Assembly: GCA_020073375.1 (NCBI GenBank)
Contig: JAIQFG010000003.1
Coordinates: 1 to 64,000, forward strand
Length of the DNA: 64,000 nucleotides
Direction of reading: 5' to 3'
Origin: Terriglobia bacterium
GTDB lineage: Bacteria > Acidobacteriota > Terriglobia > Acidiferrales > UBA7541
Positions 1 through 64,000 of this stretch are shown here, piece after piece (position 1 is the first letter of the stretch; every line of letters starts with the position of its first letter). Made by a program: the position numbers and the translations under genes. The notes beneath the pieces are model-generated. The model had not been told where the DNA came from, ran no database searches, and saw only the letters and a program-made list of their open reading frames with translations.

Positions 1-419
1 TTGAATGTGGGCCGCCGGTGGGAAAGGACGCAAATCGGAATACCCGATTTGGCCCTCATGCACGCGCGCATCCTACGCCCGTTCCGGCCCCGGCGCAACG
101 ATTTTGGAAAGGCGGCCCGGGCAGCGCGAGATCTTGAATTTGCGGGTGCCCCAGTCTTCGGTTTTTGACGGCTGGGGATTTTGAATTGATAGTTGTAGAC
201 TGGATCGACGGATGGGATCGATGCGGACCAAGAGCAAGAACCCCGCCCTTGAAAACCATGAAGAACGGGGGACCCGAGTTTCAGACCCTTGCAACCTCCA
301 GGCCACCCGCTTGGTCAAGTGTCGCCTGATGAATTAAAGGCCCTGCTCGAATAAACAGATTCTTCGTAATATGAAGGTATAGACAAGTTGGCAATTATTG
401 GCGTAGGCTTTACTGGCAA
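1..419. other. Intergenic region with no supported gene
   Basis: I see no convincing coding region here. The short minus-strand reading frames are low-complexity and lack family motifs. The right part (about 132-273) holds one copy of a diverged direct repeat that recurs at 1359-1502. Base composition is lower in GC than the rest of the window, as in the next two kilobases. No recognisable promoter was found for the gene starting at 420. Confidence 0.5.
132..273 (+). repeat. Diverged ~140-bp direct repeat, copy A
   Basis: Shares with 1359-1502, in the same orientation and order, the blocks 'cagtcttcggtttttga', 'gactggatcgacggatggga', 'gaccaagagcaagaacc' and 'ccccgcccttgaaaacc', ending in a short CCCCG...CGGGG hairpin. 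The two copies bracket the gene pair at 420-1304. Either a dispersed intergenic element or the scar of an insertion. Confidence 0.7.
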
Positions 420-905
420 ATGTCCACGGATAATCAAAGCATTCCAGTTCGGCGCCACTCTCTATCGCATCTGGAAACCTATGACATTACCGCCGACGAA
501 TTAGATCGCATCCAAACAGAATGCATGGGAACGGGCCAGGATCTGCAATTTTGCCTTGTAGCCCTGACAACTGGAATTACCTGTTTGGCATCCTTGTTGC
601 TGACAGAGATTATATCCGTGAAGATTTATAACGGCTTCTTGGTTTTCACGGTCGTCGGATTCGTATTTGCACTGTATTACGCGATTCAGTACTGGCGAAA
701 GAAAGGAAATCTCGTTTCAATCGTGCAACGGATCAAGGATCGGCAAGTTGGTCCTATAGGTGAACAAGGCCACGAAGTGCGGCCAGCGGAACTGGCGACT
801 CTACCCGTGACGACGGCCCGCGGCGAAGTTGCGGTGGACGCGTATCTAGCAGCATCTGGAGAGTCGCAGCACGCACCGCCGGCCAATCCGGCCCCGGAAA
901 AATAA
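420..905 (+). CDS. Two-TM membrane protein of unknown function
   Basis: 161 aa. A polar N-terminus (about residues 1-41, with a 'YDITADELDRIQTE' helix-like segment) is followed by two hydrophobic segments, about residues 42-64 and 70-90, and then a soluble Pro/Ala-rich tail. No signal peptide or enzymatic motif is visible. The stop codon TAA (903-905) directly abuts the ATG of the Cas2-like gene at 906, so the two are almost certainly co-transcribed and translationally coupled. A compact two-TM protein linked to a small ferredoxin-fold protein resembles the membrane-effector architecture seen in bacterial conflict systems, but that is inference. The start has no strong ribosome-binding site. 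I do not recognise a named family. Confidence 0.75.
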   Translation: MSTDNQSIPVRRHSLSHLETYDITADELDRIQTECMGTGQDLQFCLVALTTGITCLASLLLTEIISVKIYNGFLVFTVVGFVFALYYAIQYWRKKGNLVSIVQRIKDRQVGPIGEQGHEVRPAELATLPVTTARGEVAVDAYLAASGESQHAPPANPAPEK

Positions 906-1304
906 ATGATTGTCATCTTAACGTACGACCTAAAGGGAAAACGAGACTATTCAGCGCTATTCGACGCCATAAAGCAAGAGGGTGTGTGGTGGCACTACAT
1001 GGCTTCGACGTGGTTACTGAATACTGCAAAGGGGCCGTACGAAATCGCTAACGATCTCAAGCCCTTTTTAGACCAATACGATTACATGTTTGTGGCACCA
1101 ATTGCACCAGCATATTCCGGCTGGTTACCAGAACAGGCGTGGGAGTGGATACGTACCCAGGCGAATGTGCCGCCGCCGGTGGTACTGGGACCGGTTCCAC
1201 CGCCCCCGCAGCGTACCACGCTCCTTACACGCCCTCCAGGACAGTGGGGACCGTCATATATAAAACTTTCTGACCTCGCAGGAAAGAAACAAGACAAGGG
1301 GTGA
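906..1304 (+). CDS. Cas2-like / 'SinR family' small protein
   Basis: 132 aa. The N-terminus reads 'MIVILTYDLKGKRDYSALF', then a 'GVWWHYMASTWLLNT' block, then 'APAYSGWLPEQAWEWI' around residue 70. This YDL...DY...WWHY..STW...GWLP..AWEW pattern is that of small proteins usually annotated as SinR-family or Cas2-like, with a ferredoxin-like fold. No Cas1, repeat array or other cas gene is in the window, so a CRISPR role is unlikely. The C-terminal ~45 residues are Pro-rich and look disordered. It starts immediately after the stop of the two-TM gene. Function in this family is not established to my knowledge, so the call is to the fold only. Confidence 0.7.
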   Translation: MIVILTYDLKGKRDYSALFDAIKQEGVWWHYMASTWLLNTAKGPYEIANDLKPFLDQYDYMFVAPIAPAYSGWLPEQAWEWIRTQANVPPPVVLGPVPPPPQRTTLLTRPPGQWGPSYIKLSDLAGKKQDKG

Positions 1305-1358
1305 AAATTATGGCAAAGAAACAGACAATTGACCGGACATATGGCCTGGGCATTGCAT

Positions 1359-1502
1359 GATTTTGAATTGTCGAGCGGCCAAGTCTTCAGTTTTTGAATG
1401 TTAGGATTTTTCACTTGATAATCCCAGGCTGGACCAGCGAATGGAATCGATACAAACCAAGATCAAGAACCCCGCCCTTAAAAACCCTCAACGACGGGGC
1501 AC
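1359..1502 (+). repeat. Diverged ~140-bp direct repeat, copy B
   Basis: Second copy of the element at 132-273. It lies in the 225-bp gap between the Cas2-like gene and the Nmad3 gene and ends 'aaccccgcccttaaaaaccc' followed by a CGGGG arm. Identity is partial (many substitutions and small indels), so the duplication is old or the family is dispersed. Confidence 0.7.
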
Positions 1503-1529
1503 GCGGGCGAAAGGGAGTGCCCCTGCCCA

Positions 1530-2405
1530 ATGAAGATCTCTATAAGCAGGAAGGGGGTGGATAGTGGGTCCGGCAAGATGGCGAGCCCCATTCTTCCTTG
1601 CGGCTGTCTCTGTTCTATACCAATCCCTTATGAGAATTCGGACGTGCGCTACTCCAACATTCATTTCGGGACACGAACCCTACAGGACATCCGCGATCGG
1701 TTGAAACCGGAAAGCTCTGATAAGCGGGCCCATCTCGACCCAGACCTCAGCCGCGACGCGCTCTTCGATCGTCCCAAGGCTTGGAGGCCAGCTTTCGGAC
1801 AATCAGGACCTGCCGGAGGGCATCTCATAAACCAGGGCATGTGCTGCGGCGGGCTATTCATCTTTTTCGGATGGTTTCGGAGAACGAAAATCTCAGACGA
1901 TGGCGAGCTAGAATTTGACTCTGATGATCCCGATGGAAGGCACATCGTTTTCGGTTGGCTAGAAGTGGGCGATGTTGTGGACAAAGTTCCGTTACGGCCC
2001 GAGGTATCATTTCTGAAAAGCCACCCACACATACAATTCTTTAAGCAGGAAGGCGGCAACAACAGGATATACGTCTCCTCAACTACGGGCCTCAACGCAG
2101 ATCTGTTCCCAACCGAAGCAGAGAGTATCGTACTAACACGGAACGAAAAACCGCGTTCGCAATGGCTACTCGACGAAGCATTCGAGTCCCTGATTCCTGA
2201 ACTTGGAGTTCGTGAACTCACTTATCATGGCAATAAATTGCGCTGGAAACGAGCAAGCGGAAAGATTGAACTTCACACAGTAAGCAGAGGCCAAGAATTC
2301 GTGTTTGACGGTGACCGACACCCGAGAGCAAGGGATTATTTCGTGAGGCACATTAAAAGAGTGATGTCGAAAAAACCGCGACACTGCTCTCACAATTTTC
2401 AGTGA
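1530..2405 (+). CDS. Nmad3-type nucleotide-modification-associated protein
   Basis: 291 aa. The sequence shows the family signature: 'MKISISRKGVDSGSG' at the N-terminus, 'SPILPCG...SIPIP' near residues 20-35, 'HLDPDL' around 70, 'FGQSGPAGGHLINQG' around 90-102, 'LFIFFGWFR' around 110, 'HIVFGWLEVGDVV' around 137, and 'RGQEFVFD' near the C-terminus. These match the nucleotide modification associated domain 3 family, predicted from comparative genomics to take part in DNA base modification or defence. It lies downstream of the 2TM/Cas2-like pair with 225 bp between, so co-transcription is uncertain. No methyltransferase or helicase partner is within the window. Lower GC than neighbouring housekeeping genes suggests transfer. 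Family assignment from memory; biochemical role unknown. Confidence 0.75.
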   Translation: MKISISRKGVDSGSGKMASPILPCGCLCSIPIPYENSDVRYSNIHFGTRTLQDIRDRLKPESSDKRAHLDPDLSRDALFDRPKAWRPAFGQSGPAGGHLINQGMCCGGLFIFFGWFRRTKISDDGELEFDSDDPDGRHIVFGWLEVGDVVDKVPLRPEVSFLKSHPHIQFFKQEGGNNRIYVSSTTGLNADLFPTEAESIVLTRNEKPRSQWLLDEAFESLIPELGVRELTYHGNKLRWKRASGKIELHTVSRGQEFVFDGDRHPRARDYFVRHIKRVMSKKPRHCSHNFQ

Positions 2406-2508
2406 AAATACCAGGCAATTAATGGTCGGCCGGATTCGTCTTTTTGGTGACAGATCGTTAGGCCAATACGTCATTCAACCCGGCCGAAGCTCAAAAACAT
2501 CGAAAAAC

Positions 2509-3102
2509 TGGCGGGCAAGCCTGTAAGCCGGATTCTGTTCGCCCCGCAGGGTTTGATGCCCGCGCGACGTAGCGATCATTCCTCTAGGTCCCGGTTCGCA
2601 CCGGGACTCCAGCAGCCTACCCGAGGGTTCTGACGAGCTGGGCAGCTCTCCCCTCCTATTTGGCCTTGCACCACGCGGGGTTTGCCGTGCCTCCGGTGTT
2701 GCCACCGGAGCGGTGGGCTCTTACCCCACCGTTTCACCCTTACCGAGCACTGCTGCCTTCGACGAGCCGCTTGCGCGGGCCGTCTTCAAGACCTGCCAAA
2801 GGTTTTCCTTCGGCCGGCCACCGAGGCGCTTTGCACCGGCGGTTTATTTTCTGTGGCACTGTCCGTAGCCGAAACCTCGCCTCGCTTGCGCGTACCGCGC
2901 GAAGAAACGGCCCCCTGGCGTTACCAGGCGCGTTGCCCTTTGGTCCCACACGCCGCGCGCCGGGATTTTCATCCCAGCCTCGCGCCGCTGAGGACCACGG
3001 TGTCCGGACTTTCCTCCCGGCCAGCCTTCTTGAGCCGGGCTCCAAGTAGAGCCCGGACCCGCTTGCGAAGACCGGCCCAGCGATCACCCGGCTTGCCCGC
3101 CA
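2509..3102 (-). ncRNA. rnpB: RNase P RNA (M1 RNA), bacterial class A type
   Basis: On the minus strand the RNA begins 'ggcgggcaagc' and ends with its exact complement 'gcttgcccgcc', an 11-bp P1 helix. Conserved core elements are in order: 'gaggaaagtccggacaccg', 'ctggtaacgccaggggg', 'cagtgccacagaaaat' followed by 'aaaccgcc', 'ggtaagggtgaaacggt', 'gcaaggccaaatagg', 'gggtaggctgctgga', 'agaggaatgatcgctac' and 'cagaatccggcttacagg'. It is the catalytic subunit that trims tRNA 5' leaders. At about 590 nt it is much longer than the usual 350-450 nt, with extra length between P1 and the core and in the P12 region. A -10 box sits just upstream. Confidence 0.96.
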
Positions 3103-3107
3103 CTCCC

Positions 3108-3136
3108 ATTATATCACCTTGGACGGGTGCCAAACG
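3108..3136 (-). promoter_or_regulatory. rnpB promoter
   Basis: Reading the minus strand, a perfect TATAAT lies at 3113-3108, which places the start point at the 5' base of the P1 helix (about 3101). A -35 box is poor: 'TTGGCA' is present at 3133-3128 but only 14 bp upstream. The -10 call is firm, the -35 call is weak. Confidence 0.75.
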
Positions 3137-3190
3137 GTTACCGAAGGAGGGAGTTCCGTCCTAATTTGAATTTCCGGGAAGATTTCGGAG

Positions 3191-3303
3191 GTCCGAGCTT
3201 TAGCTCGGACATTCCCGGCTCATATTTTACGGGCTTTAGCCCCTGAAGCTCCTGGGGTTAAAACCCCTTGTCCACCTATACATTTCGTCGGGGCTAAAGC
3301 CCC
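3191..3303. repeat. Cluster of short palindromes of the GGGGCTAAAGCCCC type
   Basis: Four short palindromes follow one another: 'gtccgagctttagctcggac' (3191-3210), 'gggctttagccc' near 3231, 'ggggttaaaacccc' (3254-3267) and 'ggggctaaagcccc' (3290-3303). They fill most of the 350-bp gap between rnpB and the OmpA-like gene. No gene is visible in that gap. Probably a dispersed palindromic (REP-like) element. Confidence 0.7.
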
Positions 3304-3458
3304 GGCCATCGAAACCGATCGCACGTCAAATTAAGACAACACAAGATGTACCGCCACAAAAAATCGCCCGTAAAAGACGAAAGAGCGCGACCCGTCATGG
3401 GGCGGCGCTCCCTCGGAGAATTTGCCATCAACTATGAAGGACTGCTGATCCCCGCGGC

Positions 3459-4154
3459 CTAGGCCAACGGCTTGGCGGAATAAACGGTGATCTCGACGCG
3501 GCGGCTGGCGGCGCGGGCGTCCTTGCCCTTGCCATCGTCGATCAACTTCTGCTGCCCCAGGCCGATCATGTGGACTCGGTAGACGGGGACATTGTGGCTG
3601 CCGACGAGGTACGAAATCACGGCGTTGGCGCGTTCCCGGCTCAGCGTGTCGTTGTATGCGGCGTTGCCGGTCTGATCCGTGTAGCCCTCGACGGTGATGA
3701 AGTAGCGCTGCAGGGATCCCACTTGCGTGGCGACTCCGTCCAGCTTGGCTTTTTCATCCGCGGTCAGAGCGTACTTGTTGATTCCGAAATGCACGACGGC
3801 GGCGGCGCCGGCGGGCTTGTAATCGTCAATATTGGCGATGACCGCGCGCAGGTCGCCCAGGCCCTTGGCATTGGCGTCGGCCTTAGCCATCGCGCCTTTT
3901 GCGGTGCCGTCGGCGGACTTGGCGATTTCGTCGGTGGCGGACAATTTCTTTTCATCTTCGTCCACAACCTGATTGGTCTTGGTGATGTCCGAAACCTGGG
4001 ACGCATCGCGGCTCTTGGAAGCCGTGTCCACTTCTGTGACCTTCTTATCGATCGGATCAATCGACTGCTTTACGTAGCCCTTCGTCGCGCAGCCAACCAT
4101 AGAGAACAAACCGGCAGCCAAAACTGCGGTCGTAAATAAGCTAAACTTCCTCAT
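3459..4154 (-). CDS. OmpA-family lipoprotein (Pal-like)
   Basis: 231 aa from the ATG at 4154, preferred over one six codons upstream because a GGGGGAG ribosome site sits 9 nt before it. Signal peptide with lipobox 'FSMVGC' (Cys at about residue 23), then an alanine/lysine-rich, probably coiled-coil linker (30-110), then a C-terminal OmpA-like peptidoglycan-binding domain: 'VVHFGINKYALTADEKAKLD', 'VEGYTDQTGNAAYNDTLSRE' and 'RRVEITVY'. It should be anchored in the outer membrane and bind peptidoglycan non-covalently through the domain's Asp and Arg. It stands alone between rnpB and ligA, with no tol genes nearby, so it is a Pal paralogue rather than the Tol-Pal member. Confidence 0.85.
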   Translation of the reverse strand: MRKFSLFTTAVLAAGLFSMVGCATKGYVKQSIDPIDKKVTEVDTASKSRDASQVSDITKTNQVVDEDEKKLSATDEIAKSADGTAKGAMAKADANAKGLGDLRAVIANIDDYKPAGAAAVVHFGINKYALTADEKAKLDGVATQVGSLQRYFITVEGYTDQTGNAAYNDTLSRERANAVISYLVGSHNVPVYRVHMIGLGQQKLIDDGKGKDARAASRRVEITVYSAKPLA

Positions 4155-4407
4155 TTTTCGCGTCTCCCCCATTTGCGGTCCCGGATCATTAGCGCAGCGA
4201 TCCTAGGATCTCCATTCCCAGAGTGCACATGGGCTAGGGCACGTGTGCAACCATTTCAGGAATGCCGAACTGTGTGCCGCAAATCATTGTATATCAAACG
4301 ATTAAATAAATGCAGCGTAGAATGGCCTTTCGTAAAGAGGGTCGGGGGCCGCGTAACTTTTACACAACTGTATACGCATTAGGTACAAATTTTAGTGTTT
4401 CGTCCAT

Positions 4408-4490
4408 GTAGGACAGACACTCTTGTCTGTCCGGTTTTGGTGCGCGGCCAGGAAAATCTAAACCGGACAGACAAGAGTGTCTGTTCTGCC
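4408..4490. repeat. Intergenic inverted repeat, variant 'ACTCTTGTCTG'
   Basis: Arms 'aggacagacactcttgtctg' and its near complement 'acagacaagagtgtctgt' are separated by about 30 bp. It is a variant of the 'GTAGGACAGGCTTCAGCCTG' family found ten more times downstream. The rest of 4155-4552 has no gene that I can support. Confidence 0.75.
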
Positions 4491-4552
4491 AAAACGCTCG
4501 AACCAATTTTCTTCATTGCCGGATTGTGGCGGGAGCCGTGACAGCAAAAACA

Positions 4553-6802
<2,250 letters not shown>

Positions 6803-6838
6803 CTATCCTGTGTTTCTGATTTGAACGGAGTGAACCGC

Positions 6839-7756
6839 TTGCATCCATCAACCCGAGACGCCGTCCTGATCGTGAATCCCACCGCGGGAGGCGGCCGTCG
6901 TGTTCGGCAACTGGATGATGCGCGGCGCATTTTCCGCGAAGCAGGAATCGAAACCGAGCTCCAGCAAACTACGGCGCCCGGCGAGGCGACCATTCTTGCG
7001 CGCCGCGCCGTGCAGGATTCACGCCAGATGGCCATTGTCTGCGGCGGAGACGGCACGGTGAACGAAGCAGTGAACGGTCTGGCTTGCAGCGAAGTGCCGC
7101 TCGCGGTTCTGCCGTCGGGCACCGCCAACGTGCTGGCGAAAGAACTCGGGCTTCCCTGGAATTTGCCCCGCGCGGCCGCGCGCATTGCTCGCGCGCCGTA
7201 CCGCCGGATCGCGCTCGGCCTGGCCATTCCGGAAAAATCCAGCGGCGAGCCGCGCTATTTTCTGAGCCTTGCCGGCGCCGGCGCCGACGGCGCACTGGTT
7301 TCCGCGGTCCGCCCGGAGATCAAGCTCAAGGCCGGCATTCTCGCGTACTGGCAGGAAGGTTTTCGCCAGCTTTCGCGCTACCAATTCCCGCTTTTCCGCA
7401 CAATGATGGCCGACGGCCCGATCGACGCCTCGATGGTCGTCGTGGGGCGCACCAAAAATTACGGTGGGCCGTTCAAGATCACGACCGAAGCCGATCTTCT
7501 GCGCCCCGAATTCGAGCTCGCCTTTGTGACCACGCGCAGCGCGTGGCGGTATATCGCCTACCTGCCGCTGCTCTGGGCCGGAAAATTGCGCGGCGCGCGC
7601 CACGTCCGTTTCTTCAAGGCCAGTTCCCTGCACTGCGCGTCGACCACCTCATCCCAAGTGCTGATCCAGGTGGATGGAGAACCCGCCGGTTGCCTCCCCG
7701 TAGAATTCCGCATCGTCCCCGACGCCCTCACGCTAGCCATCCCCGATTCGGTGTAG
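6839..7756 (+). CDS. Diacylglycerol/lipid kinase (DAGK catalytic domain, YegS-like)
   Basis: About 305 aa. Near the start is the phosphate-binding block 'VLIVNPTAGGGRR', followed by the kinase motif 'VCGGDGTVNEAVNG' and 'LPSGTANVLAKELGLP', the hallmarks of the DAGK/YegS/sphingosine kinase family. The C-terminal half carries 'SLAGAGADG' and the 'IQVDGEPAG' motif. It should phosphorylate a lipid alcohol at the inner membrane; the substrate cannot be told. The start is uncertain: a TTG at 6839 has GGAG 8 nt upstream; GTG at 6830 and ATG at 6740 are in frame, but the latter adds about 30 residues that do not look like the family. Divergent from ligA. Confidence 0.85.
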   Translation: MHPSTRDAVLIVNPTAGGGRRVRQLDDARRIFREAGIETELQQTTAPGEATILARRAVQDSRQMAIVCGGDGTVNEAVNGLACSEVPLAVLPSGTANVLAKELGLPWNLPRAAARIARAPYRRIALGLAIPEKSSGEPRYFLSLAGAGADGALVSAVRPEIKLKAGILAYWQEGFRQLSRYQFPLFRTMMADGPIDASMVVVGRTKNYGGPFKITTEADLLRPEFELAFVTTRSAWRYIAYLPLLWAGKLRGARHVRFFKASSLHCASTTSSQVLIQVDGEPAGCLPVEFRIVPDALTLAIPDSV

Positions 7757-7770
7757 TATTCGCAAGCGCC

Positions 7771-7802
7771 CAGTAGGACAGTCTTCAGCCTGTCTGCTTT
7801 TA
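7771..7802 (+). repeat. Solo half-copy of the GTAGGACAGG repeat
   Basis: Only the left arm 'cagtaggacagtcttcagcc' with its 'tgtctgctttt' extension is present. The matching right arm seen in other copies is missing. It lies between the lipid kinase and YdjM-like genes. Confidence 0.75.
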
Positions 7803-7858
7803 GTTTTCCCCGGCGCGAAACTTCGCGCAGCCAGAAACCTGCGCCCCAGAAAAATCCC

Positions 7859-8866
7859 ATGAACCCTGTGACGCACGCGCTCGCCTCAATTGCCCTGGCC
7901 CGCGCAGGACTCAACAAGGCAACACGCATGGCTACGCCGATGCTGCTGGTGTCAGGCCTGGCCGCCGACGTGGATTGGTCCACGCGATTAGCCGGCGCGA
8001 GCGCGTTCCTGCGCGGCCACCGCACGGCCACGCATTCGCTGATCGGGACGGCGGCAATCGCTGTGGGCATCGCCGCGGCATTCTGGATTGCCGGACGAAA
8101 ATTCCCCAAACGCACCGTGGGAATGATGACCGCCACGACAATCTGCGCGGCCGGCGCGTCGGCGCATCTGTTCCTCGATCTGCTGAACGCGTACGGTGTG
8201 AAGCTGCTCTGGCCGTTCAGCGGCAAGTGGTTCGCCTGGGACCTGTCGGATTCGGTGGACGCCTGGATTATTTTCTTTTTGCTGGCGGGTTTGCTCTTGC
8301 CGGAACTCTTCCGCCTGATTCACGAAGAAATCGGATCCAGACCGAAGCGCCATGGCCGGCAGCGCGGCGCGATCGCGGGCCTGATACTGGTAGCTCTATT
8401 CATTGCCGGACGGGCATTCGCGCATCAGCGTGCCGTGGCGCTTCTGGACGCGCGAGAGTATCGCTCCGAGACGCCGCTGGTCTCGGCGGCTTTTCCCCGG
8501 CCCTCGAATCCGCTGGCGTGGTCCGGAGTGGTCGAAACCGATAACGCGCTGTTCAATTTGGAAGTCCCGCTCGGCCCCGCCGCCCATTTCGACCCCGATC
8601 AGGCCGCGGTGCACTTCAAGCCGCTGCCTTCGCTGGCGCTGAACAACGCCGTCGCCAGCGCCACCGCGGTTGAATTTTTGGAATACGCGCGATTCCCGCT
8701 GGCGAATGTCGAGCCGAACGGCGCCGGCTTCCGCGTGCGCATTCGCGACATGCGCTATGCATCCGAACTTCGCGGACGCCGCGGCATTGTCGCCGTGATC
8801 GATTTGAATGCCCAGAGCCTGGTGATTGCCGAGCGCCTGGATTTCGATTCCGGGACGAATTATTGA
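7859..8866 (+). CDS. Membrane-bound metal-dependent hydrolase (DUF457/YdjM family)
   Basis: 335 aa. The N-terminal 160 residues are an integral membrane domain with the family's ligand pattern: 'MNPVTHALASIAL', 'SGLAADVDW' and 'RGHRTATHSLIG' (His/Asp/His metal ligands), then several hydrophobic helices. The C-terminal ~150 residues lie outside the membrane after a last TM near residue 175 and have no recognised motif. The family is annotated as inner-membrane metal-dependent hydrolases; the substrate is unknown. No operon partner: the upstream gap contains a repeat and the downstream gene is convergent. Confidence 0.8.
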   Translation: MNPVTHALASIALARAGLNKATRMATPMLLVSGLAADVDWSTRLAGASAFLRGHRTATHSLIGTAAIAVGIAAAFWIAGRKFPKRTVGMMTATTICAAGASAHLFLDLLNAYGVKLLWPFSGKWFAWDLSDSVDAWIIFFLLAGLLLPELFRLIHEEIGSRPKRHGRQRGAIAGLILVALFIAGRAFAHQRAVALLDAREYRSETPLVSAAFPRPSNPLAWSGVVETDNALFNLEVPLGPAAHFDPDQAAVHFKPLPSLALNNAVASATAVEFLEYARFPLANVEPNGAGFRVRIRDMRYASELRGRRGIVAVIDLNAQSLVIAERLDFDSGTNY

Positions 8867-8898
8867 ATTACAAGGACTCACGGACGGGGAGATGGGCC

Positions 8899-9516
8899 TC
8901 AGGATTCCGCCGGAGGCTTAAGCGCGTAACGGGAAGCGAGATAAAGAGTCGCCACGATGAGCAGAGTGATCACCGCGACATCCAGCTTGTGCGTCAGCAG
9001 GAACGGCATGGCTTGATCCCCATATCGGACCGCCAGATAGCCCTCGCCGAAAAACCGGAATCCCCGAGCCACCAGCAGGCCGATCACAAACGATCGCACC
9101 GGCATTTCCAGCGCCCCCGCGGCAATCACAAATAATTTGAACGGATTCGGTGGAGGCAGCAGCGCCGTCACCAGGATGCTCACGAACCCGTTGCGGTTGA
9201 TCCAGGCGTGAATGTGCCGCGCCCGCGGGCCGGCATGTTTGTGAAACATGGCCTCGCCACCCTTGCGCGCGAGATAGTAAAGAAGCAGGCAGCCCAGCAC
9301 CGAACCCAGCGTCGCCATGGCCGCGTAATACGGCATTCGCGCCGGGTTGCGAATCGAAAGGTCGATCAGCAGCAAATCATTGATCACCGGAAACGTGAGA
9401 ACCGAGGAATCCAGAAACGCGATCAGGAAAAGCCCGGCCCCGCCGGCGATGGCCACAATCGCCTGAAGCCATGCGGGTAGATGAAACGTCGGTGTCGGCG
9501 TGTCCATGAGGGGCAT
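8899..9516 (-). CDS. DedA/VTT-family membrane protein (YqaA-like)
   Basis: 205 aa with four to five hydrophobic segments. The VTT (formerly SNARE-associated) signature is seen as 'LLYYLARKGGEAMF', then 'ITALLPPPNPFKLFVIAAGAL' in outline (a Pro-rich re-entrant loop, about residues 115-140) and 'FVIGLLVARGFRFFGEG' with conserved arginines. Members act as lipid scramblases or flippases, or in envelope homeostasis. The short form with the PPPNPFK loop fits the YqaA-type subgroup. Convergent with the YdjM-like gene. The start could also be the ATG three codons in. Confidence 0.8.
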   Translation of the reverse strand: MPLMDTPTPTFHLPAWLQAIVAIAGGAGLFLIAFLDSSVLTFPVINDLLLIDLSIRNPARMPYYAAMATLGSVLGCLLLYYLARKGGEAMFHKHAGPRARHIHAWINRNGFVSILVTALLPPPNPFKLFVIAAGALEMPVRSFVIGLLVARGFRFFGEGYLAVRYGDQAMPFLLTHKLDVAVITLLIVATLYLASRYALKPPAES

Positions 9517-9909
9517 TTGAAAAGCTCGATTGTAGCAGAGTCATCCGGCACCGTGCCCCGCGTCTTGGCCCATGATTCTGCATGTGCGTTGCTTGACATG
9601 GCCCGAGCATGAATGGAGTATGACGCCTGTGATTTCCATTTGGGCGCTGCCCTGCCAATGAGAAAACCCATGTTGAACCGGAGAGATTCGAGAATCAGGA
9701 GTTTGCGTTTTCAATTTCAAATCTCAAATTTGAAATTTCAAATTTGGGTTCTCCTGTGCAACCCCGCACAAAAACGCTTTTGCACTCACCTGCTAGAGAA
9801 TATTTCAAATCCAGACAGCATTCCGCCCCTCCCCAGCATGGCCGCTTGAACCGCCCCCGCATCCGTCGTATCCTCGTTGGACCGAGTGTTCGCAAAGGAG
9901 AAAACCGGG
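9517..9909. other. Intergenic region with AT-rich palindrome
   Basis: No gene is supported. At 9707-9750 there is an AT-rich block of alternating 'caatttcaaa' and 'tttgaaatttc' units with dyad symmetry, of the kind found as dispersed short repeats. The right end contains the strong ribosome-binding site (AAAGGAG, 9894-9900) of the next gene. Confidence 0.5.
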
Positions 9910-10446
9910 ATGAGGCGATACATCTGTCTAGCAATTTTGTGTTTGGCGGCGCCCTTGATGGCGCAGGCGCAGGACGCGGCGGCGAATCCGTTGAGCACTA
10001 CAGTCCATAAGATACTCACCGATAATGCCAAGAACCTCGTCGGGGCAGCCACCACCATGCCCGCGGAAACGTATAGTTTCCAGCCCAGTCCTGAAATCCG
10101 GACATTCGGACAAGTGGTGGCGCACGTGGCCATGGTGAACAACAGCGTCTGCGCGATGCTCTTCAAGCCGTCCGCGCCCATGCCCGAAAAAATCGCCGAA
10201 ACCGATCCGAAAGACAAGCTGGTCGCCGGGCTCAAAGCCTCCATGGACTATTGCGACCAGGCGTTTGCCAAACTGACCGACGCCAATTTGACCGAAATGA
10301 TCCCGGCATTCGGCGGCCGGCAAATGACCCGCCTGGGCGTGGCCCTGATCGTGACCAACGATTTGATCGACCACTACGCGGGCATGGCGATCTACCTGCG
10401 CATGAACAAGCTGGTGCCACCGACAGCAATGAAAATGCCCATGTAA
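9910..10446 (+). CDS. Exported DinB-like four-helix protein
   Basis: 178 aa from the ATG at 9910, with AAAGGAG 9 nt upstream. A Sec signal peptide ('MRRYICLAILCLAAPLMAQA', cleavage near residue 22) precedes a DinB/DUF664-like four-helix bundle. Candidate metal-ligand histidines are in 'VVAHVAMVNN' and 'DLIDHYAGMAIYLRMN'. DinB-like proteins include thiol-dependent hydrolases and transferases; being exported is unusual for the superfamily. No operon partner. The substrate is unknown. Confidence 0.75.
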   Translation: MRRYICLAILCLAAPLMAQAQDAAANPLSTTVHKILTDNAKNLVGAATTMPAETYSFQPSPEIRTFGQVVAHVAMVNNSVCAMLFKPSAPMPEKIAETDPKDKLVAGLKASMDYCDQAFAKLTDANLTEMIPAFGGRQMTRLGVALIVTNDLIDHYAGMAIYLRMNKLVPPTAMKMPM

Positions 10447-10495
10447 GAGCGGTCCGTCCCCACAGGGGGCGCCCGAAAAGGTCAGCGCCGTATTT

Positions 10496-10523
10496 GTAGG
10501 GGCACGGCATGCTGTGCCCCTAC
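10496..10523. repeat. Palindrome GTAGGGGCAC...GTGCCCCTAC
   Basis: Perfect 10-bp arms around an 8-nt loop, 50 bp after the DinB-like stop codon. It could act as a weak terminator but has no T-tract. Probably another dispersed palindrome. The stretch 10524-10685 shows nothing else. Confidence 0.65.
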
Positions 10524-10685
10524 GGTGTAACGCCATGCGACGGGTTGGCGCCATGCAACCGACGCGGCTGGCGAGGCTCGATGCCGCCCCCCTCCAATGT
10601 CTCCTCCATGTCGCGGGCAGGTTTCGCCGAGGCGGGTGCGTGACTTAAAACCTCCATTTTAGGGCAATCCACGCTAGGGAACGGT

Positions 10686-10714
10686 TTGACCCCCTACTCC
10701 CGGCATGTTATAAA
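10686..10714 (+). promoter_or_regulatory. Sigma70-type promoter of hppA
   Basis: TTGACC (10686-10691), a 17-bp spacer, then TATAAA (10709-10714). This is the best housekeeping promoter I saw in the window. Transcription should begin near 10721, about 384 nt before the hppA start codon. Confidence 0.7.
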
Positions 10715-10720
10715 AATGAG

Positions 10721-11104
10721 CCTTGTTCCGGGCCGAATGCCGGGTTTGGGTGTGCCTCCTGCTCGGAGAAATGCTGAGTCGGATTTCATTTGCAGGGACA
10801 ACGCAAAGCACTTCCGTGCCCTTAATGGGTGCGGGCTCCAGTTATGCGTTGAATGCATCCGCCGCGTGCTTAAGTGAATGCAGGCTCGAGTCTTACGCGG
10901 AATGTCCTAAGGAAAGGCAATACCAAGGTCCCGGCGGACCGCAGCAAGCATGGAGCCTGCAGTAAATCGAGTGGCAGCCAGCACCATAACCGGTCATCCC
11001 TGCTCGCAGGATGCCCCGATCCTTTTGGCCCGGGGCGAAAGGGTGTGCCGGAAGGCAGCATGACAAATTACAAGAGATTCCGAAGTCACGATGGAGGATC
11101 ACTG
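10721..11104 (+). promoter_or_regulatory. Long 5' leader of hppA, possibly structured
   Basis: About 384 nt separate the predicted transcription start from the hppA ATG. Translating this stretch in frame with hppA gives no conserved protein, so it is probably untranslated. Several hairpin-capable blocks are visible (for example 'ccgggccgaatgccggg' and the stretch 'gggtgcgggctcc'). I could not match it to a known riboswitch class. It ends in an excellent ribosome site, GGAGG at 11093-11097. Confidence 0.45.
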
Positions 11105-13567
11105 ATGTGTAACTGGCTCGCGGGCATTCGCTCGCTTCGAAGCCGATTCGCGAAACTAGGCGCGGCAGTAGCCGCCCTGACCATTTTGAGCGCAAGCGCG
11201 GCAATGGCTCAGGAAACTCCCGGAGGCGAAGCGGGCCTCAAGCTTCCCGACCTCTCGCAGGTTTCCTTCCTGGGCATCGATGGGCACAAGCTATTGACGA
11301 TCGGCATTCTGTTTTGCGTACTTGGCCTGGGGTTTGGCCTGGCCATTTATAGCCGGCTGAAGAACCTGCCGGTGCACCGCAGCATGAGGGAAGTCTCGGA
11401 ACTGATCTACGAGACCTGCAAGACCTACCTTATTACGCAGGGCAAGTTCCTGCTGTTTCTCTGGGTGTTCATCGCAATCGTCATCGTGCTGTACTTCGGC
11501 GTGCTGTCGCCGGTGCCGGACAAACCGATCAGCACTACGCTGCCGATTATCTTGCTGTTCAGCCTGATCGGAATCGCCGGCAGCTACGGCGTGGCCTGGT
11601 TCGGCATCCGCGTGAACACGTTCGCCAATTCGCGGACGGCGTTTGCCGGGCTGCGCGGCAAGCCCTTCCCCATTTATCAGATTCCGCTGGAAGCGGGCAT
11701 GAGCATCGGCATGATGCTGATCAGCGTTGAACTGCTGATGATGCTCTTCATCCTGCTGTTTATCCCCGGCGACTACGCGGGGCCCTGCTTCATCGGATTC
11801 GCCATCGGCGAATCGCTGGGCGCGGCCGCGCTGCGCATCGCCGGCGGCATCTTCACCAAAATTGCCGACATCGGCTCGGACTTGATGAAGATCGTTTTCA
11901 AGATCAAGGAAGACGACGCGCGCAACCCCGGCGTGATCGCCGACTGCACCGGAGACAACGCCGGAGACTCGGTGGGGCCCAGCGCCGACGGATTTGAAAC
12001 CTACGGTGTTACGGGCGTCGCGCTGATCACCTTCATCTTGCTTGGTGTAAAAAGCCCCACCGTGCAAGTGCAATTGCTGGTGTGGATCTTCGTCATGCGC
12101 ATCGCCATGCTGGTCGCCAGTGCCCTGGCGTACTTCATCAACGGCGCCGTCGCTAAATCCCGCTTTGGCAATGCCGACAAAATGAATTTTGAGGCGCCGC
12201 TCACCTCGCTGGTCTGGCTCACTTCGTTCATTTCCATCGCGATGACCTACGCAATCTCGGCCGTTATCATCCCGATGCTGGGCGATGACAGCACGCAGTG
12301 GTGGAAGCTGGCGTCGATCATCTCCTGCGGCACGCTCGCAGGAGCCGTGATTCCGGAACTGGTGAAGGCGTTCACGTCCACCGAATCGCGGCATGTGAAG
12401 GAAGTGGTCACGTCCGCCGAAGAGGGCGGCGCATCGCTGGGAATCTTGTCCGGCTTCGTGGCCGGAAATTTTTCCGCCTACTACCTGGGCATGGCCATGG
12501 TGTTCTTGATGTCGGTCGCCTACCTGTTCGCGCGCGAGGGACTCGGATCGCTCATGATCGCGGCTCCGGTGTTTGCATTCGGACTGGTGGCCTTTGGCTT
12601 CCTGGGCATGGGGCCGGTAACGATTGCGGTCGATTCCTACGGCCCGGTCACGGACAACGCGCAGTCCGTGTACGAACTCTCACTGATCGAAAACGAACCG
12701 AACATCAAGGAAGACTTGAAGAAAAATTTCAACGTCGACGCGAATTTCGAACGCGCCAAGGAATTGCTCGAGGAAAACGACGGCGCGGGCAACACGTTCA
12801 AGGCGACGGCTAAACCCGTGCTGATCGGAACCGCTGTGGTCGGCGCTACGACCATGATTTTCTCCATCATCATGTCGCTCACCAACGGCCTCACGATCAA
12901 CGTCGAGAAGCTTTCCCTGCTGCACGCTCCCTTCGTCCTCGGCTTGATCACCGGCGGCGCCATGATCTACTGGTTCACCGGGGCTTCCACGCAAGCCGTG
13001 ACCACCGGGGCGTACCGCGCCGTCGAGTTCATCAAGGCCAACATCAAGCTTGAGGGCGTGACCAAGGCTTCAGTCGAGGACAGCAAGAAAGTCGTCGAGA
13101 TCTGCACGAAGTACGCTCAGAAGGGCATGCTGAATATCTTCATCGCTGTGTTTTTCGCTACGCTCGCGTTTTCCTTCCTCGAGCCGTTCTTCTTCATCGG
13201 CTACCTGATCTCCATCGCCATCTCCGGCCTGTACCAGGCCATCTTCATGGCCAATGCCGGCGGCGCATGGGACAACGCCAAGAAAATCGTGGAAGTGGAA
13301 ATGAAACAAAAAGGTACGCCTCTTCATGACGCGACCGTCGTCGGCGATACCGTGGGCGATCCCTTCAAGGACACGTCGTCGGTGGCGCTCAATCCGGTGA
13401 TTAAGTTCACGACGCTATTCGGATTGCTGGCCGTTTCCTTGGCGGTAAAACTTACCGCGGAAGCCGGAAGCACTCTCACGCACGCACTTGCCGCCGCGTT
13501 TTTCGCCGTGTCGTTCGTATTCGTCTACCGGTCGTTTTACGCCATGCGCATCCGGCAATCAAATTAA
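11105..13567 (+). CDS. hppA: Membrane-bound proton-translocating pyrophosphatase
   Basis: 820 aa from the ATG at 11105 (GGAGG 7 nt upstream), longer than the usual 660-770 aa. An N-terminal hydrophobic segment ending 'SAAMAQE' looks like a signal peptide, then about 16 TM helices. Catalytic motifs are 'DDARNPGVIADCTGDNAGDS' (pyrophosphate/Mg loop, replacing the more common GDNVGDCAGMAADLFE form) and 'GDTVGDPFKDTSS'. In 'GAGNTFKATAKP' a Lys occupies the position that distinguishes K+-independent enzymes from K+-dependent ones, so this is probably K+-independent. It hydrolyses PPi and pumps H+ (or Na+) across the inner membrane. Own promoter, long leader and terminator: monocistronic. Confidence 0.95.
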   Translation: MCNWLAGIRSLRSRFAKLGAAVAALTILSASAAMAQETPGGEAGLKLPDLSQVSFLGIDGHKLLTIGILFCVLGLGFGLAIYSRLKNLPVHRSMREVSELIYETCKTYLITQGKFLLFLWVFIAIVIVLYFGVLSPVPDKPISTTLPIILLFSLIGIAGSYGVAWFGIRVNTFANSRTAFAGLRGKPFPIYQIPLEAGMSIGMMLISVELLMMLFILLFIPGDYAGPCFIGFAIGESLGAAALRIAGGIFTKIADIGSDLMKIVFKIKEDDARNPGVIADCTGDNAGDSVGPSADGFETYGVTGVALITFILLGVKSPTVQVQLLVWIFVMRIAMLVASALAYFINGAVAKSRFGNADKMNFEAPLTSLVWLTSFISIAMTYAISAVIIPMLGDDSTQWWKLASIISCGTLAGAVIPELVKAFTSTESRHVKEVVTSAEEGGASLGILSGFVAGNFSAYYLGMAMVFLMSVAYLFAREGLGSLMIAAPVFAFGLVAFGFLGMGPVTIAVDSYGPVTDNAQSVYELSLIENEPNIKEDLKKNFNVDANFERAKELLEENDGAGNTFKATAKPVLIGTAVVGATTMIFSIIMSLTNGLTINVEKLSLLHAPFVLGLITGGAMIYWFTGASTQAVTTGAYRAVEFIKANIKLEGVTKASVEDSKKVVEICTKYAQKGMLNIFIAVFFATLAFSFLEPFFFIGYLISIAISGLYQAIFMANAGGAWDNAKKIVEVEMKQKGTPLHDATVVGDTVGDPFKDTSSVALNPVIKFTTLFGLLAVSLAVKLTAEAGSTLTHALAAAFFAVSFVFVYRSFYAMRIRQSN

Positions 13568-13575
13568 GTACGGGT

Positions 13576-13624
13576 GTGGGCTCTACTTTTACGCTGAACG
13601 CTTCAAGTGAAGCGTGGAGCCCAC
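13576..13624. repeat. Nested inverted repeat after hppA
   Basis: Outer arms 'gtgggctc' and 'gagcccac' enclose inner arms 'acgct' and 'agcgt'. It starts 9 bp after the hppA stop and may stabilise the 3' end of the mRNA. It has no T-tract of its own. Confidence 0.6.
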
Positions 13625-13657
13625 CCAAAAAAAGTTCGCCTCCGCAAAGACGGGAAA

Positions 13658-13694
13658 ACGGGGAGATCGCTTCGGCGGCCTCCCCGTTTTTTTG
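13658..13694 (+). terminator. Rho-independent terminator of hppA
   Basis: Stem 'aacggggag' / 'ctccccgtt' with a 14-nt loop, running directly into TTTTTTT. It ends the hppA transcript about 90 bp after the stop codon. Confidence 0.85.
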
Positions 13695-13746
13695 TTTCCC
13701 CTTGCCCACTTTCATTCCGCGTGTAGGGGAATGGCATTGCCATGCC

Positions 13747-13830
13747 CAGTAGGACAGGCTTCAGCCTGTCTGCTTTAGATTTTCCATGCCCATTGCAAAC
13801 CCCGACAGGCTGAACCCTGTCCTATCAAGA
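13747..13830. repeat. GTAGGACAGG-family inverted repeat
   Basis: Left arm 'cagtaggacaggcttcagcc' and right arm 'gacaggctgaaccctgtcct', about 40 bp apart. It lies between the hppA terminator and soxC-like gene; one arm has a point change. The rest of 13568-13888 holds only the stem-loop and terminator listed separately. Confidence 0.85.
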
Positions 13831-13888
13831 CGTTGACAACGCCTAGCCCATTCGTTAACACTCGCACAAGCAATCCCGGGAGACATCC

Positions 13889-15169
13889 ATGAACCCAAGA
13901 GAATCGAATCGCAGAAATTTTCTGAAAAACGGCGCCGCGCTGGCCGGATTGGCCATGGGCACCGCCGCAAGCGCCCTGCCCGCCGCGGCAGAATCCGCGC
14001 CGGACATCGACGAGCTGCACAAGTACGGAGAGCGATCGCACCTGGTGAAGTCCGTGCGCATCGGCAGCATTAACAATCCGGAGCGCCGCCTGAAGGACGA
14101 ACCGGTGGCATTTGGCCTCAAATCTCCGCTGCAGGACCAGGCCGGAATGATCACGCCCTCTTCGCTTCACTTCATCGTTTCCCACGGGTACGAGCCTCCG
14201 GACATCGATCCGCAGGAGCATCGCTTCCTGATTCACGGCATGGTTGACCGCCCGCTGATTTTTACGGTGGATGAACTGAAGCGCCTGCCGTCGGTTTCGC
14301 GGTTTCATTTCATCGAGTGCCACGGAAACAGCAGCCCGGGAGGCCCCGGCGGCCCCGAGCGCAAGTCCGTGGCGGCGACGCCCCAGGACACACACGGCTT
14401 CACCAGTTGCAGCCTGTGGACCGGAGTCCCGCTCTCCCTGCTGTTGAAAGAAGCGGGCGTGCAAAAAGGCGCAACCTGGATCACCGCGGAAGGCTCTGAC
14501 GCAAGCAAACATTCCAAGAGCATTCCGATCGGCAAAGCATTGGACGATGCCCTCGTGGCCTACGGAATGAACGGCGAACCCATACGCCCCGAGCAGGGTT
14601 TTCCTCTGCGCCTGGTTACGCCCGGCTGGCAAGGAATCAACAATGTGAAATGGCTGCACCGCATCCAGGTGGTGGACGAGCCCTACATGGCCATGATGGA
14701 GACCAGCCGATACCCGTCGGTAAAGCTGGACGGAAAATCGCGCTGGTTTGAATTCGAGCTGGGGCCGAAGTCGGTGATCACCCGGCCATCCGGCGGGCAA
14801 CGCCTCCCGGCGCAGGGCTACTATGAAATCAGCGGCCTGGCGTGGTCCGGCGGCGGCGCGATTCGCCGTGTCGAAATATCCGCCGACGGCGGGAAAACGT
14901 GGAAAGATGCGCAACTCCACGATCCCATCGCGAAAAAAGCGCACACCAGATTTACGGCTCCTTGGAATTGGAACGGAGAGGAAGCGGTCCTGCAGTCCCG
15001 CTGCACAGACGATCAGGGCACGGTGCAGCCGACGGTCGCCGAGGTAGCGAAACTCTGGGGCGCCGACGTGGACTATCTCAGGAAAACTTCGGCCATCGTG
15101 GGAGATTTCAACGCCATTCAACCCTGGAAAGTGAACCGCGACGGGAGCGTTCAAAATGCGATTTTCTAG
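13889..15169 (+). CDS. soxC: SoxC/sulfite-oxidase-family molybdopterin protein
   Basis: 426 aa. Twin-arginine signal 'ESNRRNFLKNGAALAG' at the N-terminus, as expected for a cofactor-loaded periplasmic protein. The Moco domain carries the molybdenum-ligand cysteine in 'FHFIECHGNSSPGG' (about residue 150), 'HGFTSCSLWTGVPLSLLLK' and 'PGWQGINNVKWLHRI'. The C-terminal dimerisation domain has 'RRVEISADGGKTW'. This matches SoxC, the molybdenum subunit of sulfane dehydrogenase, and related sulfite dehydrogenases. It overlaps the cytochrome gene by 14 bp, so they form a pair. soxXYZAB are absent from the window, so it may act on sulfite instead. Confidence 0.88.
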   Translation: MNPRESNRRNFLKNGAALAGLAMGTAASALPAAAESAPDIDELHKYGERSHLVKSVRIGSINNPERRLKDEPVAFGLKSPLQDQAGMITPSSLHFIVSHGYEPPDIDPQEHRFLIHGMVDRPLIFTVDELKRLPSVSRFHFIECHGNSSPGGPGGPERKSVAATPQDTHGFTSCSLWTGVPLSLLLKEAGVQKGATWITAEGSDASKHSKSIPIGKALDDALVAYGMNGEPIRPEQGFPLRLVTPGWQGINNVKWLHRIQVVDEPYMAMMETSRYPSVKLDGKSRWFEFELGPKSVITRPSGGQRLPAQGYYEISGLAWSGGGAIRRVEISADGGKTWKDAQLHDPIAKKAHTRFTAPWNWNGEEAVLQSRCTDDQGTVQPTVAEVAKLWGADVDYLRKTSAIVGDFNAIQPWKVNRDGSVQNAIF

Positions 15170-15743
15170 ATTGCTTGCCGGCGGGATCGCGTTCCTGGCC
15201 TGCCATGCGGCTCTGGCGCAAACGCCTTCGTATACGGGCGTCGGCAGAGCGCCCACGAAAGAGGAAATTCAGTCCATGGATATTTCCGCCGGCCCCGACG
15301 GCAAGGGCCTCCCCGCCGGTCAAGGAACCGCGAAGGAGGGCGCGCCAATCTTCGCCGCGAAATGCGCGGTATGCCACGGGGCCAACGCCGAAGGCGCCAA
15401 GATAGGCCCGCGCCTCACCGGAGGCCAGGCCGAAATCGATTCGCTCAAGACGATGCAGCCCGTGAGGACCGTGGGCGGATACTGGCCGTATGCAACATCG
15501 GTCTGGGACTACATTAACCGCGCCATGCCCCGCGGCAATGCCGGAACGCTGACCCCGAACGAAGTCTACGCTCTGACCGCATTCATCCTGTCCAAGAGCA
15601 ACATCGTCAAGGAAGACGACGTGATGGACGCCAAGACGCTGCCGAAAGTGCAGATGCCGAACCGCAACGGGTTCGTGCCTCCTCGATACCAGGACGTTGT
15701 GGATGAACATAAGCGGGGGTGCAAGCAGGGCGTTTGTCCGTAA
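15156..15743 (+). CDS. soxD: SoxD-like periplasmic cytochrome c
   Basis: 195 aa. Sec signal peptide ending 'HAALAQ' (about residue 21), one heme c site 'CAVCH' at about residue 71, and a candidate axial Met in 'NRAMPRGNAGTLTPNEVYAL'. The C-terminus has 'MDAKTLPKVQMPNRNGF', typical of SoxD/SorB-type cytochromes. It starts inside the end of the soxC-like gene and should accept electrons from it. SoxD proteins with two hemes exist; only one CxxCH is present here. Confidence 0.85.
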   Translation: MRFSRLLAGGIAFLACHAALAQTPSYTGVGRAPTKEEIQSMDISAGPDGKGLPAGQGTAKEGAPIFAAKCAVCHGANAEGAKIGPRLTGGQAEIDSLKTMQPVRTVGGYWPYATSVWDYINRAMPRGNAGTLTPNEVYALTAFILSKSNIVKEDDVMDAKTLPKVQMPNRNGFVPPRYQDVVDEHKRGCKQGVCP

Positions 15744-15805
15744 TGCACATTTATCTTGAGACGCTCTCGTATTCGCTGGTGATTCGGGCTTCTGGAGCTT
15801 GATAG

Positions 15806-16021
15806 ATGAATCTGCCTTACGACGTCCTCCAGTCCTTTGCGGCAGCGGAGGCTATTAGCGGTCGTGAGCACCGATTCAATGTTGGCGACATCATTGTCTG
15901 CGAGATGCGTCAACGTGGTATTTCCATCGTGATCGAGTTTGAAACGACTTTCTTTCTAGTTGACCGCTCGGTCTTTGATGCTTGTTGCAAGTTCAGAAAC
16001 GAGGGCGGCGGTGCTGTCTGA
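15806..16021 (+). CDS. Short hypothetical protein, possibly a remnant
   Basis: 71 aa starting MNLPYDVLQSF, with GGAG 8 nt before the ATG. The composition is protein-like (mixed beta/hydrophobic, 'ISIVIEFETTFFLV'), but no family is recognised. The surrounding 300 bp are visibly less GC-rich than the flanking genes, which suggests an acquired or decaying segment. It sits between the SoxD-like gene and the convergent DUF1501 gene. Confidence 0.35.
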   Translation: MNLPYDVLQSFAAAEAISGREHRFNVGDIIVCEMRQRGISIVIEFETTFFLVDRSVFDACCKFRNEGGGAV

Positions 16022-16072
16022 AACGCGACTTTCGCCTGCTCGTTATGGCCGAGCGGGCTTGCTTGGATTTCC

Positions 16073-17320
16073 TCACCCCTTCAACAAACCCGGGAATTTC
16101 GCCGGATTGTTCTCGAAACCCGGAAAAACTGTCCGCAGATTGTCGCTCCCCAAGTGCCCGCTGATCACTTCCCCGAGCACCGAGCGGAAGTCGGTGGTAA
16201 GCGTTAGATCGCGCCCTTCATTCAACTGACCCGGGCCCAACCCCGGCCATTTTCCGTACACCTTTCCGCCCTTCACAGGGCCGCCCATCACGAACATGCA
16301 GTTGGCGTGGCCGTGATCGGTGCCGCGATTGCCGTTTTCGTGCGCGGTGCGCCCGAATTCGGACATGGTCACGACGACGATATCCTCCATGCGGTCGCCC
16401 AGGTCCTGATGCAGCGCGGCGAGGCCCTGCCCCAGTTCGCGAAGCAGGTTTGACATTTGTCCCTGCGCGCCGCCTTCGTTCACGTGATTGTCCCAGCCTC
16501 CGGTGTCGACGAAGCTCACTTCCATGCCGATGTCGGCTTTGATGAGCTGCGCCACCTGCTGGAGCGTCTGGCCCACGCGGCCGTTGGGATACGCGGCGCC
16601 GTGTTCGGGCTGGAACCGCGCGGGATCGGCCTTGCGCAGCATGTCGATGGCCTCAAACGTTTCGGTGCCCGTGCCGCGTAAAACGTTGTCGACGGTTTGC
16701 GCGTAGAGCGCTTCAAAACCACCCTGCACGGCGGTGGATTGGCTCATCACGCGAAATTGTTTTACGTCGGCGAGAGCGATGGCCGGAGCCGGGCCGCGCA
16801 GCGTGAGTGGAAGATTCGGCCCCATGGCCACGGCACGGAACGGCGAACTGTTTTCTTCGTGCGGACCCTGCACGGTGCGGTTGAGCCAGCCGTCTTCGGT
16901 CGCCTTCACGCCGGGAGTCCCGGATTCCATGAAATCCTGCGCGTCAAAATGCGAGCGCGTAGTGTCGGGCGAGCCTGCGGCGTGCACGATGGCTAGCTGG
17001 CCTTTATGAAACAGCGGCCCGAGCGGCGCGAGGCTCGGGTGCAAACCGAAAAATCCATCGAGATCGACGGCGGTTCCCTCGCCGCCCTGGCGCGGCTGGG
17101 GAATCGCGATCGTCGGGCGGATGCGGTAGTAATTCTCTTCCCCGAACGGCACGACGATATTGAGGCCGTCGGCGGCGCCGCGCTGAAACAGCACAATCAG
17201 CTTTTTCTTGTTGGGCATGGGCGTCGAGGCCACGGCCCTCTGCAGGAAGGCGGGGATCGTGCTCATGCCGATCATGGCCACGCCGCTGTTCTTCAGGAAA
17301 ATGCGCCGCGATACGTTCAT
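16073..17320 (-). CDS. DUF1501 family exported protein
   Basis: 415 aa from the ATG at 17320 (AAGGAG 7 nt upstream). Twin-arginine signal 'VSRRIFLKNSGVAMIG'. Family landmarks are 'LFQRGAADGLNIVVPFGE' near residue 50, 'HAAGSPDTTRSHFDAQDFME', 'VDTGGWDNHVNEGG' and 'TMSEFGRTAHENGNRGTDHG' toward the C-terminus, which recall the alkaline-phosphatase-like fold. It lies just downstream of a DUF1800 gene on the same strand, a very common pairing. Function is unknown; proteins of this kind are exported and may be involved in polymer or surface metabolism. Confidence 0.9.
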   Translation of the reverse strand: MNVSRRIFLKNSGVAMIGMSTIPAFLQRAVASTPMPNKKKLIVLFQRGAADGLNIVVPFGEENYYRIRPTIAIPQPRQGGEGTAVDLDGFFGLHPSLAPLGPLFHKGQLAIVHAAGSPDTTRSHFDAQDFMESGTPGVKATEDGWLNRTVQGPHEENSSPFRAVAMGPNLPLTLRGPAPAIALADVKQFRVMSQSTAVQGGFEALYAQTVDNVLRGTGTETFEAIDMLRKADPARFQPEHGAAYPNGRVGQTLQQVAQLIKADIGMEVSFVDTGGWDNHVNEGGAQGQMSNLLRELGQGLAALHQDLGDRMEDIVVVTMSEFGRTAHENGNRGTDHGHANCMFVMGGPVKGGKVYGKWPGLGPGQLNEGRDLTLTTDFRSVLGEVISGHLGSDNLRTVFPGFENNPAKFPGLLKG

Positions 17321-17373
17321 GGTGGATCTCCTTGCGTTTTTTTCGGCGTGAAAAACGTTCTTGCGATTGGCGG

Positions 17374-17481
17374 TAAGTAGCACAGCCACTCTTGGCTGTG
17401 TGCTCTCGTAGCCTGAGCCAACGCCGATGGTTCCAAGTGCAATCTCTAAAGCCACACAGCCAGGAGTGGCTGTGCTACTTA
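17374..17481. repeat. AGTAGCACAGCC-family inverted repeat
   Basis: Arms 'agtagcacagccactcttgg' and 'ccaggagtggctgtgctact' about 60 bp apart, filling the DUF1800-DUF1501 gap. The DUF1800 stop codon TAA overlaps the element's edge. Second repeat family of the window (also at 51814 and 56876). Confidence 0.85.
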
Positions 17482-19482
17482 GCGCCGCTGAAACTCGGGC
17501 GAACCGAGCACCAGGCCCGCGATCATCGCGGCATTCACCTGCTTGACCGGATCGTCCAGGCTGGCCTGCAAAATCTGCGGGTCGGTCAATTGTTTTTCGA
17601 GCGTCTCACGCGTTTGCGGCGACACTTGTCCGCCGAGCAGGACGTGAATCGCATGGTCGAGCGTGGCGTGCGGGTCGGCGGCCGCCTGGCCGCCAAGCAA
17701 AGGTTCGATTTCTACCTGCGCCCCGCGCAGGCGATTGGCCGTCAGCGCCAGCGAAAAATTCATGCGATTAAGCAGCGCGCCCGTATTCACCCAGGCCTCG
17801 GCCTTCGCCGAATAGCCTGTGGGAGGCTCGCACTGATACAGCGGCTGGCCGATCCGCGTGGTCCATTGCACGAGCAGGAACGGCACGTCCACGTCCGCGC
17901 CCACCGCGCGTGTGGCGGAAACCACCAGCTCAAACGGTGTCTTGATCTTGGCGCGGTAAACGTCCCTGGACCAGAACTCGGGCGAATAAATCATGGCGCG
18001 CAGGACTTCCCGAATGTCGCCATCCGATTTCTGGAACGTCTGCGCCATGCGATCGACCAACCCGGCCGGCGGATTGTCGGAAACAAACCGCTGCGCCAGC
18101 TCAAAGGAAATGTGGTGCGCGGTATGCGGATCGCGCGCCAGCAGGTCGAGGACTTCCTCGCCGTCCTTCATTCCTCCGCCGTGAATCGCATGGCCCAGGA
18201 CCGTTTTCTTGCCGGTATTGTGGATGCGTTCGTCAAAGAAAAATTCCGGATCGCGGCGCGGCTCGCGAATGGTCCATCCGGTGAAGGCCTTGGCCACGTT
18301 GATGACGTCGTCCTGCGTGTACCCGCCGTCGACGCCGAGCGTATGCAGTTCCATCAATTCGCGGCCGTAATTTTCGTTCAGGCCGCGCTCCATCCTCTTC
18401 CCTTTCGCGTTGGGATCGTTCGGATTCGCATTCGGCCCGCCCTGCCCTTGCGGAAACCGCGGCCTGCCGAACGGGCCGCCGAATCGCTGCTGGCGCATCT
18501 GGCGGCGCTGCTGCTGTTCCTGCTGCAATTTCTGCCAGGCGACGGGGTCGGCGGAGAGCCAGTTGTCGAGATAAAACAGCATGGCCGGGCTTTTCGCCGT
18601 GGCTTCGAGCAGGTCGCGGAATTTGCCCATGGCGTGCGGCCGGATTGCGTCGCGCTCGTAGGCGGTGATGAGCCAGCGGTCGTCGCCCTTGGCGGCGAAC
18701 ACGTTGAAGTGGTTGTACCAGAAATCCACCATCATCTCGTTCAGTTGGCGTTCGCTGTACACCGCGCGCGTCACTTTCGCCATGGAAAGCTCGGCGACGA
18801 TCCGCTGCGGCGTGCGAATTTCCTGGTAATTGAACATGTTGCCCGCGAATCCGTCCTGGCCCTTGCCTCCCCCTTTTTGCTTGCCAGGATCGTTGCCGTC
18901 CATCGCGCCGGTTTCAAAATTGGGCAACCCTTGCGCGTCCGCTTTCTGCATGTCGTTTTGCGGGCCAGCCTGCATGTCGGTTTGCGTCGCCTGCGCCACC
19001 TGCTTGAGGCGCTCCTGCTGCTGCTTGCGGTACTCCTCGACGGTGATGCCCTCGCGCCTCGCGGCCACTTGCGGCTGCGGAAATTCTTCGAGTAGTCTGG
19101 CGGAAGACATTTTCAACGTGGAAAAGCGATCGAGACGAGCATCGAGCGCGGAGTCGTCAATAGATTCGGGATGAAGCTGGCGGTCAATCCACGCTTGCAA
19201 GCCCATTTGCTTGACGCGTTCCAGGTCGCCGGGACGAGCGCCGAATCCCAGCCGGTTGAATGCCTGCATAATGGCTTCGTCATCCGACAAGTCCTGGACG
19301 GGCAGGCCCTTCAGCGCCTTTGAAACATCCGCGGATTTGCTTTTGTCTTTCTTGTTCTTCGCGGCGAGGACCACGGGGGCGGCGAATATGGCGAACGAAA
19401 GCAGAAGCATCGCCGCAATTCCGGTAAGCGAGTTTCGTTGGCTGCGGCGAAGCGGCGTTTTGCGGGATCCGGCTAGTTTCAT
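17479..19482 (-). CDS. DUF1800 family exported protein
   Basis: 667 aa from the ATG at 19482 (GGGAG upstream); an ATG 11 codons earlier is possible. A signal peptide ('MLLLSFAIFAAPVVLA') is followed by 'AFNRLGFGARPGDLERV', the family's N-terminal signature. Later come 'FWYNHFNVFAAKGDDRW', 'NENYGRELMELHTLGVDGGY', 'VAKAFTGWTI' and 'SPEFWSRDVYRAKIKTPFE', all typical. A low-complexity Gln/Gly/Pro-rich insert lies near residues 330-370. Function unknown. It is co-oriented with and upstream of the DUF1501 gene; the pair is probably an operon interrupted only by an inverted repeat. Confidence 0.9.
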   Translation of the reverse strand: MKLAGSRKTPLRRSQRNSLTGIAAMLLLSFAIFAAPVVLAAKNKKDKSKSADVSKALKGLPVQDLSDDEAIMQAFNRLGFGARPGDLERVKQMGLQAWIDRQLHPESIDDSALDARLDRFSTLKMSSARLLEEFPQPQVAARREGITVEEYRKQQQERLKQVAQATQTDMQAGPQNDMQKADAQGLPNFETGAMDGNDPGKQKGGGKGQDGFAGNMFNYQEIRTPQRIVAELSMAKVTRAVYSERQLNEMMVDFWYNHFNVFAAKGDDRWLITAYERDAIRPHAMGKFRDLLEATAKSPAMLFYLDNWLSADPVAWQKLQQEQQQRRQMRQQRFGGPFGRPRFPQGQGGPNANPNDPNAKGKRMERGLNENYGRELMELHTLGVDGGYTQDDVINVAKAFTGWTIREPRRDPEFFFDERIHNTGKKTVLGHAIHGGGMKDGEEVLDLLARDPHTAHHISFELAQRFVSDNPPAGLVDRMAQTFQKSDGDIREVLRAMIYSPEFWSRDVYRAKIKTPFELVVSATRAVGADVDVPFLLVQWTTRIGQPLYQCEPPTGYSAKAEAWVNTGALLNRMNFSLALTANRLRGAQVEIEPLLGGQAAADPHATLDHAIHVLLGGQVSPQTRETLEKQLTDPQILQASLDDPVKQVNAAMIAGLVLGSPEFQRR

Positions 19483-19580
19483 GTTTCCAGCTCCCTGCGC
19501 GGGCGTTCGAGTCACAAAATAGGCGGGCGATCTCCTTGCCTCAGGAATGTTAACCCCAGCTGGCGGAAAAAGTTGCGCCC

Positions 19581-19671
19581 CAGTAGGACAGGCTTCAGCC
19601 TGTCTGGTTTGGTTGCGGCGCGGGCAATCCTGCTTGGCACAAAAACCGACAGGCTGAAGCCTGTCCTGCTA
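19581..19671. repeat. GTAGGACAGG-family inverted repeat
   Basis: Arms 'cagtaggacaggcttcagcc' and 'gacaggctgaagcctgtcct' with about 45 bp between. The stop codon of the small gene at 19669 touches the right arm. Confidence 0.88.
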
Positions 19672-19896
19672 AGAACCGTCCCGGAAGGCGTCCAGCCTCC
19701 AGACATCCTGACCTTCGTCATGCCGCAGCACGAAATAATCGCCATCCGCGGTGCGGACTCGAAAGAAAACAGCTCCCGGGGAGTACCACCGGTCCTGCAC
19801 TTCCACAATTTCAAAGACGTGGCCGCGCAGGGCGAAGCGGATGGGCCGTTCGTCGGCGCGGTATCCGGCATAGCATTCGACGCGCAGTTCGCTCAT
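19669..19896 (-). CDS. Small conserved hypothetical protein
   Basis: 75 aa from the ATG at 19896 (GGAGG 8 nt upstream). Sequence runs 'MSELRVECYAGYRADERPIR', then 'GHVFEIVEVQDRWYSPGAVF' and 'VRTADGDYFVLRHDE': an all-beta, small barrel-like pattern seen in short conserved bacterial proteins of unknown role. No signal peptide. Its TAG stop directly abuts the inverted repeat. Neighbours give no functional clue. Confidence 0.7.
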   Translation of the reverse strand: MSELRVECYAGYRADERPIRFALRGHVFEIVEVQDRWYSPGAVFFRVRTADGDYFVLRHDEGQDVWRLDAFRDGS

Positions 19897-19963
19897 AGTG
19901 CGCCTCCAGCCTTCGGGGGCCAAGCTTTATGGATTCGAGTTTACTCCCAACGGAGGAAAAAAG

Positions 19964-20809
19964 TCAGAGCGCCGAATCGCGCAGTTCCGCATTGTAGGCC
20001 GCGCCCAGCAGCAGAATCGTCGCCGTCAGCTGCATCCAAAGCATCAGGCCGATGGTCACCGCGAGACCTCCGTAAACCATCGTGTACGGCACCGCGCGCA
20101 GATAAAAACCCAGGCAAATGCTCACCATCCACCAGAGCAAAGTAGCGACGCTCGCCCCCGGCAACACGGAATCCCAGGTTTGATTGCCCGGACATCCGAT
20201 GCGATAAATCAACGCGAGCACAAACAGCGCGATAATCATGGAGACAACAATGTACAAGCCGCTCCACAGCAGCCGGATCAGCACGGGCATCGAAGAGGTA
20301 TGCAGCATCCAGTTGCGCACCTGCCTTCCGAAGACCACCAGGTTTACGATGAAGATGGACGGCACAATCGTGGCGCTCAGCAGCAACAGGGCCCGCAGAT
20401 GCTTTACGACCCAATCCTGCTGTCCCTTTTCGCGGTACACGTCGCGGAAACCTTCCACCAGCAGCTTCATCATCTGCGTTCCCGCCAGCAGCGTTCCGCC
20501 CAGCCCCAGCAGGACCCATTGCCAGGGATGAGTGTTATGCCGCGCCAGAAATCCACTGAGGATGCTGAGCGTTCCCGGCGGAAGCACGATGCGCAGGCGC
20601 TCAATGATCCCCTGCAGCGCCTGCCGGAATGCGGCGGAGCCGGCTACCGCTCCCAGAACGACCAGGATCATCGGAGAAAAAGCGAGAAACATGTTGAAGG
20701 CTACGGCCTGCGTCTGCGTGACGCAATTCGGGACAACTCGACGCGCGGCCCGGTAAAACCGGTGTAGTAAGACCGAACTTTTGGCTGCCTTCAAAGTTTT
20801 CGTAGTCAA
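19964..20809 (-). CDS. YihY/virulence factor BrkB family membrane protein
   Basis: 281 aa with six predicted TM helices. Family features: 'QAVAFNMFLAFSPMILVVLG' near residues 33-52, 'DVYREKGQQDWVVKHLRALL', and the C-terminal 'SICLGFYLRAVPYTMVYGGL' followed by 'TATILLLGAAYNAEL'. Once annotated as RNase BN, the family is now regarded as inner-membrane transporters or envelope proteins of uncertain role. Single gene; the upstream 220 bp separate it from a divergent exported aldolase-like gene. Confidence 0.88.
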   Translation of the reverse strand: MTTKTLKAAKSSVLLHRFYRAARRVVPNCVTQTQAVAFNMFLAFSPMILVVLGAVAGSAAFRQALQGIIERLRIVLPPGTLSILSGFLARHNTHPWQWVLLGLGGTLLAGTQMMKLLVEGFRDVYREKGQQDWVVKHLRALLLLSATIVPSIFIVNLVVFGRQVRNWMLHTSSMPVLIRLLWSGLYIVVSMIIALFVLALIYRIGCPGNQTWDSVLPGASVATLLWWMVSICLGFYLRAVPYTMVYGGLAVTIGLMLWMQLTATILLLGAAYNAELRDSAL

Positions 20810-21033
20810 GAGTCTCGCCAGAATAGCCTAATTTTGCTTCTTTAGGGATATCGTGCGCAAAATTCCGGAACCTGAGGCCCTCCGGCATGGGTCGCCCCGA
20901 TCCGCGCATCGATCCCGGATTGACAGCGAGCCGGCAAAAGGTGTATCGCATGTGCTGAAAATACAATTAGAATTCGATTATTCCATCACGGGTACGCGAG
21001 GCCGATTGCAAATCGATCGCCAAGGAGAAGGCC

Positions 21034-21900
21034 ATGGAGAAAATAAAGTTTGCCAAGTCGGGATTCGGCCGCCGGGGATTTCTGTCCGGTTCAAGCCTGT
21101 TGCTGACGGGCGCACTACTCGGCGCGGGCGAGGAGGCCGAAGCGCATCCGAATCCTCTTGGCGAACCGGCGTTGGCAGAGCCTCCCCAAGACGCGCCGCA
21201 GGATAAGGACGCTTTGCTCGCTGACCTGGTGACCGCGAACCACATTCTGCAGGACCAGGGCGTGGTGGACGGCTACGGCCACATCAGCGTGCGCAACCCC
21301 GCCAATCCGAATCACTTCTGGATTTCGCGCTGGCTGGCCCCGGATCTGGTCACGCCCGGCGACATCGTCGAGCTGGATCTGGATTGCGTCCCGGTGAACG
21401 GCGACACGCGAAAGCTGTACAGCGAGCGATGGATCCACAGCGAGATTTACCGCGTGCGGCCGGACGTAAAATCCATCGTGCACACGCACACTCCCACCGT
21501 GGTCCTCATGGGCGTCATCAACGAACCGCTTCTGCCGGTTTACCACATGGGCGGATTCCTCGGCACGGGCTTGCCCACATTCGATATCCGCAAAAATTTT
21601 GGCATGACCAACATGCTGATCAACGACGCAGCCAAGGGCAAGGCCCTGGCTCAGGCTCTCGGTGACAAGCCGGGAGCCTTGATGCGCGGGCACGGGGGGA
21701 TCACCGTGGGCAACAGCATCATGCATTCGGTGGGCCGCAGCGTGTATCTGAAGATCAACGCGGAAATGCACATCATGGCGGGTGGCCGGAAACTTGAGAC
21801 TCTGACGTCTGAGGAGGCGCACCAGGCCGAAATCGGCAATCAGGAATTCCCCAAGGATTGGGACCTGTGGAAGCGCCAGGTGACGGGCAAGAGGTCTTAG
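21034..21900 (+). CDS. Exported class II aldolase/adducin-family protein
   Basis: 288 aa. The N-terminus has a twin-arginine-like signal ('FGRRGFLSGSSLLLTGALLG'), followed by a class II aldolase/adducin domain: 'GHISVRNPANPNHFWIS', 'SERWIHSEIYRVRPDVKSIV', the metal-binding 'HTHTPTVV' (about residues 149-156), and 'RGHGGITVGNSI' with another ligand His. The fold suggests a sugar-phosphate aldolase or epimerase-like zinc enzyme, but family members are normally cytoplasmic. The substrate is unknown. A TTGACA box at 20920-20925 may belong to its promoter but the -10 is poor. The stop codon abuts an inverted repeat. Confidence 0.85.
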   Translation: MEKIKFAKSGFGRRGFLSGSSLLLTGALLGAGEEAEAHPNPLGEPALAEPPQDAPQDKDALLADLVTANHILQDQGVVDGYGHISVRNPANPNHFWISRWLAPDLVTPGDIVELDLDCVPVNGDTRKLYSERWIHSEIYRVRPDVKSIVHTHTPTVVLMGVINEPLLPVYHMGGFLGTGLPTFDIRKNFGMTNMLINDAAKGKALAQALGDKPGALMRGHGGITVGNSIMHSVGRSVYLKINAEMHIMAGGRKLETLTSEEAHQAEIGNQEFPKDWDLWKRQVTGKRS

Positions 21901-21991
21901 TAGGACAGGCTTCAGCCTGTCTGGTTTTGCGCGCGATCCGTTGCCGCCCGGCGTCCCTGCAAAGAAGCGACAGGCTGAAGCCTGTCCTACT
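21898..21991. repeat. GTAGGACAGG-family inverted repeat
   Basis: Left arm 'tagtaggacaggcttcagcc' begins with the TAG stop of the aldolase-like gene; right arm 'gacaggctgaagcctgtcct'. About 50 bp between arms. Confidence 0.9.
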
Positions 21992-22100
21992 GTTCACCAT
22001 CGCTCGTTGAGCGCGCTCCATTTTCCCATTCCCTCGCTGAACTTGTCGCCCGGCGCCGCTGCAGAGTACACTCCCAATGCAGTTTCCGCGGAGGTGCGGC

Positions 22101-23003
22101 ATGGCTCGAATGGTCCGTTGCGGTCTCATCCAGGCGCATTGCGAATGGTCCCCCACAAAATTCACGCTGGCGCAGATCAAGGAAAAAATGATCGCCAAGC
22201 ACGAAAAGCTGATCGCCGCCGCGGCCAAGCGCAAAGTGCAGATCCTGGGATTGCAGGAACTTTTCTACGGCCCGTACTTCTGCGCGGAGCAGGAGCAGAA
22301 GTGGTACGGCCTCACCGAACCGGTCCCGGGCGGCCCGACGACCACGCGCATGCAAAAGCTGGCGAAGAAATACGGCATGGCCATGATCGTTCCCGTCTAT
22401 GAAGTGGAAATGGCCGGCGTGTATTACAACACCGCCGCGGTATTCGATGCCGACGGAAAATATCTGGGCAAATACCGCAAGCACCATATTCCGCATTGCC
22501 ATCCGGGATTCTGGGAAAAATTTTATTTCACGCCGGGAAACGCGGGGTACCCCGTGTTTGAAACGCGCTTCGGCCGCGTCGGCGTCTACATCTGCTACGA
22601 CCGGCACTTCCCCGAGGGCGCGCGAATCCTGGGGCTGAACGGCGCCGAGATCGTCTTCAATCCTTCGGCGACGGTCGCCGGGCTTTCCGAATATCTCTGG
22701 GAACTCGAGCAGCCGGCCCACGCCGCGGCCAATGGCTATTTCGTGGCCGCGTCCAATCGCGTCGGCACCGAAAAACCCTGGCAGATTGGCGAATTCTACG
22801 GAAAAAGTTATTTCTGCAATCCGCGCGGACAAATCATCGCGCAAGCCAGCCGCAATAAGGACGAATTGCTGGTCGCGGACCTGAACCTCGACGAAATTCA
22901 GCAGGTGCGCGAAGTCTGGCAGTTCTACCGCGACCGCCGCCCCGAAACCTACGGCGAAATCACGCGCACGCAGGCCGCGGGCAGCGCGGCGGCAGCGGAC
23001 TGA
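22101..23003 (+). CDS. Beta-ureidopropionase / N-carbamoyl-beta-alanine amidohydrolase (nitrilase superfamily)
   Basis: 300 aa from the ATG at 22101 (GGAGG 6 nt upstream). Nitrilase-superfamily triad is visible: Glu in 'LGLQELFYGPYF', Lys in 'GKYRKHHIPH' and Cys in 'GVYICYDRHFPEGAR'. It should hydrolyse N-carbamoyl-beta-alanine to beta-alanine, CO2 and ammonia, the last step of reductive pyrimidine breakdown. The assignment is strengthened by neighbours: aminotransferase (23188), nucleobase permease (28228), PreA (29745), PreT (31675) and dihydropyrimidinase (33350). Another N-carbamoyl substrate remains possible. Confidence 0.88.
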   Translation: MARMVRCGLIQAHCEWSPTKFTLAQIKEKMIAKHEKLIAAAAKRKVQILGLQELFYGPYFCAEQEQKWYGLTEPVPGGPTTTRMQKLAKKYGMAMIVPVYEVEMAGVYYNTAAVFDADGKYLGKYRKHHIPHCHPGFWEKFYFTPGNAGYPVFETRFGRVGVYICYDRHFPEGARILGLNGAEIVFNPSATVAGLSEYLWELEQPAHAAANGYFVAASNRVGTEKPWQIGEFYGKSYFCNPRGQIIAQASRNKDELLVADLNLDEIQQVREVWQFYRDRRPETYGEITRTQAAGSAAAAD

Positions 23004-23011
23004 AGAATTGG

Positions 23012-23176
23012 AACCACGGATACACACGGATGAACACGGATAAGAAAGATAAACCTGAATTCGATTCCTGAATTTTCTCGAAGAAGCTGATTTTGTCGGT
23101 GCCCTCTGTGTTTTCTGTGTTAAAGACTTTGATCTTGCTCTTTATCCGTGTTGATCAGCGTGAATCCGTGGTTAAA
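23012..23176. repeat. Inverted repeat of the 'CCACGGATNNACACGGAT' type
   Basis: Left arm 'ccacggatacacacggatga' plus 'acacggataa'; right arm 'ttatccgtgttgatcagcgt' plus 'gaatccgtgg'. About 95 bp between. Related to the copies at 40488 and 40705. It separates the ureidopropionase and aminotransferase genes. Confidence 0.85.
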
Positions 23177-23187
23177 AGGATTTCCTC

Positions 23188-24501
23188 ATGACGACCCAGC
23201 CCAAAGCAATGACGCGCAGCGAAGAAGTGGTCCGCAAGCACAAGGAATACCTGTGGCCGGCGGTGACGAATTTCTACAAGCAGCCGCTGGTGGCCGACCA
23301 CGCCTCGCTGCAATACGTCTGGGACGTCGAAGGCCGCAAGTACCTCGATTTTTTCGGCGGCATCCTGACCATTTCCGTGGGCCATGCCAATCCGAAAATC
23401 ACGGGCCCGGTAAAAGCGCAGGTGGACCGACTCCAGCACCTCTCGACGCTCTATCCCAACGAGCAGATCGTCGCGCTGGCCGAAAAAGTCGCGCAGATCA
23501 CTCCTGGCGCCCTGCAGTCCAGTTTTTTCACCAGTTCCGGCACCGAGGCGAATGAAGCCGCGATCCTGCTCGCGCGCATGGCCACCGGCTCCTATGACAT
23601 TGTCGCCCTGCGTCACGCCTATTCGGGCGGATCGGCGCTGGCCAAAAGCGTGACGGCGCAAGCGCCATGGCGGAAATCCGCGGTCATCAGCGTGGGCGTC
23701 GCGCACGCCATCAATCCGTATTGCTATCGCTGCCCTCTCGGCCTGAAATATCCCGATTGCGAAGTGGCCTGCGCCAAGGACGTCGAAAACCTGATTCAGA
23801 CCGGTACCAGCGGCCAGATCGCCGCATTCATCGCCGAGCCCATCCAGGGCGTGGGCGGCTTTATCACTCCGCCTCCCGAATATTTCAAAATTGTGTTTAA
23901 CGCAGTGAAAAAATATGGCGGCTTGTTCATCTCCGACGAAGTCCAGACCGGATTCGGCCGCACCGGAAAAAAATGGTTCGGCATCGAACATTGGGAAGTC
24001 ACCCCGGACATCATGACCTGCGCCAAGGGCATGGCCAACGGCGCGCCCATCGGCGCGACCATCACCACCAAGGAACTCGCCGCATCGTTTCAGGGCCTGA
24101 CCATCTCCACCTTCGGCGGAAATCCGGTGACCAGCGTCGCCGCCAAGGCCACCATTGAATTCATCGAGGAGGAAAAACTGCTCGAAAATTCGCATACCGT
24201 CGGCGCCTACTTCCACGGAAAACTGGAAGAACTGCAGGAAAAGTACCCCGTCATCGGGGACGTCCGCGGCAAGGGCCTCATGATCGGCCTGGAACTGGTG
24301 AAGGACCGCGCGACCAAGGAGCCCGCGCCGGAGGTTACCAACCAATTGCTGGAGCGCACGCGCGATCACGGCTTGCTCATCGGCAAGGGCGGCCTCTATG
24401 GCAACGTCATTCGTCTTTCACCCATGCTGAATATCGCGAAGGCGGACGTGGACCAAGCCGTGCGACTTCTCGATCAGTCTTTCTCCGAAATTACGGTCTA
24501 G
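23188..24501 (+). CDS. Class III PLP aminotransferase, beta-alanine/AGXT2-like
   Basis: 437 aa. Landmarks of class III aminotransferases: 'FFGGILTISVGHANPKI' (about residues 55-71), 'SSGTEANEAA', 'LFISDEVQTGFGRTG' with the PLP-contacting Asp, and the Schiff-base lysine in 'MTCAKGMANGAPIGA' (about K278). Similarity is closest to alanine-glyoxylate aminotransferase 2 types, which also use beta-alanine and 3-aminoisobutyrate. Standing right after beta-ureidopropionase, it most likely removes the amino group of the pathway's end product. The donor/acceptor pair cannot be read from sequence. Confidence 0.88.
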   Translation: MTTQPKAMTRSEEVVRKHKEYLWPAVTNFYKQPLVADHASLQYVWDVEGRKYLDFFGGILTISVGHANPKITGPVKAQVDRLQHLSTLYPNEQIVALAEKVAQITPGALQSSFFTSSGTEANEAAILLARMATGSYDIVALRHAYSGGSALAKSVTAQAPWRKSAVISVGVAHAINPYCYRCPLGLKYPDCEVACAKDVENLIQTGTSGQIAAFIAEPIQGVGGFITPPPEYFKIVFNAVKKYGGLFISDEVQTGFGRTGKKWFGIEHWEVTPDIMTCAKGMANGAPIGATITTKELAASFQGLTISTFGGNPVTSVAAKATIEFIEEEKLLENSHTVGAYFHGKLEELQEKYPVIGDVRGKGLMIGLELVKDRATKEPAPEVTNQLLERTRDHGLLIGKGGLYGNVIRLSPMLNIAKADVDQAVRLLDQSFSEITV

Positions 24502-24630
24502 ATTTATCGCGCAAACCCCTGCGCAGCCCGGGCTTCGTCACATTTGTGGCGCATACTCCCCGGCAGCGCGTGTTTCAATCCGGGTCACTCAGTACCTTGT
24601 AGATAATCTACTGTCTGGCATAGTTCCTAT

Positions 24631-24647
24631 TTGGCACAATCGCCGCC
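24631..24647 (+). promoter_or_regulatory. Possible sigma54 (-24/-12) promoter of pilB-like gene
   Basis: 'ttggcacaatcgccgcc' has a perfect TTGGCAC -24 block and a GC dinucleotide at the correct distance for -12 (GG-N10-GC), though the rest of the -12 block (CCGCC instead of TTGCA) is poor. It lies 84 bp before the ATG. Type IV pilus genes are sigma54-driven in several bacteria, so the site is plausible but weak. Confidence 0.35.
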
Positions 24648-24730
24648 TTTTCCATGTTCCAGAATGGCCTTCCCCTTGTTACCTTGAATGGGGCGTCTTG
24701 CCCTTTGCTTGGGCCCCTGCTCGGAGAACC

Positions 24731-26602
24731 ATGAAGAAGAAAAAACTTGGCGAAGTGCTTCGCGATCGCGGAAAAATTTCGCCGTCTGACCTGCTGGCTG
24801 CTATTACGGAACAACAAGGAAAGGTCATCCATCTCGGCGAATTGATGCTTGAGCGCGGGCTCGTCACCAAGCACGACTTGGGAGCGGCCCTCGAGGAAGT
24901 CTCGCACATCCCGTACATCGATTGCACGACCGTGGCGCCGGAGGCTCGCGCCCTGCGCCTGGTGCCCAGAGCCATGGCCGAGCGCCTGTGCGTGCTGCCC
25001 ATCCGTTGCGAACAGAGGTCGCTGGTTGTGGCCATGGCGGCGCCGCAAAATCTGGCGATCCTGGACGAATTGCGCTTTTCCACCAGCTTTGAAATTTCTC
25101 CGCGGCTGTCGTTTCGCTCGGAACTGCAGCAGGCCATCGACCGGCATTATGCGAGCTCGGACGGACAGTCGTTCTCCCACGGGACGCTTCACAAATCGGA
25201 CCGAATCAAGTTTGAGGAAGTGGAATTCATCTCCACCAGTTCGCGGCAGGCCAATCAGGAAGCCATCCGCGAGATGCAGGCTGACGCGACGCAGCGCAGA
25301 ACTCCCGCCGTGCGCTTGGTGTCCGAAATGCTCCAAGTGGCCATGGCACGCCGCGCCAGCGACATTCACATCGAGCCGCGCGCCGCAGACACCGCCGTGC
25401 GCATGCGCGTGGACGGCGTCCTGCGCGACCACCAGTTGATTCCCAGGGCCTTCCAGACCTCCCTGATTTCGCGCGTCAAGATTCTGGCGGACATGGATAT
25501 TTCCGAGCGCCGCGCTCCTCAGGACGGCCGCTTCATGGTGGCCATCCGCGAACGCCAAATCGATCTGCGCGTCTCGACCCTTCCCACCCAGTACGGCGAG
25601 AAGGTTGTCATCCGTCTGCTGGAGACCAGCGCCCCGCTGACTTCCTACGCCGATCTCGGCATGCCCGAAAATATTTCCCTGGAACTCTCCGAGATGCTTT
25701 CCGCGCCGCAAGGAATGATTCTGGTCACCGGGCCGACCGGGTCGGGCAAGAGCACGACGCTCTACTCCTCGCTCGACAAGCTTCGCCGCCCTTCGGTCAA
25801 CATCGTCACGGTCGAGGACCCGGTCGAATACGTTCTTCCGGGAATCAACCAGGCGCACGTGAACACCAAGGCGGGGATGACTTTCGCCAGTTGCCTGCGC
25901 TCGATTCTCCGGCAGGATCCCAACATCATCATGGTGGGCGAAATCCGCGACAAGGAAACCGCGGAAATTGCCATGCGCGCGGCGCAAACCGGGCACCTGG
26001 TTCTCTCGACCATGCACACCAACGACAGCGTATCGGCCATCGTCCGCCTGCTGGACCTCGGCATTCCCGGCTATCTGATCGGCTCCTCGCTCACTGGAAT
26101 TCTGGCGCAGCGGCTGGTGCGGAAACTGTGCTCCTGCCACTCGGTGGAAAAGGCGGCTCCGGATTTCCGCGCGCGCCTGATGCAACTGGGCGTGTCCAAC
26201 CCGCCGTCGAAAATGGCGCTTCCCCGCGGCTGCGACAAGTGCGACCAGAGCGGCTATATCGGCCGCATCGGAATCTACGAACTGCTCAACGTGGACGATT
26301 CGGTCCGCGACATCATCCGCGCCAACGGAAATATCGATCAGATTCGCGATACCTCACGCGCCAACGGAATGACCCTGATGCGCGAAGACGCGCTGGAGAA
26401 GCTGCTGGAAGGCGTCACCACCCTGGAGGAAATTCTGCGCGTCATTCCGATGGAATCGGTCAAGGGCGCTGAATGCGCCAAGTGCAGCCGGCCTTTGCTC
26501 CAAAACTTCAACTTCTGCCCGTCCTGCGGCGCCCCTTGCGGGCGGGACAGTTTTGCCCCGCGTGCGGGCAAGCGGGAATTCACTCCGGAAGGAGCCTTCT
26601 GA
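24731..26602 (+). CDS. PilB/GspE-type assembly ATPase with C-terminal zinc ribbon
   Basis: 623 aa from the ATG at 24731. The N-terminal MshEN-like region (about 1-145; 'RDRGKISPSDLLAAITEQQG', 'LGELMLERGLV') is a c-di-GMP-binding type domain. ATPase core: Walker A 'GPTGSGKSTT' at about 335, 'VEDPVEYVLPGINQAHVN', Walker B 'QDPNIIMVGEIRDKETAE' at about 396, 'LVLSTMHTND', and a four-Cys zinc motif ('CSCH', 'CDKCDQSGYIGRIGIYELL'). Unusually, an additional zinc ribbon ('CAKCSRP...FCPSCG') follows at about 580-600. It should power type IV pilus or type II secretion. A PilZ gene follows 2 bp later. A close paralogue is at 58064. Confidence 0.93.
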   Translation: MKKKKLGEVLRDRGKISPSDLLAAITEQQGKVIHLGELMLERGLVTKHDLGAALEEVSHIPYIDCTTVAPEARALRLVPRAMAERLCVLPIRCEQRSLVVAMAAPQNLAILDELRFSTSFEISPRLSFRSELQQAIDRHYASSDGQSFSHGTLHKSDRIKFEEVEFISTSSRQANQEAIREMQADATQRRTPAVRLVSEMLQVAMARRASDIHIEPRAADTAVRMRVDGVLRDHQLIPRAFQTSLISRVKILADMDISERRAPQDGRFMVAIRERQIDLRVSTLPTQYGEKVVIRLLETSAPLTSYADLGMPENISLELSEMLSAPQGMILVTGPTGSGKSTTLYSSLDKLRRPSVNIVTVEDPVEYVLPGINQAHVNTKAGMTFASCLRSILRQDPNIIMVGEIRDKETAEIAMRAAQTGHLVLSTMHTNDSVSAIVRLLDLGIPGYLIGSSLTGILAQRLVRKLCSCHSVEKAAPDFRARLMQLGVSNPPSKMALPRGCDKCDQSGYIGRIGIYELLNVDDSVRDIIRANGNIDQIRDTSRANGMTLMREDALEKLLEGVTTLEEILRVIPMESVKGAECAKCSRPLLQNFNFCPSCGAPCGRDSFAPRAGKREFTPEGAF

Positions 26603-26604
26603 CC

Positions 26605-26952
26605 ATGGGCATCGAAGAAGAGTATCCGAGTATCGCGGCCCGAAAAGACCCACGCTATCCGCAACTCCGCGAACTTCGCGTCGGTTATGAGGGCTTTTCC
26701 GAGGAAATTGAGTTGCGCCCGCCGGACATCAGTCCCCACGGCATGTTCCTGAATACCGCCCGCGAGTTTCCCGAGGGCGCCATTCTGAAGGTGACCTTCC
26801 GCCTGGCCCGCAGCGGGACCCTGGTGCAAACGCGCAGCGAAGTGCGGTATTGCCTGAAAGGTGTGGGAGTCGGGGTCGAGTTCATCGACATTTCCGCCGA
26901 CGCCGTGCGCGCCATCGAGGAGGAAATGGGGCTGCAAAGCCCCGTGAAATAG
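26605..26952 (+). CDS. PilZ domain protein
   Basis: 115 aa from the ATG at 26605 (GGAAGGAG upstream), 2 bp after the PilB-like stop. The c-di-GMP-binding motifs are RxxxR in 'AARKDPRYPQ' (about residues 12-16) and DxSxxG in 'PPDISPHGMFLN'. The rest is a single beta-barrel domain ('RSEVRYCLKGVGVGVEFID'). It probably couples c-di-GMP to the adjacent assembly ATPase. A paralogue (59944) is attached to the second PilB copy in the same way. Confidence 0.85.
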   Translation: MGIEEEYPSIAARKDPRYPQLRELRVGYEGFSEEIELRPPDISPHGMFLNTAREFPEGAILKVTFRLARSGTLVQTRSEVRYCLKGVGVGVEFIDISADAVRAIEEEMGLQSPVK

Positions 26953-27134
26953 CTCGAACCGCTCGCTTGCAGAATTACGCTGGACCGGCGCAAGGCGCGC
27001 GACCCGTTCTTCCCCCGGTTTCAGCGAGCACTTGACGTTTCCCCTCGCAGGATTCAACATTCGTGCTGCGCAAAATGCGGCGACACGGCTGGTATTGATC
27101 CCGGCCATCTGGCCTCAGGCAGCGCGCAAAACAA

Positions 27135-27686
27135 ATGCCCACAACACCCAGCCTTTTTCCCGACCCCACTAGAGAAATCTTTTTCGACATCGAAACGCTC
27201 CGCCTTTCGCATGAAGTGGAGGGCGGCTGGTCGAACATCGCGCGTTTCGGCCTTGCCGTCGCCATCACCTGGGACACGCAGAACGGGTTCCGCCGCTGGT
27301 TTGAGCCGGACGCGAAAGCGCTGGTTTCCGAGTTGGCGCAATTTGACCGCATTGTTTCCTTCAACGGCGACCGATTCGATTTTGAGGTGCTGCGCGCCTA
27401 TCACCCCGTCGACCAGCTCATGAAAAAATCTTTCGATCTGCTGGTGGATCTGACGCGTCGCCTGGGGCATCGCGTCAAGCTGGACGACCTGGCGCGGGAA
27501 ACCCTCGGAAAACAAAAGACCGGCGTCGGGCTGGAGGTCGTCGAGTGGTGGCGCCAGGGCCGCAAGGAAGACGTGTGCAAGTATTGCGAAAACGACGTGC
27601 AGCTGCTCGTGGACTTGATGGAGTTCGCAAGAAATAAGAAATACGTGGTGGTGAAGTCGCGTAAATTGCCCGTGGATTGGCCGTAA
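27135..27686 (+). CDS. DEDD-type 3'-5' exonuclease, RNase H-like fold
   Basis: 183 aa. Exonuclease motifs are all visible: Exo I 'IFFDIETLRL' (Asp/Glu, about residues 18-21), Exo II 'DRIVSFNGDRFDFEVL' (about 75-90), and Exo III 'VCKYCENDVQLLVDL' with YxxxD (about 155-165). It resembles the YprB-like/predicted RNase H-like exonuclease family. Likely degrades or trims nucleic acid in the cytoplasm; DNA versus RNA cannot be decided. It has no clear operon partner, lying between the PilZ gene and a secreted protein. Confidence 0.82.
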   Translation: MPTTPSLFPDPTREIFFDIETLRLSHEVEGGWSNIARFGLAVAITWDTQNGFRRWFEPDAKALVSELAQFDRIVSFNGDRFDFEVLRAYHPVDQLMKKSFDLLVDLTRRLGHRVKLDDLARETLGKQKTGVGLEVVEWWRQGRKEDVCKYCENDVQLLVDLMEFARNKKYVVVKSRKLPVDWP

Positions 27687-27698
27687 CCGCACGGCTGC

Positions 27699-27722
27699 AG
27701 CCCGCCTCTTCAGAGGCGGGCT
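27699..27722. repeat. Palindrome AGCCCGCCTC-TTCA-GAGGCGGGCT
   Basis: Perfect 10-bp arms around a 4-nt loop, 13 bp after the exonuclease stop codon. No T-tract follows, so it is more likely a dispersed GCCCGCC palindrome (compare 35854-35920) than a terminator. Confidence 0.7.
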
Positions 27723-27780
27723 ACAACAGAGCGGTATGTTCGGGGCGCGGAATCGGAGATTATTCGGGCATGGAGCAAGA

Positions 27781-28224
27781 ATGCGGATAGCATCAATAAA
27801 ACGCGGAGCAATCGTTGTAGTGGCGCTTCTGGCGTTGTGGCTCCCCGCATTCTCCGCCGATAAAATCGTCTGGAAGCCGATTCCCGATGCCATCCTGCAA
27901 ATTGACCAGCGCCCGGTGAAAATCTGGAATTTGTTCCAGGCCGGAAAAAAGATCGACCCATTGCTGCTCCAACTGGGCGCGCGCTCGCTGGTGATCTACG
28001 TGCGCAACCAGCAAATCTACGAAATCAAGCCCGAGCAACTGCAGCACAAAGGAGAAGACCTCTTGTGGCGTGATTCGGACAAACCCGCGAAGCCACTGGC
28101 GACTTCCGACTGGAGCACGCGCGACATCGGCTCGGCCTTGCGCATTCGCGTGAAATTGGCCAGTGAAGGCCGCTCGATCGACATTCAAATTCCCCAGATA
28201 CCCGATTTGCGCGGACTCTACTGA
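27781..28224 (+). CDS. Secreted protein of unknown function
   Basis: 147 aa from the ATG at 27781 (GGAG 6 nt upstream). Signal peptide 'IVVVALLALWLPAFSA' with cleavage near residue 26. The mature part is about 120 aa with no recognised domain; 'DAILQIDQRPVKIWNLFQ' and 'LVIYVRNQQIYEIKPEQL' look like alternating beta strands. It ends 3 bp before the NCS1 permease and so may be co-transcribed with it. Confidence 0.65.
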   Translation: MRIASIKRGAIVVVALLALWLPAFSADKIVWKPIPDAILQIDQRPVKIWNLFQAGKKIDPLLLQLGARSLVIYVRNQQIYEIKPEQLQHKGEDLLWRDSDKPAKPLATSDWSTRDIGSALRIRVKLASEGRSIDIQIPQIPDLRGLY

Positions 28225-28227
28225 GCG

Positions 28228-29670
28228 ATGGCCGCTTCCGAACATCCCGACCAGGCCGGAATTCATTCCGGCGCGCTCGATTCCGAAACCATCCGTTCGA
28301 GTTCACTTTACAACGAAGACCTTGCGCCCATTCCCGCGTCCCGCCGCAGCTGGAACACGTACAACTACACGGCCCTGTGGGTCGCCATGAGTGTCAACAT
28401 TCCAACCTACATGCTGGCGAGCGGCATGATTGCCGGAGGAATGAGCTGGCGGCAGGCGATTTTCACCGTGTTCCTCGGCAACGTTCTGGTCCTGGCTCCG
28501 ATGCTCTTAAATGCGCACGCCGGAGCGAAGTACGGAATTCCCTTCCCGGTGTTCGCGCGGGCTTCGTTCGGCGTGCTTGGTGCGAACGTTCCGGCGGTGC
28601 TGCGCGCGCTGGTAGCCTGCGGTTGGTTCGGCATCAACACCTGGATCGGCGGCGGAGCCATCAACGCCATGCTCGTCGTGCTGTTCCCGGCGTGGCGCAA
28701 TTTCGCCGCGGGCGTGTGGATCTGCTTTGCCGGCTTTTGGCTGCTGCACGTGATCGTAATCATGCTCGGCATCCGGACCATTCAGTTCCTGCAGGGCGTC
28801 ACGGCTCCGTTTCTCCTAGTCATTGGCCTGGCGCTGCTGGCCTGGGCCGTGGTGAAGGCCGGCGGGTTCGGGCCGATGCTCTCCACGCCTTCAAAATTCC
28901 AGACGTTCGGCGAATTTTTTCATTTCTTTGTGCCGTCACTGACCGGCGTCGTGGGATTTTGGGCCACGGTGGCGCTGAACATTCCCGATTTCACGCGCTA
29001 TGCCCGCAGCCAGCGCGCCCAAATGGTAGGCCAGGCGCTGGGCTTGCCCGCGACCATGACGCTGTATTCGTTCATCGGCGTCGCCGTCACTTCGGCTACC
29101 GCGATTATCTTCGGCCAGGCGATCTGGGACCCCGTGCAGGTTCTCGCGCGGCTCGGAAATCCGTTTGCCGTGGTGATCGCAATGCTTGCGCTGCTGCTGG
29201 CCACGCTGAACGTCAACGTCGCCGCCAATCTGGTCTCTCCATCGAATGATTTCTCGAATCTTTCTCCCCGCCTGATCAGTTTTCGCACCGGCGGATTGAT
29301 TACCTGCGTCGTGGGCGTCGCCGTGTTTCAGCCGTGGAGACTGCTGGCCAATTACAGCAGCTACATTTTTGGATGGTTGGTCGGCTACTCCGGATTTCTC
29401 GGCCCGATCGCCGGCGTGATGATTTGCGATTATTTTGTAATACGCAAGAAAATCCTGCTGGCCGAGGATTTGTACCAGCGCGGCGGATTCTACGAATTTT
29501 CAAGCGGCGTGAACTGGCGCGCGATCGCGTCGCTAGCGGCCGGGGCAGGAGTCGCGTTCGTCGGCCTGATCGTCCCGTCGCTGCGCCCGCTGTACGACTA
29601 CGCCTGGTTCGTGGGATTCGCGGCCAGTTTCGCGGTCTATTGGTCGCTGATGAGAAGGCCGCGCCAGTAG
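28228..29670 (+). CDS. NCS1-family nucleobase:cation symporter
   Basis: 480 aa, about 12 TM helices. The N-terminal cytoplasmic region ends 'RRSWNTYNYTALWVAMSVNI', a hallmark of NCS1 transporters. Further signatures are 'GAKYGIPFPVFARASFGVLG' and 'VPSLTGVVGFWATVALNIPD' followed by 'FTRYARSQRAQMVGQA'. Family substrates are cytosine, uracil, allantoin, hydantoins and similar. Because the gene sits amid beta-ureidopropionase, PreAT and dihydropyrimidinase, uracil or thymine import is the best guess. Its stop codon TAG is part of the adjoining inverted repeat. Confidence 0.92.
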   Translation: MAASEHPDQAGIHSGALDSETIRSSSLYNEDLAPIPASRRSWNTYNYTALWVAMSVNIPTYMLASGMIAGGMSWRQAIFTVFLGNVLVLAPMLLNAHAGAKYGIPFPVFARASFGVLGANVPAVLRALVACGWFGINTWIGGGAINAMLVVLFPAWRNFAAGVWICFAGFWLLHVIVIMLGIRTIQFLQGVTAPFLLVIGLALLAWAVVKAGGFGPMLSTPSKFQTFGEFFHFFVPSLTGVVGFWATVALNIPDFTRYARSQRAQMVGQALGLPATMTLYSFIGVAVTSATAIIFGQAIWDPVQVLARLGNPFAVVIAMLALLLATLNVNVAANLVSPSNDFSNLSPRLISFRTGGLITCVVGVAVFQPWRLLANYSSYIFGWLVGYSGFLGPIAGVMICDYFVIRKKILLAEDLYQRGGFYEFSSGVNWRAIASLAAGAGVAFVGLIVPSLRPLYDYAWFVGFAASFAVYWSLMRRPRQ

Positions 29671-29748
29671 GACAGGCTTCAGCCTGTCGCTTTTGACTTT
29701 CCGGTCCCGCACAAAAATTCAACCCCGACAGGCTTAAGCCTGTCCTAC
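29667..29748. repeat. GTAGGACAGG-family inverted repeat bridging two convergent genes
   Basis: Left arm 'agtaggacaggcttcagcct' supplies the TAG stop of the permease; right arm 'gacaggcttaagcctgtcct' ends in 'actg', whose complement supplies the TAG stop of preA on the other strand. The element is the entire space between the two genes. Confidence 0.92.
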
Positions 29749-31016
29749 TGTCTCGCCGCCCGCATTTTCCAGCTCTCAAACGGTTTGCCTTCGTCGATTT
29801 CCTTCATCGAAATGCATTCCTCCACCGGGCAAACCAGCGCGCAGAGATTGCACCCCACGCACTCGTCCACGATGATGCGCGGCACGTGCACGCCCATTCC
29901 ATTGGAATTCTTTTTGCCGTTGCCCGCAGCGGCGTAAGGCTCGATGCACTGGTGCGCTCCGTCCTCGCAGGCCACGTAGCACAACTGGCAGCCGATGCAC
30001 AGGTCTCGCCGAATGTCAGCCACAATTTTGTAATTCAGGTCCAGGTCGCCCCAATCCCTAATGTTCGGCACGGCGCGCCCGCGGAAATCCTCGATCGAGC
30101 GGAATCCGTGGTCGTCCATGTACGCGGACATGCCGTCGATCATGTCTTCCACGATGCGGAACCCGTAGTGCATCGCCGCCGTGCACACCTGCACCACCGA
30201 CGCGCCCAGCGCGATGTGCTCGGCGGCGTCGTTCCAATATCCGACGCCCCCGATTCCGGCGATCGGAATCTTCACCGCCTTCGCAACGCTCGAAACCATG
30301 TGCAGCGCAATCGGCTTGATGGCCGGGCCGCAATAGCCGCCGTGCGCCGACTTCCCTCCCACGTTTGGCCGCCCCGAGAATGTTTCCAGGTCCACGCCCA
30401 TCAGCGAATTCACGGTGTTGATCAGGCTCACGGCATCCGCTCCGCCCTTTTCCGCCGCCTGCGCCACGCGCGTCACGTCCGTGACATTCGGCGTTAATTT
30501 CACAATCACCGGCGTTTTCGCCGCTTCCTTGGCCCATCCCGCAATCATCTCCGTATACTCGGGCACCTGCCCTACCGATGAGCCCATGCCGCGCTCGCTC
30601 ATGCCGTGCGGGCAGCCGAAATTCAACTCCAGCGCGTCCGCCCCGGCATCCTCCGCACGGCGCACAAATTCGTGCCAGGTCTCGCGCTTCGATTCCACCA
30701 TGAGCGACGCAATCACCAGATTTTTCGGATACCGTTTCTTCACTTCCGCGATTTCCCGGAAATTATCCTCGGGCGGACGGTCGCTGATCAGTTCGATATT
30801 GTTGAACCCCATCATCTTCGCGCCGTTGTAATCGATCCCTCCGTACCGCGAAGACGTGTTGGTGATCCGCTCCCCGATCGTCTTCCACACCGCGCCGCCC
30901 CATCCCGCGTCGAATGCGCGCATCACCTGCCCCGCCGTGTTGGTCGGCGGCCCCGAAGCGAGCCAGAACGGGTTCGGCGACTCGATGCCGCAGAATTTTA
31001 CGCGCAGATCTGCCAT
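29745..31016 (-). CDS. preA: NAD-dependent dihydropyrimidine dehydrogenase subunit PreA
   Basis: 423 aa. N-terminal dihydroorotate-dehydrogenase-like FMN barrel: 'NPFWLASGPPTNTAGQVMRA', 'LNFGCPHGMSERGMGSS', 'PVIVKLTPNVTDVTRVA' and 'PIAGIGGVGYWNDAAEHI'. The C-terminus holds two [4Fe-4S] clusters, 'CIGCQLCYVACEDGAHQCI' (about 338-356) and 'CVGCNLCALVCPVEECI' (about 383-399). With PreT it reduces uracil/thymine to the dihydro forms. It is the last gene of a minus-strand operon preT - membrane HEGGH protein - preA. Confidence 0.95.
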   Translation of the reverse strand: MADLRVKFCGIESPNPFWLASGPPTNTAGQVMRAFDAGWGGAVWKTIGERITNTSSRYGGIDYNGAKMMGFNNIELISDRPPEDNFREIAEVKKRYPKNLVIASLMVESKRETWHEFVRRAEDAGADALELNFGCPHGMSERGMGSSVGQVPEYTEMIAGWAKEAAKTPVIVKLTPNVTDVTRVAQAAEKGGADAVSLINTVNSLMGVDLETFSGRPNVGGKSAHGGYCGPAIKPIALHMVSSVAKAVKIPIAGIGGVGYWNDAAEHIALGASVVQVCTAAMHYGFRIVEDMIDGMSAYMDDHGFRSIEDFRGRAVPNIRDWGDLDLNYKIVADIRRDLCIGCQLCYVACEDGAHQCIEPYAAAGNGKKNSNGMGVHVPRIIVDECVGCNLCALVCPVEECISMKEIDEGKPFESWKMRAARQ

Positions 31017-31027
31017 GATGCGCCTCC

Positions 31028-31062
31028 GGTGAGGTAACTGGTGACCAGTGACTGGTGACTGA
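31028..31062. repeat. Short degenerate tandem ACTGGTGACCAGTG-type repeat
   Basis: Units of 'actggtgac/cagtgactggtgactg' lie upstream of preA. Complementary units ('caccagtcaccagtcacaac') occur at 50778-50797. Simple dispersed repeat; no function evident. Confidence 0.6.
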
Positions 31063-31101
31063 TGACCCGCAATTCGTGCCTTCGACCCTTCATTTGTAGA
31101 T

Positions 31102-31668
31102 TCATGCGTTTTGCCAGGAGCGCCAAGAAAACCATAGAACGACCCCCAACATGCCGATCCAACCTAGAATACGGAACGTCCCGCCGATCTGCGTGTCGTG
31201 GTCCAGCAATCCTGAGTGCGAGAAAAGGTAGAACCAATCGTGGATTACGTCGTCGGAATCGCCGACCGTTAGCAGCGGCAAGTCCTGCGCGCGCGCGTCG
31301 GCCATGTAAATACCGATGGAAATAAATTGCTCGAAGAAAAAGAAAGCGCAGAAGGCAGTACCCGGAGTCTGCCGCTGGAAGGCAAACCACACCGCCAGCG
31401 CGAACGGAACGAACAGTTGGAGAAACGTTCCTCCGGCAACCGCGATGAATTCGCCGAACATCCGAAAGAGCAGGTGCCCGCCTTCGTGAATCGGAATGAA
31501 AACGGGATCTAGCAATTGCACCCAGTGGCCGCCAAACGCCGCATCCCCGATCAGCAAAGCATAGAACGCCACCCATCCCCAAAACGCGGGGCGCGAAACC
31601 GGCTGCCAATTTTCTTCCAGCGCGTCGAGAAACGGAAACCGTTCGCTGAGAGATTCGGGGATGTCCAT
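31102..31668 (-). CDS. Membrane protein with HEGGH motif (putative M50-like metalloprotease)
   Basis: 188 aa, four to five TM helices. A HExxH-type zinc motif, 'FIPIHEGGHLLFRMFGEF', lies within or beside a hydrophobic segment at about residues 57-75, as in intramembrane M50-like proteases, but the second M50 motif (NPDG/LDG) is not visible. It starts 6 bp after the preT stop and is followed 85 bp later by preA, so it is embedded in the dihydropyrimidine dehydrogenase operon. No reported role in pyrimidine catabolism that I know. Enzymatic activity is inferred from the motif only. Confidence 0.7.
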   Translation of the reverse strand: MDIPESLSERFPFLDALEENWQPVSRPAFWGWVAFYALLIGDAAFGGHWVQLLDPVFIPIHEGGHLLFRMFGEFIAVAGGTFLQLFVPFALAVWFAFQRQTPGTAFCAFFFFEQFISIGIYMADARAQDLPLLTVGDSDDVIHDWFYLFSHSGLLDHDTQIGGTFRILGWIGMLGVVLWFSWRSWQNA

Positions 31669-31674
31669 GGGAGT

Positions 31675-33051
31675 TCAATTCTCCCTTTGGGCGGCGCCGA
31701 GAGTTTCCCCAAGCCAGGCGTCGATGCCGCGCGCGGCGGCCATGCCTTCGGCGACGGCGTCCACCACTTCGCTGCCTCCATTGACGCAGTCGCCGCCGGC
31801 GAAATATTTCTTGTTGCCGGTTTGATGCCCGGAATCGGCGACGATCGTGCCGTTCTTGCGGAGTTCGATTCCCGGCACGGCGCGCAGAAAATCCGTGACC
31901 GGTTTCTGCCCCACCGCGCGCACTACCATGTCCACATCGATCGTGAACAGGCTGTCCGGGACGGCCTCGGGCGCGCGCCGCCCTCTCGCATCGGGCGCTC
32001 CGAGCACCGTGCGAATGCATTCCACGCCTGTCACCGCGCCGCTATCGCCAAGGATGCGCACCGGCTGCGTCTGCCAGAGAAAAATCACTTCATCATTTTT
32101 TGCCAGTTCATGTTCATACGGAAACGCGGACATCTCCTTCTCGCTGCGGCGATAGACCAGATACACGGTCTCCGCTCCCAGCCGCCGCGCCGCGGTGACC
32201 ACGTCGATCGCCGTGTTCCCCGCGCCGATGCACGCAATGCGCTTCCCGATTGACACCTGAGGAAACGGCAGCACTTTCGTGCGCTCGATGAATTCCATCG
32301 CGCCGCAAACGCCTTCCAGATCCTCCCCCGGAATATCCATGGCCCAGGTTTCACCCAGGCCCACACCGATAAAAATGGCGTCAAACTCCTTTTCCATCTT
32401 GGCAAAACTCACGTCGCGGCCGACTTCCACTTTTTGCCGGAACACCACGCCCAGCGCCTTCACCATTTCCACTTCGCGCAGCGAATCCGAAACGCGCGTT
32501 TTGTAAGCCGCAATTCCGTATGTGCTCAATCCGCCGGGCAGCTCCGCGCGATCGAAAATTGTTACCGCGTAGCCTTTCCGCGCCAGAGCCGCCGCGCAGG
32601 CCAGCGAAGCGGGCCCCGAGCCGATGCAGGCCACGCGCCTTCCGTTCGGTGCGCCCGCATGAAACAAGCGAATATTGCGGTCCAGCACATGGTCCACGGC
32701 GTAGCGCTGCAGGCGCCCGATCTCAATCGCCTCCTCGCCCTTTTCGACCATCACACACGCGCCCTCACACAGCGCTTCGGTGGGACACACGCGTCCGCAA
32801 GTCTGGCCCAGAATATTTGCGTCCAGGATCACGCGGGCCGCCCCGCGCGTGTTTCCAGTCATGATCCGTTTGATGAACCCCGGAACGTCTATGCGCGTGG
32901 GACACGCCTGCGTGCATGGCGCATCGAAGCAGTACAGGCAGCGCGCGGACTCAATGGCCGCCTGCCGTGCATTCATGCGCGGCGCGATGTCCGCGAAGCT
33001 TTGCTCGTATTGCTCGGGCGTAAGTTTCGGCGCAGTTTCGCGAAGTGGCAT
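31675..33051 (-). CDS. preT: NAD-dependent dihydropyrimidine dehydrogenase subunit PreT
   Basis: 458 aa, GltD-like. N-terminal Fe-S region with 'CLYCFDAPCTQACPTRIDVP' (about 39-58) and 'CGRVCPTEALCEGACV' (about 90-105). Then FAD-binding 'ACIGSGPASLACAAALARKG', NAD(P)-binding 'ACIGAGNTAIDVVTAARRLG', 'VYRRSEKEMSAFPYE' and C-terminal 'YFAGGDCVNGGSEVVDAVAE'. It takes electrons from NADH to the PreA subunit. First gene of the minus-strand operon; a long stem-loop lies in its 5' region. Divergent from dihydropyrimidinase. Confidence 0.94.
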   Translation of the reverse strand: MPLRETAPKLTPEQYEQSFADIAPRMNARQAAIESARCLYCFDAPCTQACPTRIDVPGFIKRIMTGNTRGAARVILDANILGQTCGRVCPTEALCEGACVMVEKGEEAIEIGRLQRYAVDHVLDRNIRLFHAGAPNGRRVACIGSGPASLACAAALARKGYAVTIFDRAELPGGLSTYGIAAYKTRVSDSLREVEMVKALGVVFRQKVEVGRDVSFAKMEKEFDAIFIGVGLGETWAMDIPGEDLEGVCGAMEFIERTKVLPFPQVSIGKRIACIGAGNTAIDVVTAARRLGAETVYLVYRRSEKEMSAFPYEHELAKNDEVIFLWQTQPVRILGDSGAVTGVECIRTVLGAPDARGRRAPEAVPDSLFTIDVDMVVRAVGQKPVTDFLRAVPGIELRKNGTIVADSGHQTGNKKYFAGGDCVNGGSEVVDAVAEGMAAARGIDAWLGETLGAAQREN

Positions 33052-33073
33052 TCGTTCTCCTCACCTGCTGACG

Positions 33074-33127
33074 GCGCCCTGAAACGCGCAACCCGGTGGA
33101 TGAATTTTCCACCGGGCGTCAGGGCCA
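33074..33127 (-). promoter_or_regulatory. Nested stem-loop upstream of preT
   Basis: Inner arms 'cccggtgg' (33092-33099) and 'ccaccggg' (33109-33116) with a 9-nt loop are framed by outer arms 'gccctga' and 'tcagggc'. It lies 25-75 bp before the preT start in the preT/dihydropyrimidinase divergent region. Could be an operator or a leader structure controlling the pathway. The remainder of 33052-33349 contains only a repeat and the dihydropyrimidinase ribosome site. Confidence 0.5.
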
Positions 33128-33206
33128 GCATACAGCCGCCATTCTAGCATCGCAGCGCAAACGCAAACGAAATTGCCGCCGTGCGGCAAAAACCGCATCA
33201 GCGCTT

Positions 33207-33245
33207 TAGTAGGACAGGCATCCGCCGCGGCGGACCTGTCCTACA
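33207..33245. repeat. Compact GTAGGACAGG-family palindrome
   Basis: 'tagtaggacaggcatccgcc' faces 'ggcggacctgtcctaca' directly, without the usual 40-bp spacer. It lies between preT and the dihydropyrimidinase gene. Confidence 0.8.
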
Positions 33246-33349
33246 AGAGCGGCGCAGCGCACTCCGTGAACAAAATCACGCCGTTTTTTATTTTTCCGCC
33301 GCCTGCTAAGATGCCACCTTGTTCGCAATTCTCCGCCCCCGGAGGACCC

Positions 33350-34747
33350 ATGGCCTTTGACACCATCATTCGCAACGGCACGATCATCACCGCCACCGAC
33401 ACCTACGCCGCCAACATCGGCATCACGGGCGGCCAGATTTCCGCCATCGCCAGGGACCTCCCCGTCGAAAACGCCACTAAAATTCTCGACGCCACCGGCT
33501 GCATCGTTATCCCCGGCGGCATCGACGTGCACACGCACCTGGACATGCCCTTCGGAGGCACCACCAGCGCCGACGATTTTGAAACCGGCACGCGCGCCGC
33601 AGCCTTCGGCGGCACCACCACTCTGATCGACTTCGCCATCCAGTACAAGGGCCAGTCGTTGCGCCACGCGTTCGACACATGGATGAAAAAAGCCGAGGCC
33701 AAAGCCGTCGCCGACTACGCGTTCCACTGCATCATCACGGAGTTGGGCAAATCGCAACTCGATGAAATGGGCGCGCTGGTCCGTGAAGGCGTTTCCTCCT
33801 TCAAATTGTTCATGGCCTACCCCGGCGTGTTCATGCTGGATGACGCCACGATTTTTCGCGCCATGCTGCAGGCCGCCAAGCACGGCGGAATGATCTGCAT
33901 GCACGCGGAAAATGGCGGCGCCATCGACGTCCTGGTGCAGCGCGCCCTGGCCGAGGGAAAAACCGCGCCCAAATATCACGCCCTCACGCGCCCCACCACC
34001 GCCGAGGGCGAAGCCACCTCGCGCGCGATTGCCCTTGCGGAAATGGCCGGCGCTCCTGTGTACATCGTGCACCTTTCCTGCAACGATGCGCTGGAAAAAG
34101 TCCGCGAGGCGCGCGACCGCGGCTTGCCCGCCTACGCCGAAACCTGCCCGCAATACCTCCATCTTTCCCTGGAAAACATGGACGTGCCCGGATTTGAAGG
34201 CGCGAAATACGTCTTCACTCCCCCGCTGCGCGAAAAATGGAATCAGGAAAAACTCTGGCAGGGCCTGGCACGCGACACTCTGCAGGTCGTTTCCACCGAT
34301 CATTGCCCCTTCTGCTTCAAGGAGCAAAAAGAACTGGGCAGGGACGACTTCACCAAAATTCCGAACGGCGGCCCCGGCGTCGAGCACCGCCTCAGCCTGA
34401 TTTATTCAGGCGGCGTGCACGGCGGCAAATTCTCAGCCAACCGTTTCGTGCAACTGGTTTCCACCGCCCCCGCGAAGCTCTTCGGCCTGTACCCGCGCAA
34501 AGGCACGATCGCCATCGGCTCCGACGCAGACTTGGTGATCTTCGATCCCAACGCCGAACAGGTCATCAGCGCCGCGACGCACCACATGCGCGTCGACTAT
34601 TCCATGTTCGAGGGCATGCGGGTAAAAGGCGTGACGAAGACCGTGCTCTCCCGCGGCCGCGTCATCATCGACAACGGAAAATTCACCGGCAAGGCCGGGA
34701 CGGGGGAATTCCTGCGACGCAAAACCTATGCGGGAAAGCCTTCTTAA
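33350..34747 (+). CDS. hydA: Dihydropyrimidinase
   Basis: 465 aa from the ATG at 33350 (GGAGG just upstream; the earlier in-frame starts encode non-family sequence). Cyclic amidohydrolase landmarks: 'GIDVHTHLDMPFGGTTSADD' (metal-binding HxH), the carboxylated lysine in 'VSSFKLFMAYPG', 'CMHAENGGAID', 'VHLSCNDALEKV', and 'STDHCPFCFKEQKELGRDDF'. It opens dihydrouracil or dihydrothymine to N-carbamoyl-beta-amino acids, between PreAT and beta-ureidopropionase. Divergently transcribed from preT. A hydantoinase side activity is possible. Confidence 0.94.
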   Translation: MAFDTIIRNGTIITATDTYAANIGITGGQISAIARDLPVENATKILDATGCIVIPGGIDVHTHLDMPFGGTTSADDFETGTRAAAFGGTTTLIDFAIQYKGQSLRHAFDTWMKKAEAKAVADYAFHCIITELGKSQLDEMGALVREGVSSFKLFMAYPGVFMLDDATIFRAMLQAAKHGGMICMHAENGGAIDVLVQRALAEGKTAPKYHALTRPTTAEGEATSRAIALAEMAGAPVYIVHLSCNDALEKVREARDRGLPAYAETCPQYLHLSLENMDVPGFEGAKYVFTPPLREKWNQEKLWQGLARDTLQVVSTDHCPFCFKEQKELGRDDFTKIPNGGPGVEHRLSLIYSGGVHGGKFSANRFVQLVSTAPAKLFGLYPRKGTIAIGSDADLVIFDPNAEQVISAATHHMRVDYSMFEGMRVKGVTKTVLSRGRVIIDNGKFTGKAGTGEFLRRKTYAGKPS

Positions 34748-34771
34748 TCCGGCAAGGCGCCCCAATAACTT

Positions 34772-35359
34772 CTACTCGCGAAATACACCGTAGACCCACG
34801 GAATACTAAACTCGCCTTTCTGCATCTGAATAATAATGTCGTCGTGCGGCTGAAAGCGGTCGAAGTCGTTCTGATCCACCGCAATGCGCTCCACGCGCCG
34901 GCCGTAGCGCCACGAGGTGACCACCAGGCGCCGGCTGCGCGGCAATCCTCCCGTCGCGAATTTTCCGACCACCGTGGCCGGAACACGCACAGGCCGCGAC
35001 GTGTCCAGTTTCCCGTTCAGAAAGATCAGCCCCGCAAAAATCCACGGCACCGGGATCATTCCGAAATAAATCCTCTTCATAACTTCAATTTCCTGGTGCT
35101 TGCGCGCCCGGAAATCGATCCAGTAACCGAGCGCGAGCGAAAGAAAAAACACCAAGCCCGCGAAAATCAGTATGGAATCCAGTTCCAATGGAGGAAACAC
35201 CTGGCTGGCGGCGACAAACACGATGATCCCGACCAGAAAGATCGCCGTTCGACGCACCAGCCGCCGCCGCACAACCAGCTCGGCCGCGGCAGTCGTCAGC
35301 CCGCAGGCCAGGCACTGATCCGATGTGCGCTCGGAACCGCAATCTAGGCAATGTGTCAT
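34772..35359 (-). CDS. Zinc-ribbon membrane protein of unknown function
   Basis: 195 aa from the ATG at 35359. N-terminal rubredoxin-like zinc ribbon 'CLDCGSERTSDQCLACG' (about residues 4-20), a basic stretch, then two TM segments (about 38-58 and 62-82), a loop, a third hydrophobic segment near 98-115 and a soluble beta-rich tail. Its ATG overlaps the stop of the PilZ gene by 4 nt (ATGA), so it is co-translated with it. No family recognised; possibly part of c-di-GMP-responsive envelope signalling by association. Confidence 0.7.
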   Translation of the reverse strand: MTHCLDCGSERTSDQCLACGLTTAAAELVVRRRLVRRTAIFLVGIIVFVAASQVFPPLELDSILIFAGLVFFLSLALGYWIDFRARKHQEIEVMKRIYFGMIPVPWIFAGLIFLNGKLDTSRPVRVPATVVGKFATGGLPRSRRLVVTSWRYGRRVERIAVDQNDFDRFQPHDDIIIQMQKGEFSIPWVYGVFRE

Positions 35360-35694
35360 TTCACGGGCAGGGCCGCCAGAAGGCCTTCCAGTTGCTTCTT
35401 GCCGCTTTCCTCCGGAATGGAAAAACTGACGGCGATTCCCTTTTCCGGTTCCACGCGCATCACCGTGCAATCCAGCATCAGAACGGGCTGCAAGGCAAGG
35501 CGGCCCACGAAGCGCGCGCCCAGCCACAGCGGCGGTGTCAGCTCAATGAACAATCCGGCCGGGCCGATATCCCGCACCATTCCCACCAGAATGGCGGATC
35601 CCCATTCGATTTCAATTCTTCCGCTGAATTTCCGGCGCAGCGCATGGCGGCGCTCCGGCTTGGAGGGCGCCTCCGTCAAAGGCGTGGTTGTCAT
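35356..35694 (-). CDS. PilZ domain protein
   Basis: 112 aa. Binding motif 'ERRHALRRKFSGRIEIEW' (RxxxR, about residues 14-22) and 'VRDIGPAGLFIELTPPLWLG' (DxGxxG, a variant of DxSxxG). The barrel continues 'TVMRVEPEKGIAVSFSIPEE'. Likely c-di-GMP effector. It overlaps the downstream zinc-ribbon membrane protein by 4 nt. Distinct from the two PilZ proteins attached to PilB genes. Confidence 0.8.
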   Translation of the reverse strand: MTTTPLTEAPSKPERRHALRRKFSGRIEIEWGSAILVGMVRDIGPAGLFIELTPPLWLGARFVGRLALQPVLMLDCTVMRVEPEKGIAVSFSIPEESGKKQLEGLLAALPVK

Positions 35695-35853
35695 TGGTTT
35701 GTCCCACGCAGGATGCTAAGTGCCGCATCGCGGGGTGTCAAGTTTGGATTCGTACCTGTAAAGACCGGAATGAATGGGACGCCGCAAATGAAGAAGTAGA
35801 TTCCATTCGCCCTCGAAGACCGGCCCCCAAGAAATGCAATGTCGAATCCCAAA

Positions 35854-35920
35854 TGTAGCGCCCGCCTTCAGGCGGGCATTCGGGCGACGGGCGCGTGCCC
35901 GCCTGAAGGCGGGCGCTACA
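35854..35920. repeat. Inverted repeat of the GCGCCCGCCTTCAGGCGGGC type
   Basis: 'tgtagcgcccgccttcaggc' and its complement 'gcctgaaggcgggcgctaca' flank a short centre; each arm is itself a GCCCGCC-TTCA/TGAA-GGCGGGC palindrome. The rest of 35695-35995 shows no gene. Confidence 0.85.
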
Positions 35921-35995
35921 ACGCCAATTACCTGGGCCTCTTATGAGATGTGAAGCGTCAGATGCCGGTGTCCCGGCCAGTTCACCATCGATGGG

Positions 35996-36769
35996 CTACT
36001 CCTGGCAGTCCCGTGCAGCAAGTTCCTGCTGGAGCACGTCGCGAACGCCCGCGGCCAGATGCGTCAGGCCAAGCAAATCTTCAGCATCGCGCCGGGGCAG
36101 ATCCAGAGCGAGAGCGGCGGCGCATTCCGCAGGGACATGCGCGTGGCGCAGCAGCACGATCCGGACATTAACGATCTTCGACCATTTCTCGTGTTTTGCC
36201 ACGCTAGCCACTGTGCGAGCCGTTAACGTTTGCTTGGACAGCGCCTTCAGGAGTTGGGCCTCATTCAAAAATGGATTGTCGAGCGCGATCCGCGCGGCAT
36301 TTTCCGGCCCCTGCAGAATCAATCCCGCGGCAATGCGCGCCGACCCGCGCCGCGCCAGCATCAGCCGCTGCCCCAGCGGCAATTGCGGCAACTGCGCCAG
36401 CACGCGTTCCTCGGCCAGCCGCCGGAGTTCTCCCCGGGACGTGGGCAACAAGCCAATGCGCACCAGGTCCATCAAATGCAAATCGCGAAGGGCGCGCACG
36501 GCAATCAGCCGCGGCGTGTGCGGATGCGCCGCCAGGGCGCGCCGCACGCGGTAAACGGACTTCCACGTCTTGCGCTTGGAAATTTCCTCGACCAACGGGC
36601 CCGGCAAGTCTTTCCGCTCCAGAAGCAGGCAAACATGCGTCTCATCGAACGCAGGATTGTCGATCAGCAGACGCAGATCCTCCGGGGTGCAAGACAGGAG
36701 CAGCCCGGGAATATCCTCCAGCGAAGCCGTGCGGAGGTCTTGCGCGGCGATGCGGTCTTCAGTCGCCAT
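35996..36769 (-). CDS. Alpha-helical repeat protein of unknown function
   Basis: 257 aa from the ATG at 36769. Almost entirely alpha-helical, with HEAT-like repeating units: 'LLIDNPAFDETHVCLLLERK', 'ALAAHPHTPRLIAVRALRDL', 'IALDNPFLNEAQLLKALSK' and 'VRIVLLRHAHVPAECAAALA'. No signal peptide and no catalytic motif. I recall similar repeat proteins in Acidobacteriota but no assigned role. Its start overlaps the end of the kinase gene by 11 bp, so it is translationally coupled to it. Confidence 0.7.
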   Translation of the reverse strand: MATEDRIAAQDLRTASLEDIPGLLLSCTPEDLRLLIDNPAFDETHVCLLLERKDLPGPLVEEISKRKTWKSVYRVRRALAAHPHTPRLIAVRALRDLHLMDLVRIGLLPTSRGELRRLAEERVLAQLPQLPLGQRLMLARRGSARIAAGLILQGPENAARIALDNPFLNEAQLLKALSKQTLTARTVASVAKHEKWSKIVNVRIVLLRHAHVPAECAAALALDLPRRDAEDLLGLTHLAAGVRDVLQQELAARDCQE

Positions 36770-37703
36770 GAGTGGCCGCTTGCGTGGACGATCCGGCCAG
36801 TCGTGCGGCAATGCGCGCCGCGCCCACGGCCGGGGAAATTTCCAGGCGCGAAATCGTGGCGCGGGGAGCGCCGCTGCGCAGCACGGAATCCAGCAGCGCG
36901 TCGAGCGTCTGGCACCGCCCGAACACGCCTCCGACCTTCACTAGCTGAAATTCCTGATCGCGCAATTTCAGCCGGCGAACCACGGTCATGGCCAGATTTC
37001 CCAGGCCGATGGCCGCGGTAAACAGGATTTCCTTGGCCGCGCTGTCCTCCGCATTGGCCGCTTCCACCACCGCGGGAAAAAGCTTTGGAAAAATTTCATC
37101 GGGATTTTTCATGATGCGCTGCATCAGATCGTCCCAGTCCGGAGTCTCGAGGGCGGCGGGAATCATTTCGGCCAATAGCGTAACCGGCGCGTCCATGTCA
37201 CGCGTCCGAGCCACGGCGGCAACGGCGCGGCGGCCGATGTCATAGGCGCTTCCTTCATCGCCGATGCGCGGCCCGTAACCGCCTGAACGCGCCGTTGCCC
37301 CCCCGGCGTTTCGCCCGTACGCCGCCGATCCCGTGCCGGCAATCAGCACAACGCCGGGGCCGTCCCCGGCCGCGGCCTCCAGCGCAATTTCATGGTCCGT
37401 GGTGACTTTCACCACCGCGTGCGAGAATTCGTGCGTCAGAAACACGATCATGCGGCGAACGACGCTGCGCTGACCCGCGCCCGCCAGGCCCGCGCAGACG
37501 CCGGTTATGTCGCCCGGTTGCAGGTTTGCGGCGCGCAGCGCTTCCGCCGCAGCCTGGCCGAGCGAAACGAACGCGGCATCGAACCCGGCCCGCAGCGCGT
37601 TGGCCGGGCCGCCGTGTCCAGTGCTGACGATCTCTTGCGCCGCATTCAGCACAACGCAATCCGTCTTGGTCCCGCCGCCGTCAAATCCCAGCCAATAGGC
37701 CAT
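36759..37703 (-). CDS. BadF/BadG-family amino-sugar kinase (GlcNAc/MurNAc kinase-like)
   Basis: 314 aa. ASKHA-fold kinase: phosphate-1 loop 'WLGFDGGGTKTDCVVLNA' (residues 4-21), 'CAGLAGAGQRSVVRRM', 'GVVLIAGTGSAAYGRN', 'GGYGPRIGDEGSAYDIGRRA' and C-terminal 'LVKVGGVFGRCQTLDALL'. This subgroup contains N-acetylglucosamine kinases and the MurNAc/GlcNAc kinase MurK. Given NamZ, NagZ and MurQ just downstream on the chromosome, MurNAc or GlcNAc phosphorylation is the likely role, supplying MurNAc-6-phosphate to MurQ. Specificity cannot be read from sequence. Confidence 0.85.
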   Translation of the reverse strand: MAYWLGFDGGGTKTDCVVLNAAQEIVSTGHGGPANALRAGFDAAFVSLGQAAAEALRAANLQPGDITGVCAGLAGAGQRSVVRRMIVFLTHEFSHAVVKVTTDHEIALEAAAGDGPGVVLIAGTGSAAYGRNAGGATARSGGYGPRIGDEGSAYDIGRRAVAAVARTRDMDAPVTLLAEMIPAALETPDWDDLMQRIMKNPDEIFPKLFPAVVEAANAEDSAAKEILFTAAIGLGNLAMTVVRRLKLRDQEFQLVKVGGVFGRCQTLDALLDSVLRSGAPRATISRLEISPAVGAARIAARLAGSSTQAATHGD

Positions 37704-37790
37704 GGTCCCTCGTGGAGTGCCTTACTCTTGCATTTCGCAGGCGCGCTTGACGCCGCATTCCAGCAACCCTATGATCGCCACGCCCGCGCC

Positions 37791-39266
37791 ATGCGCCTGA
37801 CCGCTCTCGACCTCACCTTCATCGTCGTTTATCTGGCCGGTATCACGGCCTTCGGCATAGCCCTGCGCAGAGGCCAGAGCACGGTCCGCGATTATTTTCT
37901 CGGCGGCCGCACAGCGCCCTGGTGGGCCCTGGCGTTTTCGATAGTCGCCACGGAAACTTCCACGCTCACCATCGTCGGCACTCCGGCACTGGCCTTCGCG
38001 GGAAATCTGACCTTCCTGCAACTGGTGCTCGGATACCTCGCCGGCCGGGTGGTAATCGTCCTTGTCTTCCTCCCCCGCTACTTCCGGGGAGAATATTATA
38101 CGGCCTACCAGTTGATGGAAAGGCGCTTTGGCGCAAAGGTTAAGGCAGTGGCGGCCAGCACCTTCCTGGTCACGCGCGCGCTGGCCGAGGGCGTGCGCAT
38201 CGCCGCCATCGGGTTCGTCATTCAAGCCGCGTTTGGCACCGGGCAGCGCACTTCGGTCCTGCTGATCGTGGCTCTGGTGCTGGTCTACACGTTCGAGGGC
38301 GGAATGAAAGCCGTGATCTGGACCGACGTGGTCCAGTTCCTGCTTTATTTCTCCGGCTCGATCGCTACGTTCTTCATTCTGCTGCACGCCATCCCCGGCG
38401 GCTGGGCCTCGGTCGTTCACGCAGCATCGGCGACGGACAAATTCCGCTTGTTCGATTTCTCCTTCAGCTTTACCAATCCCGGAAAGACCTACACGTTCTG
38501 GTCCGGCATGATTGGCGGGACATTTCTGACCATGGCGAGCCACGGCACCGATCAGACCATTGTGCAGCGGCTTTTGGCCGCGAAATCCGAGCGCGAGAGC
38601 AAAATCGCGCTGCTGGCCAGCGGCGGAATTATTCTGTTTCAGTTTGCCCTGTTTCTGGTACTGGGCGTGATGCTCTACGCCTGGCAGGGCGCGCCTGTGG
38701 TTCATGCGGGGCAAAGCTATGATGCGGTGCTACCCGGTTTCATCGTCACCGCCATGCCCTCTGGAATGCGCGGCTTCATGATCGCCGCGATTATCGCCAT
38801 CGCCATGTCCAATGCCAGCGGCTCGCTCAACTCCCTGGCCGCGTCCAGCGTTCTTGATTTTCAGGAACTGCGTGGTGGCTATGAGCCCGGCGGCGCGCAA
38901 CGTGCCTCGCAGGAAAAAAATCAAGTTTCGGCGCCAGCAGATGCGCCGCGCAATTTTCTCCGCTATTCCCGCGGGGTAACGCTGATTTGGGGCGCGATTC
39001 TCGCTTTGCTGGGCACGCTCAACTGGGGACCAATGCTGGAGGCGGGTCTGACCATCGCGTCGATCACGTTCGGCATTTTGCTCGGGCTTTTCCTGCTAGC
39101 GTTCCTATTGCGGCGGGCAACGGCTTCGGGAGTGCTCATCGGAATGTTCGCCGGCCTCGCCGCAATTCTCTACATCCACTTCCGCACGCCGCTGCTTTGG
39201 ACGTGGTATGTCCCCGCTGGCACGCTGATCACTTTTTTGGCGGGAGCAGTGGGGAGCCTTTGGTAG
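37791..39266 (+). CDS. Sodium:solute symporter, putative amino-sugar importer
   Basis: 491 aa from the ATG at 37791, about 13 TM helices. SSS-family signatures: 'YFLGGRTAPWWALAFSIVAT', 'ETSTLTIVGTPALAF', 'VYTFEGGMKAVIWTDVVQFL', 'ASHGTDQTIVQRLLAAKSE' and 'AIAMSNASGSLNSLAASSVL'. A hydrophilic loop near 390-415 is low-complexity. Position between an amino-sugar kinase and NamZ/NagZ suggests that it imports MurNAc, GlcNAc or the disaccharide. It ends in a TAG supplied by the following inverted repeat. Confidence 0.88.
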   Translation: MRLTALDLTFIVVYLAGITAFGIALRRGQSTVRDYFLGGRTAPWWALAFSIVATETSTLTIVGTPALAFAGNLTFLQLVLGYLAGRVVIVLVFLPRYFRGEYYTAYQLMERRFGAKVKAVAASTFLVTRALAEGVRIAAIGFVIQAAFGTGQRTSVLLIVALVLVYTFEGGMKAVIWTDVVQFLLYFSGSIATFFILLHAIPGGWASVVHAASATDKFRLFDFSFSFTNPGKTYTFWSGMIGGTFLTMASHGTDQTIVQRLLAAKSERESKIALLASGGIILFQFALFLVLGVMLYAWQGAPVVHAGQSYDAVLPGFIVTAMPSGMRGFMIAAIIAIAMSNASGSLNSLAASSVLDFQELRGGYEPGGAQRASQEKNQVSAPADAPRNFLRYSRGVTLIWGAILALLGTLNWGPMLEAGLTIASITFGILLGLFLLAFLLRRATASGVLIGMFAGLAAILYIHFRTPLLWTWYVPAGTLITFLAGAVGSLW

Positions 39267-39336
39267 GACAGGCTTCAGCCTGTCGGTTTTTGCCATTACG
39301 AACACTAAACCTGACAGGCGGAAGCCAGTCCTACTG
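39263..39336. repeat. GTAGGACAGG-family inverted repeat bridging two convergent genes
   Basis: Left arm 'ggtaggacaggcttcagcct' carries the TAG stop of the symporter; right arm 'gacaggcggaagccagtcct' followed by 'actg' carries the complement of the TAG stop of namZ. As at 29667, the repeat is the whole gap. Confidence 0.9.
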
Positions 39337-40575
39337 TTGCCCATACAACAAATACTTCGCGCGCACCCTGCGAAACGCCGCAAGATCCTTATCCCAACCC
39401 GAAACGATGGCGGCCGGGGCTTCCCCGCGCTGAAGCCGCTCGACCGTCGCCGCATTTCCCAGCAGGAAAATCATTTTGCCCACATCGAATTTCCCCGGAT
39501 AAAGTTTTGCGAGCGCCGCGGCAATCTCCAACCCCATGCGCACCGATTGAAACGCCGCGCGATCGGTGACCATGGCCCGCGCCCCCTGGCATGGCTCGCC
39601 CTTGTACAATCCCGAATCCGGCGTGAATCGATCCGCTTCGAATCGCACGCCGGGAATCGCTCGCCCGTTCAGCTCCGCCGCGAATTCGGCGCCCCGAATC
39701 CACGATGCGCCCACGCGTTCCAGCGGATTGTCCGTCCCGCGCCCGACCGATACTCCACCAGCCTGCAGGATTTCCAGGCCCGCATAAAGCACGCCAGCCT
39801 CACTGGAGCGCAAATTGGGAGATGGATTCACCCAGGGCAGACCGGTCTGATCGAAATATTCGCTCCTCCTCCAATCCTGCATTCGAATGACGTGCAGGAC
39901 GACGCCGATCTTTTTTTCCACGTTGAACATTTTTGCCATTTCGCCCAGCGTCATGCCCATCCGCACGGGCATGGGAAAATAGGCCGTGAAACTCGTAAGT
40001 CCGCGGTCGAGCATGGGCCCTTCGATGCGTTCGCCGCCGAGCGGGTCCGGGCGGTCGAGCACGTAGTAGGCGAGATGGTGCGCCGCCGCCGCTTCCATCG
40101 TGTAGCCCATCGTGGCGATATACGTGTAAAAACGGACTCCGGCGTCCTGAATATCGAAGACAAGCGCGTCCAGGCCAGCGAGCATCGCGTCGGTGGGCCG
40201 TTCGGTATCGCCGTAGAGGCTGTAAACAGGCAGCCCGGTGGCCGCGTCGGTCGTGGACAAAACGCGCTCGTCCGCAAGGCCGCGAATTCCATGCTCCGGA
40301 CTGAACAGCGCCACCAGCTTCACGCCCGGCGCATGAGCCAGCAAATCGATCGTGCTGCGCCCGTTGCGGTCCACGCCGGTCTGATTGGTGATCAGCCCGA
40401 CGCGCTTTCCCTTGAGCGGCGCAAAATCCTGCGCCTCCAGCACGTCAATCCCCGTCAGCGTCTGCTGCGCCGCAAACGCCGGACTTTGAATCCACAGATG
40501 AACACAGATAAACACTGATAAGAACATAAGCAATTTCAGGGGATTGAAAATCCGCGAGTGAGAAGGCCCTTTCAT
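39331..40575 (-). CDS. namZ: Exo-beta-N-acetylmuramidase NamZ (DUF1343)
   Basis: 414 aa. Signal peptide with hydrophobic core 'LLMFLSVFICVHLWI' (about residues 15-29) and cleavage near 'PAFAAQ'. DUF1343 landmarks: 'GKRVGLITNQTGVDRNGRST', 'LFSPEHGIRG', 'VFDIQDAGVRFYTYIATMGY', 'DRPDPLGGERIEGPML' and 'LPWVNPSPNLRS'. NamZ removes non-reducing terminal MurNAc from peptidoglycan fragments. The adjacent NagZ/AmiE-like fusion and MurQ make salvage of cell-wall fragments the clear context. The signal-peptide core is encoded by a dispersed DNA repeat. Confidence 0.92.
   Translation of the reverse strand: MKGPSHSRIFNPLKLLMFLSVFICVHLWIQSPAFAAQQTLTGIDVLEAQDFAPLKGKRVGLITNQTGVDRNGRSTIDLLAHAPGVKLVALFSPEHGIRGLADERVLSTTDAATGLPVYSLYGDTERPTDAMLAGLDALVFDIQDAGVRFYTYIATMGYTMEAAAAHHLAYYVLDRPDPLGGERIEGPMLDRGLTSFTAYFPMPVRMGMTLGEMAKMFNVEKKIGVVLHVIRMQDWRRSEYFDQTGLPWVNPSPNLRSSEAGVLYAGLEILQAGGVSVGRGTDNPLERVGASWIRGAEFAAELNGRAIPGVRFEADRFTPDSGLYKGEPCQGARAMVTDRAAFQSVRMGLEIAAALAKLYPGKFDVGKMIFLLGNAATVERLQRGEAPAAIVSGWDKDLAAFRRVRAKYLLYGQQ
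40488..40527 (-). repeat. Dispersed 'ATCCACAGATGAACACAGAT' repeat inside namZ
   Basis: 'atccacagatgaacacagat' followed by 'aaacactgataagaa' lies in the signal-peptide coding part of namZ and reads, on the coding strand, as FLSVFICVHLWI. Its inverted partner is at 40705-40746, outside the gene. Confidence 0.88.
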
Positions 40576-40704
40576 GCTCGTGCTATAGGATACTCACAAC
40601 CCGGCTATCTGCAGGAACGGTTTTGCATCGTGTTTTCACGAGTCTAAACGCTCCAGTCCCTTGGTCCATCCCCAATCCCCATCCGCACGGCTCCGGCGGG
40701 CCTT

Positions 40705-40746
40705 GATCAGCTCTTATCAGTGTTTATCTGTGTCCATCAGTGGATT
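40705..40746 (+). repeat. Inverted partner of the repeat at 40488
   Basis: 'cttatcagtgtttatctgtg' followed by 'tccatcagtggatt' is the near-complement of the namZ-internal copy, 180 bp away in the namZ/nagZ divergent region. Related to the inverted repeat at 23012-23176. Confidence 0.88.
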
Positions 40747-40823
40747 GATTCGGATTTGTAAGCCCCCGGCGCGGATGCTATAAATAATTGCACGATGCAG
40801 GCGACAATTCCGGAATCCGCGCG

Positions 40824-43715
40824 ATGCGAAAATTAAGCCGCTGGATTCCACTGCTCGCTGTCTTCCTCATGGCGACCACAAGCCGCACCCAAAAATCTCC
40901 CGCCGCGCCCGCCGCGGCCAACCCGGCAAAACTTTCTCCCGAATCCGAGCGCTGGGTCGCGCAAACGCTCAAGAAAATGTCGCTCGACGAAAAAATCGGG
41001 CAGGTCTTCGCCGTGTGGGCCTACGGCTCGTTCATGTCCACCGAGAGCCAGGATTACCGCGACCTGCTGCACGACGTGGAGCAAAATCACATCGGTTCGT
41101 TCGCCATTCAAACGCAAGGCTCGCCCCTGGGCATCGTTCGCAGCCAGGTGTATCCGACGGCGGTGCTGGTCAACACGCTGCAAAGCCACGCCAAGATTCC
41201 TCTGCTGGTGGCCGCGGATTTTGAGCGCGGCACGTCCATGCGCGTCGAGGAAGGCTCGTCGTTCCCCCATGCCATGGCCGTCGCCGCCACGGGACGCCCC
41301 GAGGACGCCTACACCATGGGCAAGATTACGGCGCTGGAGGGTCGAGCGGTGGGCGTTCCCTGGATTTTCGCGCCGGATGCGGACGTGAACAGCAACCCCG
41401 ATAATCCGATCATCAACACGCGCTCGTTCGGCGAAGATCCCGCGCGTGTTTCCGAATTCGTCGCCGCGTTTATCCGCGGCGTCGAGGAAAACGGCGGCCT
41501 GGCCACGGCCAAACACTTTCCCGGCCACGGCGATACCAGCACCGATTCGCATCTCGACCTGCCAACCGTTACCAGCGACCGCGCGCATCTGGACCGCGTC
41601 GAACTCGCTCCCTTCCGCGCGGCCATTGCCGCCGGAACCAGCACCATCATGACCGGGCACCTTGCCGTGCCCGCTCTCGAGCCCAATCCCGACCTGCCGG
41701 CCACCATGTCTCCCAGAATTTCCACCGACCTGCTGCGCAAGCAAATGGGTTTCCAGGGCCTGGTGGTGACCGACGCGCTCGACATGGGCGGCGTAACGGT
41801 GCGCTACCCTCCCGGCGAAGTCGCGGTGCAATCCATCCTGGCGGGCGCGGATGTGTTACTTGTTCCGCCCGTTCTCGATGCCGCTCTGGCTGCGGTGCGC
41901 GACGCAGTCGCGTCCGGCCGCATCCCGTTGGCCCGCCTGGACGAAGCCGTCACTCGCGTGCTGCGCGCGAAAGCCAGACTCGGACTGAACAAATCGAAAC
42001 TCGTGGACCTGGACGCGCTCGGCGCAAAATTCGACCGCCCGGAATTCGATCGCGCCGCGCTCGACATCGCCGACCGCGGCGTCACGCTGCTCCGCGATGA
42101 CCAGCATATTCTTCCGCTCGATTCGACCAAGCCGCAGCGCGTACTCCTTGTCGGCATTTCCGGGGACAACGATCCCTACCCCGCCGGCAACCTGGAAAAT
42201 GAAATTCGCTGGCGCGTGGATTCGCTCACTTCGCTGCGCATCGACACACGATTCGTGCGCGCGGACATGGTCAAACTGCCTTCGCCAGATACGTACGACG
42301 TTGCCATCGCAGCCGTCTACGTTCGCGTCGCCGACCGCAAGGGCAGCATCGGCCTTCCCGACGACGAAGCCGCCGTGGTCGACCGCCTGCTCGCCGCCGG
42401 AAAGCCCGTGGTCGTTGCCTGCTTCGGCAGCCCGTATCTGGCCGAGCGCTTTCCTGCCGCGAAAACCTGGCTCGCGTCGTTCAGCACGGTGGACACCGCG
42501 CAGCGGGCCATGGGCCGCGCGCTGTTCGCGCAGATAGCTGTTGGCGGCCGCCTCCCCGTGAACATTCCGGGCGTCGCGCCTCTTGGCGCGGGGCTCGATC
42601 TACCCGCGAACCCCATGCAGTTGCGGGAGGCAAGCGAAAAATCCGAGGACAAGCTGCAGCCCGCGTTCGACGTGCTCAATCGCGCGGTCGCCGATCATGC
42701 ATTTCCCGGCGCCGTGCTCGCCGTCGGCTACCGAAACGAACTGGTCGTGCGCGAATTTGGCCGCCAGACCTACGACGCGAAATCGCCTGCCGTGAACGTG
42801 GACACGATTTACGACGCCGCGTCGCTGACCAAATCGGTGGTGACCGCAACGCTCGTGGCCATGCAGGTCGAAGCCGGCCGCATCGCTCTGGATTTGCCCG
42901 TCGCGCGCTACATTCCCGAGTGGAATTCCGGGCCAAATCCCGAATGGCGCAAGGCCGTGACCATCCGCCATCTGCTCACGCACTCTTCCGGCCTCGCCGC
43001 GCACAAGGATTATTTCCTCACGCTGCATTCCCAACGCGAAATGGTCGCCGCCATTTGCCGCGAGCCCCTGGAATACGCACCGGGCTCAAAAACGATCTAC
43101 TCCGATCTGGGATTTATCCTGCTCGGAGAAGTTCTGCAGCGCGCCACAGGCAAAACCGTCGAGCAACTGGCGCGCGAGCGCATCTTCGCGCCCCTGGCGA
43201 TGACCAATACTTTTTTTAATCCCGCGAAATCGCTCGCGGCGCGCATTGCCCCCACGGAAAATGACACCACCTTCCGCAAACGCCTGCTGCAGGGCGAAGT
43301 CGACGACGAAAACGCATTCGCCCTGGGCGGCGCCGGCGGGCACGCCGGGATGTTTTCGACCGCATCCGACCTGGCGGCTTTCTGCCAGATGCTGCTCAAC
43401 GGCGGCATCTACGACCACCAGCGCCTGCTCACCCGCGCGACGATCTCGCAATTCACCGCGCCCCAGCCCCTTTCCGCCGGCACGCGCACGCTGGGCTGGA
43501 TGACGCCCACTCCAAACTCATCGAGCGGCCGCTATTTTTCCGCGCGCAGCTTCGGCCATCTCGGCTTCACAGGAACGTCCATCTGGATCGATCCGGAAAA
43601 GCAACTCTTCGTCATCCTGCTCACCAATCGCGTCAACCCCACCCGCGACAACGACAAAATCACGGCCGTCCGCCCCGCCGTCCATGACGCGGTAATCGAA
43701 GCACTGGCCAAGTAG
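40824..43715 (+). CDS. NagZ-type GH3 beta-N-acetylglucosaminidase fused to a beta-lactamase-fold (AmiE-like) domain
   Basis: 963 aa from the ATG at 40824, with a signal peptide ('WIPLLAVFLMATTS'). Residues ~50-390 are a GH3 catalytic domain with the NagZ signature 'KHFPGHGDTSTDSHLDLP' (about 229-246, His acid/base) and nucleophile Asp in 'GLVVTDALDMGG' (about 317). A GH3 C-terminal domain follows (~410-590). Residues ~610-960 are a serine beta-lactamase/penicillin-binding fold: SxxK in 'DAASLTKSVVT' (S667), 'YSDLGFILLGE' (YxD, about 757) and 'FGHLGFTGTSIWID'. In Bacillus the equivalent YbbD (NagZ) and YbbE (AmiE) are separate. It should act outside the cytoplasm on muropeptides. Confidence 0.92.
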   Translation: MRKLSRWIPLLAVFLMATTSRTQKSPAAPAAANPAKLSPESERWVAQTLKKMSLDEKIGQVFAVWAYGSFMSTESQDYRDLLHDVEQNHIGSFAIQTQGSPLGIVRSQVYPTAVLVNTLQSHAKIPLLVAADFERGTSMRVEEGSSFPHAMAVAATGRPEDAYTMGKITALEGRAVGVPWIFAPDADVNSNPDNPIINTRSFGEDPARVSEFVAAFIRGVEENGGLATAKHFPGHGDTSTDSHLDLPTVTSDRAHLDRVELAPFRAAIAAGTSTIMTGHLAVPALEPNPDLPATMSPRISTDLLRKQMGFQGLVVTDALDMGGVTVRYPPGEVAVQSILAGADVLLVPPVLDAALAAVRDAVASGRIPLARLDEAVTRVLRAKARLGLNKSKLVDLDALGAKFDRPEFDRAALDIADRGVTLLRDDQHILPLDSTKPQRVLLVGISGDNDPYPAGNLENEIRWRVDSLTSLRIDTRFVRADMVKLPSPDTYDVAIAAVYVRVADRKGSIGLPDDEAAVVDRLLAAGKPVVVACFGSPYLAERFPAAKTWLASFSTVDTAQRAMGRALFAQIAVGGRLPVNIPGVAPLGAGLDLPANPMQLREASEKSEDKLQPAFDVLNRAVADHAFPGAVLAVGYRNELVVREFGRQTYDAKSPAVNVDTIYDAASLTKSVVTATLVAMQVEAGRIALDLPVARYIPEWNSGPNPEWRKAVTIRHLLTHSSGLAAHKDYFLTLHSQREMVAAICREPLEYAPGSKTIYSDLGFILLGEVLQRATGKTVEQLARERIFAPLAMTNTFFNPAKSLAARIAPTENDTTFRKRLLQGEVDDENAFALGGAGGHAGMFSTASDLAAFCQMLLNGGIYDHQRLLTRATISQFTAPQPLSAGTRTLGWMTPTPNSSSGRYFSARSFGHLGFTGTSIWIDPEKQLFVILLTNRVNPTRDNDKITAVRPAVHDAVIEALAK

Positions 43716-43791
43716 GACAGGCTTCAGCCTGTCGCTTTTGATTTTCCCCACCGCCGGCCAACCCCGACAGGCTGAAGCCTGTCCTACTGGA
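43712..43791. repeat. GTAGGACAGG-family inverted repeat
   Basis: Left arm 'agtaggacaggcttcagcct' includes the TAG stop of the NagZ fusion gene; right arm 'gacaggctgaagcctgtcct'. About 40 bp between arms, separating the fusion gene from murQ. Confidence 0.9.
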
Positions 43792-43871
43792 ACCCCTTAC
43801 CAACTAAGCGATTCTGCACGGATTCCCCGCAGCAAAATGCGCCGCGCGCGTGCGATGATGGATACCGAAAC

Positions 43872-44817
43872 ATGGCCAGAAAATCACCGAAAGCAACCGA
43901 ACAGCGCAATCCCCGCACGCGCGGGCTTTCCGCAAAATCCGCGAGCGAAATCGTGCGCGCCATTCATCGCGAAGACGTGTCCGTCGCCAAGGCCGTCGCG
44001 AAAGCCCTCCCCGAAATTTCACGCGCCGTCGAGGCCCTGGTCAATGCACTTAATTCCGGCGGACGTATTTTTTACATTGGAGCAGGAACCAGCGGCCGCC
44101 TCGCGGCGCTCGATGCGGCCGAACTTCCACCGACGTTTGGCACTGCCCCGCGCCTGGTGCAAGCCGTGATCGCCGGAGGACGCCGCGCGCTTACCGGCGC
44201 CGTCGAGGGCGCGGAAGATAATCGATCGCAAGGCGCGCGCGACCTGGCGGCGCGAGGACTCCTCGCGAACGATGCCGTCGTGTGCATTGCTGCAAGCGGC
44301 TCCACGCCCTATGTTCTGGGAGCGCTCGAATTCGCGAACCGCAAAGGGTGCGCCACCATCGGAATCACTTCCAATCCGGGCACGCCGATCACGCGCATTG
44401 CGCAAATCAGCATCGTCACCCCGACGGGTCCCGAGCCCATCACCGGATCCACTCGCATGAAGGCCGGCACGTCCCAGAAAATGGTCCTCAACATGCTCTC
44501 TACCGCCGCGATGGTTCGCCGGGGCCGCGTGTACGATAACTGGATGATTGCAGTGGCCTTGACGAATCGTAAGTTACGGGAACGCGGCCTGCGGATCCTG
44601 ATGGAGGCTTCCGGGGCCACCGTGGCTGATGCGACACGCGCCCTGCGTCTTTCCGGACACGACATGGGCGTCGCGTTCATTATTCTAAAGACAGGAGCAA
44701 GCGCGCAACAGGCCAGGAAGCGGTTGCGCGATACCAACGGAAATGTCCACGACGCTATCCAATCTGCGAAACAGGACGCAGGCGGCCCCAGAAGCGCAAG
44801 AGGCGCAACCCCGGCAC

Positions 44818-44825
<8 letters not shown>
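43872..44825 (+). CDS. murQ: N-acetylmuramic acid 6-phosphate etherase
   Basis: 317 aa. Single SIS domain with the MurQ signature: 'RIFYIGAGTSGRLAALDAAE' (about 74-93), 'ELPPTFGTAPRLVQAVIAGG', 'EDNRSQGARDLAARGL', 'CIAASGSTPYVLGALEFA' and 'GPEPITGSTRMKAGTSQKM'. It cleaves the lactyl ether of MurNAc-6-P to GlcNAc-6-P and lactate in the cytoplasm, the step after import and phosphorylation. Its 3' end overlaps murA by 8 bp, which couples salvage to de novo murein synthesis. Confidence 0.95.
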
Positions 44826-46084
<1,259 letters not shown>

Positions 46085-46089
<5 letters not shown>

Positions 46090-46176
46090 GACAGGCTTCA
46101 GCCTGTCTGCTTCTAGTCCACGCGAAATCCGAGCCGATTTAAATCTAAACCAGACAGGCTGAGGCCTTTCCTACTA
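46085..46176. repeat. GTAGGACAGG-family inverted repeat
   Basis: Left arm 'agtaggacaggcttcagcct' contains the murA TAG stop; right arm 'agacaggctgaggcctttcc' carries two changes relative to the other copies. Confidence 0.88.
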
Positions 46177-46274
46177 AACCCGCGCCAAGTTTATCCCGGT
46201 CGCTTCCGGGCCTCGGAATGACAACATTGTGTGAGTCAAAAAATACGCAGCAAAAGGCGCGCACGAAAACAAAT

Positions 46275-46306
46275 CGGGGAGGCGATTACTCGCCTCCCCG
46301 TTCTCT
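46275..46306. terminator. Probable bidirectional terminator between murA and pnp
   Basis: Perfect arms 'cggggaggcg' and 'cgcctccccg' with a 6-nt loop. On the plus strand it is followed by 'ttctctt', on the minus strand by 'atttgtttt'. It serves the convergent murA and pnp transcripts. Confidence 0.75.
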
Positions 46307-46363
46307 TACTTTCCAATCATCAACTAGCCTGGCAACGGCACGCGATCAAACAACCGCCCGCCG

Positions 46364-48505
46364 TTAGCCCTGCCCGCCGGCCGCTTCCTTCATCTGTTTC
46401 TCTCGCGCTTCCTTCAAAATCGCTTTGCGCGAAAGCCGGATCTTGTTCCCCTCGATGGCCAGAACCTTCACCAGCACCTGGTCGCCCAGTTTCAGCTCAT
46501 CGCGGACGTCGCGGATGCGCTGCTCGGCGATTTCGCTGATGTGCAGCAAACCGTCGGTGCCGGGGAAAATTTCGACGAACGCGCCGAAGTCCGCCAGGCG
46601 CACGACTTTGCCGAGGTAGGTCTTGCCGATTTCGGCCGAAGCGGTGACGTCGCGAATCATGCCCAACGCGGAGTCGGCGGCCGTGCCGTTGTTGGCGAAC
46701 ACGTGCACCTTGCCGTCGTCCATCACGTCGATCTTCACGCCCGTGGCCTCGATGATCGAGCGGATCTTCTTTCCGCCCGGCCCGATCAGGTCGCGGATCT
46801 TGTCCACCGGTATCTGGAGCAAATAGAGCCTCGGTGCGTAGATCGACATCTTGCCGCGCGCCTGCGCCAGCGTCTGGTCCATGATGTCCAGAATGTGCAG
46901 CCGGGCGCGGCGGGCCTGCTCCAGCGCCTGCCGCATGAGCGGCACGCTGACGCCGCCCACCTTGATATCCATTTGCAGGGCGGTGATGCCAACGCGCGTC
47001 CCGGCAACCTTGAAGTCCATGTCGCCGTAGTGATCTTCGGCGCCGGCGATGTCCGTGAGCACGGCGGCCTTCTCGCCTTCGACGACCAGGCCCATGGCGA
47101 TGCCCGCGCACGCCGCGCGGATCGGCACGCCCGCATCCATCAGCGAGAGCGAGCCGCCGCACACGGTGGCCATGGACGAGGATCCGTTCGATTCCATGAT
47201 GTCCGAAACCAGCCGCATGGCGTAGGGGAAATCGGCCTCGGGCGGCAGCAGATTGAGCAGCGCGCGTTCGGCAAGAGCGCCGTGCCCGATTTCGCGGCGG
47301 CCCGGCCCGCGCAGGAATTTCACTTCGCCCACCGAAAACGGCGGGAAGTTGTAATGCAGCATGAAGCGCTTGAAGGATTCGTCCTCGAACAGCAGATCGA
47401 GGCGCTGCTTGTCTTCCTTCGTGCCCAGCGTGGTCACGGCCAGAGCCTGGGTCTCGCCGCGCGTAAACAGCGCCGAGCCGTGCGCCCTGGGCAGTACGCC
47501 CACTTCGCAGGTAATGTCGCGGATTTCATCGAACGCGCGGGCGTCCGGACGGCGGTTGTGGTGGAGGATGTCGTCGCGGAAATAACTCTCGCGCAGGCGC
47601 TCGAAGGCGCGCATGGCCAGCGTGCGCTTTTCTTCGTTCTCTTCCGGGATCGATTCCTTGATCGCCTTCTTCACTTCGTCGATGCGCGCGTAACTTTCCT
47701 TCTTGGGATATTTCTTGGTGTCCAGCGCGTCGTGCAGTTGCGCGCCGTATTTTTGCTCGATTTCCTTGGCCAGTGCCTCGTCGAACGGCAGCGGCGCAAC
47801 GGTCACCTTGTTGGGCTTGACCTTGTCGTGCAGTTCGCGGATGGCCGCGATGATGTGTTTGATCTGGTCGTGACCGAACTGCAGCGCTTCGGCGACCTGG
47901 TCTTCGCTTACTTCCACCGCGCCCGCCTCGATCATGACGATGGCCTGTTCGGTGGCCACCACAATAATGTTCAGCAAACTTGTTTTCTGCGCGGCCACGG
48001 TCGGGTTGGCAACCAGTTTTCCCTCAACAAGGCCCACGCGCACAGCCGCCACCGGCGTGGTGAACGGCAGGTCGGAAATAAACGCCGCCGCCGACGCACC
48101 GGTGATGCCGATCATGTCCGGATCGTTTTCACTGTCGGCCGAAAGCACCATCGCCACGATCTGCGTCTCGTTGCGCCAGGCTTCCGGGAACAACGGGCGC
48201 AGCGGGCGGTCGATCATGCGCGAGGTCAGAATTTCGCGCTCCGAGGGGCGCCCTTCGCGCTTGAAAAAACCGCCGGGAATTTTTCCAGCCGAATACGTGT
48301 ATTCGCGGTAGTCCACGGTGAGGGGAAGAAAATCGCGGTCGTTCGCCTTGCTATCCATGCACGCCGTCACCAGCACGACGGTATCTCCGTAGCGCGCCAA
48401 AACCGACCCGTTGGCCTGCTTGGCGATTTTTCCGGTCTCCAGAGTCAGCGTTCGTCCGCCGACCTCGACCGTTACGATGTGGGGAGCTGGAGCTGCTTGC
48501 GACAT
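46364..48505 (-). CDS. pnp: Polyribonucleotide nucleotidyltransferase (PNPase)
   Basis: 713 aa, full length. Two RNase PH cores (first core with 'SVLARYGDTVVLVTACMDSK', 'FFKREGRPSEREILTSRMID', second with 'ITCEVGVLPRAHGSALFTRG', 'SIMESNGSSSMATVCGGSL'-like block and 'DFKVAGTRVGITALQMDIK'), then a KH domain ('IRDLIGPGGKKIRSIIEATG', about 555-575) and an S1 domain ('GKVVRLADFGAFVEIFPGTD', about 625-645). It degrades mRNA phosphorolytically in the degradosome. It follows rpsO on the same strand, the classical rpsO-pnp order. Confidence 0.97.
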   Translation of the reverse strand: MSQAAPAPHIVTVEVGGRTLTLETGKIAKQANGSVLARYGDTVVLVTACMDSKANDRDFLPLTVDYREYTYSAGKIPGGFFKREGRPSEREILTSRMIDRPLRPLFPEAWRNETQIVAMVLSADSENDPDMIGITGASAAAFISDLPFTTPVAAVRVGLVEGKLVANPTVAAQKTSLLNIIVVATEQAIVMIEAGAVEVSEDQVAEALQFGHDQIKHIIAAIRELHDKVKPNKVTVAPLPFDEALAKEIEQKYGAQLHDALDTKKYPKKESYARIDEVKKAIKESIPEENEEKRTLAMRAFERLRESYFRDDILHHNRRPDARAFDEIRDITCEVGVLPRAHGSALFTRGETQALAVTTLGTKEDKQRLDLLFEDESFKRFMLHYNFPPFSVGEVKFLRGPGRREIGHGALAERALLNLLPPEADFPYAMRLVSDIMESNGSSSMATVCGGSLSLMDAGVPIRAACAGIAMGLVVEGEKAAVLTDIAGAEDHYGDMDFKVAGTRVGITALQMDIKVGGVSVPLMRQALEQARRARLHILDIMDQTLAQARGKMSIYAPRLYLLQIPVDKIRDLIGPGGKKIRSIIEATGVKIDVMDDGKVHVFANNGTAADSALGMIRDVTASAEIGKTYLGKVVRLADFGAFVEIFPGTDGLLHISEIAEQRIRDVRDELKLGDQVLVKVLAIEGNKIRLSRKAILKEAREKQMKEAAGGQG

Positions 48506-48756
48506 ATCCTGTCTTCCTTTCGCTTTTCCGCCGCGTCCCGAACCATCGGGATTCGCGCGCGCGGAAAGAACTTACGAGTGCGGGAGAAAAATTTCCCGTT
48601 TTGTGTGGAAGAGAATTGCCGCGAGAGGAAGGCTGGAAACGTCCTGCAAAAAAAGCGGCCGGGCCGGATGGCCCAAAAGCCGCCTAGAAAGCTCCAGAAC
48701 TCCGCGAAGGCTCGGAGATGCCGTTGCCGCGAAAACCGCCCGCGCCTGCAGGGCGG

Positions 48757-49017
48757 TTACTTGCGCAAACTGAGGCGCTCGACAATATCCCGATACCGAT
48801 CCGGGTCCCGGCGGTTGAGATAGTCCAGCAGACGCCGGCGCTTGTTGACCATCATGATCAAGCCGCGCCGCGACGCATGGTCCTTCAGGTGCGACTTCAG
48901 ATGAGTGGTCAAATAGTTGATGCGCTCGCTGAGCAGCGCGATCTGAACTTCCGGCGAGCCTGTATCCTTCACATGCGCCCGATACTGCTCGATCAACATT
49001 GACTTGGCTTCTCTCAA
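48757..49017 (-). CDS. rpsO: 30S ribosomal protein S15
   Basis: 86 aa. Core signature '[20 protein letters not shown]' and '[20 protein letters not shown]' with '[20 protein letters not shown]'. S15 binds 16S rRNA early in 30S assembly. The TTG start at 49017 is chosen because it gives the usual distance (about 18 residues) to DTGSPEVQ and has GGAG 8 nt upstream; an in-frame ATG at 49044 would add nine glycine-rich residues. Followed by pnp; a GC-rich hairpin-capable segment lies in the 250-bp spacer. Confidence 0.93.
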
Positions 49018-49123
49018 ATCGCCCTCTCCGCCGAACCCCATCATTTTCTCTCTCGTTTCGTCTTCTCTTCGACCTTAGGAGACTATCACACGCCCCCGCC
49101 CACATGCAAAATGTTTATGCCGA

Positions 49124-49199
49124 CGTAGGACAGGCTTCAGCCTGTTTGCTCTTAGTGCGCGCACAAATCGAACCCGAAAGGCTGAAGCCTGTCCTACTC
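49124..49199. repeat. GTAGGACAGG-family inverted repeat
   Basis: Left arm 'gtaggacaggcttcagcctg' and right arm 'aggctgaagcctgtcctact'. Lies between rpsO and the folE stop codon; here the stop (TGA) is a few bases outside the element. Confidence 0.88.
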
Positions 49200-49202
49200 A
49201 AT

Positions 49203-49832
49203 TCACTTCGCGCGAATCAAGGAAAGAAATTCCTCGCGCGTCTGCGCATTCTCCCGGAACGCGCCCAGCATGGCGCTGGTCACCGCCTGCGAGTTCTGCT
49301 TTTCCACGCCGCGCATCACCATGCACATGTGCCGCGCCTCGATCACCACCGCCACGCCCAGCGGGTTGATCTTCTGCTGAATGGCGCCCGCGATCTGATT
49401 GGTCAGCCGCTCCTGAATCTGCAAGCGCCGCGCGAACATGTTCACCAGCCGCGGAATTTTGGAAAGGCCCACCACTTTCTTGTCCGGGATGTAGGCCACA
49501 TGGCACTTCCCGAAAAACGGCAGCATGTGGTGCTCGCACATGCTGTAGACCTCGATGTCCTTCACCAGCACCATCTGGTCGTAGCAGACGCTGAACATCG
49601 CTCCGTTCAGCACTTTTTCCTGGTCCTGCTGGTAGCCGCTGGTCAGGAACCGCAGCGCCTTCTCAAAGCGCTCGGGAGTGCGCCGCAACCCGTCGCGGTC
49701 CGGGTCTTCGCCGATCATTTTCAGGATGCGCCGCATCAGATCCGCGATGGTTTCAGACCCTTCCGGTGTTCCGGGTTCGGTCAGTTCCAGATCTTCGATC
49801 TGCTTCATTTGTGCCGCCGTCTTTTCGGTCAT
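49203..49832 (-). CDS. folE: GTP cyclohydrolase I
   Basis: 209 aa. Zinc and active-site motifs are present: '[20 protein letters not shown]' (Cys and two His, about 98-117), '[19 protein letters not shown]', and '[17 protein letters not shown]' with the third zinc ligand Cys. Makes 7,8-dihydroneopterin triphosphate from GTP. Last of three genes whose ends overlap by 4 nt each (49829-49832, 50251-50254); it should feed the two upstream PTPS-like enzymes as well as folate synthesis. Confidence 0.96.
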
Positions 49833-50254
49833 TGGAGGCTCCCGTGGTTCTCACCCAGGTATTCAAAACTGTTCCGGCCGGTTTCTTCCAGCAGCACGCG
49901 CTCCAGTTTCGCCGCCGGGAAAGCGCGCAAGCGGTTAAAAATCTCAATGCACAGATTTTCCGTGGTCGGCACGCGCTCGCGAAATTCGGCCATCTCTTCA
50001 TTCAGATATTTATGATCGAACGGCTCGATTACTTCGCGGCCGACAAACGCGTCCAGTTCGGTCAGATTCGCGATCATGCCCGTCGCGGGATCGGTGGGCC
50101 CGGAAACGGCCACTTCCACCACGTAGTTGTGCCCGTGCCCGTACGGGTTGTTGCATTTCCCGTAGACGCGCTGGTTCTCCGCGTCATCCAGCTGCGCACT
50201 GTGCAGCCGGTGCGAGGCGCAAAACGCGTACCGCCGAGTCAGATGAATCTTCAT
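49829..50254 (-). CDS. 6-pyruvoyltetrahydropterin synthase-like protein, copy 2
   Basis: 141 aa from the ATG at 50254. Zinc ligands in 'CASHRLHS' and '[14 protein letters not shown]' and the catalytic Cys in 'YGKCNNP' (about residue 34). '[12 protein letters not shown]' and '[14 protein letters not shown]' follow, with the pterin-anchoring Glu in '[14 protein letters not shown]'. The pattern resembles eukaryotic-type PTPS (tetrahydrobiopterin synthesis) more than the shorter-loop QueD of queuosine synthesis. Overlaps both neighbours by 4 nt. Confidence 0.85.
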
Positions 50255-50706
50255 TGGCCCGCTCCCGCCGTTTTGCCGCTCCCGTTGCCGGCGGCGTTGC
50301 CTTCGCCGTAGCAATCCACAAACAAGTCCGGCGTCTCGTACAGCCGCACGCGATGTAGTCTCCCGCGCGTGATTTTTGTTTCCAGCAGCCGCCAGATCAC
50401 AGCCGCGATGTTTTCGCACGTCGGAATCTGCCCCGCCAGTTCCGGCACTTCATAGTTCAGGAAGCGATGGTCCATCCGGTCGCTCACTTCGCGCTCCAGA
50501 ATGTCCTTGAGTTCCTTCAGGTCCAGGACCATCCCCGTCGCCGGATCCGGCTCGCCCGCCACGGTTACTTCCAGAACGTAATTGTGCCCATGCCCGTGCG
50601 GGTTATTGCATTTTCCAAAGACGCGCCTGTTCTCCTCCGCCGAAAACGCCGGATTGTGATACAGATGCGACGCCGAAAACTCGATTTTGCGTGTCAGATA
50701 GACCAT
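50251..50706 (-). CDS. 6-pyruvoyltetrahydropterin synthase-like protein, copy 1
   Basis: 151 aa from the ATG at 50706. 'EFSASHLYHN' and 'FGKCNNPHGHGHNYVLEV' hold the zinc His residues and the catalytic Cys, followed by 'DPATGMVLDLKELKDIL', 'DRMDHRFLNYEVPEL', 'PTCENIAAVIWRLLE' and 'VRLYETPDLFVDCYGE'. The GKCNNPxGHGHNY block and DPxTGMVxxL segment are those of animal-type PTPS. A Gly/Ala-rich tail ends the protein. First gene of the PTPS-PTPS-folE operon. Confidence 0.87.
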   Translation of the reverse strand: MVYLTRKIEFSASHLYHNPAFSAEENRRVFGKCNNPHGHGHNYVLEVTVAGEPDPATGMVLDLKELKDILEREVSDRMDHRFLNYEVPELAGQIPTCENIAAVIWRLLETKITRGRLHRVRLYETPDLFVDCYGEGNAAGNGSGKTAGAGQ

Positions 50707-50790
50707 GTAGCGATTCAACAGGATTTCAGTGAACGAAAAGAATTGCACCGGCTACAAACTGTGATCCAGCGCGATTTCACCAGTCACCAG

Positions 50791-51807
50791 TCACAACTCA
50801 CGAATCACGGGCACCTTCCGCCCCTTCCACGCAACGCTCCCCTGCATATAGAGCCGCTCCGAGGCCAACAGCGCCGCTACGTACATCGCCACCGCAGGCA
50901 TATAGTATATGGCAAAGACCGCCGGAAACCGGTTTCGTCGCAATTTCGCCGCATAGGCCGCGTGCCGCCCAACCAGCAGCACCAACCCAGCCGCACCGAA
51001 GATTAGATGCAATGGCGTCAGCAGAAGTAGCAGAAAAGGTATCCACGGCACGATCGATCGCACTTCCCGCCCCACGGCTCGCGTTGATCCGCACATCAAG
51101 GGGTACAGATTCTTCGTCCACCCTTCCCACATCGCGCCAAACGTTCGGTACATCCTCACGCGCATGATCCCGTGGCCCGAGGCAAAATGCAGCCGCACGC
51201 CCGCTTGCTTGGCCAGTTGCGCGAGCGCCACATCCTCGAGCACTTCGCCCGCCACGGCCCTGTGCCCGCCAATACGCTCGTAGTCCGCGCGCCGGATCAT
51301 CAGGTATTGCCCGCTGGCCGCCGCCGCGGGCGATTCTGGATCGTTCACGGCATCGTACGAAAACTTTTGCGCCAGGCGCACGTACACAAACGGAATCAGC
51401 GCGCGCTCCCACCAGGTCCGCGTTTCCTGCTCGGGCGAGTAAGACACCAGGCCCGCGCCGCTCTCCGCCGCATCGGCCAGCGCCCGCGCCGCCGATCCCG
51501 GAAGGTGTACTCCATCCGCGTCCGTAAAGAGCAGCCATTCGCCCGTCGCCTCAGCCGCGCCCAGGGACACCGCGTAGTTCTTCCCCACCCACCCGGACGG
51601 AATTTCCTTCGTCTCCAGGACGCGCAACCGCGCTATGCGTGCGGAAAGTTTTTGGAGCGCGGCGCCCGTGCCGTCGGTCGACTGATCGTTGATGACAAAA
51701 ATCTCGCCAATCTCCGCCTGCGCCGCGAGCGATTCCACTGCGCCGGCAATGGTCGCCTCTTCGTTGCGCGCCGGCACAATCGCGGAAATTGTCGTGATGG
51801 GAGTCAT
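50791..51807 (-). CDS. Family 2 glycosyltransferase, membrane-anchored
   Basis: 338 aa from the ATG at 51807. GT-A fold: 'TTISAIVPARNEEATIAGAV', 'EIFVINDQSTDGTG' and 'GEWLLFTDADGVHLPGSA' (DxD, about 91-93), then 'GQYLMIRRADYERIGGH' and 'GEVLEDVALAQLAKQAG' (ED catalytic base). Two to three C-terminal TM segments ('WIPFLLLLLTPLHLIFGAAG', 'FAIYYMPAVAMYVAALLA') anchor it. The architecture recalls hopanoid- or carotenoid-associated GT2 enzymes, but no such pathway genes are near. Sugar and acceptor unknown. Its start lies right at the edge of an inverted repeat. Confidence 0.85.
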   Translation of the reverse strand: MTPITTISAIVPARNEEATIAGAVESLAAQAEIGEIFVINDQSTDGTGAALQKLSARIARLRVLETKEIPSGWVGKNYAVSLGAAEATGEWLLFTDADGVHLPGSAARALADAAESGAGLVSYSPEQETRTWWERALIPFVYVRLAQKFSYDAVNDPESPAAAASGQYLMIRRADYERIGGHRAVAGEVLEDVALAQLAKQAGVRLHFASGHGIMRVRMYRTFGAMWEGWTKNLYPLMCGSTRAVGREVRSIVPWIPFLLLLLTPLHLIFGAAGLVLLVGRHAAYAAKLRRNRFPAVFAIYYMPAVAMYVAALLASERLYMQGSVAWKGRKVPVIREL

Positions 51808-51813
51808 GGGGTT

Positions 51814-51918
51814 TAGTAGCACAGCCACTCTTGGCTGTGTGATTTTGGCAATCGTAAACGGACCGGCGAGTCAGGTGAAGCCTGCAAACCCGCACAGCCA
51901 AGAGTGGCTGTGCTACTT
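51814..51918. repeat. AGTAGCACAGCC-family inverted repeat
   Basis: Arms 'agtagcacagccactcttgg' and 'ccaagagtggctgtgctact'. It fills the divergent region between the glycosyltransferase and the TlpA-like gene, so it sits where promoters would be expected. Confidence 0.9.
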
Positions 51919-51982
51919 AAACCAAATCGCCTCGCACGAACCCCGCCGAAGCGGGTATTATATAGTCGTTGGAGCGAAAACC

Positions 51983-52501
51983 TTGAAACATAAGATCCTG
52001 GGCCCGATCGGCCTGTGCATCGCTGCATTCCTGATCATCGCTTTCTTCTTCCCCAGCTACCGCCAGGGCGAAGCCAGCCTTGCAGGCCGCAAAGCCAAGG
52101 ATTTCCAGATGCAGATTCCGGGCGCGTCGCACCTCTCCGACCTGCGCGGTAAAGTCGTCATCCTGAATTTCTGGGCCTCCTGGTGCCCGCCATGCCTGGA
52201 AGAAACGCAGTCGCTGAACCAGCTCCAGCAGGCCATCGGCCCCAAAGGCGGCGTCGTCCTGGGCATCAGCGTCGATGACGATAACGAAGCCTACAAGAAA
52301 TTCCTCGTCGATAATCACGTCATCTTCCCCACCTACGATGACACGACCAAGAAAACCGCCACCGATTACGGCACCTCCATGTTCCCGGAAACCTATTTCA
52401 TCGACCGTGAAGGCCGCCTGGCGCGCAAAGTAGTGGGCCCCCAGGATTGGCAATCCCCCGAGATCATGCAGTCCATTGAAGTCCTGCTGAAACGGAATTA
52501 G
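51983..52501 (+). CDS. TlpA-like thiol:disulfide oxidoreductase
   Basis: 172 aa from a TTG at 51983, chosen because GGAG stands 8 nt upstream and the product then begins with an N-terminal signal anchor ('ILGPIGLCIAAFLIIAFFF'). The thioredoxin-like domain has the active site 'NFWASWCPPCLEE' (about residues 68-80) and cis-Pro segment 'GTSMFPETYFIDREG'. It should be a membrane-anchored periplasmic reductase, of the kind used in cytochrome c maturation or thiol repair. No ccm genes are adjacent. Confidence 0.88.
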   Translation: MKHKILGPIGLCIAAFLIIAFFFPSYRQGEASLAGRKAKDFQMQIPGASHLSDLRGKVVILNFWASWCPPCLEETQSLNQLQQAIGPKGGVVLGISVDDDNEAYKKFLVDNHVIFPTYDDTTKKTATDYGTSMFPETYFIDREGRLARKVVGPQDWQSPEIMQSIEVLLKRN

Positions 52502-52663
52502 AAGCCTTTTCGCCAATCGATGTTGATTTTGTAGAGGCGATTCTGTCCCGCCCGCCGAAATTGGGCGGGGGACAGAGTGGGCACTGTCCCGGAACCCGGG
52601 CGCATCGACATAGCCCAGGTTGACCGTTTTCAAGAATCTTGGAATTCAACTCAAGGAGACCTA

Positions 52664-53065
52664 ATGTCCGCCGTAAAACTGGAAGACGCCCGCCGCATCA
52701 TCGCCGCCGCCGAGAAAAAATCCAAGGAAATCGGCCAGCCCATGAACATCGCCGTAGCCGACGAAGGCGGCAACATCGTGGCCCACGTGCGCATGGACGG
52801 CGCGTGGCTTGGCAGCATCGATATCTCCATGAAGAAGGCCTACACCTCGCGCGCCTTCGACATCGCCACAAAAGATCTGGCGGCACATTCGCAGTCCGGC
52901 GGACAGTTTTTCGGAATTCACGCCTCCAACGACGGAAAGATCATGATTTTCGCCGGAGGCATACCTCTGAAAAAGGATGGAAAAGTGGTTGGCGCGATTG
53001 GCGTCAGCGGTGGATCAGGCGATCAGGACCATGCGGTCGCCGAGGCAGGCGCCGCCGCGTATTAG
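52664..53065 (+). CDS. GlcG/HbpS family protein (DUF336)
   Basis: 133 aa from the ATG at 52664 (AAGGAG upstream). Family pattern 'KLEDARRIIAAAEKKSKEIG', 'MNIAVADEGGNIVAHVRMDG', 'SIDISMKKAYTSRAFDIAT' and 'FAGGIPLKKDGKVVGAIGVS', ending 'GDQDHAVAEAGAAA'. HbpS of this family binds heme in a redox-sensing system; GlcG members lie in glycolate loci. Here it stands alone after the TlpA-like gene, so the ligand is open. Confidence 0.88.
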   Translation: MSAVKLEDARRIIAAAEKKSKEIGQPMNIAVADEGGNIVAHVRMDGAWLGSIDISMKKAYTSRAFDIATKDLAAHSQSGGQFFGIHASNDGKIMIFAGGIPLKKDGKVVGAIGVSGGSGDQDHAVAEAGAAAY

Positions 53066-53169
53066 TTGCACTTCTTCTCGAAGAGCGCGATCAAAGGCCC
53101 CGCCCTTGCGCGATAGCAGGACGGGGCGCTCAATCACTAGAACTCTTGCAATTCCGCGGATCGCTTGGA

Positions 53170-53667
53170 CTAGCCGCCCGTCGATGGCTGAACATTCCCA
53201 TTCGCTCCCGGGCAATTCGGGTTCGCGTTGCCGGGCTTCATCTGCATCATTTTCCCCTGCTGCGTCATGCGGCTGTGCATCTGTTCCAGCAAGGCCTGAT
53301 GTTCCGCCAGCTTGGACTTCAGCGCTGCCGGGTTCTTCTCAGCCTGAATGGCCTTCATGCTCTCCATCAGCTTGCTCATGAGCGTGGTCATTTCCTGGTG
53401 GTGGGTAGCCATCTGGCTCATCATCATGGGCATATCGCCGCCCATCATGCCCTGGCCTTGTCCCATCATTCCTTGATTTCCGCCCATCATGCCCTGCCCC
53501 TGGCCCATCATTCCCTGGCCCTGCCCCATCATGCCCTGATTCTGCTGGCAGGGAGCGGTCTGCCCCTGCTGCGCCTTGTCGGGTGATGCCTGCTGAGGCA
53601 GCGCCCTGATCCCGAAGGCCAATAATGCCGGCACCAATAAAGCGCCGGTGAGAATTTTGGTTTTCAT
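53170..53667 (-). CDS. Exported Met/Gln/Gly-rich protein, putative copper binder
   Basis: 165 aa from the ATG at 53667 (AGGAGG upstream). Signal peptide 'KILTGALLVPALLAFGIRA'. Residues ~43-80 are five QGMMG-type repeats alternating with GQG/GN, then 'MPMMMSQMATHHQEMTTLMS' and a helical region with His and Met. Clustered Met and His are typical of periplasmic Cu(I)/Cu(II) binding proteins. It lies 210 bp downstream of copA on the same strand, behind csoR-copA, so a copper buffering role is likely. No enzymatic motif. Confidence 0.75.
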   Translation of the reverse strand: MKTKILTGALLVPALLAFGIRALPQQASPDKAQQGQTAPCQQNQGMMGQGQGMMGQGQGMMGGNQGMMGQGQGMMGGDMPMMMSQMATHHQEMTTLMSKLMESMKAIQAEKNPAALKSKLAEHQALLEQMHSRMTQQGKMMQMKPGNANPNCPGANGNVQPSTGG

Positions 53668-53878
53668 GGTAACCCTCCTGCTTTGCTTCCCTTGTTGCGC
53701 CACACGAAATACCCAGCCGTTCCGGTTGTCGGGTCCGAGATTTATTCGCACGGGCCCAAAATCATTGTCGCAAAGCGCATAGGTTGGCTCTGTGCCCGGT
53801 GTCACCCAGGGTTGTGATCTCCGACACGCGGGGATTTCCAAGGCACGAAGAGAGAAGTGAGGGTAGCAAGAAGGTCGA

Positions 53879-56443
53879 TCAGAGCCGCACGCGCCGCAGT
53901 CGCAGCGCATTGCTAATCACCGACACCGAACTGAAACTCATCGCCGCCGCCGCGATCATCGGGCTGAGCAGCAAGCCGAAGAACGGATACAAAATTCCCG
54001 CCGCGACCGGCACTCCAATCGAGTTGTAAACGAACGCGAAAAACAGGTTCTGCTTGATGTTGCTCATGGTCGCGCGGCTCAGCGCGCGGGCGCGGACAAT
54101 GCCGTTCAAATCGCCCTTCACGAGCGTGACGCCCGCGCTTTCCATGGCCACGTCCGTGCCCGTGCCCATGGCGATGCCCACTTGCGCCTGGGCCAGAGCC
54201 GGAGCGTCGTTGATGCCGTCGCCGGCCATAGCGACGAACCGGCCCTCGCCCTGCAGTTTTTTCACGATGGCGGCTTTGTCTTGCGGCAGCACGTCGGCGA
54301 TCACTTCGTCGATGCGCAGATTCGCGGCCACGGCTTGCGCGGTTGTGCGGCTGTCGCCGGTCAGCATCAGGATGCGGATGCCGTCTTCATGCAGCCGCCG
54401 GATCGCGTCGGGCGTTGAGGCCTTGACCGGATCGGCTACGCCGAGCAGCCCGCCGATTTTTTTCTCGATCGCCACATAAATCACCGTCTGGCCCTGCGCG
54501 CGAAGCGATTCCGCTTTCGCCGCCAGCGGACCCGGGTCGACGTGCAGCTCTTCCAGCAATTTTTGATTCCCCAGAGCGACCGGCGAGCCTTCCATAACCC
54601 CGCGAACGCCGCGTCCGGTCAGCGATTCAAACGCTTCCACCGAAGAAATCCGCACATCCCGCTCTTCCGCTCCCTTGACGATGGCCGCCGCCAGCGGATG
54701 CTCGCTGCCGCGCTCCAGGCTCGCGGCAATGCGCAGCAGTTTCTTCGCATCCATGCCCGCGGCCGGCTCGATGGAAACCAGTTTCGGTTTGCCCTCGGTC
54801 AGCGTGCCGGTTTTATCGACGACGAGCGTATCCACCTTGCGCAGCAGTTCGATGGCTTCGGCATTTTTGAACAGCACGCCCATCGTCGCGCCCTTCCCCG
54901 TGGCCACCAGGATGGACATGGGCGTCGCCAGTCCCAGCGCGCACGGGCAGGCAATGATCAGCACCGCGACGGCGTTGACGGTGGCATGCGCCATGCGCGG
55001 CGCCGGACCCCAAGCCGCCCACACGGCAAACGTCAGCACGGAAATCCCAACCACAATGGGCACAAAATAACCGGCCACCACGTCGGCAAGTTTCTGAATC
55101 GGCGCGCGGCTGCGCTGCGCCTCTCCCACCATCCGCACGATCTGCGCCAGCAGGGTTTCCGAGCCCACGCGCTCGGCGCGCATCAACAGCGAGCCCGTGC
55201 CGTTCACCGTCGCGCCGGTCACGCGCGAATCTTTCGATTTCTCGACGGGAATCGCTTCCCCGCTGATCATCGATTCGTCCACGCTGCTTGAGCCTTCGAG
55301 AACCACGCCATCCACGGGAATTTTTTCGCCCGGACGCACGCGCAGGCGGTCGCCGGGCTTTACGGTTTCCAGGGGCGCGTCCACTTCCGAGCCGTCCTCG
55401 CGGACTAGCCGCGCCGTCCTCGGCGCAAGCCCCAGCAGCGCCTTGATCGCCGCGCCGGTCCGGCTGCGCGCGCGCAATTCCATCACCTGCCCGAGCAGCA
55501 CCAGCGTCGTGATCGCCGCCGCCGATTCAAAATACACGTCCACATCGCCGTACAGGCCGCGGAACGACGCCGGAAAAATTCCTGGAGCGGCAAAGGCCAC
55601 TACGCTGTACCCGTACGCGACTCCCACGCCCAGGCCGATCAGCGTGAACATGTTCAAATTCCGCGTGATGAGCGACCGCACGCCTCGCACAAAAAAAGGA
55701 AATCCCGCCCACAGCACTACCGGCGTCGCCAGCACGAATTCAATGAATTGCAGATCCCTTGGCGAAGCCCCGCGCAGCAGGCCCGCAAGGCCAGGGATGA
55801 CTCCGGCCATGGCGATCCCCAGCACGGGAATCGTCAGCCCCACGCTGATCCAGAACCGCCGCGTCATGTCCGCTAGTTCTGGATTTTTTTCTTCGGCGGC
55901 CGAAACGGTTCGGGGCTCAAGCGCCATCCCGCAGATCGGGCAAGCCCCCGGCGCATCCCGCACGATCTCCGGATGCATGGGGCACGTGTACTCCGTCTTG
56001 GTCGCCGGTAACGCCGCGACCGCGGGTTCCAGAGCCATCCCGCATTTCGGGCAGTCTCCCGGCCCCTGCTGGCGAACTTCCGGATCCATTGGGCAGGTGT
56101 ATTCGTTTTGTTGGGCTTTGGCGCGCGGCTGGGCTTGTGCGGGAACCGCAAGTGCAGAAGCTGGTGCGGGATGACTGTGGCCCGGCGTCGCAGCCGGAGC
56201 AATCCCCACCAGAGCGGAAGGCGCGGGCGCGATTTGCAAGGGCTTCGCGGACATCGGATCATTTCCCGCCAATTGCCCGGGCGCGAAGTACTTCGCGGGA
56301 TCCGCCTTGAATTTTTCCTTGCAGCCCGGGCAGCAGAAATAAAACGTTTTTCCGCCGTGCTCGTGCGTCGCTTTCGCGCGCGCCGGGTCCACCGACATTC
56401 CGCAGACGGGATCTTTTTCGAGGTGTCCGGTTTGCGTACTCAC
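53879..56443 (-). CDS. copA: Copper-exporting P1B-type ATPase with YHS and heavy-metal-binding N-terminus
   Basis: 854 aa. N-terminus: YHS domain '[20 protein letters not shown]' with '[11 protein letters not shown]' (about 11-45), an Ala/Pro linker, then two 'YTCPMxPE...[10 protein letters not shown]' metal-binding modules (about 112-180) instead of CxxC HMA domains. Eight TM helices, with '[12 protein letters not shown]' (CPC, about 495-506), '[13 protein letters not shown]' (phosphorylated Asp about 541), 'SEHPLAAAI' and '[20 protein letters not shown]'. It exports Cu(I)/Ag(I). Starts 6 bp after the csoR stop: same operon. Confidence 0.95.
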
Positions 56444-56449
56444 GTCTTC

Positions 56450-56809
56450 TTACCTCGACTGCAGTTGCATCAGGTCCAGCAACTCGTCGTACATGGCTTC
56501 GGCGCGGCCCGGCGCGGCGCTGCGTATGGCGTCGGCGGCGCAGTGGCGCAGGTGATTCTTCATCAGCGCGCGCCCAACCGAACGCAGCGCTTCCTGCACG
56601 GAGGAAATCTGCACCAGAATGTCGGCGCAGTAGCGGTCCTCATCCACCAGGCGCTGCAGTCCGCGCACCTGGCCTTCGATGCGCCGCAGCCGCTTCAGAT
56701 TGGAGGATTTGATTTCCGGATCGACTTCCAGAGCCTTGCGGTTTTTTTCGCGCGCCCCGCAGCCGCAGGCGGCCGCTTGCGCGCGCGTATTCCTTTTCTG
56801 AATAGCCAT
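56450..56809 (-). CDS. csoR: CsoR-type copper-sensing repressor
   Basis: 119 aa from the ATG at 56809 (GGGGAG upstream). DUF156 fold: 'LKRLRRIEGQVRGLQRLVDE', 'DRYCADILVQISSVQEALRS', 'LMKNHLRHCAADAIRS'. The Cu(I) ligands Cys (RYC), His and Cys (NHLRHC) of the CsoR C-H-C signature are all present. The N-terminal ~30 residues, with 'ACGCG', are an extension. It should repress its own operon csoR-copA until Cu(I) binds. An operator-like dyad lies upstream. Confidence 0.92.
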   Translation of the reverse strand: MAIQKRNTRAQAAACGCGAREKNRKALEVDPEIKSSNLKRLRRIEGQVRGLQRLVDEDRYCADILVQISSVQEALRSVGRALMKNHLRHCAADAIRSAAPGRAEAMYDELLDLMQLQSR

Positions 56810-56841
56810 CGTCTCTCCCCGCCAGGAGTCACTACGCCCGC

Positions 56842-56871
56842 AGCCTAACATACCCCCCGCCCCTATGTAAA
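56842..56871 (-). promoter_or_regulatory. CsoR-type operator within the csoR-copA promoter
   Basis: On the minus strand ACATA - GGGGCGGGGGG - TATGT (56868-56848) is an inverted repeat flanking an 11-nt G tract, the architecture of CsoR/RcnR operators. It lies between a TTTACA -35 box (56871-56866) and a weak TAGGCT -10 box (56847-56842), so binding would block RNA polymerase. Confidence 0.7.
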
Positions 56872-56875
56872 GCCA

Positions 56876-56978
56876 AGTCGCACAGCCACGTCTGGCTGTG
56901 TGATTTTGTGATCCAATCCCCATCGCCCAATCTATCTCAATCGCAAAACCCCACACAGCCTGGAGTGGCTGTGCTACT
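56876..56978. repeat. AGTAGCACAGCC-family inverted repeat
   Basis: Arms 'agtcgcacagccacgtctgg' and 'tggagtggctgtgctact'. Fills the divergent region between csoR and the small gene at 57005, next to the csoR promoter. Confidence 0.85.
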
Positions 56979-57004
56979 CATTCTCCCGCTGGTATAATGC
57001 CGGC

Positions 57005-57250
57005 ATGACACTGGTGGAAATTACCTACGAACTGCAATCCCCCCTCAACGCCGAGCAACTCCGCGCGCTTGGCAGCTTCGCCAACACGTACGGCCTGCGC
57101 CGCTTCCGCGTGGATGAAAAAACCAACCGCCTGTCGTTTGAATATGACGCTTCGCGCCTGAAGGAAACCGAAGTGGCCCACGTGCTGCGCCAGGCGAACA
57201 TTCCGGTGACCGGTCGCGTCGAACCGGTGGCCACGGTTTCGCAGTTATAG
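57005..57250 (+). CDS. Small ferredoxin-fold-like protein, HMA-like without CxxC
   Basis: 81 aa. 'MTLVEITYELQSPLNAEQLR', 'GSFANTYGLRRFRVDEKTNR' and 'LSFEYDASRLKETEVAHVLR' give a beta-alpha-beta-beta-alpha-beta pattern resembling heavy-metal-associated domains, but the metal-binding CxxC is absent. Divergent from csoR-copA. It may be a metal-free HMA relative. Family not identified with certainty. Confidence 0.65.
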   Translation: MTLVEITYELQSPLNAEQLRALGSFANTYGLRRFRVDEKTNRLSFEYDASRLKETEVAHVLRQANIPVTGRVEPVATVSQL

Positions 57251-58063
57251 ATTTGCTGAGGCTAGGAACCGATAGGGCGGAGTGAATTGATCAGCGCAAA
57301 AGGGCCGAGGAATCATTCGGGCGCGAAAAAATGCGAGCGCGAAAAAATGCGGGGCCAAAAAGAGTACGGGGCCCTTGCTTGGGAACAAGGGCCCCGAAAG
57401 ACGCATTCCGTTTCCCGATCTTTTTTTTTGTCGACCGGGGCGTGGGGTCATCCATCCTAGCTTCCCTCTCAGAGGCAGGTGGGAACGACCAGCACTTGTC
57501 CAGGAGCAAGCCCCTTCCCCCTCGCTCAAGGACTTGTGTAAGTCGTCTATCGGAATGCGTCCACGTTCTCCTAGCTATGCACGATGGAGACCAATCTTTC
57601 GGACATTCCCCTTCGCGCGATTTCCTTATTTTTGTTGATTTTCCCAAATCGTTTCGCGTGCATTCCATTCCCCGCCATTCGGTTTTATCCTGAATCGGGA
57701 GGGCGTTCTCCCGGCTCGGGAATTGCAGCAAATCTACTGGCTTCGTTTGCCTCCATCGGCATTTCCGCGATCAGTTTCCCCCGAAGGTATCGACGAAAAG
57801 CCTGCGGCACCGGTCCACCTCACCTGGATCACACTTGGCCACGATGCGGCGGCCATAAGAAAGAGCCTGTTGGCCGCTGCTTATGAACTTGCGTTGAAGC
57901 CAAGCATGTGGTCCCGATCGCGCGTGAATACCATTTCGGAACAGCGATCGGGTCCTCGGCACCTTCAAGTTGCGGCCGTCCGCTGATTCGGTGCTGCTTA
58001 GCCCACGCAACTCATTCTTTTTTGCCACTCCGCGTGCCCATTATTCATGCGAGGAACCATGCA
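57251..58063. other. Long non-coding gap with strong hairpin before second pilB
   Basis: At 57368-57395 a perfect 10-bp stem 'ggggcccttg' / 'caagggcccc' is followed 25 nt later by a run of nine T (57421-57429); on the minus strand it is followed closely by 'gtactcttttt'. It may terminate transcription in either direction or attenuate entry into the pilus operon. A weak 87-codon frame from a TTG at 57723 ('EKPAAPVHLTWITLGHDAAA') looks protein-like in its middle but has no ribosome site and no recognised family; it could be a remnant. Nothing else is supported. Confidence 0.5.
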
Positions 58064-59944
58064 ATGAAGCGGAAGCGCCTGGGAGAGTTGCTCCAGGAAA
58101 GGGGAAAAATATCCGCGGAGAGCCTTCAGCAGCTTTTCAGCGACCAGAAAGATAAGGCCATTCGCCTGGGCGAGTTGATCCTGGAGCGCGGCCTGGTTGA
58201 AAAATCCGCCCTGACCAAGGCGCTAGAGGAAGTCTCGCGCGTGCCATACATGGATTGCACCAACGTCACCTGCGATCCTCAGGCGCTGCATTCCATCCCC
58301 CACGAAGTCGCGCGCCGCCTTTCCATCCTGCCCATCCGCATGGAGCCGAATGTCCTCGTGGTGGCTATGGCCGAGCCTCAAAATCTGCCGGTGCTGGACG
58401 AACTTCGCTTCATCTCCGGAAAGACAATCTCCCCGCGGATCGGCTTTCTAAAGGAAATTGCGGCCGGCATATCCCGGAATTATGGAAGCGGCAATTTGAA
58501 GCCCGCGGACCAGGAGGGGCAGGCTTTGGGGTCGGGAACATCGTACGATTCGCTTCCGGAGATGGAATTCGTTTCCACCAGTTCCCGTCAGGCCAACAAA
58601 GAAGCCATTCAGGAAATTCAAGCGGAGATCAATCAGAAAAGCACGCCCGCCGTGCGCCTGGTCACGGGGATCATCCGCGATGCGATCTCCCGGCAGGCCA
58701 GCGACATCCACATCGAGCCGCAGTCGGCCGCAACCTTCGTCCGCATTCGCGTGGATGGCGTGCTGCGCGAACTGACCAACATCCCTCGCGCCCTGCAGAA
58801 TTCCCTGATTTCGCGCGTCAAGATTCTTTCCGACATGGATATCGGTGAACGCCGCGCGCCGCAGGACGGACGGTTCATGGTGGCCATCGGGCCGCACAAA
58901 ATCGACTTGCGCGTATCCACGCTGCCCACGCAGTACGGTGAAAAAATCGTGATCCGCCTGCTGGAAACTTCCGCGCCGCTGCTGAGCTTCGCCACTCTCG
59001 GTTTCCCTCCGGAAATTTCCGAACGCATCACGAACCTGCTCTCCTTGCCGCAGGGCATGTTGCTGGTCACCGGCCCCACTGGATCCGGCAAGAGCACGAC
59101 ACTCTATTCCGCGCTCAATCTGCTGCGAAGGCCCGCGGTCAACATCGTCACCGTTGAGGACCCGGTGGAATACGAACTGGCGGGAATCAATCAGGTGCAC
59201 GTGAACACAAAGGCGGGGCTGACTTTCGCCAGTTGCCTGCGTTCCATCCTGCGACAGGATCCCAACGTCATCATGGTGGGAGAAATTCGCGACCTGGAAA
59301 CCGCCGAAATCGCCCTGAAAGCCGCGCAAACCGGTCACCTGGTTTTGTCCACCCTGCACACCAACGACAGCATATCGGCCGTCGCCAGGTTGCTCGACCT
59401 GGGAATTCCCGAGTATCTGATCTCCTCTTCGCTCACGGGAATCCTGGGGCAGAGACTGGTGCGAAAACTTTGCGCCTGCCGCAAATACGAACCTCCCAGC
59501 CACGAACATACTGAACGCCTGTTCGCCGCAGGCTGGCCGCAAGTTCCCGCACGAGTTGCCAGGCCGGTGGGATGCTCCATGTGCGATAAATCGGGATACA
59601 AGGGACGCGTCGGCATCTACGAATTGCTGGTGTTGGATCAGTCTGTCCGTGCAGCCCTGCGCGGAGGGTTCAAGCCGGAAATCGTCCGCAACGCAGCGCT
59701 GGGCTCGGGAATGCGCCGCATGCAGGACGACGCGTTTGAAAAGCTGTTCATGGGCGTCACCACGCTGGAGGAGATTCTCCGCGTGGTCCCGGTCGAAAAC
59801 GTGGCGCTTTCGGAATGCACGGGATGCGGCCATGAGCTTCTTCCTGCGTTCCAGTTTTGCCCCTACTGCGGCCTCCCTCGCGGTATCGGCGAAAGAAGCC
59901 AAAAACCTGCCGCGCGACCGGTTCCCGATGGAGTGCTCCCTTGA
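58064..59944 (+). CDS. PilB/GspE-type assembly ATPase, second copy
   Basis: 626 aa from the ATG at 58064. Same architecture as the gene at 24731: MshEN-like N-terminus ('LLQERGKISAESLQQLFSDQ', 'LGELILERGLVEKSALTKAL'), Walker A 'GPTGSGKSTTLYSALNLLRR' (about 340), 'QDPNVIMVGEIRDLETAE', 'LVLSTLHTND', zinc motif 'CACRK...CSMCDKSGYKGRVGIYELL', and an extra C-terminal zinc ribbon 'CTGCGHELLPAFQFCPYCG' (about 584-602). Its stop TGA overlaps the ATG of the PilZ gene. With PilT downstream, this copy is the better candidate for the type IV pilus extension motor. Confidence 0.93.
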   Translation: MKRKRLGELLQERGKISAESLQQLFSDQKDKAIRLGELILERGLVEKSALTKALEEVSRVPYMDCTNVTCDPQALHSIPHEVARRLSILPIRMEPNVLVVAMAEPQNLPVLDELRFISGKTISPRIGFLKEIAAGISRNYGSGNLKPADQEGQALGSGTSYDSLPEMEFVSTSSRQANKEAIQEIQAEINQKSTPAVRLVTGIIRDAISRQASDIHIEPQSAATFVRIRVDGVLRELTNIPRALQNSLISRVKILSDMDIGERRAPQDGRFMVAIGPHKIDLRVSTLPTQYGEKIVIRLLETSAPLLSFATLGFPPEISERITNLLSLPQGMLLVTGPTGSGKSTTLYSALNLLRRPAVNIVTVEDPVEYELAGINQVHVNTKAGLTFASCLRSILRQDPNVIMVGEIRDLETAEIALKAAQTGHLVLSTLHTNDSISAVARLLDLGIPEYLISSSLTGILGQRLVRKLCACRKYEPPSHEHTERLFAAGWPQVPARVARPVGCSMCDKSGYKGRVGIYELLVLDQSVRAALRGGFKPEIVRNAALGSGMRRMQDDAFEKLFMGVTTLEEILRVVPVENVALSECTGCGHELLPAFQFCPYCGLPRGIGERSQKPAARPVPDGVLP

Positions 59945-60309
59945 TGAAGCGCGCCAGGACCAAGCCGCAATACGATGCCCCGCGCAGCGAGCCCCGGTTC
60001 CAGCAGCTCAGCGAACTCCATCTGAGCTATGAAGGCGGGGGCGTGGACATTCCCATCCGGCCTCCCGACATCAGCGTGCAGGGCATGTTCGTAAACACTT
60101 CGACACATTTTCCGGAAGGCGCGGTCGTGATTTTGCGATTTCGCTTGACGCGGTCCAACGTCGAAGTCCAGACTCGTGGTGAAGTACGCTATTGCCTGCC
60201 TGGTATAGGCATTGGGGTGGAATTTATCGGTATCGCACAGGAAGCAAGGCAAGCTATTGAAGAAGAACTTGAAGCTTCTTCGCGAGCCCGCCGCCCAAGA
60301 GCCAAGTAA
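59944..60309 (+). CDS. PilZ domain protein, second PilB-linked copy
   Basis: 121 aa; its ATG overlaps the PilB stop (TGATG). RxxxR in 'APRSEPRFQQ' (about 14-18) and DxSxxG in 'RPPDISVQGMFVNTS'. 'RGEVRYCLPGIGIGVEFIGI' is nearly the same as in the paralogue at 26605, which shows the PilB-PilZ pair was duplicated as a unit. Predicted c-di-GMP effector of the ATPase. Confidence 0.87.
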   Translation: MKRARTKPQYDAPRSEPRFQQLSELHLSYEGGGVDIPIRPPDISVQGMFVNTSTHFPEGAVVILRFRLTRSNVEVQTRGEVRYCLPGIGIGVEFIGIAQEARQAIEEELEASSRARRPRAK

Positions 60310-60386
60310 GAGTACCTTGCAAGGCTTGTAACCAACTGCAGATAAACCGCTTCTGCTAACTTTGGCGAACATCCCAGGAGCCTCCC

Positions 60387-61577
60387 ATGGATTCGACGAC
60401 TGTGCAGCCGCCTCCCTCCGCGATTGCCGCTGGTGACCCGGTGGCGGCCCCTGCTGCGGCGCCCAAGGTGTCCACAGCCGCTATCGTGGCCACGATGCTC
60501 CAGGTATCGAAGCAAGTCAGCGACCTGATCTTCTCGCCCAGCCGCGCGCCGCAGGTTGAACTTTCCGGTCAGCTGAAGGAAGTGAATATCGCAGGGGTGG
60601 GCAAGTTGACCCCTGAAGCGACCCGCCGGATAGCCGTCGATCTGATTGGAAAGAATGAACTTGTGGCCGGAAAACTGGAAAAAGAGGGATCGGCCGACCT
60701 CTCCTATAGCCTCCCCGGAATCGCGCGCTTCCGCGTCAATATTTTCCGTCAACGCGGCACCTATGCCATCGTCATGCGCGTAATACCTCAAGTGATACCT
60801 GACTTTGCAGCGCTGAGCTTGCCGCCTCAACTGGGAGAGACTGCGGAATTGCGCAACGGCATCGTCCTAGTGACGGGCCCGACCGGCTCCGGGAAGTCGT
60901 CGACGCTTGCCGCTATCCTAAACAAAATAAACGAAGAAAAGGCCTACCACATCCTCACCATCGAGGACCCCATCGAGTTTCTCCACATCCACAAGAAATC
61001 GACCATCCACCAGCGCGAATTGCACAGCGACACGCCCAGTTTCGCGCTGGCTCTGCGCGCCGCGCTGCGCCAGGCGCCCAAGGTAATTCTGGTGGGAGAA
61101 ATGCGCGACAAGGAAACCATCGAAATCGCTCTGGAAGCGGCGGAAACCGGCCATTTGGTCTTCTCCACGCTTCATACGATTGACGCGTCGAAGACCGTCG
61201 AGCGCATTGTTGGCGTTTTCCCGCTATCGGATCAGCAGACCATCCGCAGCCGCGTCTCTAAGGCGTTCCGATACATCGTCTCCCAGCGACTGATGCCCAA
61301 GAAAGACGGGTCAGGACGGGTCGCCGCCATCGAAATACTGAAATCCACCATGCGCACCCGCGAATACGTGGAAAAAGGCGAAGGCGAGGGCAAAACCCTA
61401 GTCGACGCGATGCGCGACGGCACAACGGAAGGGATGCAGCACTTTGACGGCGAACTGGAGCGCATGATTCGCGCCGGAATCGTGGACCTGGAGACCGGGC
61501 TGGGCTATGCATCCAATGCCGGGAATCTGCGGCTGGAACTTGCCGATTTTGCGGAGGCTTCCAAAACGAATTCCTGA
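60387..61577 (+). CDS. pilT: PilT-type twitching motility ATPase
   Basis: 396 aa. An Ala/Pro-rich N-terminal ~30 residues precede a PilT domain: 'DLIFSPSRAPQVELSGQL', 'YSLPGIARFRVNIFRQRGTY', Walker A 'VTGPTGSGKSSTLAAILNKI' (about 163-170), 'ILTIEDPIEFLHIHKKSTIH', 'LVGEMRDKETIEIALEAAET' and 'LVFSTLHTIDASKTVERIVG' with 'FPLSDQQTIRSRVS'. It drives pilus retraction. The AIRNLIRE-type C-terminal motif of classical PilT is not obvious, so a PilU-like role is possible. Separated from PilZ by 77 bp; likely same operon. Confidence 0.92.
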   Translation: MDSTTVQPPPSAIAAGDPVAAPAAAPKVSTAAIVATMLQVSKQVSDLIFSPSRAPQVELSGQLKEVNIAGVGKLTPEATRRIAVDLIGKNELVAGKLEKEGSADLSYSLPGIARFRVNIFRQRGTYAIVMRVIPQVIPDFAALSLPPQLGETAELRNGIVLVTGPTGSGKSSTLAAILNKINEEKAYHILTIEDPIEFLHIHKKSTIHQRELHSDTPSFALALRAALRQAPKVILVGEMRDKETIEIALEAAETGHLVFSTLHTIDASKTVERIVGVFPLSDQQTIRSRVSKAFRYIVSQRLMPKKDGSGRVAAIEILKSTMRTREYVEKGEGEGKTLVDAMRDGTTEGMQHFDGELERMIRAGIVDLETGLGYASNAGNLRLELADFAEASKTNS

Positions 61578-61810
61578 GAAATCCGTCCCGGCTATCTGGC
61601 GGGCATAGCCGGACCATCCGCACCGGATGCACCTGCCAGCTCATCAAGTAACTTCATCATTTTCAGATAAATACTGCCTCCTACAAGCCCGTGTAAATCC
61701 TTTGGAAATCGCGTCGTCCGTGACCGTACCGGTACGCCCAAGACCCTGCTACCAGCAAATCCCATCCGTCGCACTATCGGCGGAACCGCGCTCGCGTTCC
61801 AGAATGATGC

Positions 61811-62128
61811 ATGAAAACGCGAGCCCGCAGCAGCAGGTTTTCCCGAGCCGTTCGCACCGCGATCCTGCTGGTATCGGCTGCCGCCGCTGTCTCCGCAAGC
61901 CCGTCGACCACATCGCTCCCCAGCGCGAAAACGCCCCTGTGCTACTGCCATTGCGAGCAGATGAATGGCGGGAAGCAATGCACGAAGATGTGCGAGCTGC
62001 CGCGATACGAGAATCGCTGGTGGGCTAAAACCTGCCGCCCGAAAAGCGCCATGGGGCCGAGTACGTCTGCGCCGGCTTCCGATTCCGGCTCCAGAAAAAC
62101 GAATCGCACGGAAGAGGCTCGCAAATAG
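61811..62128 (+). CDS. Small secreted cysteine-rich protein
   Basis: 105 aa. A basic N-terminus and hydrophobic segment ('AVRTAILLVSAAAAVSAS') act as a signal peptide. The mature part has six cysteines in about 35 residues ('CYCHCEQMNGGKQCTKMCEL', then '...WWAKTC'), followed by a Ser-rich tail. The spacing suggests disulfides or metal binding. No family recognised; it lies after pilT and may be unrelated to pili. The intergenic stretch before it (61578-61810) has no other feature. Confidence 0.5.
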   Translation: MKTRARSSRFSRAVRTAILLVSAAAAVSASPSTTSLPSAKTPLCYCHCEQMNGGKQCTKMCELPRYENRWWAKTCRPKSAMGPSTSAPASDSGSRKTNRTEEARK

Positions 62129-62421
62129 GTCTTTCAGTTGATCACTCTGAAGCAGAAAACATCCCGCGAATCTTCCGCCGAGTGTTTGCTATCCGCGCGA
62201 AGAATCATGTACCGGTGCTCCTCCATCCCCTTTCCTGATTGAAACATCTGAAAGCCGATTTGTCCGGATCGAATGTTTGAATGACGAGCAAAGGCAATCC
62301 CCACCAATCTGAGCTAGAATGCATTTTCCGGCGCGGCGGCATCCAGACCGCGCACGCGTGAAATGAAGGTTGCTAAGGAACGTCGGCGAGCTGAAAAAAT
62401 GCTCGCGCGGGAGGAGTTTCC

Positions 62422-63411
62422 TTGACGGTGAATCGAATCGGCGCCTCGGCACACAATACTGAACTTCGCCATGACTGGAGCCGGGAAGAAATCCGGAACG
62501 TCTACCGGCAACCCCTGCCGAACCTTTTGTACTCGGCGCAAACGCTGCACCGCGAATTTCACGATCCCACGCGCGTGCAGTTCTGCCAATTGCTCTCGGT
62601 GAAGACCGGAGGGTGCCCGGAAGATTGCGCGTATTGTCCGCAAAGCGCGCATTACACGACCGAAGTGAATCGCGGCGGCCTGCTGCCGGTGGATGAAGTC
62701 ATGGAATTTGCCACGCGCGCGCGAAACGAGGGCGCGACGCGCCTGTGCATGGGCGCGGCCTGGCGGAACGTGCAGGAGGGCGAGGATTTTGAAGCGGTGC
62801 TGGAAATGGTGCGCCGTGTGTCCAAACTCGGCATGGAAGTGTGCTGCTCGCTGGGCATGCTGAATGAAACGCAAGCGGAGCGCCTTGCGGACGCAGGCCT
62901 GACCGCTTACAACCACAACCTGGACACTTCGCCAGAATTTTACGGCCAGATCATCACCACGCGCAATTACGACGACCGGCTGCGCACGCTGGCGGCAGTG
63001 CGAAAGGCGGGCGTGACGGTCTGCTGCGGCGGCATTGTGGGACTGGGAGAATCGGAAAACGACCGCATCGGCCTGCTGCAGCAGCTTTCCGCGCTGCGGC
63101 CGCATCCGGAAAGCGTTCCGATCAACGCGCTGGTGCGCGTGGCGGGAACGCCGCTGGAAAATGTGGAGGGGCTCGATCCGCTGGTCTTTGTGCGCACGAT
63201 TGCGACGGCGCGCATCCTGATGCCCGCGTCCATGGTCCGGCTGAGCGCGGGTCGGCGCGCACTGTCGCGTGAAGCGGTGGCGCTGTGCTTCCTGGCCGGG
63301 GCCAATTCCCTGTTCATCGGAGAGAAACTTCTGACCACGCCGAATCCCGAGCCCGAGCAGGACGCGGCCATGCTCCAGGCGCTTGGCCTGGAACCGTTGC
63401 CGCTGCGGTAG
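62422..63411 (+). CDS. bioB: Biotin synthase
   Basis: 329 aa from a TTG at 62422 with GGAGGAG 5 nt upstream (a GTG at 62428 is also possible). Radical-SAM cluster '[16 protein letters not shown]' (CxxxCxxC, about 63-70). Auxiliary [2Fe-2S] ligands in 'CMGAAWRN', 'CCSLGML' and the Arg of 'SAGRRALS'; also '[19 protein letters not shown]' and '[11 protein letters not shown]'. Inserts sulfur into dethiobiotin. It starts the bio cluster; bioF follows 16 bp later. The 290 bp before it hold no gene; a TAGAAT at 62315 may be a -10 box. Confidence 0.95.
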
Positions 63412-63427
63412 CAAAATTCACGCGCCG

Positions 63428-64000
63428 ATGAATCCACGCATCGTCAACGAACGCAATGTGACCGACCGGATCGAGGCCGAGCTCGCCAATCTGGAATCGC
63501 ACGCGCAGCTGCGGCGCCTGGAAGCTCCCGGCGGCATCGATCTCAATTCCAACGACTATCTCGGACTCGCCACCGACCCGCGCATGAAGCAAGCAATCCT
63601 GCAGGCGGTGAATTCCGCGCCGCGTATCGCTTCCACCGGATCGCGCCTGCTTTCCGGCCACGACCAAGCATGGACCGCGCTGGAAAGGGAATTCGCAAAA
63701 TGGGTCGGCGCGGAGTCCTCGCTGTACTTCACTTCGGGATACGCCGCGAACGTGGGCCTGCTGAGCGCGATCCTTCGGGCCGAAGACGTGGTTTTTTCAG
63801 ATAGCGCCAATCACGCAAGTCTGATCGACGGAATGCGCCTGGCGAAATGTAAGAGAGTTGTCTTCCCGCATCAGGATCTGAATTTTCTGGAGGACGAGCT
63901 TCGCCGCAATTCCGCCGCCAGTGCGCGAGTAATTGTGGTGGAAAGCGTGTTCAGCATGGAGGGCGATCGCGCGCCTCTGGCCGATTTGATAGAACTTGCG
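63428..64000 (+). CDS. bioF: 8-amino-7-oxononanoate synthase, partial at window end
   Basis: First 191 codons, running off the window without a stop. Alpha-oxoamine synthase N-terminal signatures: 'GIDLNSNDYLGLATDPRMKQ' (about 38-57), 'ASTGSRLLSGHDQAWTALER' (about 77-96), 'SLYFTSGYAANVGLLSAILR' and 'VFSDSANHASLIDGMRLAKC'. It condenses pimeloyl-ACP (or CoA) with alanine, the first step of biotin ring formation. The PLP lysine lies beyond the window. The ATG follows bioB by 16 bp, so the two are co-transcribed. Confidence 0.93.
   Translation, partial: MNPRIVNERNVTDRIEAELANLESHAQLRRLEAPGGIDLNSNDYLGLATDPRMKQAILQAVNSAPRIASTGSRLLSGHDQAWTALEREFAKWVGAESSLYFTSGYAANVGLLSAILRAEDVVFSDSANHASLIDGMRLAKCKRVVFPHQDLNFLEDELRRNSAASARVIVVESVFSMEGDRAPLADLIELA

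Follow-up and report, generated by a model that had tools for sequence, protein, structure and literature searches.

Ends of a dispersed inverted-repeat element encode the predicted signal-peptide cores of NamZ and TolB across a Terriglobia genus

The namZ locus and its repeat family

The window analysed here is a 64,000-nucleotide stretch of contig JAIQFG010000003.1 from a Terriglobia bacterium (genome G000). It contains namZ and, divergent from it, a gene for a GH3 glycosidase fused to a beta-lactamase domain. Both NamZ domains score over their Pfam cut-offs (NamZ_N, 276 bits; NamZ_C, 134 bits; PF07075/PF20732), and the GH3 open reading frame is listed from 40788 with an ATG at 40824. The start of namZ carries far the best inverted pair that a repeat search found in the region, consisting of two arms of 35 nt (40489-40523 and 40712-40746) that are 94% complementary and 188 nt apart. 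The inner arm together with base 40524 encodes, on the minus strand, FLSVFICVHLWI, the h-region of the NamZ signal peptide, while the element middle holds the namZ start codon, the n-region and the upstream region. The DNA of the coding arm matches the family at 28/28 consensus positions.

The original prediction held that a dispersed repeat at 40488-40527 encodes the hydrophobic core of this signal peptide and that its inverted partner lies outside the gene at 40705-40746. Both claims stand, the first to within a few bases (40489-40524) and the second with the arm at 40712-40746. It would have been refuted by translation beginning downstream of the repeat; this is not borne out, as the stretch from the arm to the conserved NamZ domain contains no start codon, so that a start below the repeat is not sensible. 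NamZ (MKGPSHSRIFNPLKLLMFLSVFICVHLWIQSPAFA-AQQ) and its counterparts in four congeners have, as judged by eye, a positive n-region, a hydrophobic h-region and an AxA-like c-region. Export by the repeat-encoded signal is inferred from sequence alone, with cleavage sites placed by eye and no signal-peptide predictor run.

Table 1. Features of the namZ locus and of the second element in the window.
Feature	Coordinates	Strand	Basis or remark
namZ, exo-beta-N-acetylmuramidase, 414 aa	39331..40575	-	ATG at 40575; ORF call and Pfam
Predicted signal peptide MKGPSHSRIFNPLKLLMFLSVFICVHLWIQSPAFA	40471..40575	-	n/h/c layout from translation; cleavage before AQQ by eye
Inner arm of inverted pair	40489..40523	-	three tandem 10-bp units ATCNGTGTTN
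Element middle at namZ	40524..40711	.	unrelated to middles of other elements
Outer arm	40712..40746	+	between element middle and divergent GH3 gene
Divergent GH3 glycosidase fused to beta-lactamase domain	40824..43715	+	Glyco_hydro_3, Glyco_hydro_3_C, Beta-lactamase (Pfam)
Second window element, left arm	23014..23041	-	family pattern
Second window element, right arm	23144..23171	+	family pattern

The claim that the repeat is dispersed also holds. In the 5.29-Mb window genome the 20-mer on which the claim rested, CTTATCAGTGTTTATCTGTG, occurs 11 times at no more than one mismatch and ATCNGTGTTNATCNGTG occurs 43 times exactly; the reversed-pattern controls gave 0 in both cases, and shuffled windows gave no match at the threshold that recovers the window copies. 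Most copies are paired as inverted repeats whose orientation does not vary, (TTG)AATCCACAGATGAACACAGATAAACACTGAT - middle - ATCAGTGTTTATCTGTGTTCATCTGTGGATT, with each arm built of three tandem 10-bp units (ATCNGTGTTN). The inverted pair is the normal unit of the family, and sixteen were found with the criteria used; the counts were derived from pattern searches and from 14 retrieved regions. Apart from one gene-bearing pair, the middles are 50-196 nt long and by inspection unrelated to each other, and the typical copy is a short element of about 105-250 bp with inverted ends and a middle without conservation. Apart from the gene-bearing one, the 16 pairs share with MITEs terminal inverted repeats, dispersal in multiple copies, a size within about 70-300 bp and a lack of coding sequence; they differ in having no conserved internal sequence, as judged by inspecting the middles of different elements, and in the lack of a detected target-site duplication. 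The arm TTATCAGTGTTTATCTGTGTTCATCTGTGGATT has, by inspection, neither a GTAG tag nor a self-complementary stem of 20-40 bp and so fails the criterion for REPs and REPINs. At variable positions the left and right arms of one element are more alike than arms of different elements in the same genome (0.63 versus 0.52; reached in 0 of 5000 permutations), which implies that the arms arise or are kept together. The window contains two elements (23014-23171 and 40492-40743), the first of which has an orthologous element in the congener G005. A middle made of TTTTAGG tandem repeats was also observed between arms (L055:6520-6611).

Orthologous intergenic spots in the congeners are occupied by the same family or by other inverted-repeat families, and element copy numbers differ widely between these genomes. 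In a comparison of eight paired sites, only at namZ was this family seen to persist in each of the four other congeners. No clear excess of direct flank matches, and hence no target-site duplication, was detected in 14 + 27 elements. Nor was a clean empty site found, the vacant orthologous spots being taken by other repeat families, and insertion at namZ was not seen as a filled versus an empty site. Many of the genomes compared are draft assemblies or MAGs. We infer that the elements are mobile, and this is strongly suggested; without a target duplication or a clean empty site the chemistry remains undetermined.

The alternative families at the orthologous spots include GTAGCACAGGCTTCAGCCTGTG palindromes of the GTAG type and GTGACTGGTGACTGG arrays of 7-bp units (L052:4242-4374, 7358-7471 and 17920-18025; orthologues in L151, L153, L156, L157 and L161), as though one repeat could take the place of another at preferred sites. 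The congeners also carry more dispersed repeats, of about 75-105 bp and with very many matches, several of them on both strands (L052:16595-16672, L052:8139-8217, L055:11067-11172).

Signal peptides across the genus

In 5/5 congeners with a namZ hit the arm encodes the NamZ h-region, with no change of position or frame. With cleavage placed by eye, the signal peptides end in NPLKLLMFLSVFICVHLWIQSPAFA before AQQ (G000), FLKSILFLSVFISVHPWFLNPAFA before APQ (G005), MVFLFRLFLSVFIYVHPWLQVRASA before PAT (G001), VLSLLFLSAFISVHQWLPIPAQA before ASQ (G003) and LPLRFFLSVFICVHLWFQIPASG before AQT (G002). In all five the arm h-region is followed by a conserved AxA-like site, and the n-regions, which derive from the element middle, differ strongly. 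Arm spellings vary by genome even at this orthologous site. Both arms are kept at namZ in the five congeners, not just the coding one, which suggests that a constraint other than signal coding may act. Between G000 and G005 the outer flanks are 86-90% identical and the middles have no significant similarity (z 1.9). The proposal that the middle has been wholly replaced between all congeners is too strong, because those of G001, G002 and G005 retain weak mutual similarity (z 3.6-5.3), and only the G000 middle is unlike the others.

No arm was found in NamZ from other genera of the taxonomic family, where the protein has an unrelated signal peptide or is the C-terminal portion of a chain that also has a beta-lactamase domain. 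The other condition that would have refuted the original prediction, relatives lacking the repeat yet sharing the signal-peptide sequence, likewise came out in its favour. Comparison of these genomes shows the inverted-pair architecture, the dispersal of the repeat, its in-frame coding across the genus and its absence in other genera. The original prediction that the repeat inserted at the 5' end of namZ and was taken over as an export signal is supported by the relatives, with the insertion event itself unseen. The ancestral N-terminus of namZ is ambiguous because a separate signal is unnecessary in the fused form, and replacement of an ancestral signal is not shown for this gene. In the other genera a beta-lactamase/transpeptidase domain often precedes NamZ within one polypeptide (confirmed with Pfam in L065 and L066); in the window genus it is separate, its gene divergent from that of the GH3-beta-lactamase protein.

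TolB is a stronger case than namZ, since repeat-free signals are visible in sister genera. In G000 a single arm forms the h-region of TolB (MKKNVSSIYQCLSVFICGFAFIFFSTPAAAQDWF; contig C46, L049:3603-4961), a protein with the Pfam domains TolB_N and PD40 that scores 340.5 bits with TIGR02800, just below the cut-off of 343.15. The arm is present in TolB of 6/6 congeners, with a score of 18-21 of 21 informative bases in five and of 16 in G004, where it is decaying. The reading frame of the arm is offset by one from that in namZ, and no inverted partner remains. Outside the genus the arm appears in 0/15 aligned TolB N-termini, which carry ordinary signals instead, e.g. SYLLLASLLFLLASPAAAQDWF. This comparison shows that the repeat replaced the ancestral signal in tolB; export of the protein is predicted from its sequence.

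A third candidate in the window genome is a predicted exported protein of 336 aa (L050 5452-6462, minus strand) with the arm as its h-region (MTNRHHGRRSSLRFLLFLSVYLIVHPWFLASPAAAQ) and no Pfam match. The proposed search for other genes with FLSVFIC-like signals was thus successful, yielding TolB in six congeners and this one unknown protein in G000. The arms at L168 (minus) and L048 (plus) also have open reading frames leading outward; by composition these look like antisense shadows, and they were left uncounted.

In the outward direction the consensus arm contains no stop in any of its three frames, and each of them is hydrophobic (FLSVFICVHLWIQ, SYQCLSVFICGF and LISVYLCSSVDS, with mean hydropathies of 1.9, 1.4 and 1.3); in the inward direction it is hydrophilic and has stops. 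The inverted layout places the outward reading on both sides of the element. An insertion beside a gene offers that gene an h-region whichever frame is used, which explains the recurrence. The suggestion that repeats are a possible route for new secretion signals has a precedent in Yersinia (RU-2/YPO1552).

The GxxExxY gene-bearing form

One inverted pair in G000 (L051 2958-3448) encloses an open reading frame of 132 aa with its ATG inside the left arm. The product is a GxxExxY protein (TIGR04256, 145.6 bits, cut-off 35; PF13366, PDDEXK_3, 138.7 bits, cut-off 22) with a D-ExK motif (ADIVVDGKVIVECK). Its gene is the sole PF13366 gene of this genome, and no gene other than GxxExxY was found inside any G000 pair. 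The sole GxxExxY gene of G002 likewise lies within an arm pair; enclosure by arms was checked for just these two genes in the genus. G003 and G005, both good congener genomes, have elements and no GxxExxY gene.

To place this arrangement in a wider sample, 77 GxxExxY genes, drawn from many bacterial phyla and an archaeal MAG, were searched for inverted repeats between their 250-bp flanks. A score of at least 15 was obtained around 61/77 genes, compared with 1/378 control windows shifted along the same loci and 0/23 namZ genes. The arms differ in sequence and have a common style of 3-4 tandem units of 8-11 bp (30/30 arms tested), as exemplified by GAACGCGGATGACGCGGATTGGGCTGAT and CCACAGAGACACGGAGACACAGAG. 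One fixed arm sequence for all GxxExxY genes is ruled out by these other units, and within the class set arms close to that of namZ occur only in L060, from the window genome, and L092. The more alike two proteins are, the more alike their arms tend to be (Mantel r 0.42, 0/2000 permutations), also for pairs with different taxon labels (r 0.44) and after removal of the GC difference (r 0.41). Both the linkage of GxxExxY to such ends and the covariation are shown by comparison. The covariation is as expected if GxxExxY recognises its own ends; host relatedness is only partly controlled, and there are no binding data. The D-ExK motif is conserved in 73/74 GxxExxY proteins, from which we infer an enzymatic function; no solved relative was found among PDB sequences.

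Gene-bearing and gene-less forms are also seen together in distant genomes. An Anaerolineae genome has 57 arm matches (reversed control 0), with one pair enclosing GxxExxY (490 bp) and about a dozen gene-less pairs of 77-157 bp, and the pattern in a Saprospiraceae genome is similar. The open-access literature searched contained no paper that joins GxxExxY and inverted repeats, its two GxxExxY hits being incidental mentions; subscription papers and preprints were outside the search.

Genes of PF05635, the four-helix-bundle family of 23S intervening-sequence proteins, were observed in the same class to lie between inverted repeats of units with a 7-bp period in 23/30 cases (L251-L280; control windows 1/114), a parallel class to the GxxExxY elements.

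Interpretation, rival explanations and known systems

We consider it likely that these sequences are GxxExxY elements and their gene-less derivatives, recurrently exapted as signal peptides. The repeat would be one end of a short element whose gene-bearing version encodes, between the same ends, GxxExxY, a member of the PD-(D/E)xK nuclease family. The gene-less versions are most likely non-autonomous derivatives, which the nuclease may spread through recognition of the repeated units; mobilisation by GxxExxY is an inference, and no experiment links the protein to movement. The ancestor of the genus would have acquired an element in the interval that separates namZ from the divergent GH3 gene. 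The arm nearest the gene would have become the hydrophobic core of the NamZ signal peptide because the end, read outward, is stop-free and hydrophobic in every frame. The element middle would have supplied the start codon and n-region, and sequence adjoining the arm the cleavage site. The same event would have occurred independently in TolB in another frame.

A bolder reading joins three claims, and taken jointly they seem to us as apt to fail as to hold. First, GxxExxY (PDDEXK_3) proteins may be the mobilising nucleases of an undescribed cross-phylum class of elements, with ends of 3-4 tandem 8-11-bp units and many gene-less derivatives. Second, the PF05635 four-helix-bundle proteins may define a sister class with 7-bp units. 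Third, the family studied here has ends with an outward reading that is open and hydrophobic, and on that account the elements may be recurrent donors of signal-peptide cores to real genes, among them the conserved envelope gene tolB.

The repeat described here looks selfish and has, by prediction, become a functioning targeting signal that is retained across a genus; the genes concerned have known functions and are not hypothetical. How signal peptides arise from repeats can thereby be put to the test in a wild lineage. For GxxExxY, a very widespread and functionally unassigned family, there is now a concrete hypothesis, namely that it recognises its own tandem-unit ends, and the link also offers a candidate explanation for the many 'CACAGAT/CACGGAT'-type repeats of environmental genomes.

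One rival holds that some other enzyme moves the elements, for instance a Y1/HUH (RAYT or TIRYT) transposase, with GxxExxY merely carried along by the ends or resident in them. Acidobacteria, Koribacter included, are known to have TIR-flanked tyrosine transposases with repeated TIR families (PMC3733652), and G003 and G005 have elements without GxxExxY. However, the sole gene-enclosing pair in G000 holds GxxExxY, the protein occurs within such ends across phyla and covaries with the arm, and the arms are not hairpins by themselves, so we think this improbable. We regard as slightly more doubtful the proposal that the pairs are immobile, conserved regulatory or structural sites in intergenic regions, such as terminators, RNA-processing hairpins or protein-binding sites. 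The strong intergenic location, the likeness of arms within an element (0/5000 permutations) and the retention of both namZ arms in five congeners speak for it. Against it are the differing occupancy of orthologous spots, where other repeat families appear instead, the wide differences in copy number, and arm spellings that are genome-specific even at the orthologous namZ site. A NamZ start downstream of the arm, with the upstream frame open by accident, is conceivable in that start codons are unmapped, but it is very improbable given the lack of any start codon before the conserved domain and a frame that stays open in five congeners despite different n-regions. Finally, h-regions are all hydrophobic and leucine-rich, but chance or convergent likeness of an ordinary signal sequence to the repeat is practically ruled out by the inverted partner outside namZ and the use of two frames of the same DNA in namZ and tolB, as well as by the fit of the DNA and not only the peptide (28/28 positions) and the absence of matches in shuffles.

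Our preferred reading, exapted GxxExxY elements, can be set against several known systems. Bacterial MITEs (NEMIS/Correia, RUP, ERIC) are similarly short, dispersed and mostly intergenic, with inverted ends and no coding capacity; here, in contrast, the ends are tandem 10-bp units, the middle is unconserved, target duplications were not detected, and in place of a known transposase the gene-bearing relative has a nuclease-like protein. REPs and REPINs with their RAYTs (GTAG REPs, PMC3733652) are likewise dispersed, paired and intergenic, and GTAG-type repeats occupy some of the same orthologous spots, whereas the arms described here lack the GTAG tag and are not self-complementary hairpins. 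The 23S rRNA intervening sequences with an S23p ORF (PMC4990558) also place a small ORF of unknown function between inverted repeats, but the present elements are intergenic and not in rRNA, contain PF13366 and not PF05635, and have units of 8-11 and not 7 bp.

In-frame selfish repeats are known from Rickettsia, where RPE (Ogata 2000, cited in PMC2229807) is inverted-repeat DNA in frame within conserved protein genes. Those are tolerated inserts in proteins such as guanylate kinase, whereas here the insert supplies a predicted targeting signal. A precedent is the Yersinia YPAL/RU-2 element in YPO1552, for which a MITE contribution to a signal peptide was proposed earlier (Delihas 2007, PMC2759123; 2008, PMC2229807), and the principle that a repeat can become a signal peptide is thus already known. 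The Yersinia case concerns a 168-bp element with a conserved body in a hypothetical protein, conserved within two near-identical species. In the present family only the ends are conserved, the hosts belong to the known families NamZ and TolB, the arms are kept over a genus in two frames, and element-free TolB signals are seen in related genera. What is new is the known families of the host genes, the phylogenetic test provided by the repeat-free TolB signals, the frame-independence of the arm, and the link to GxxExxY.
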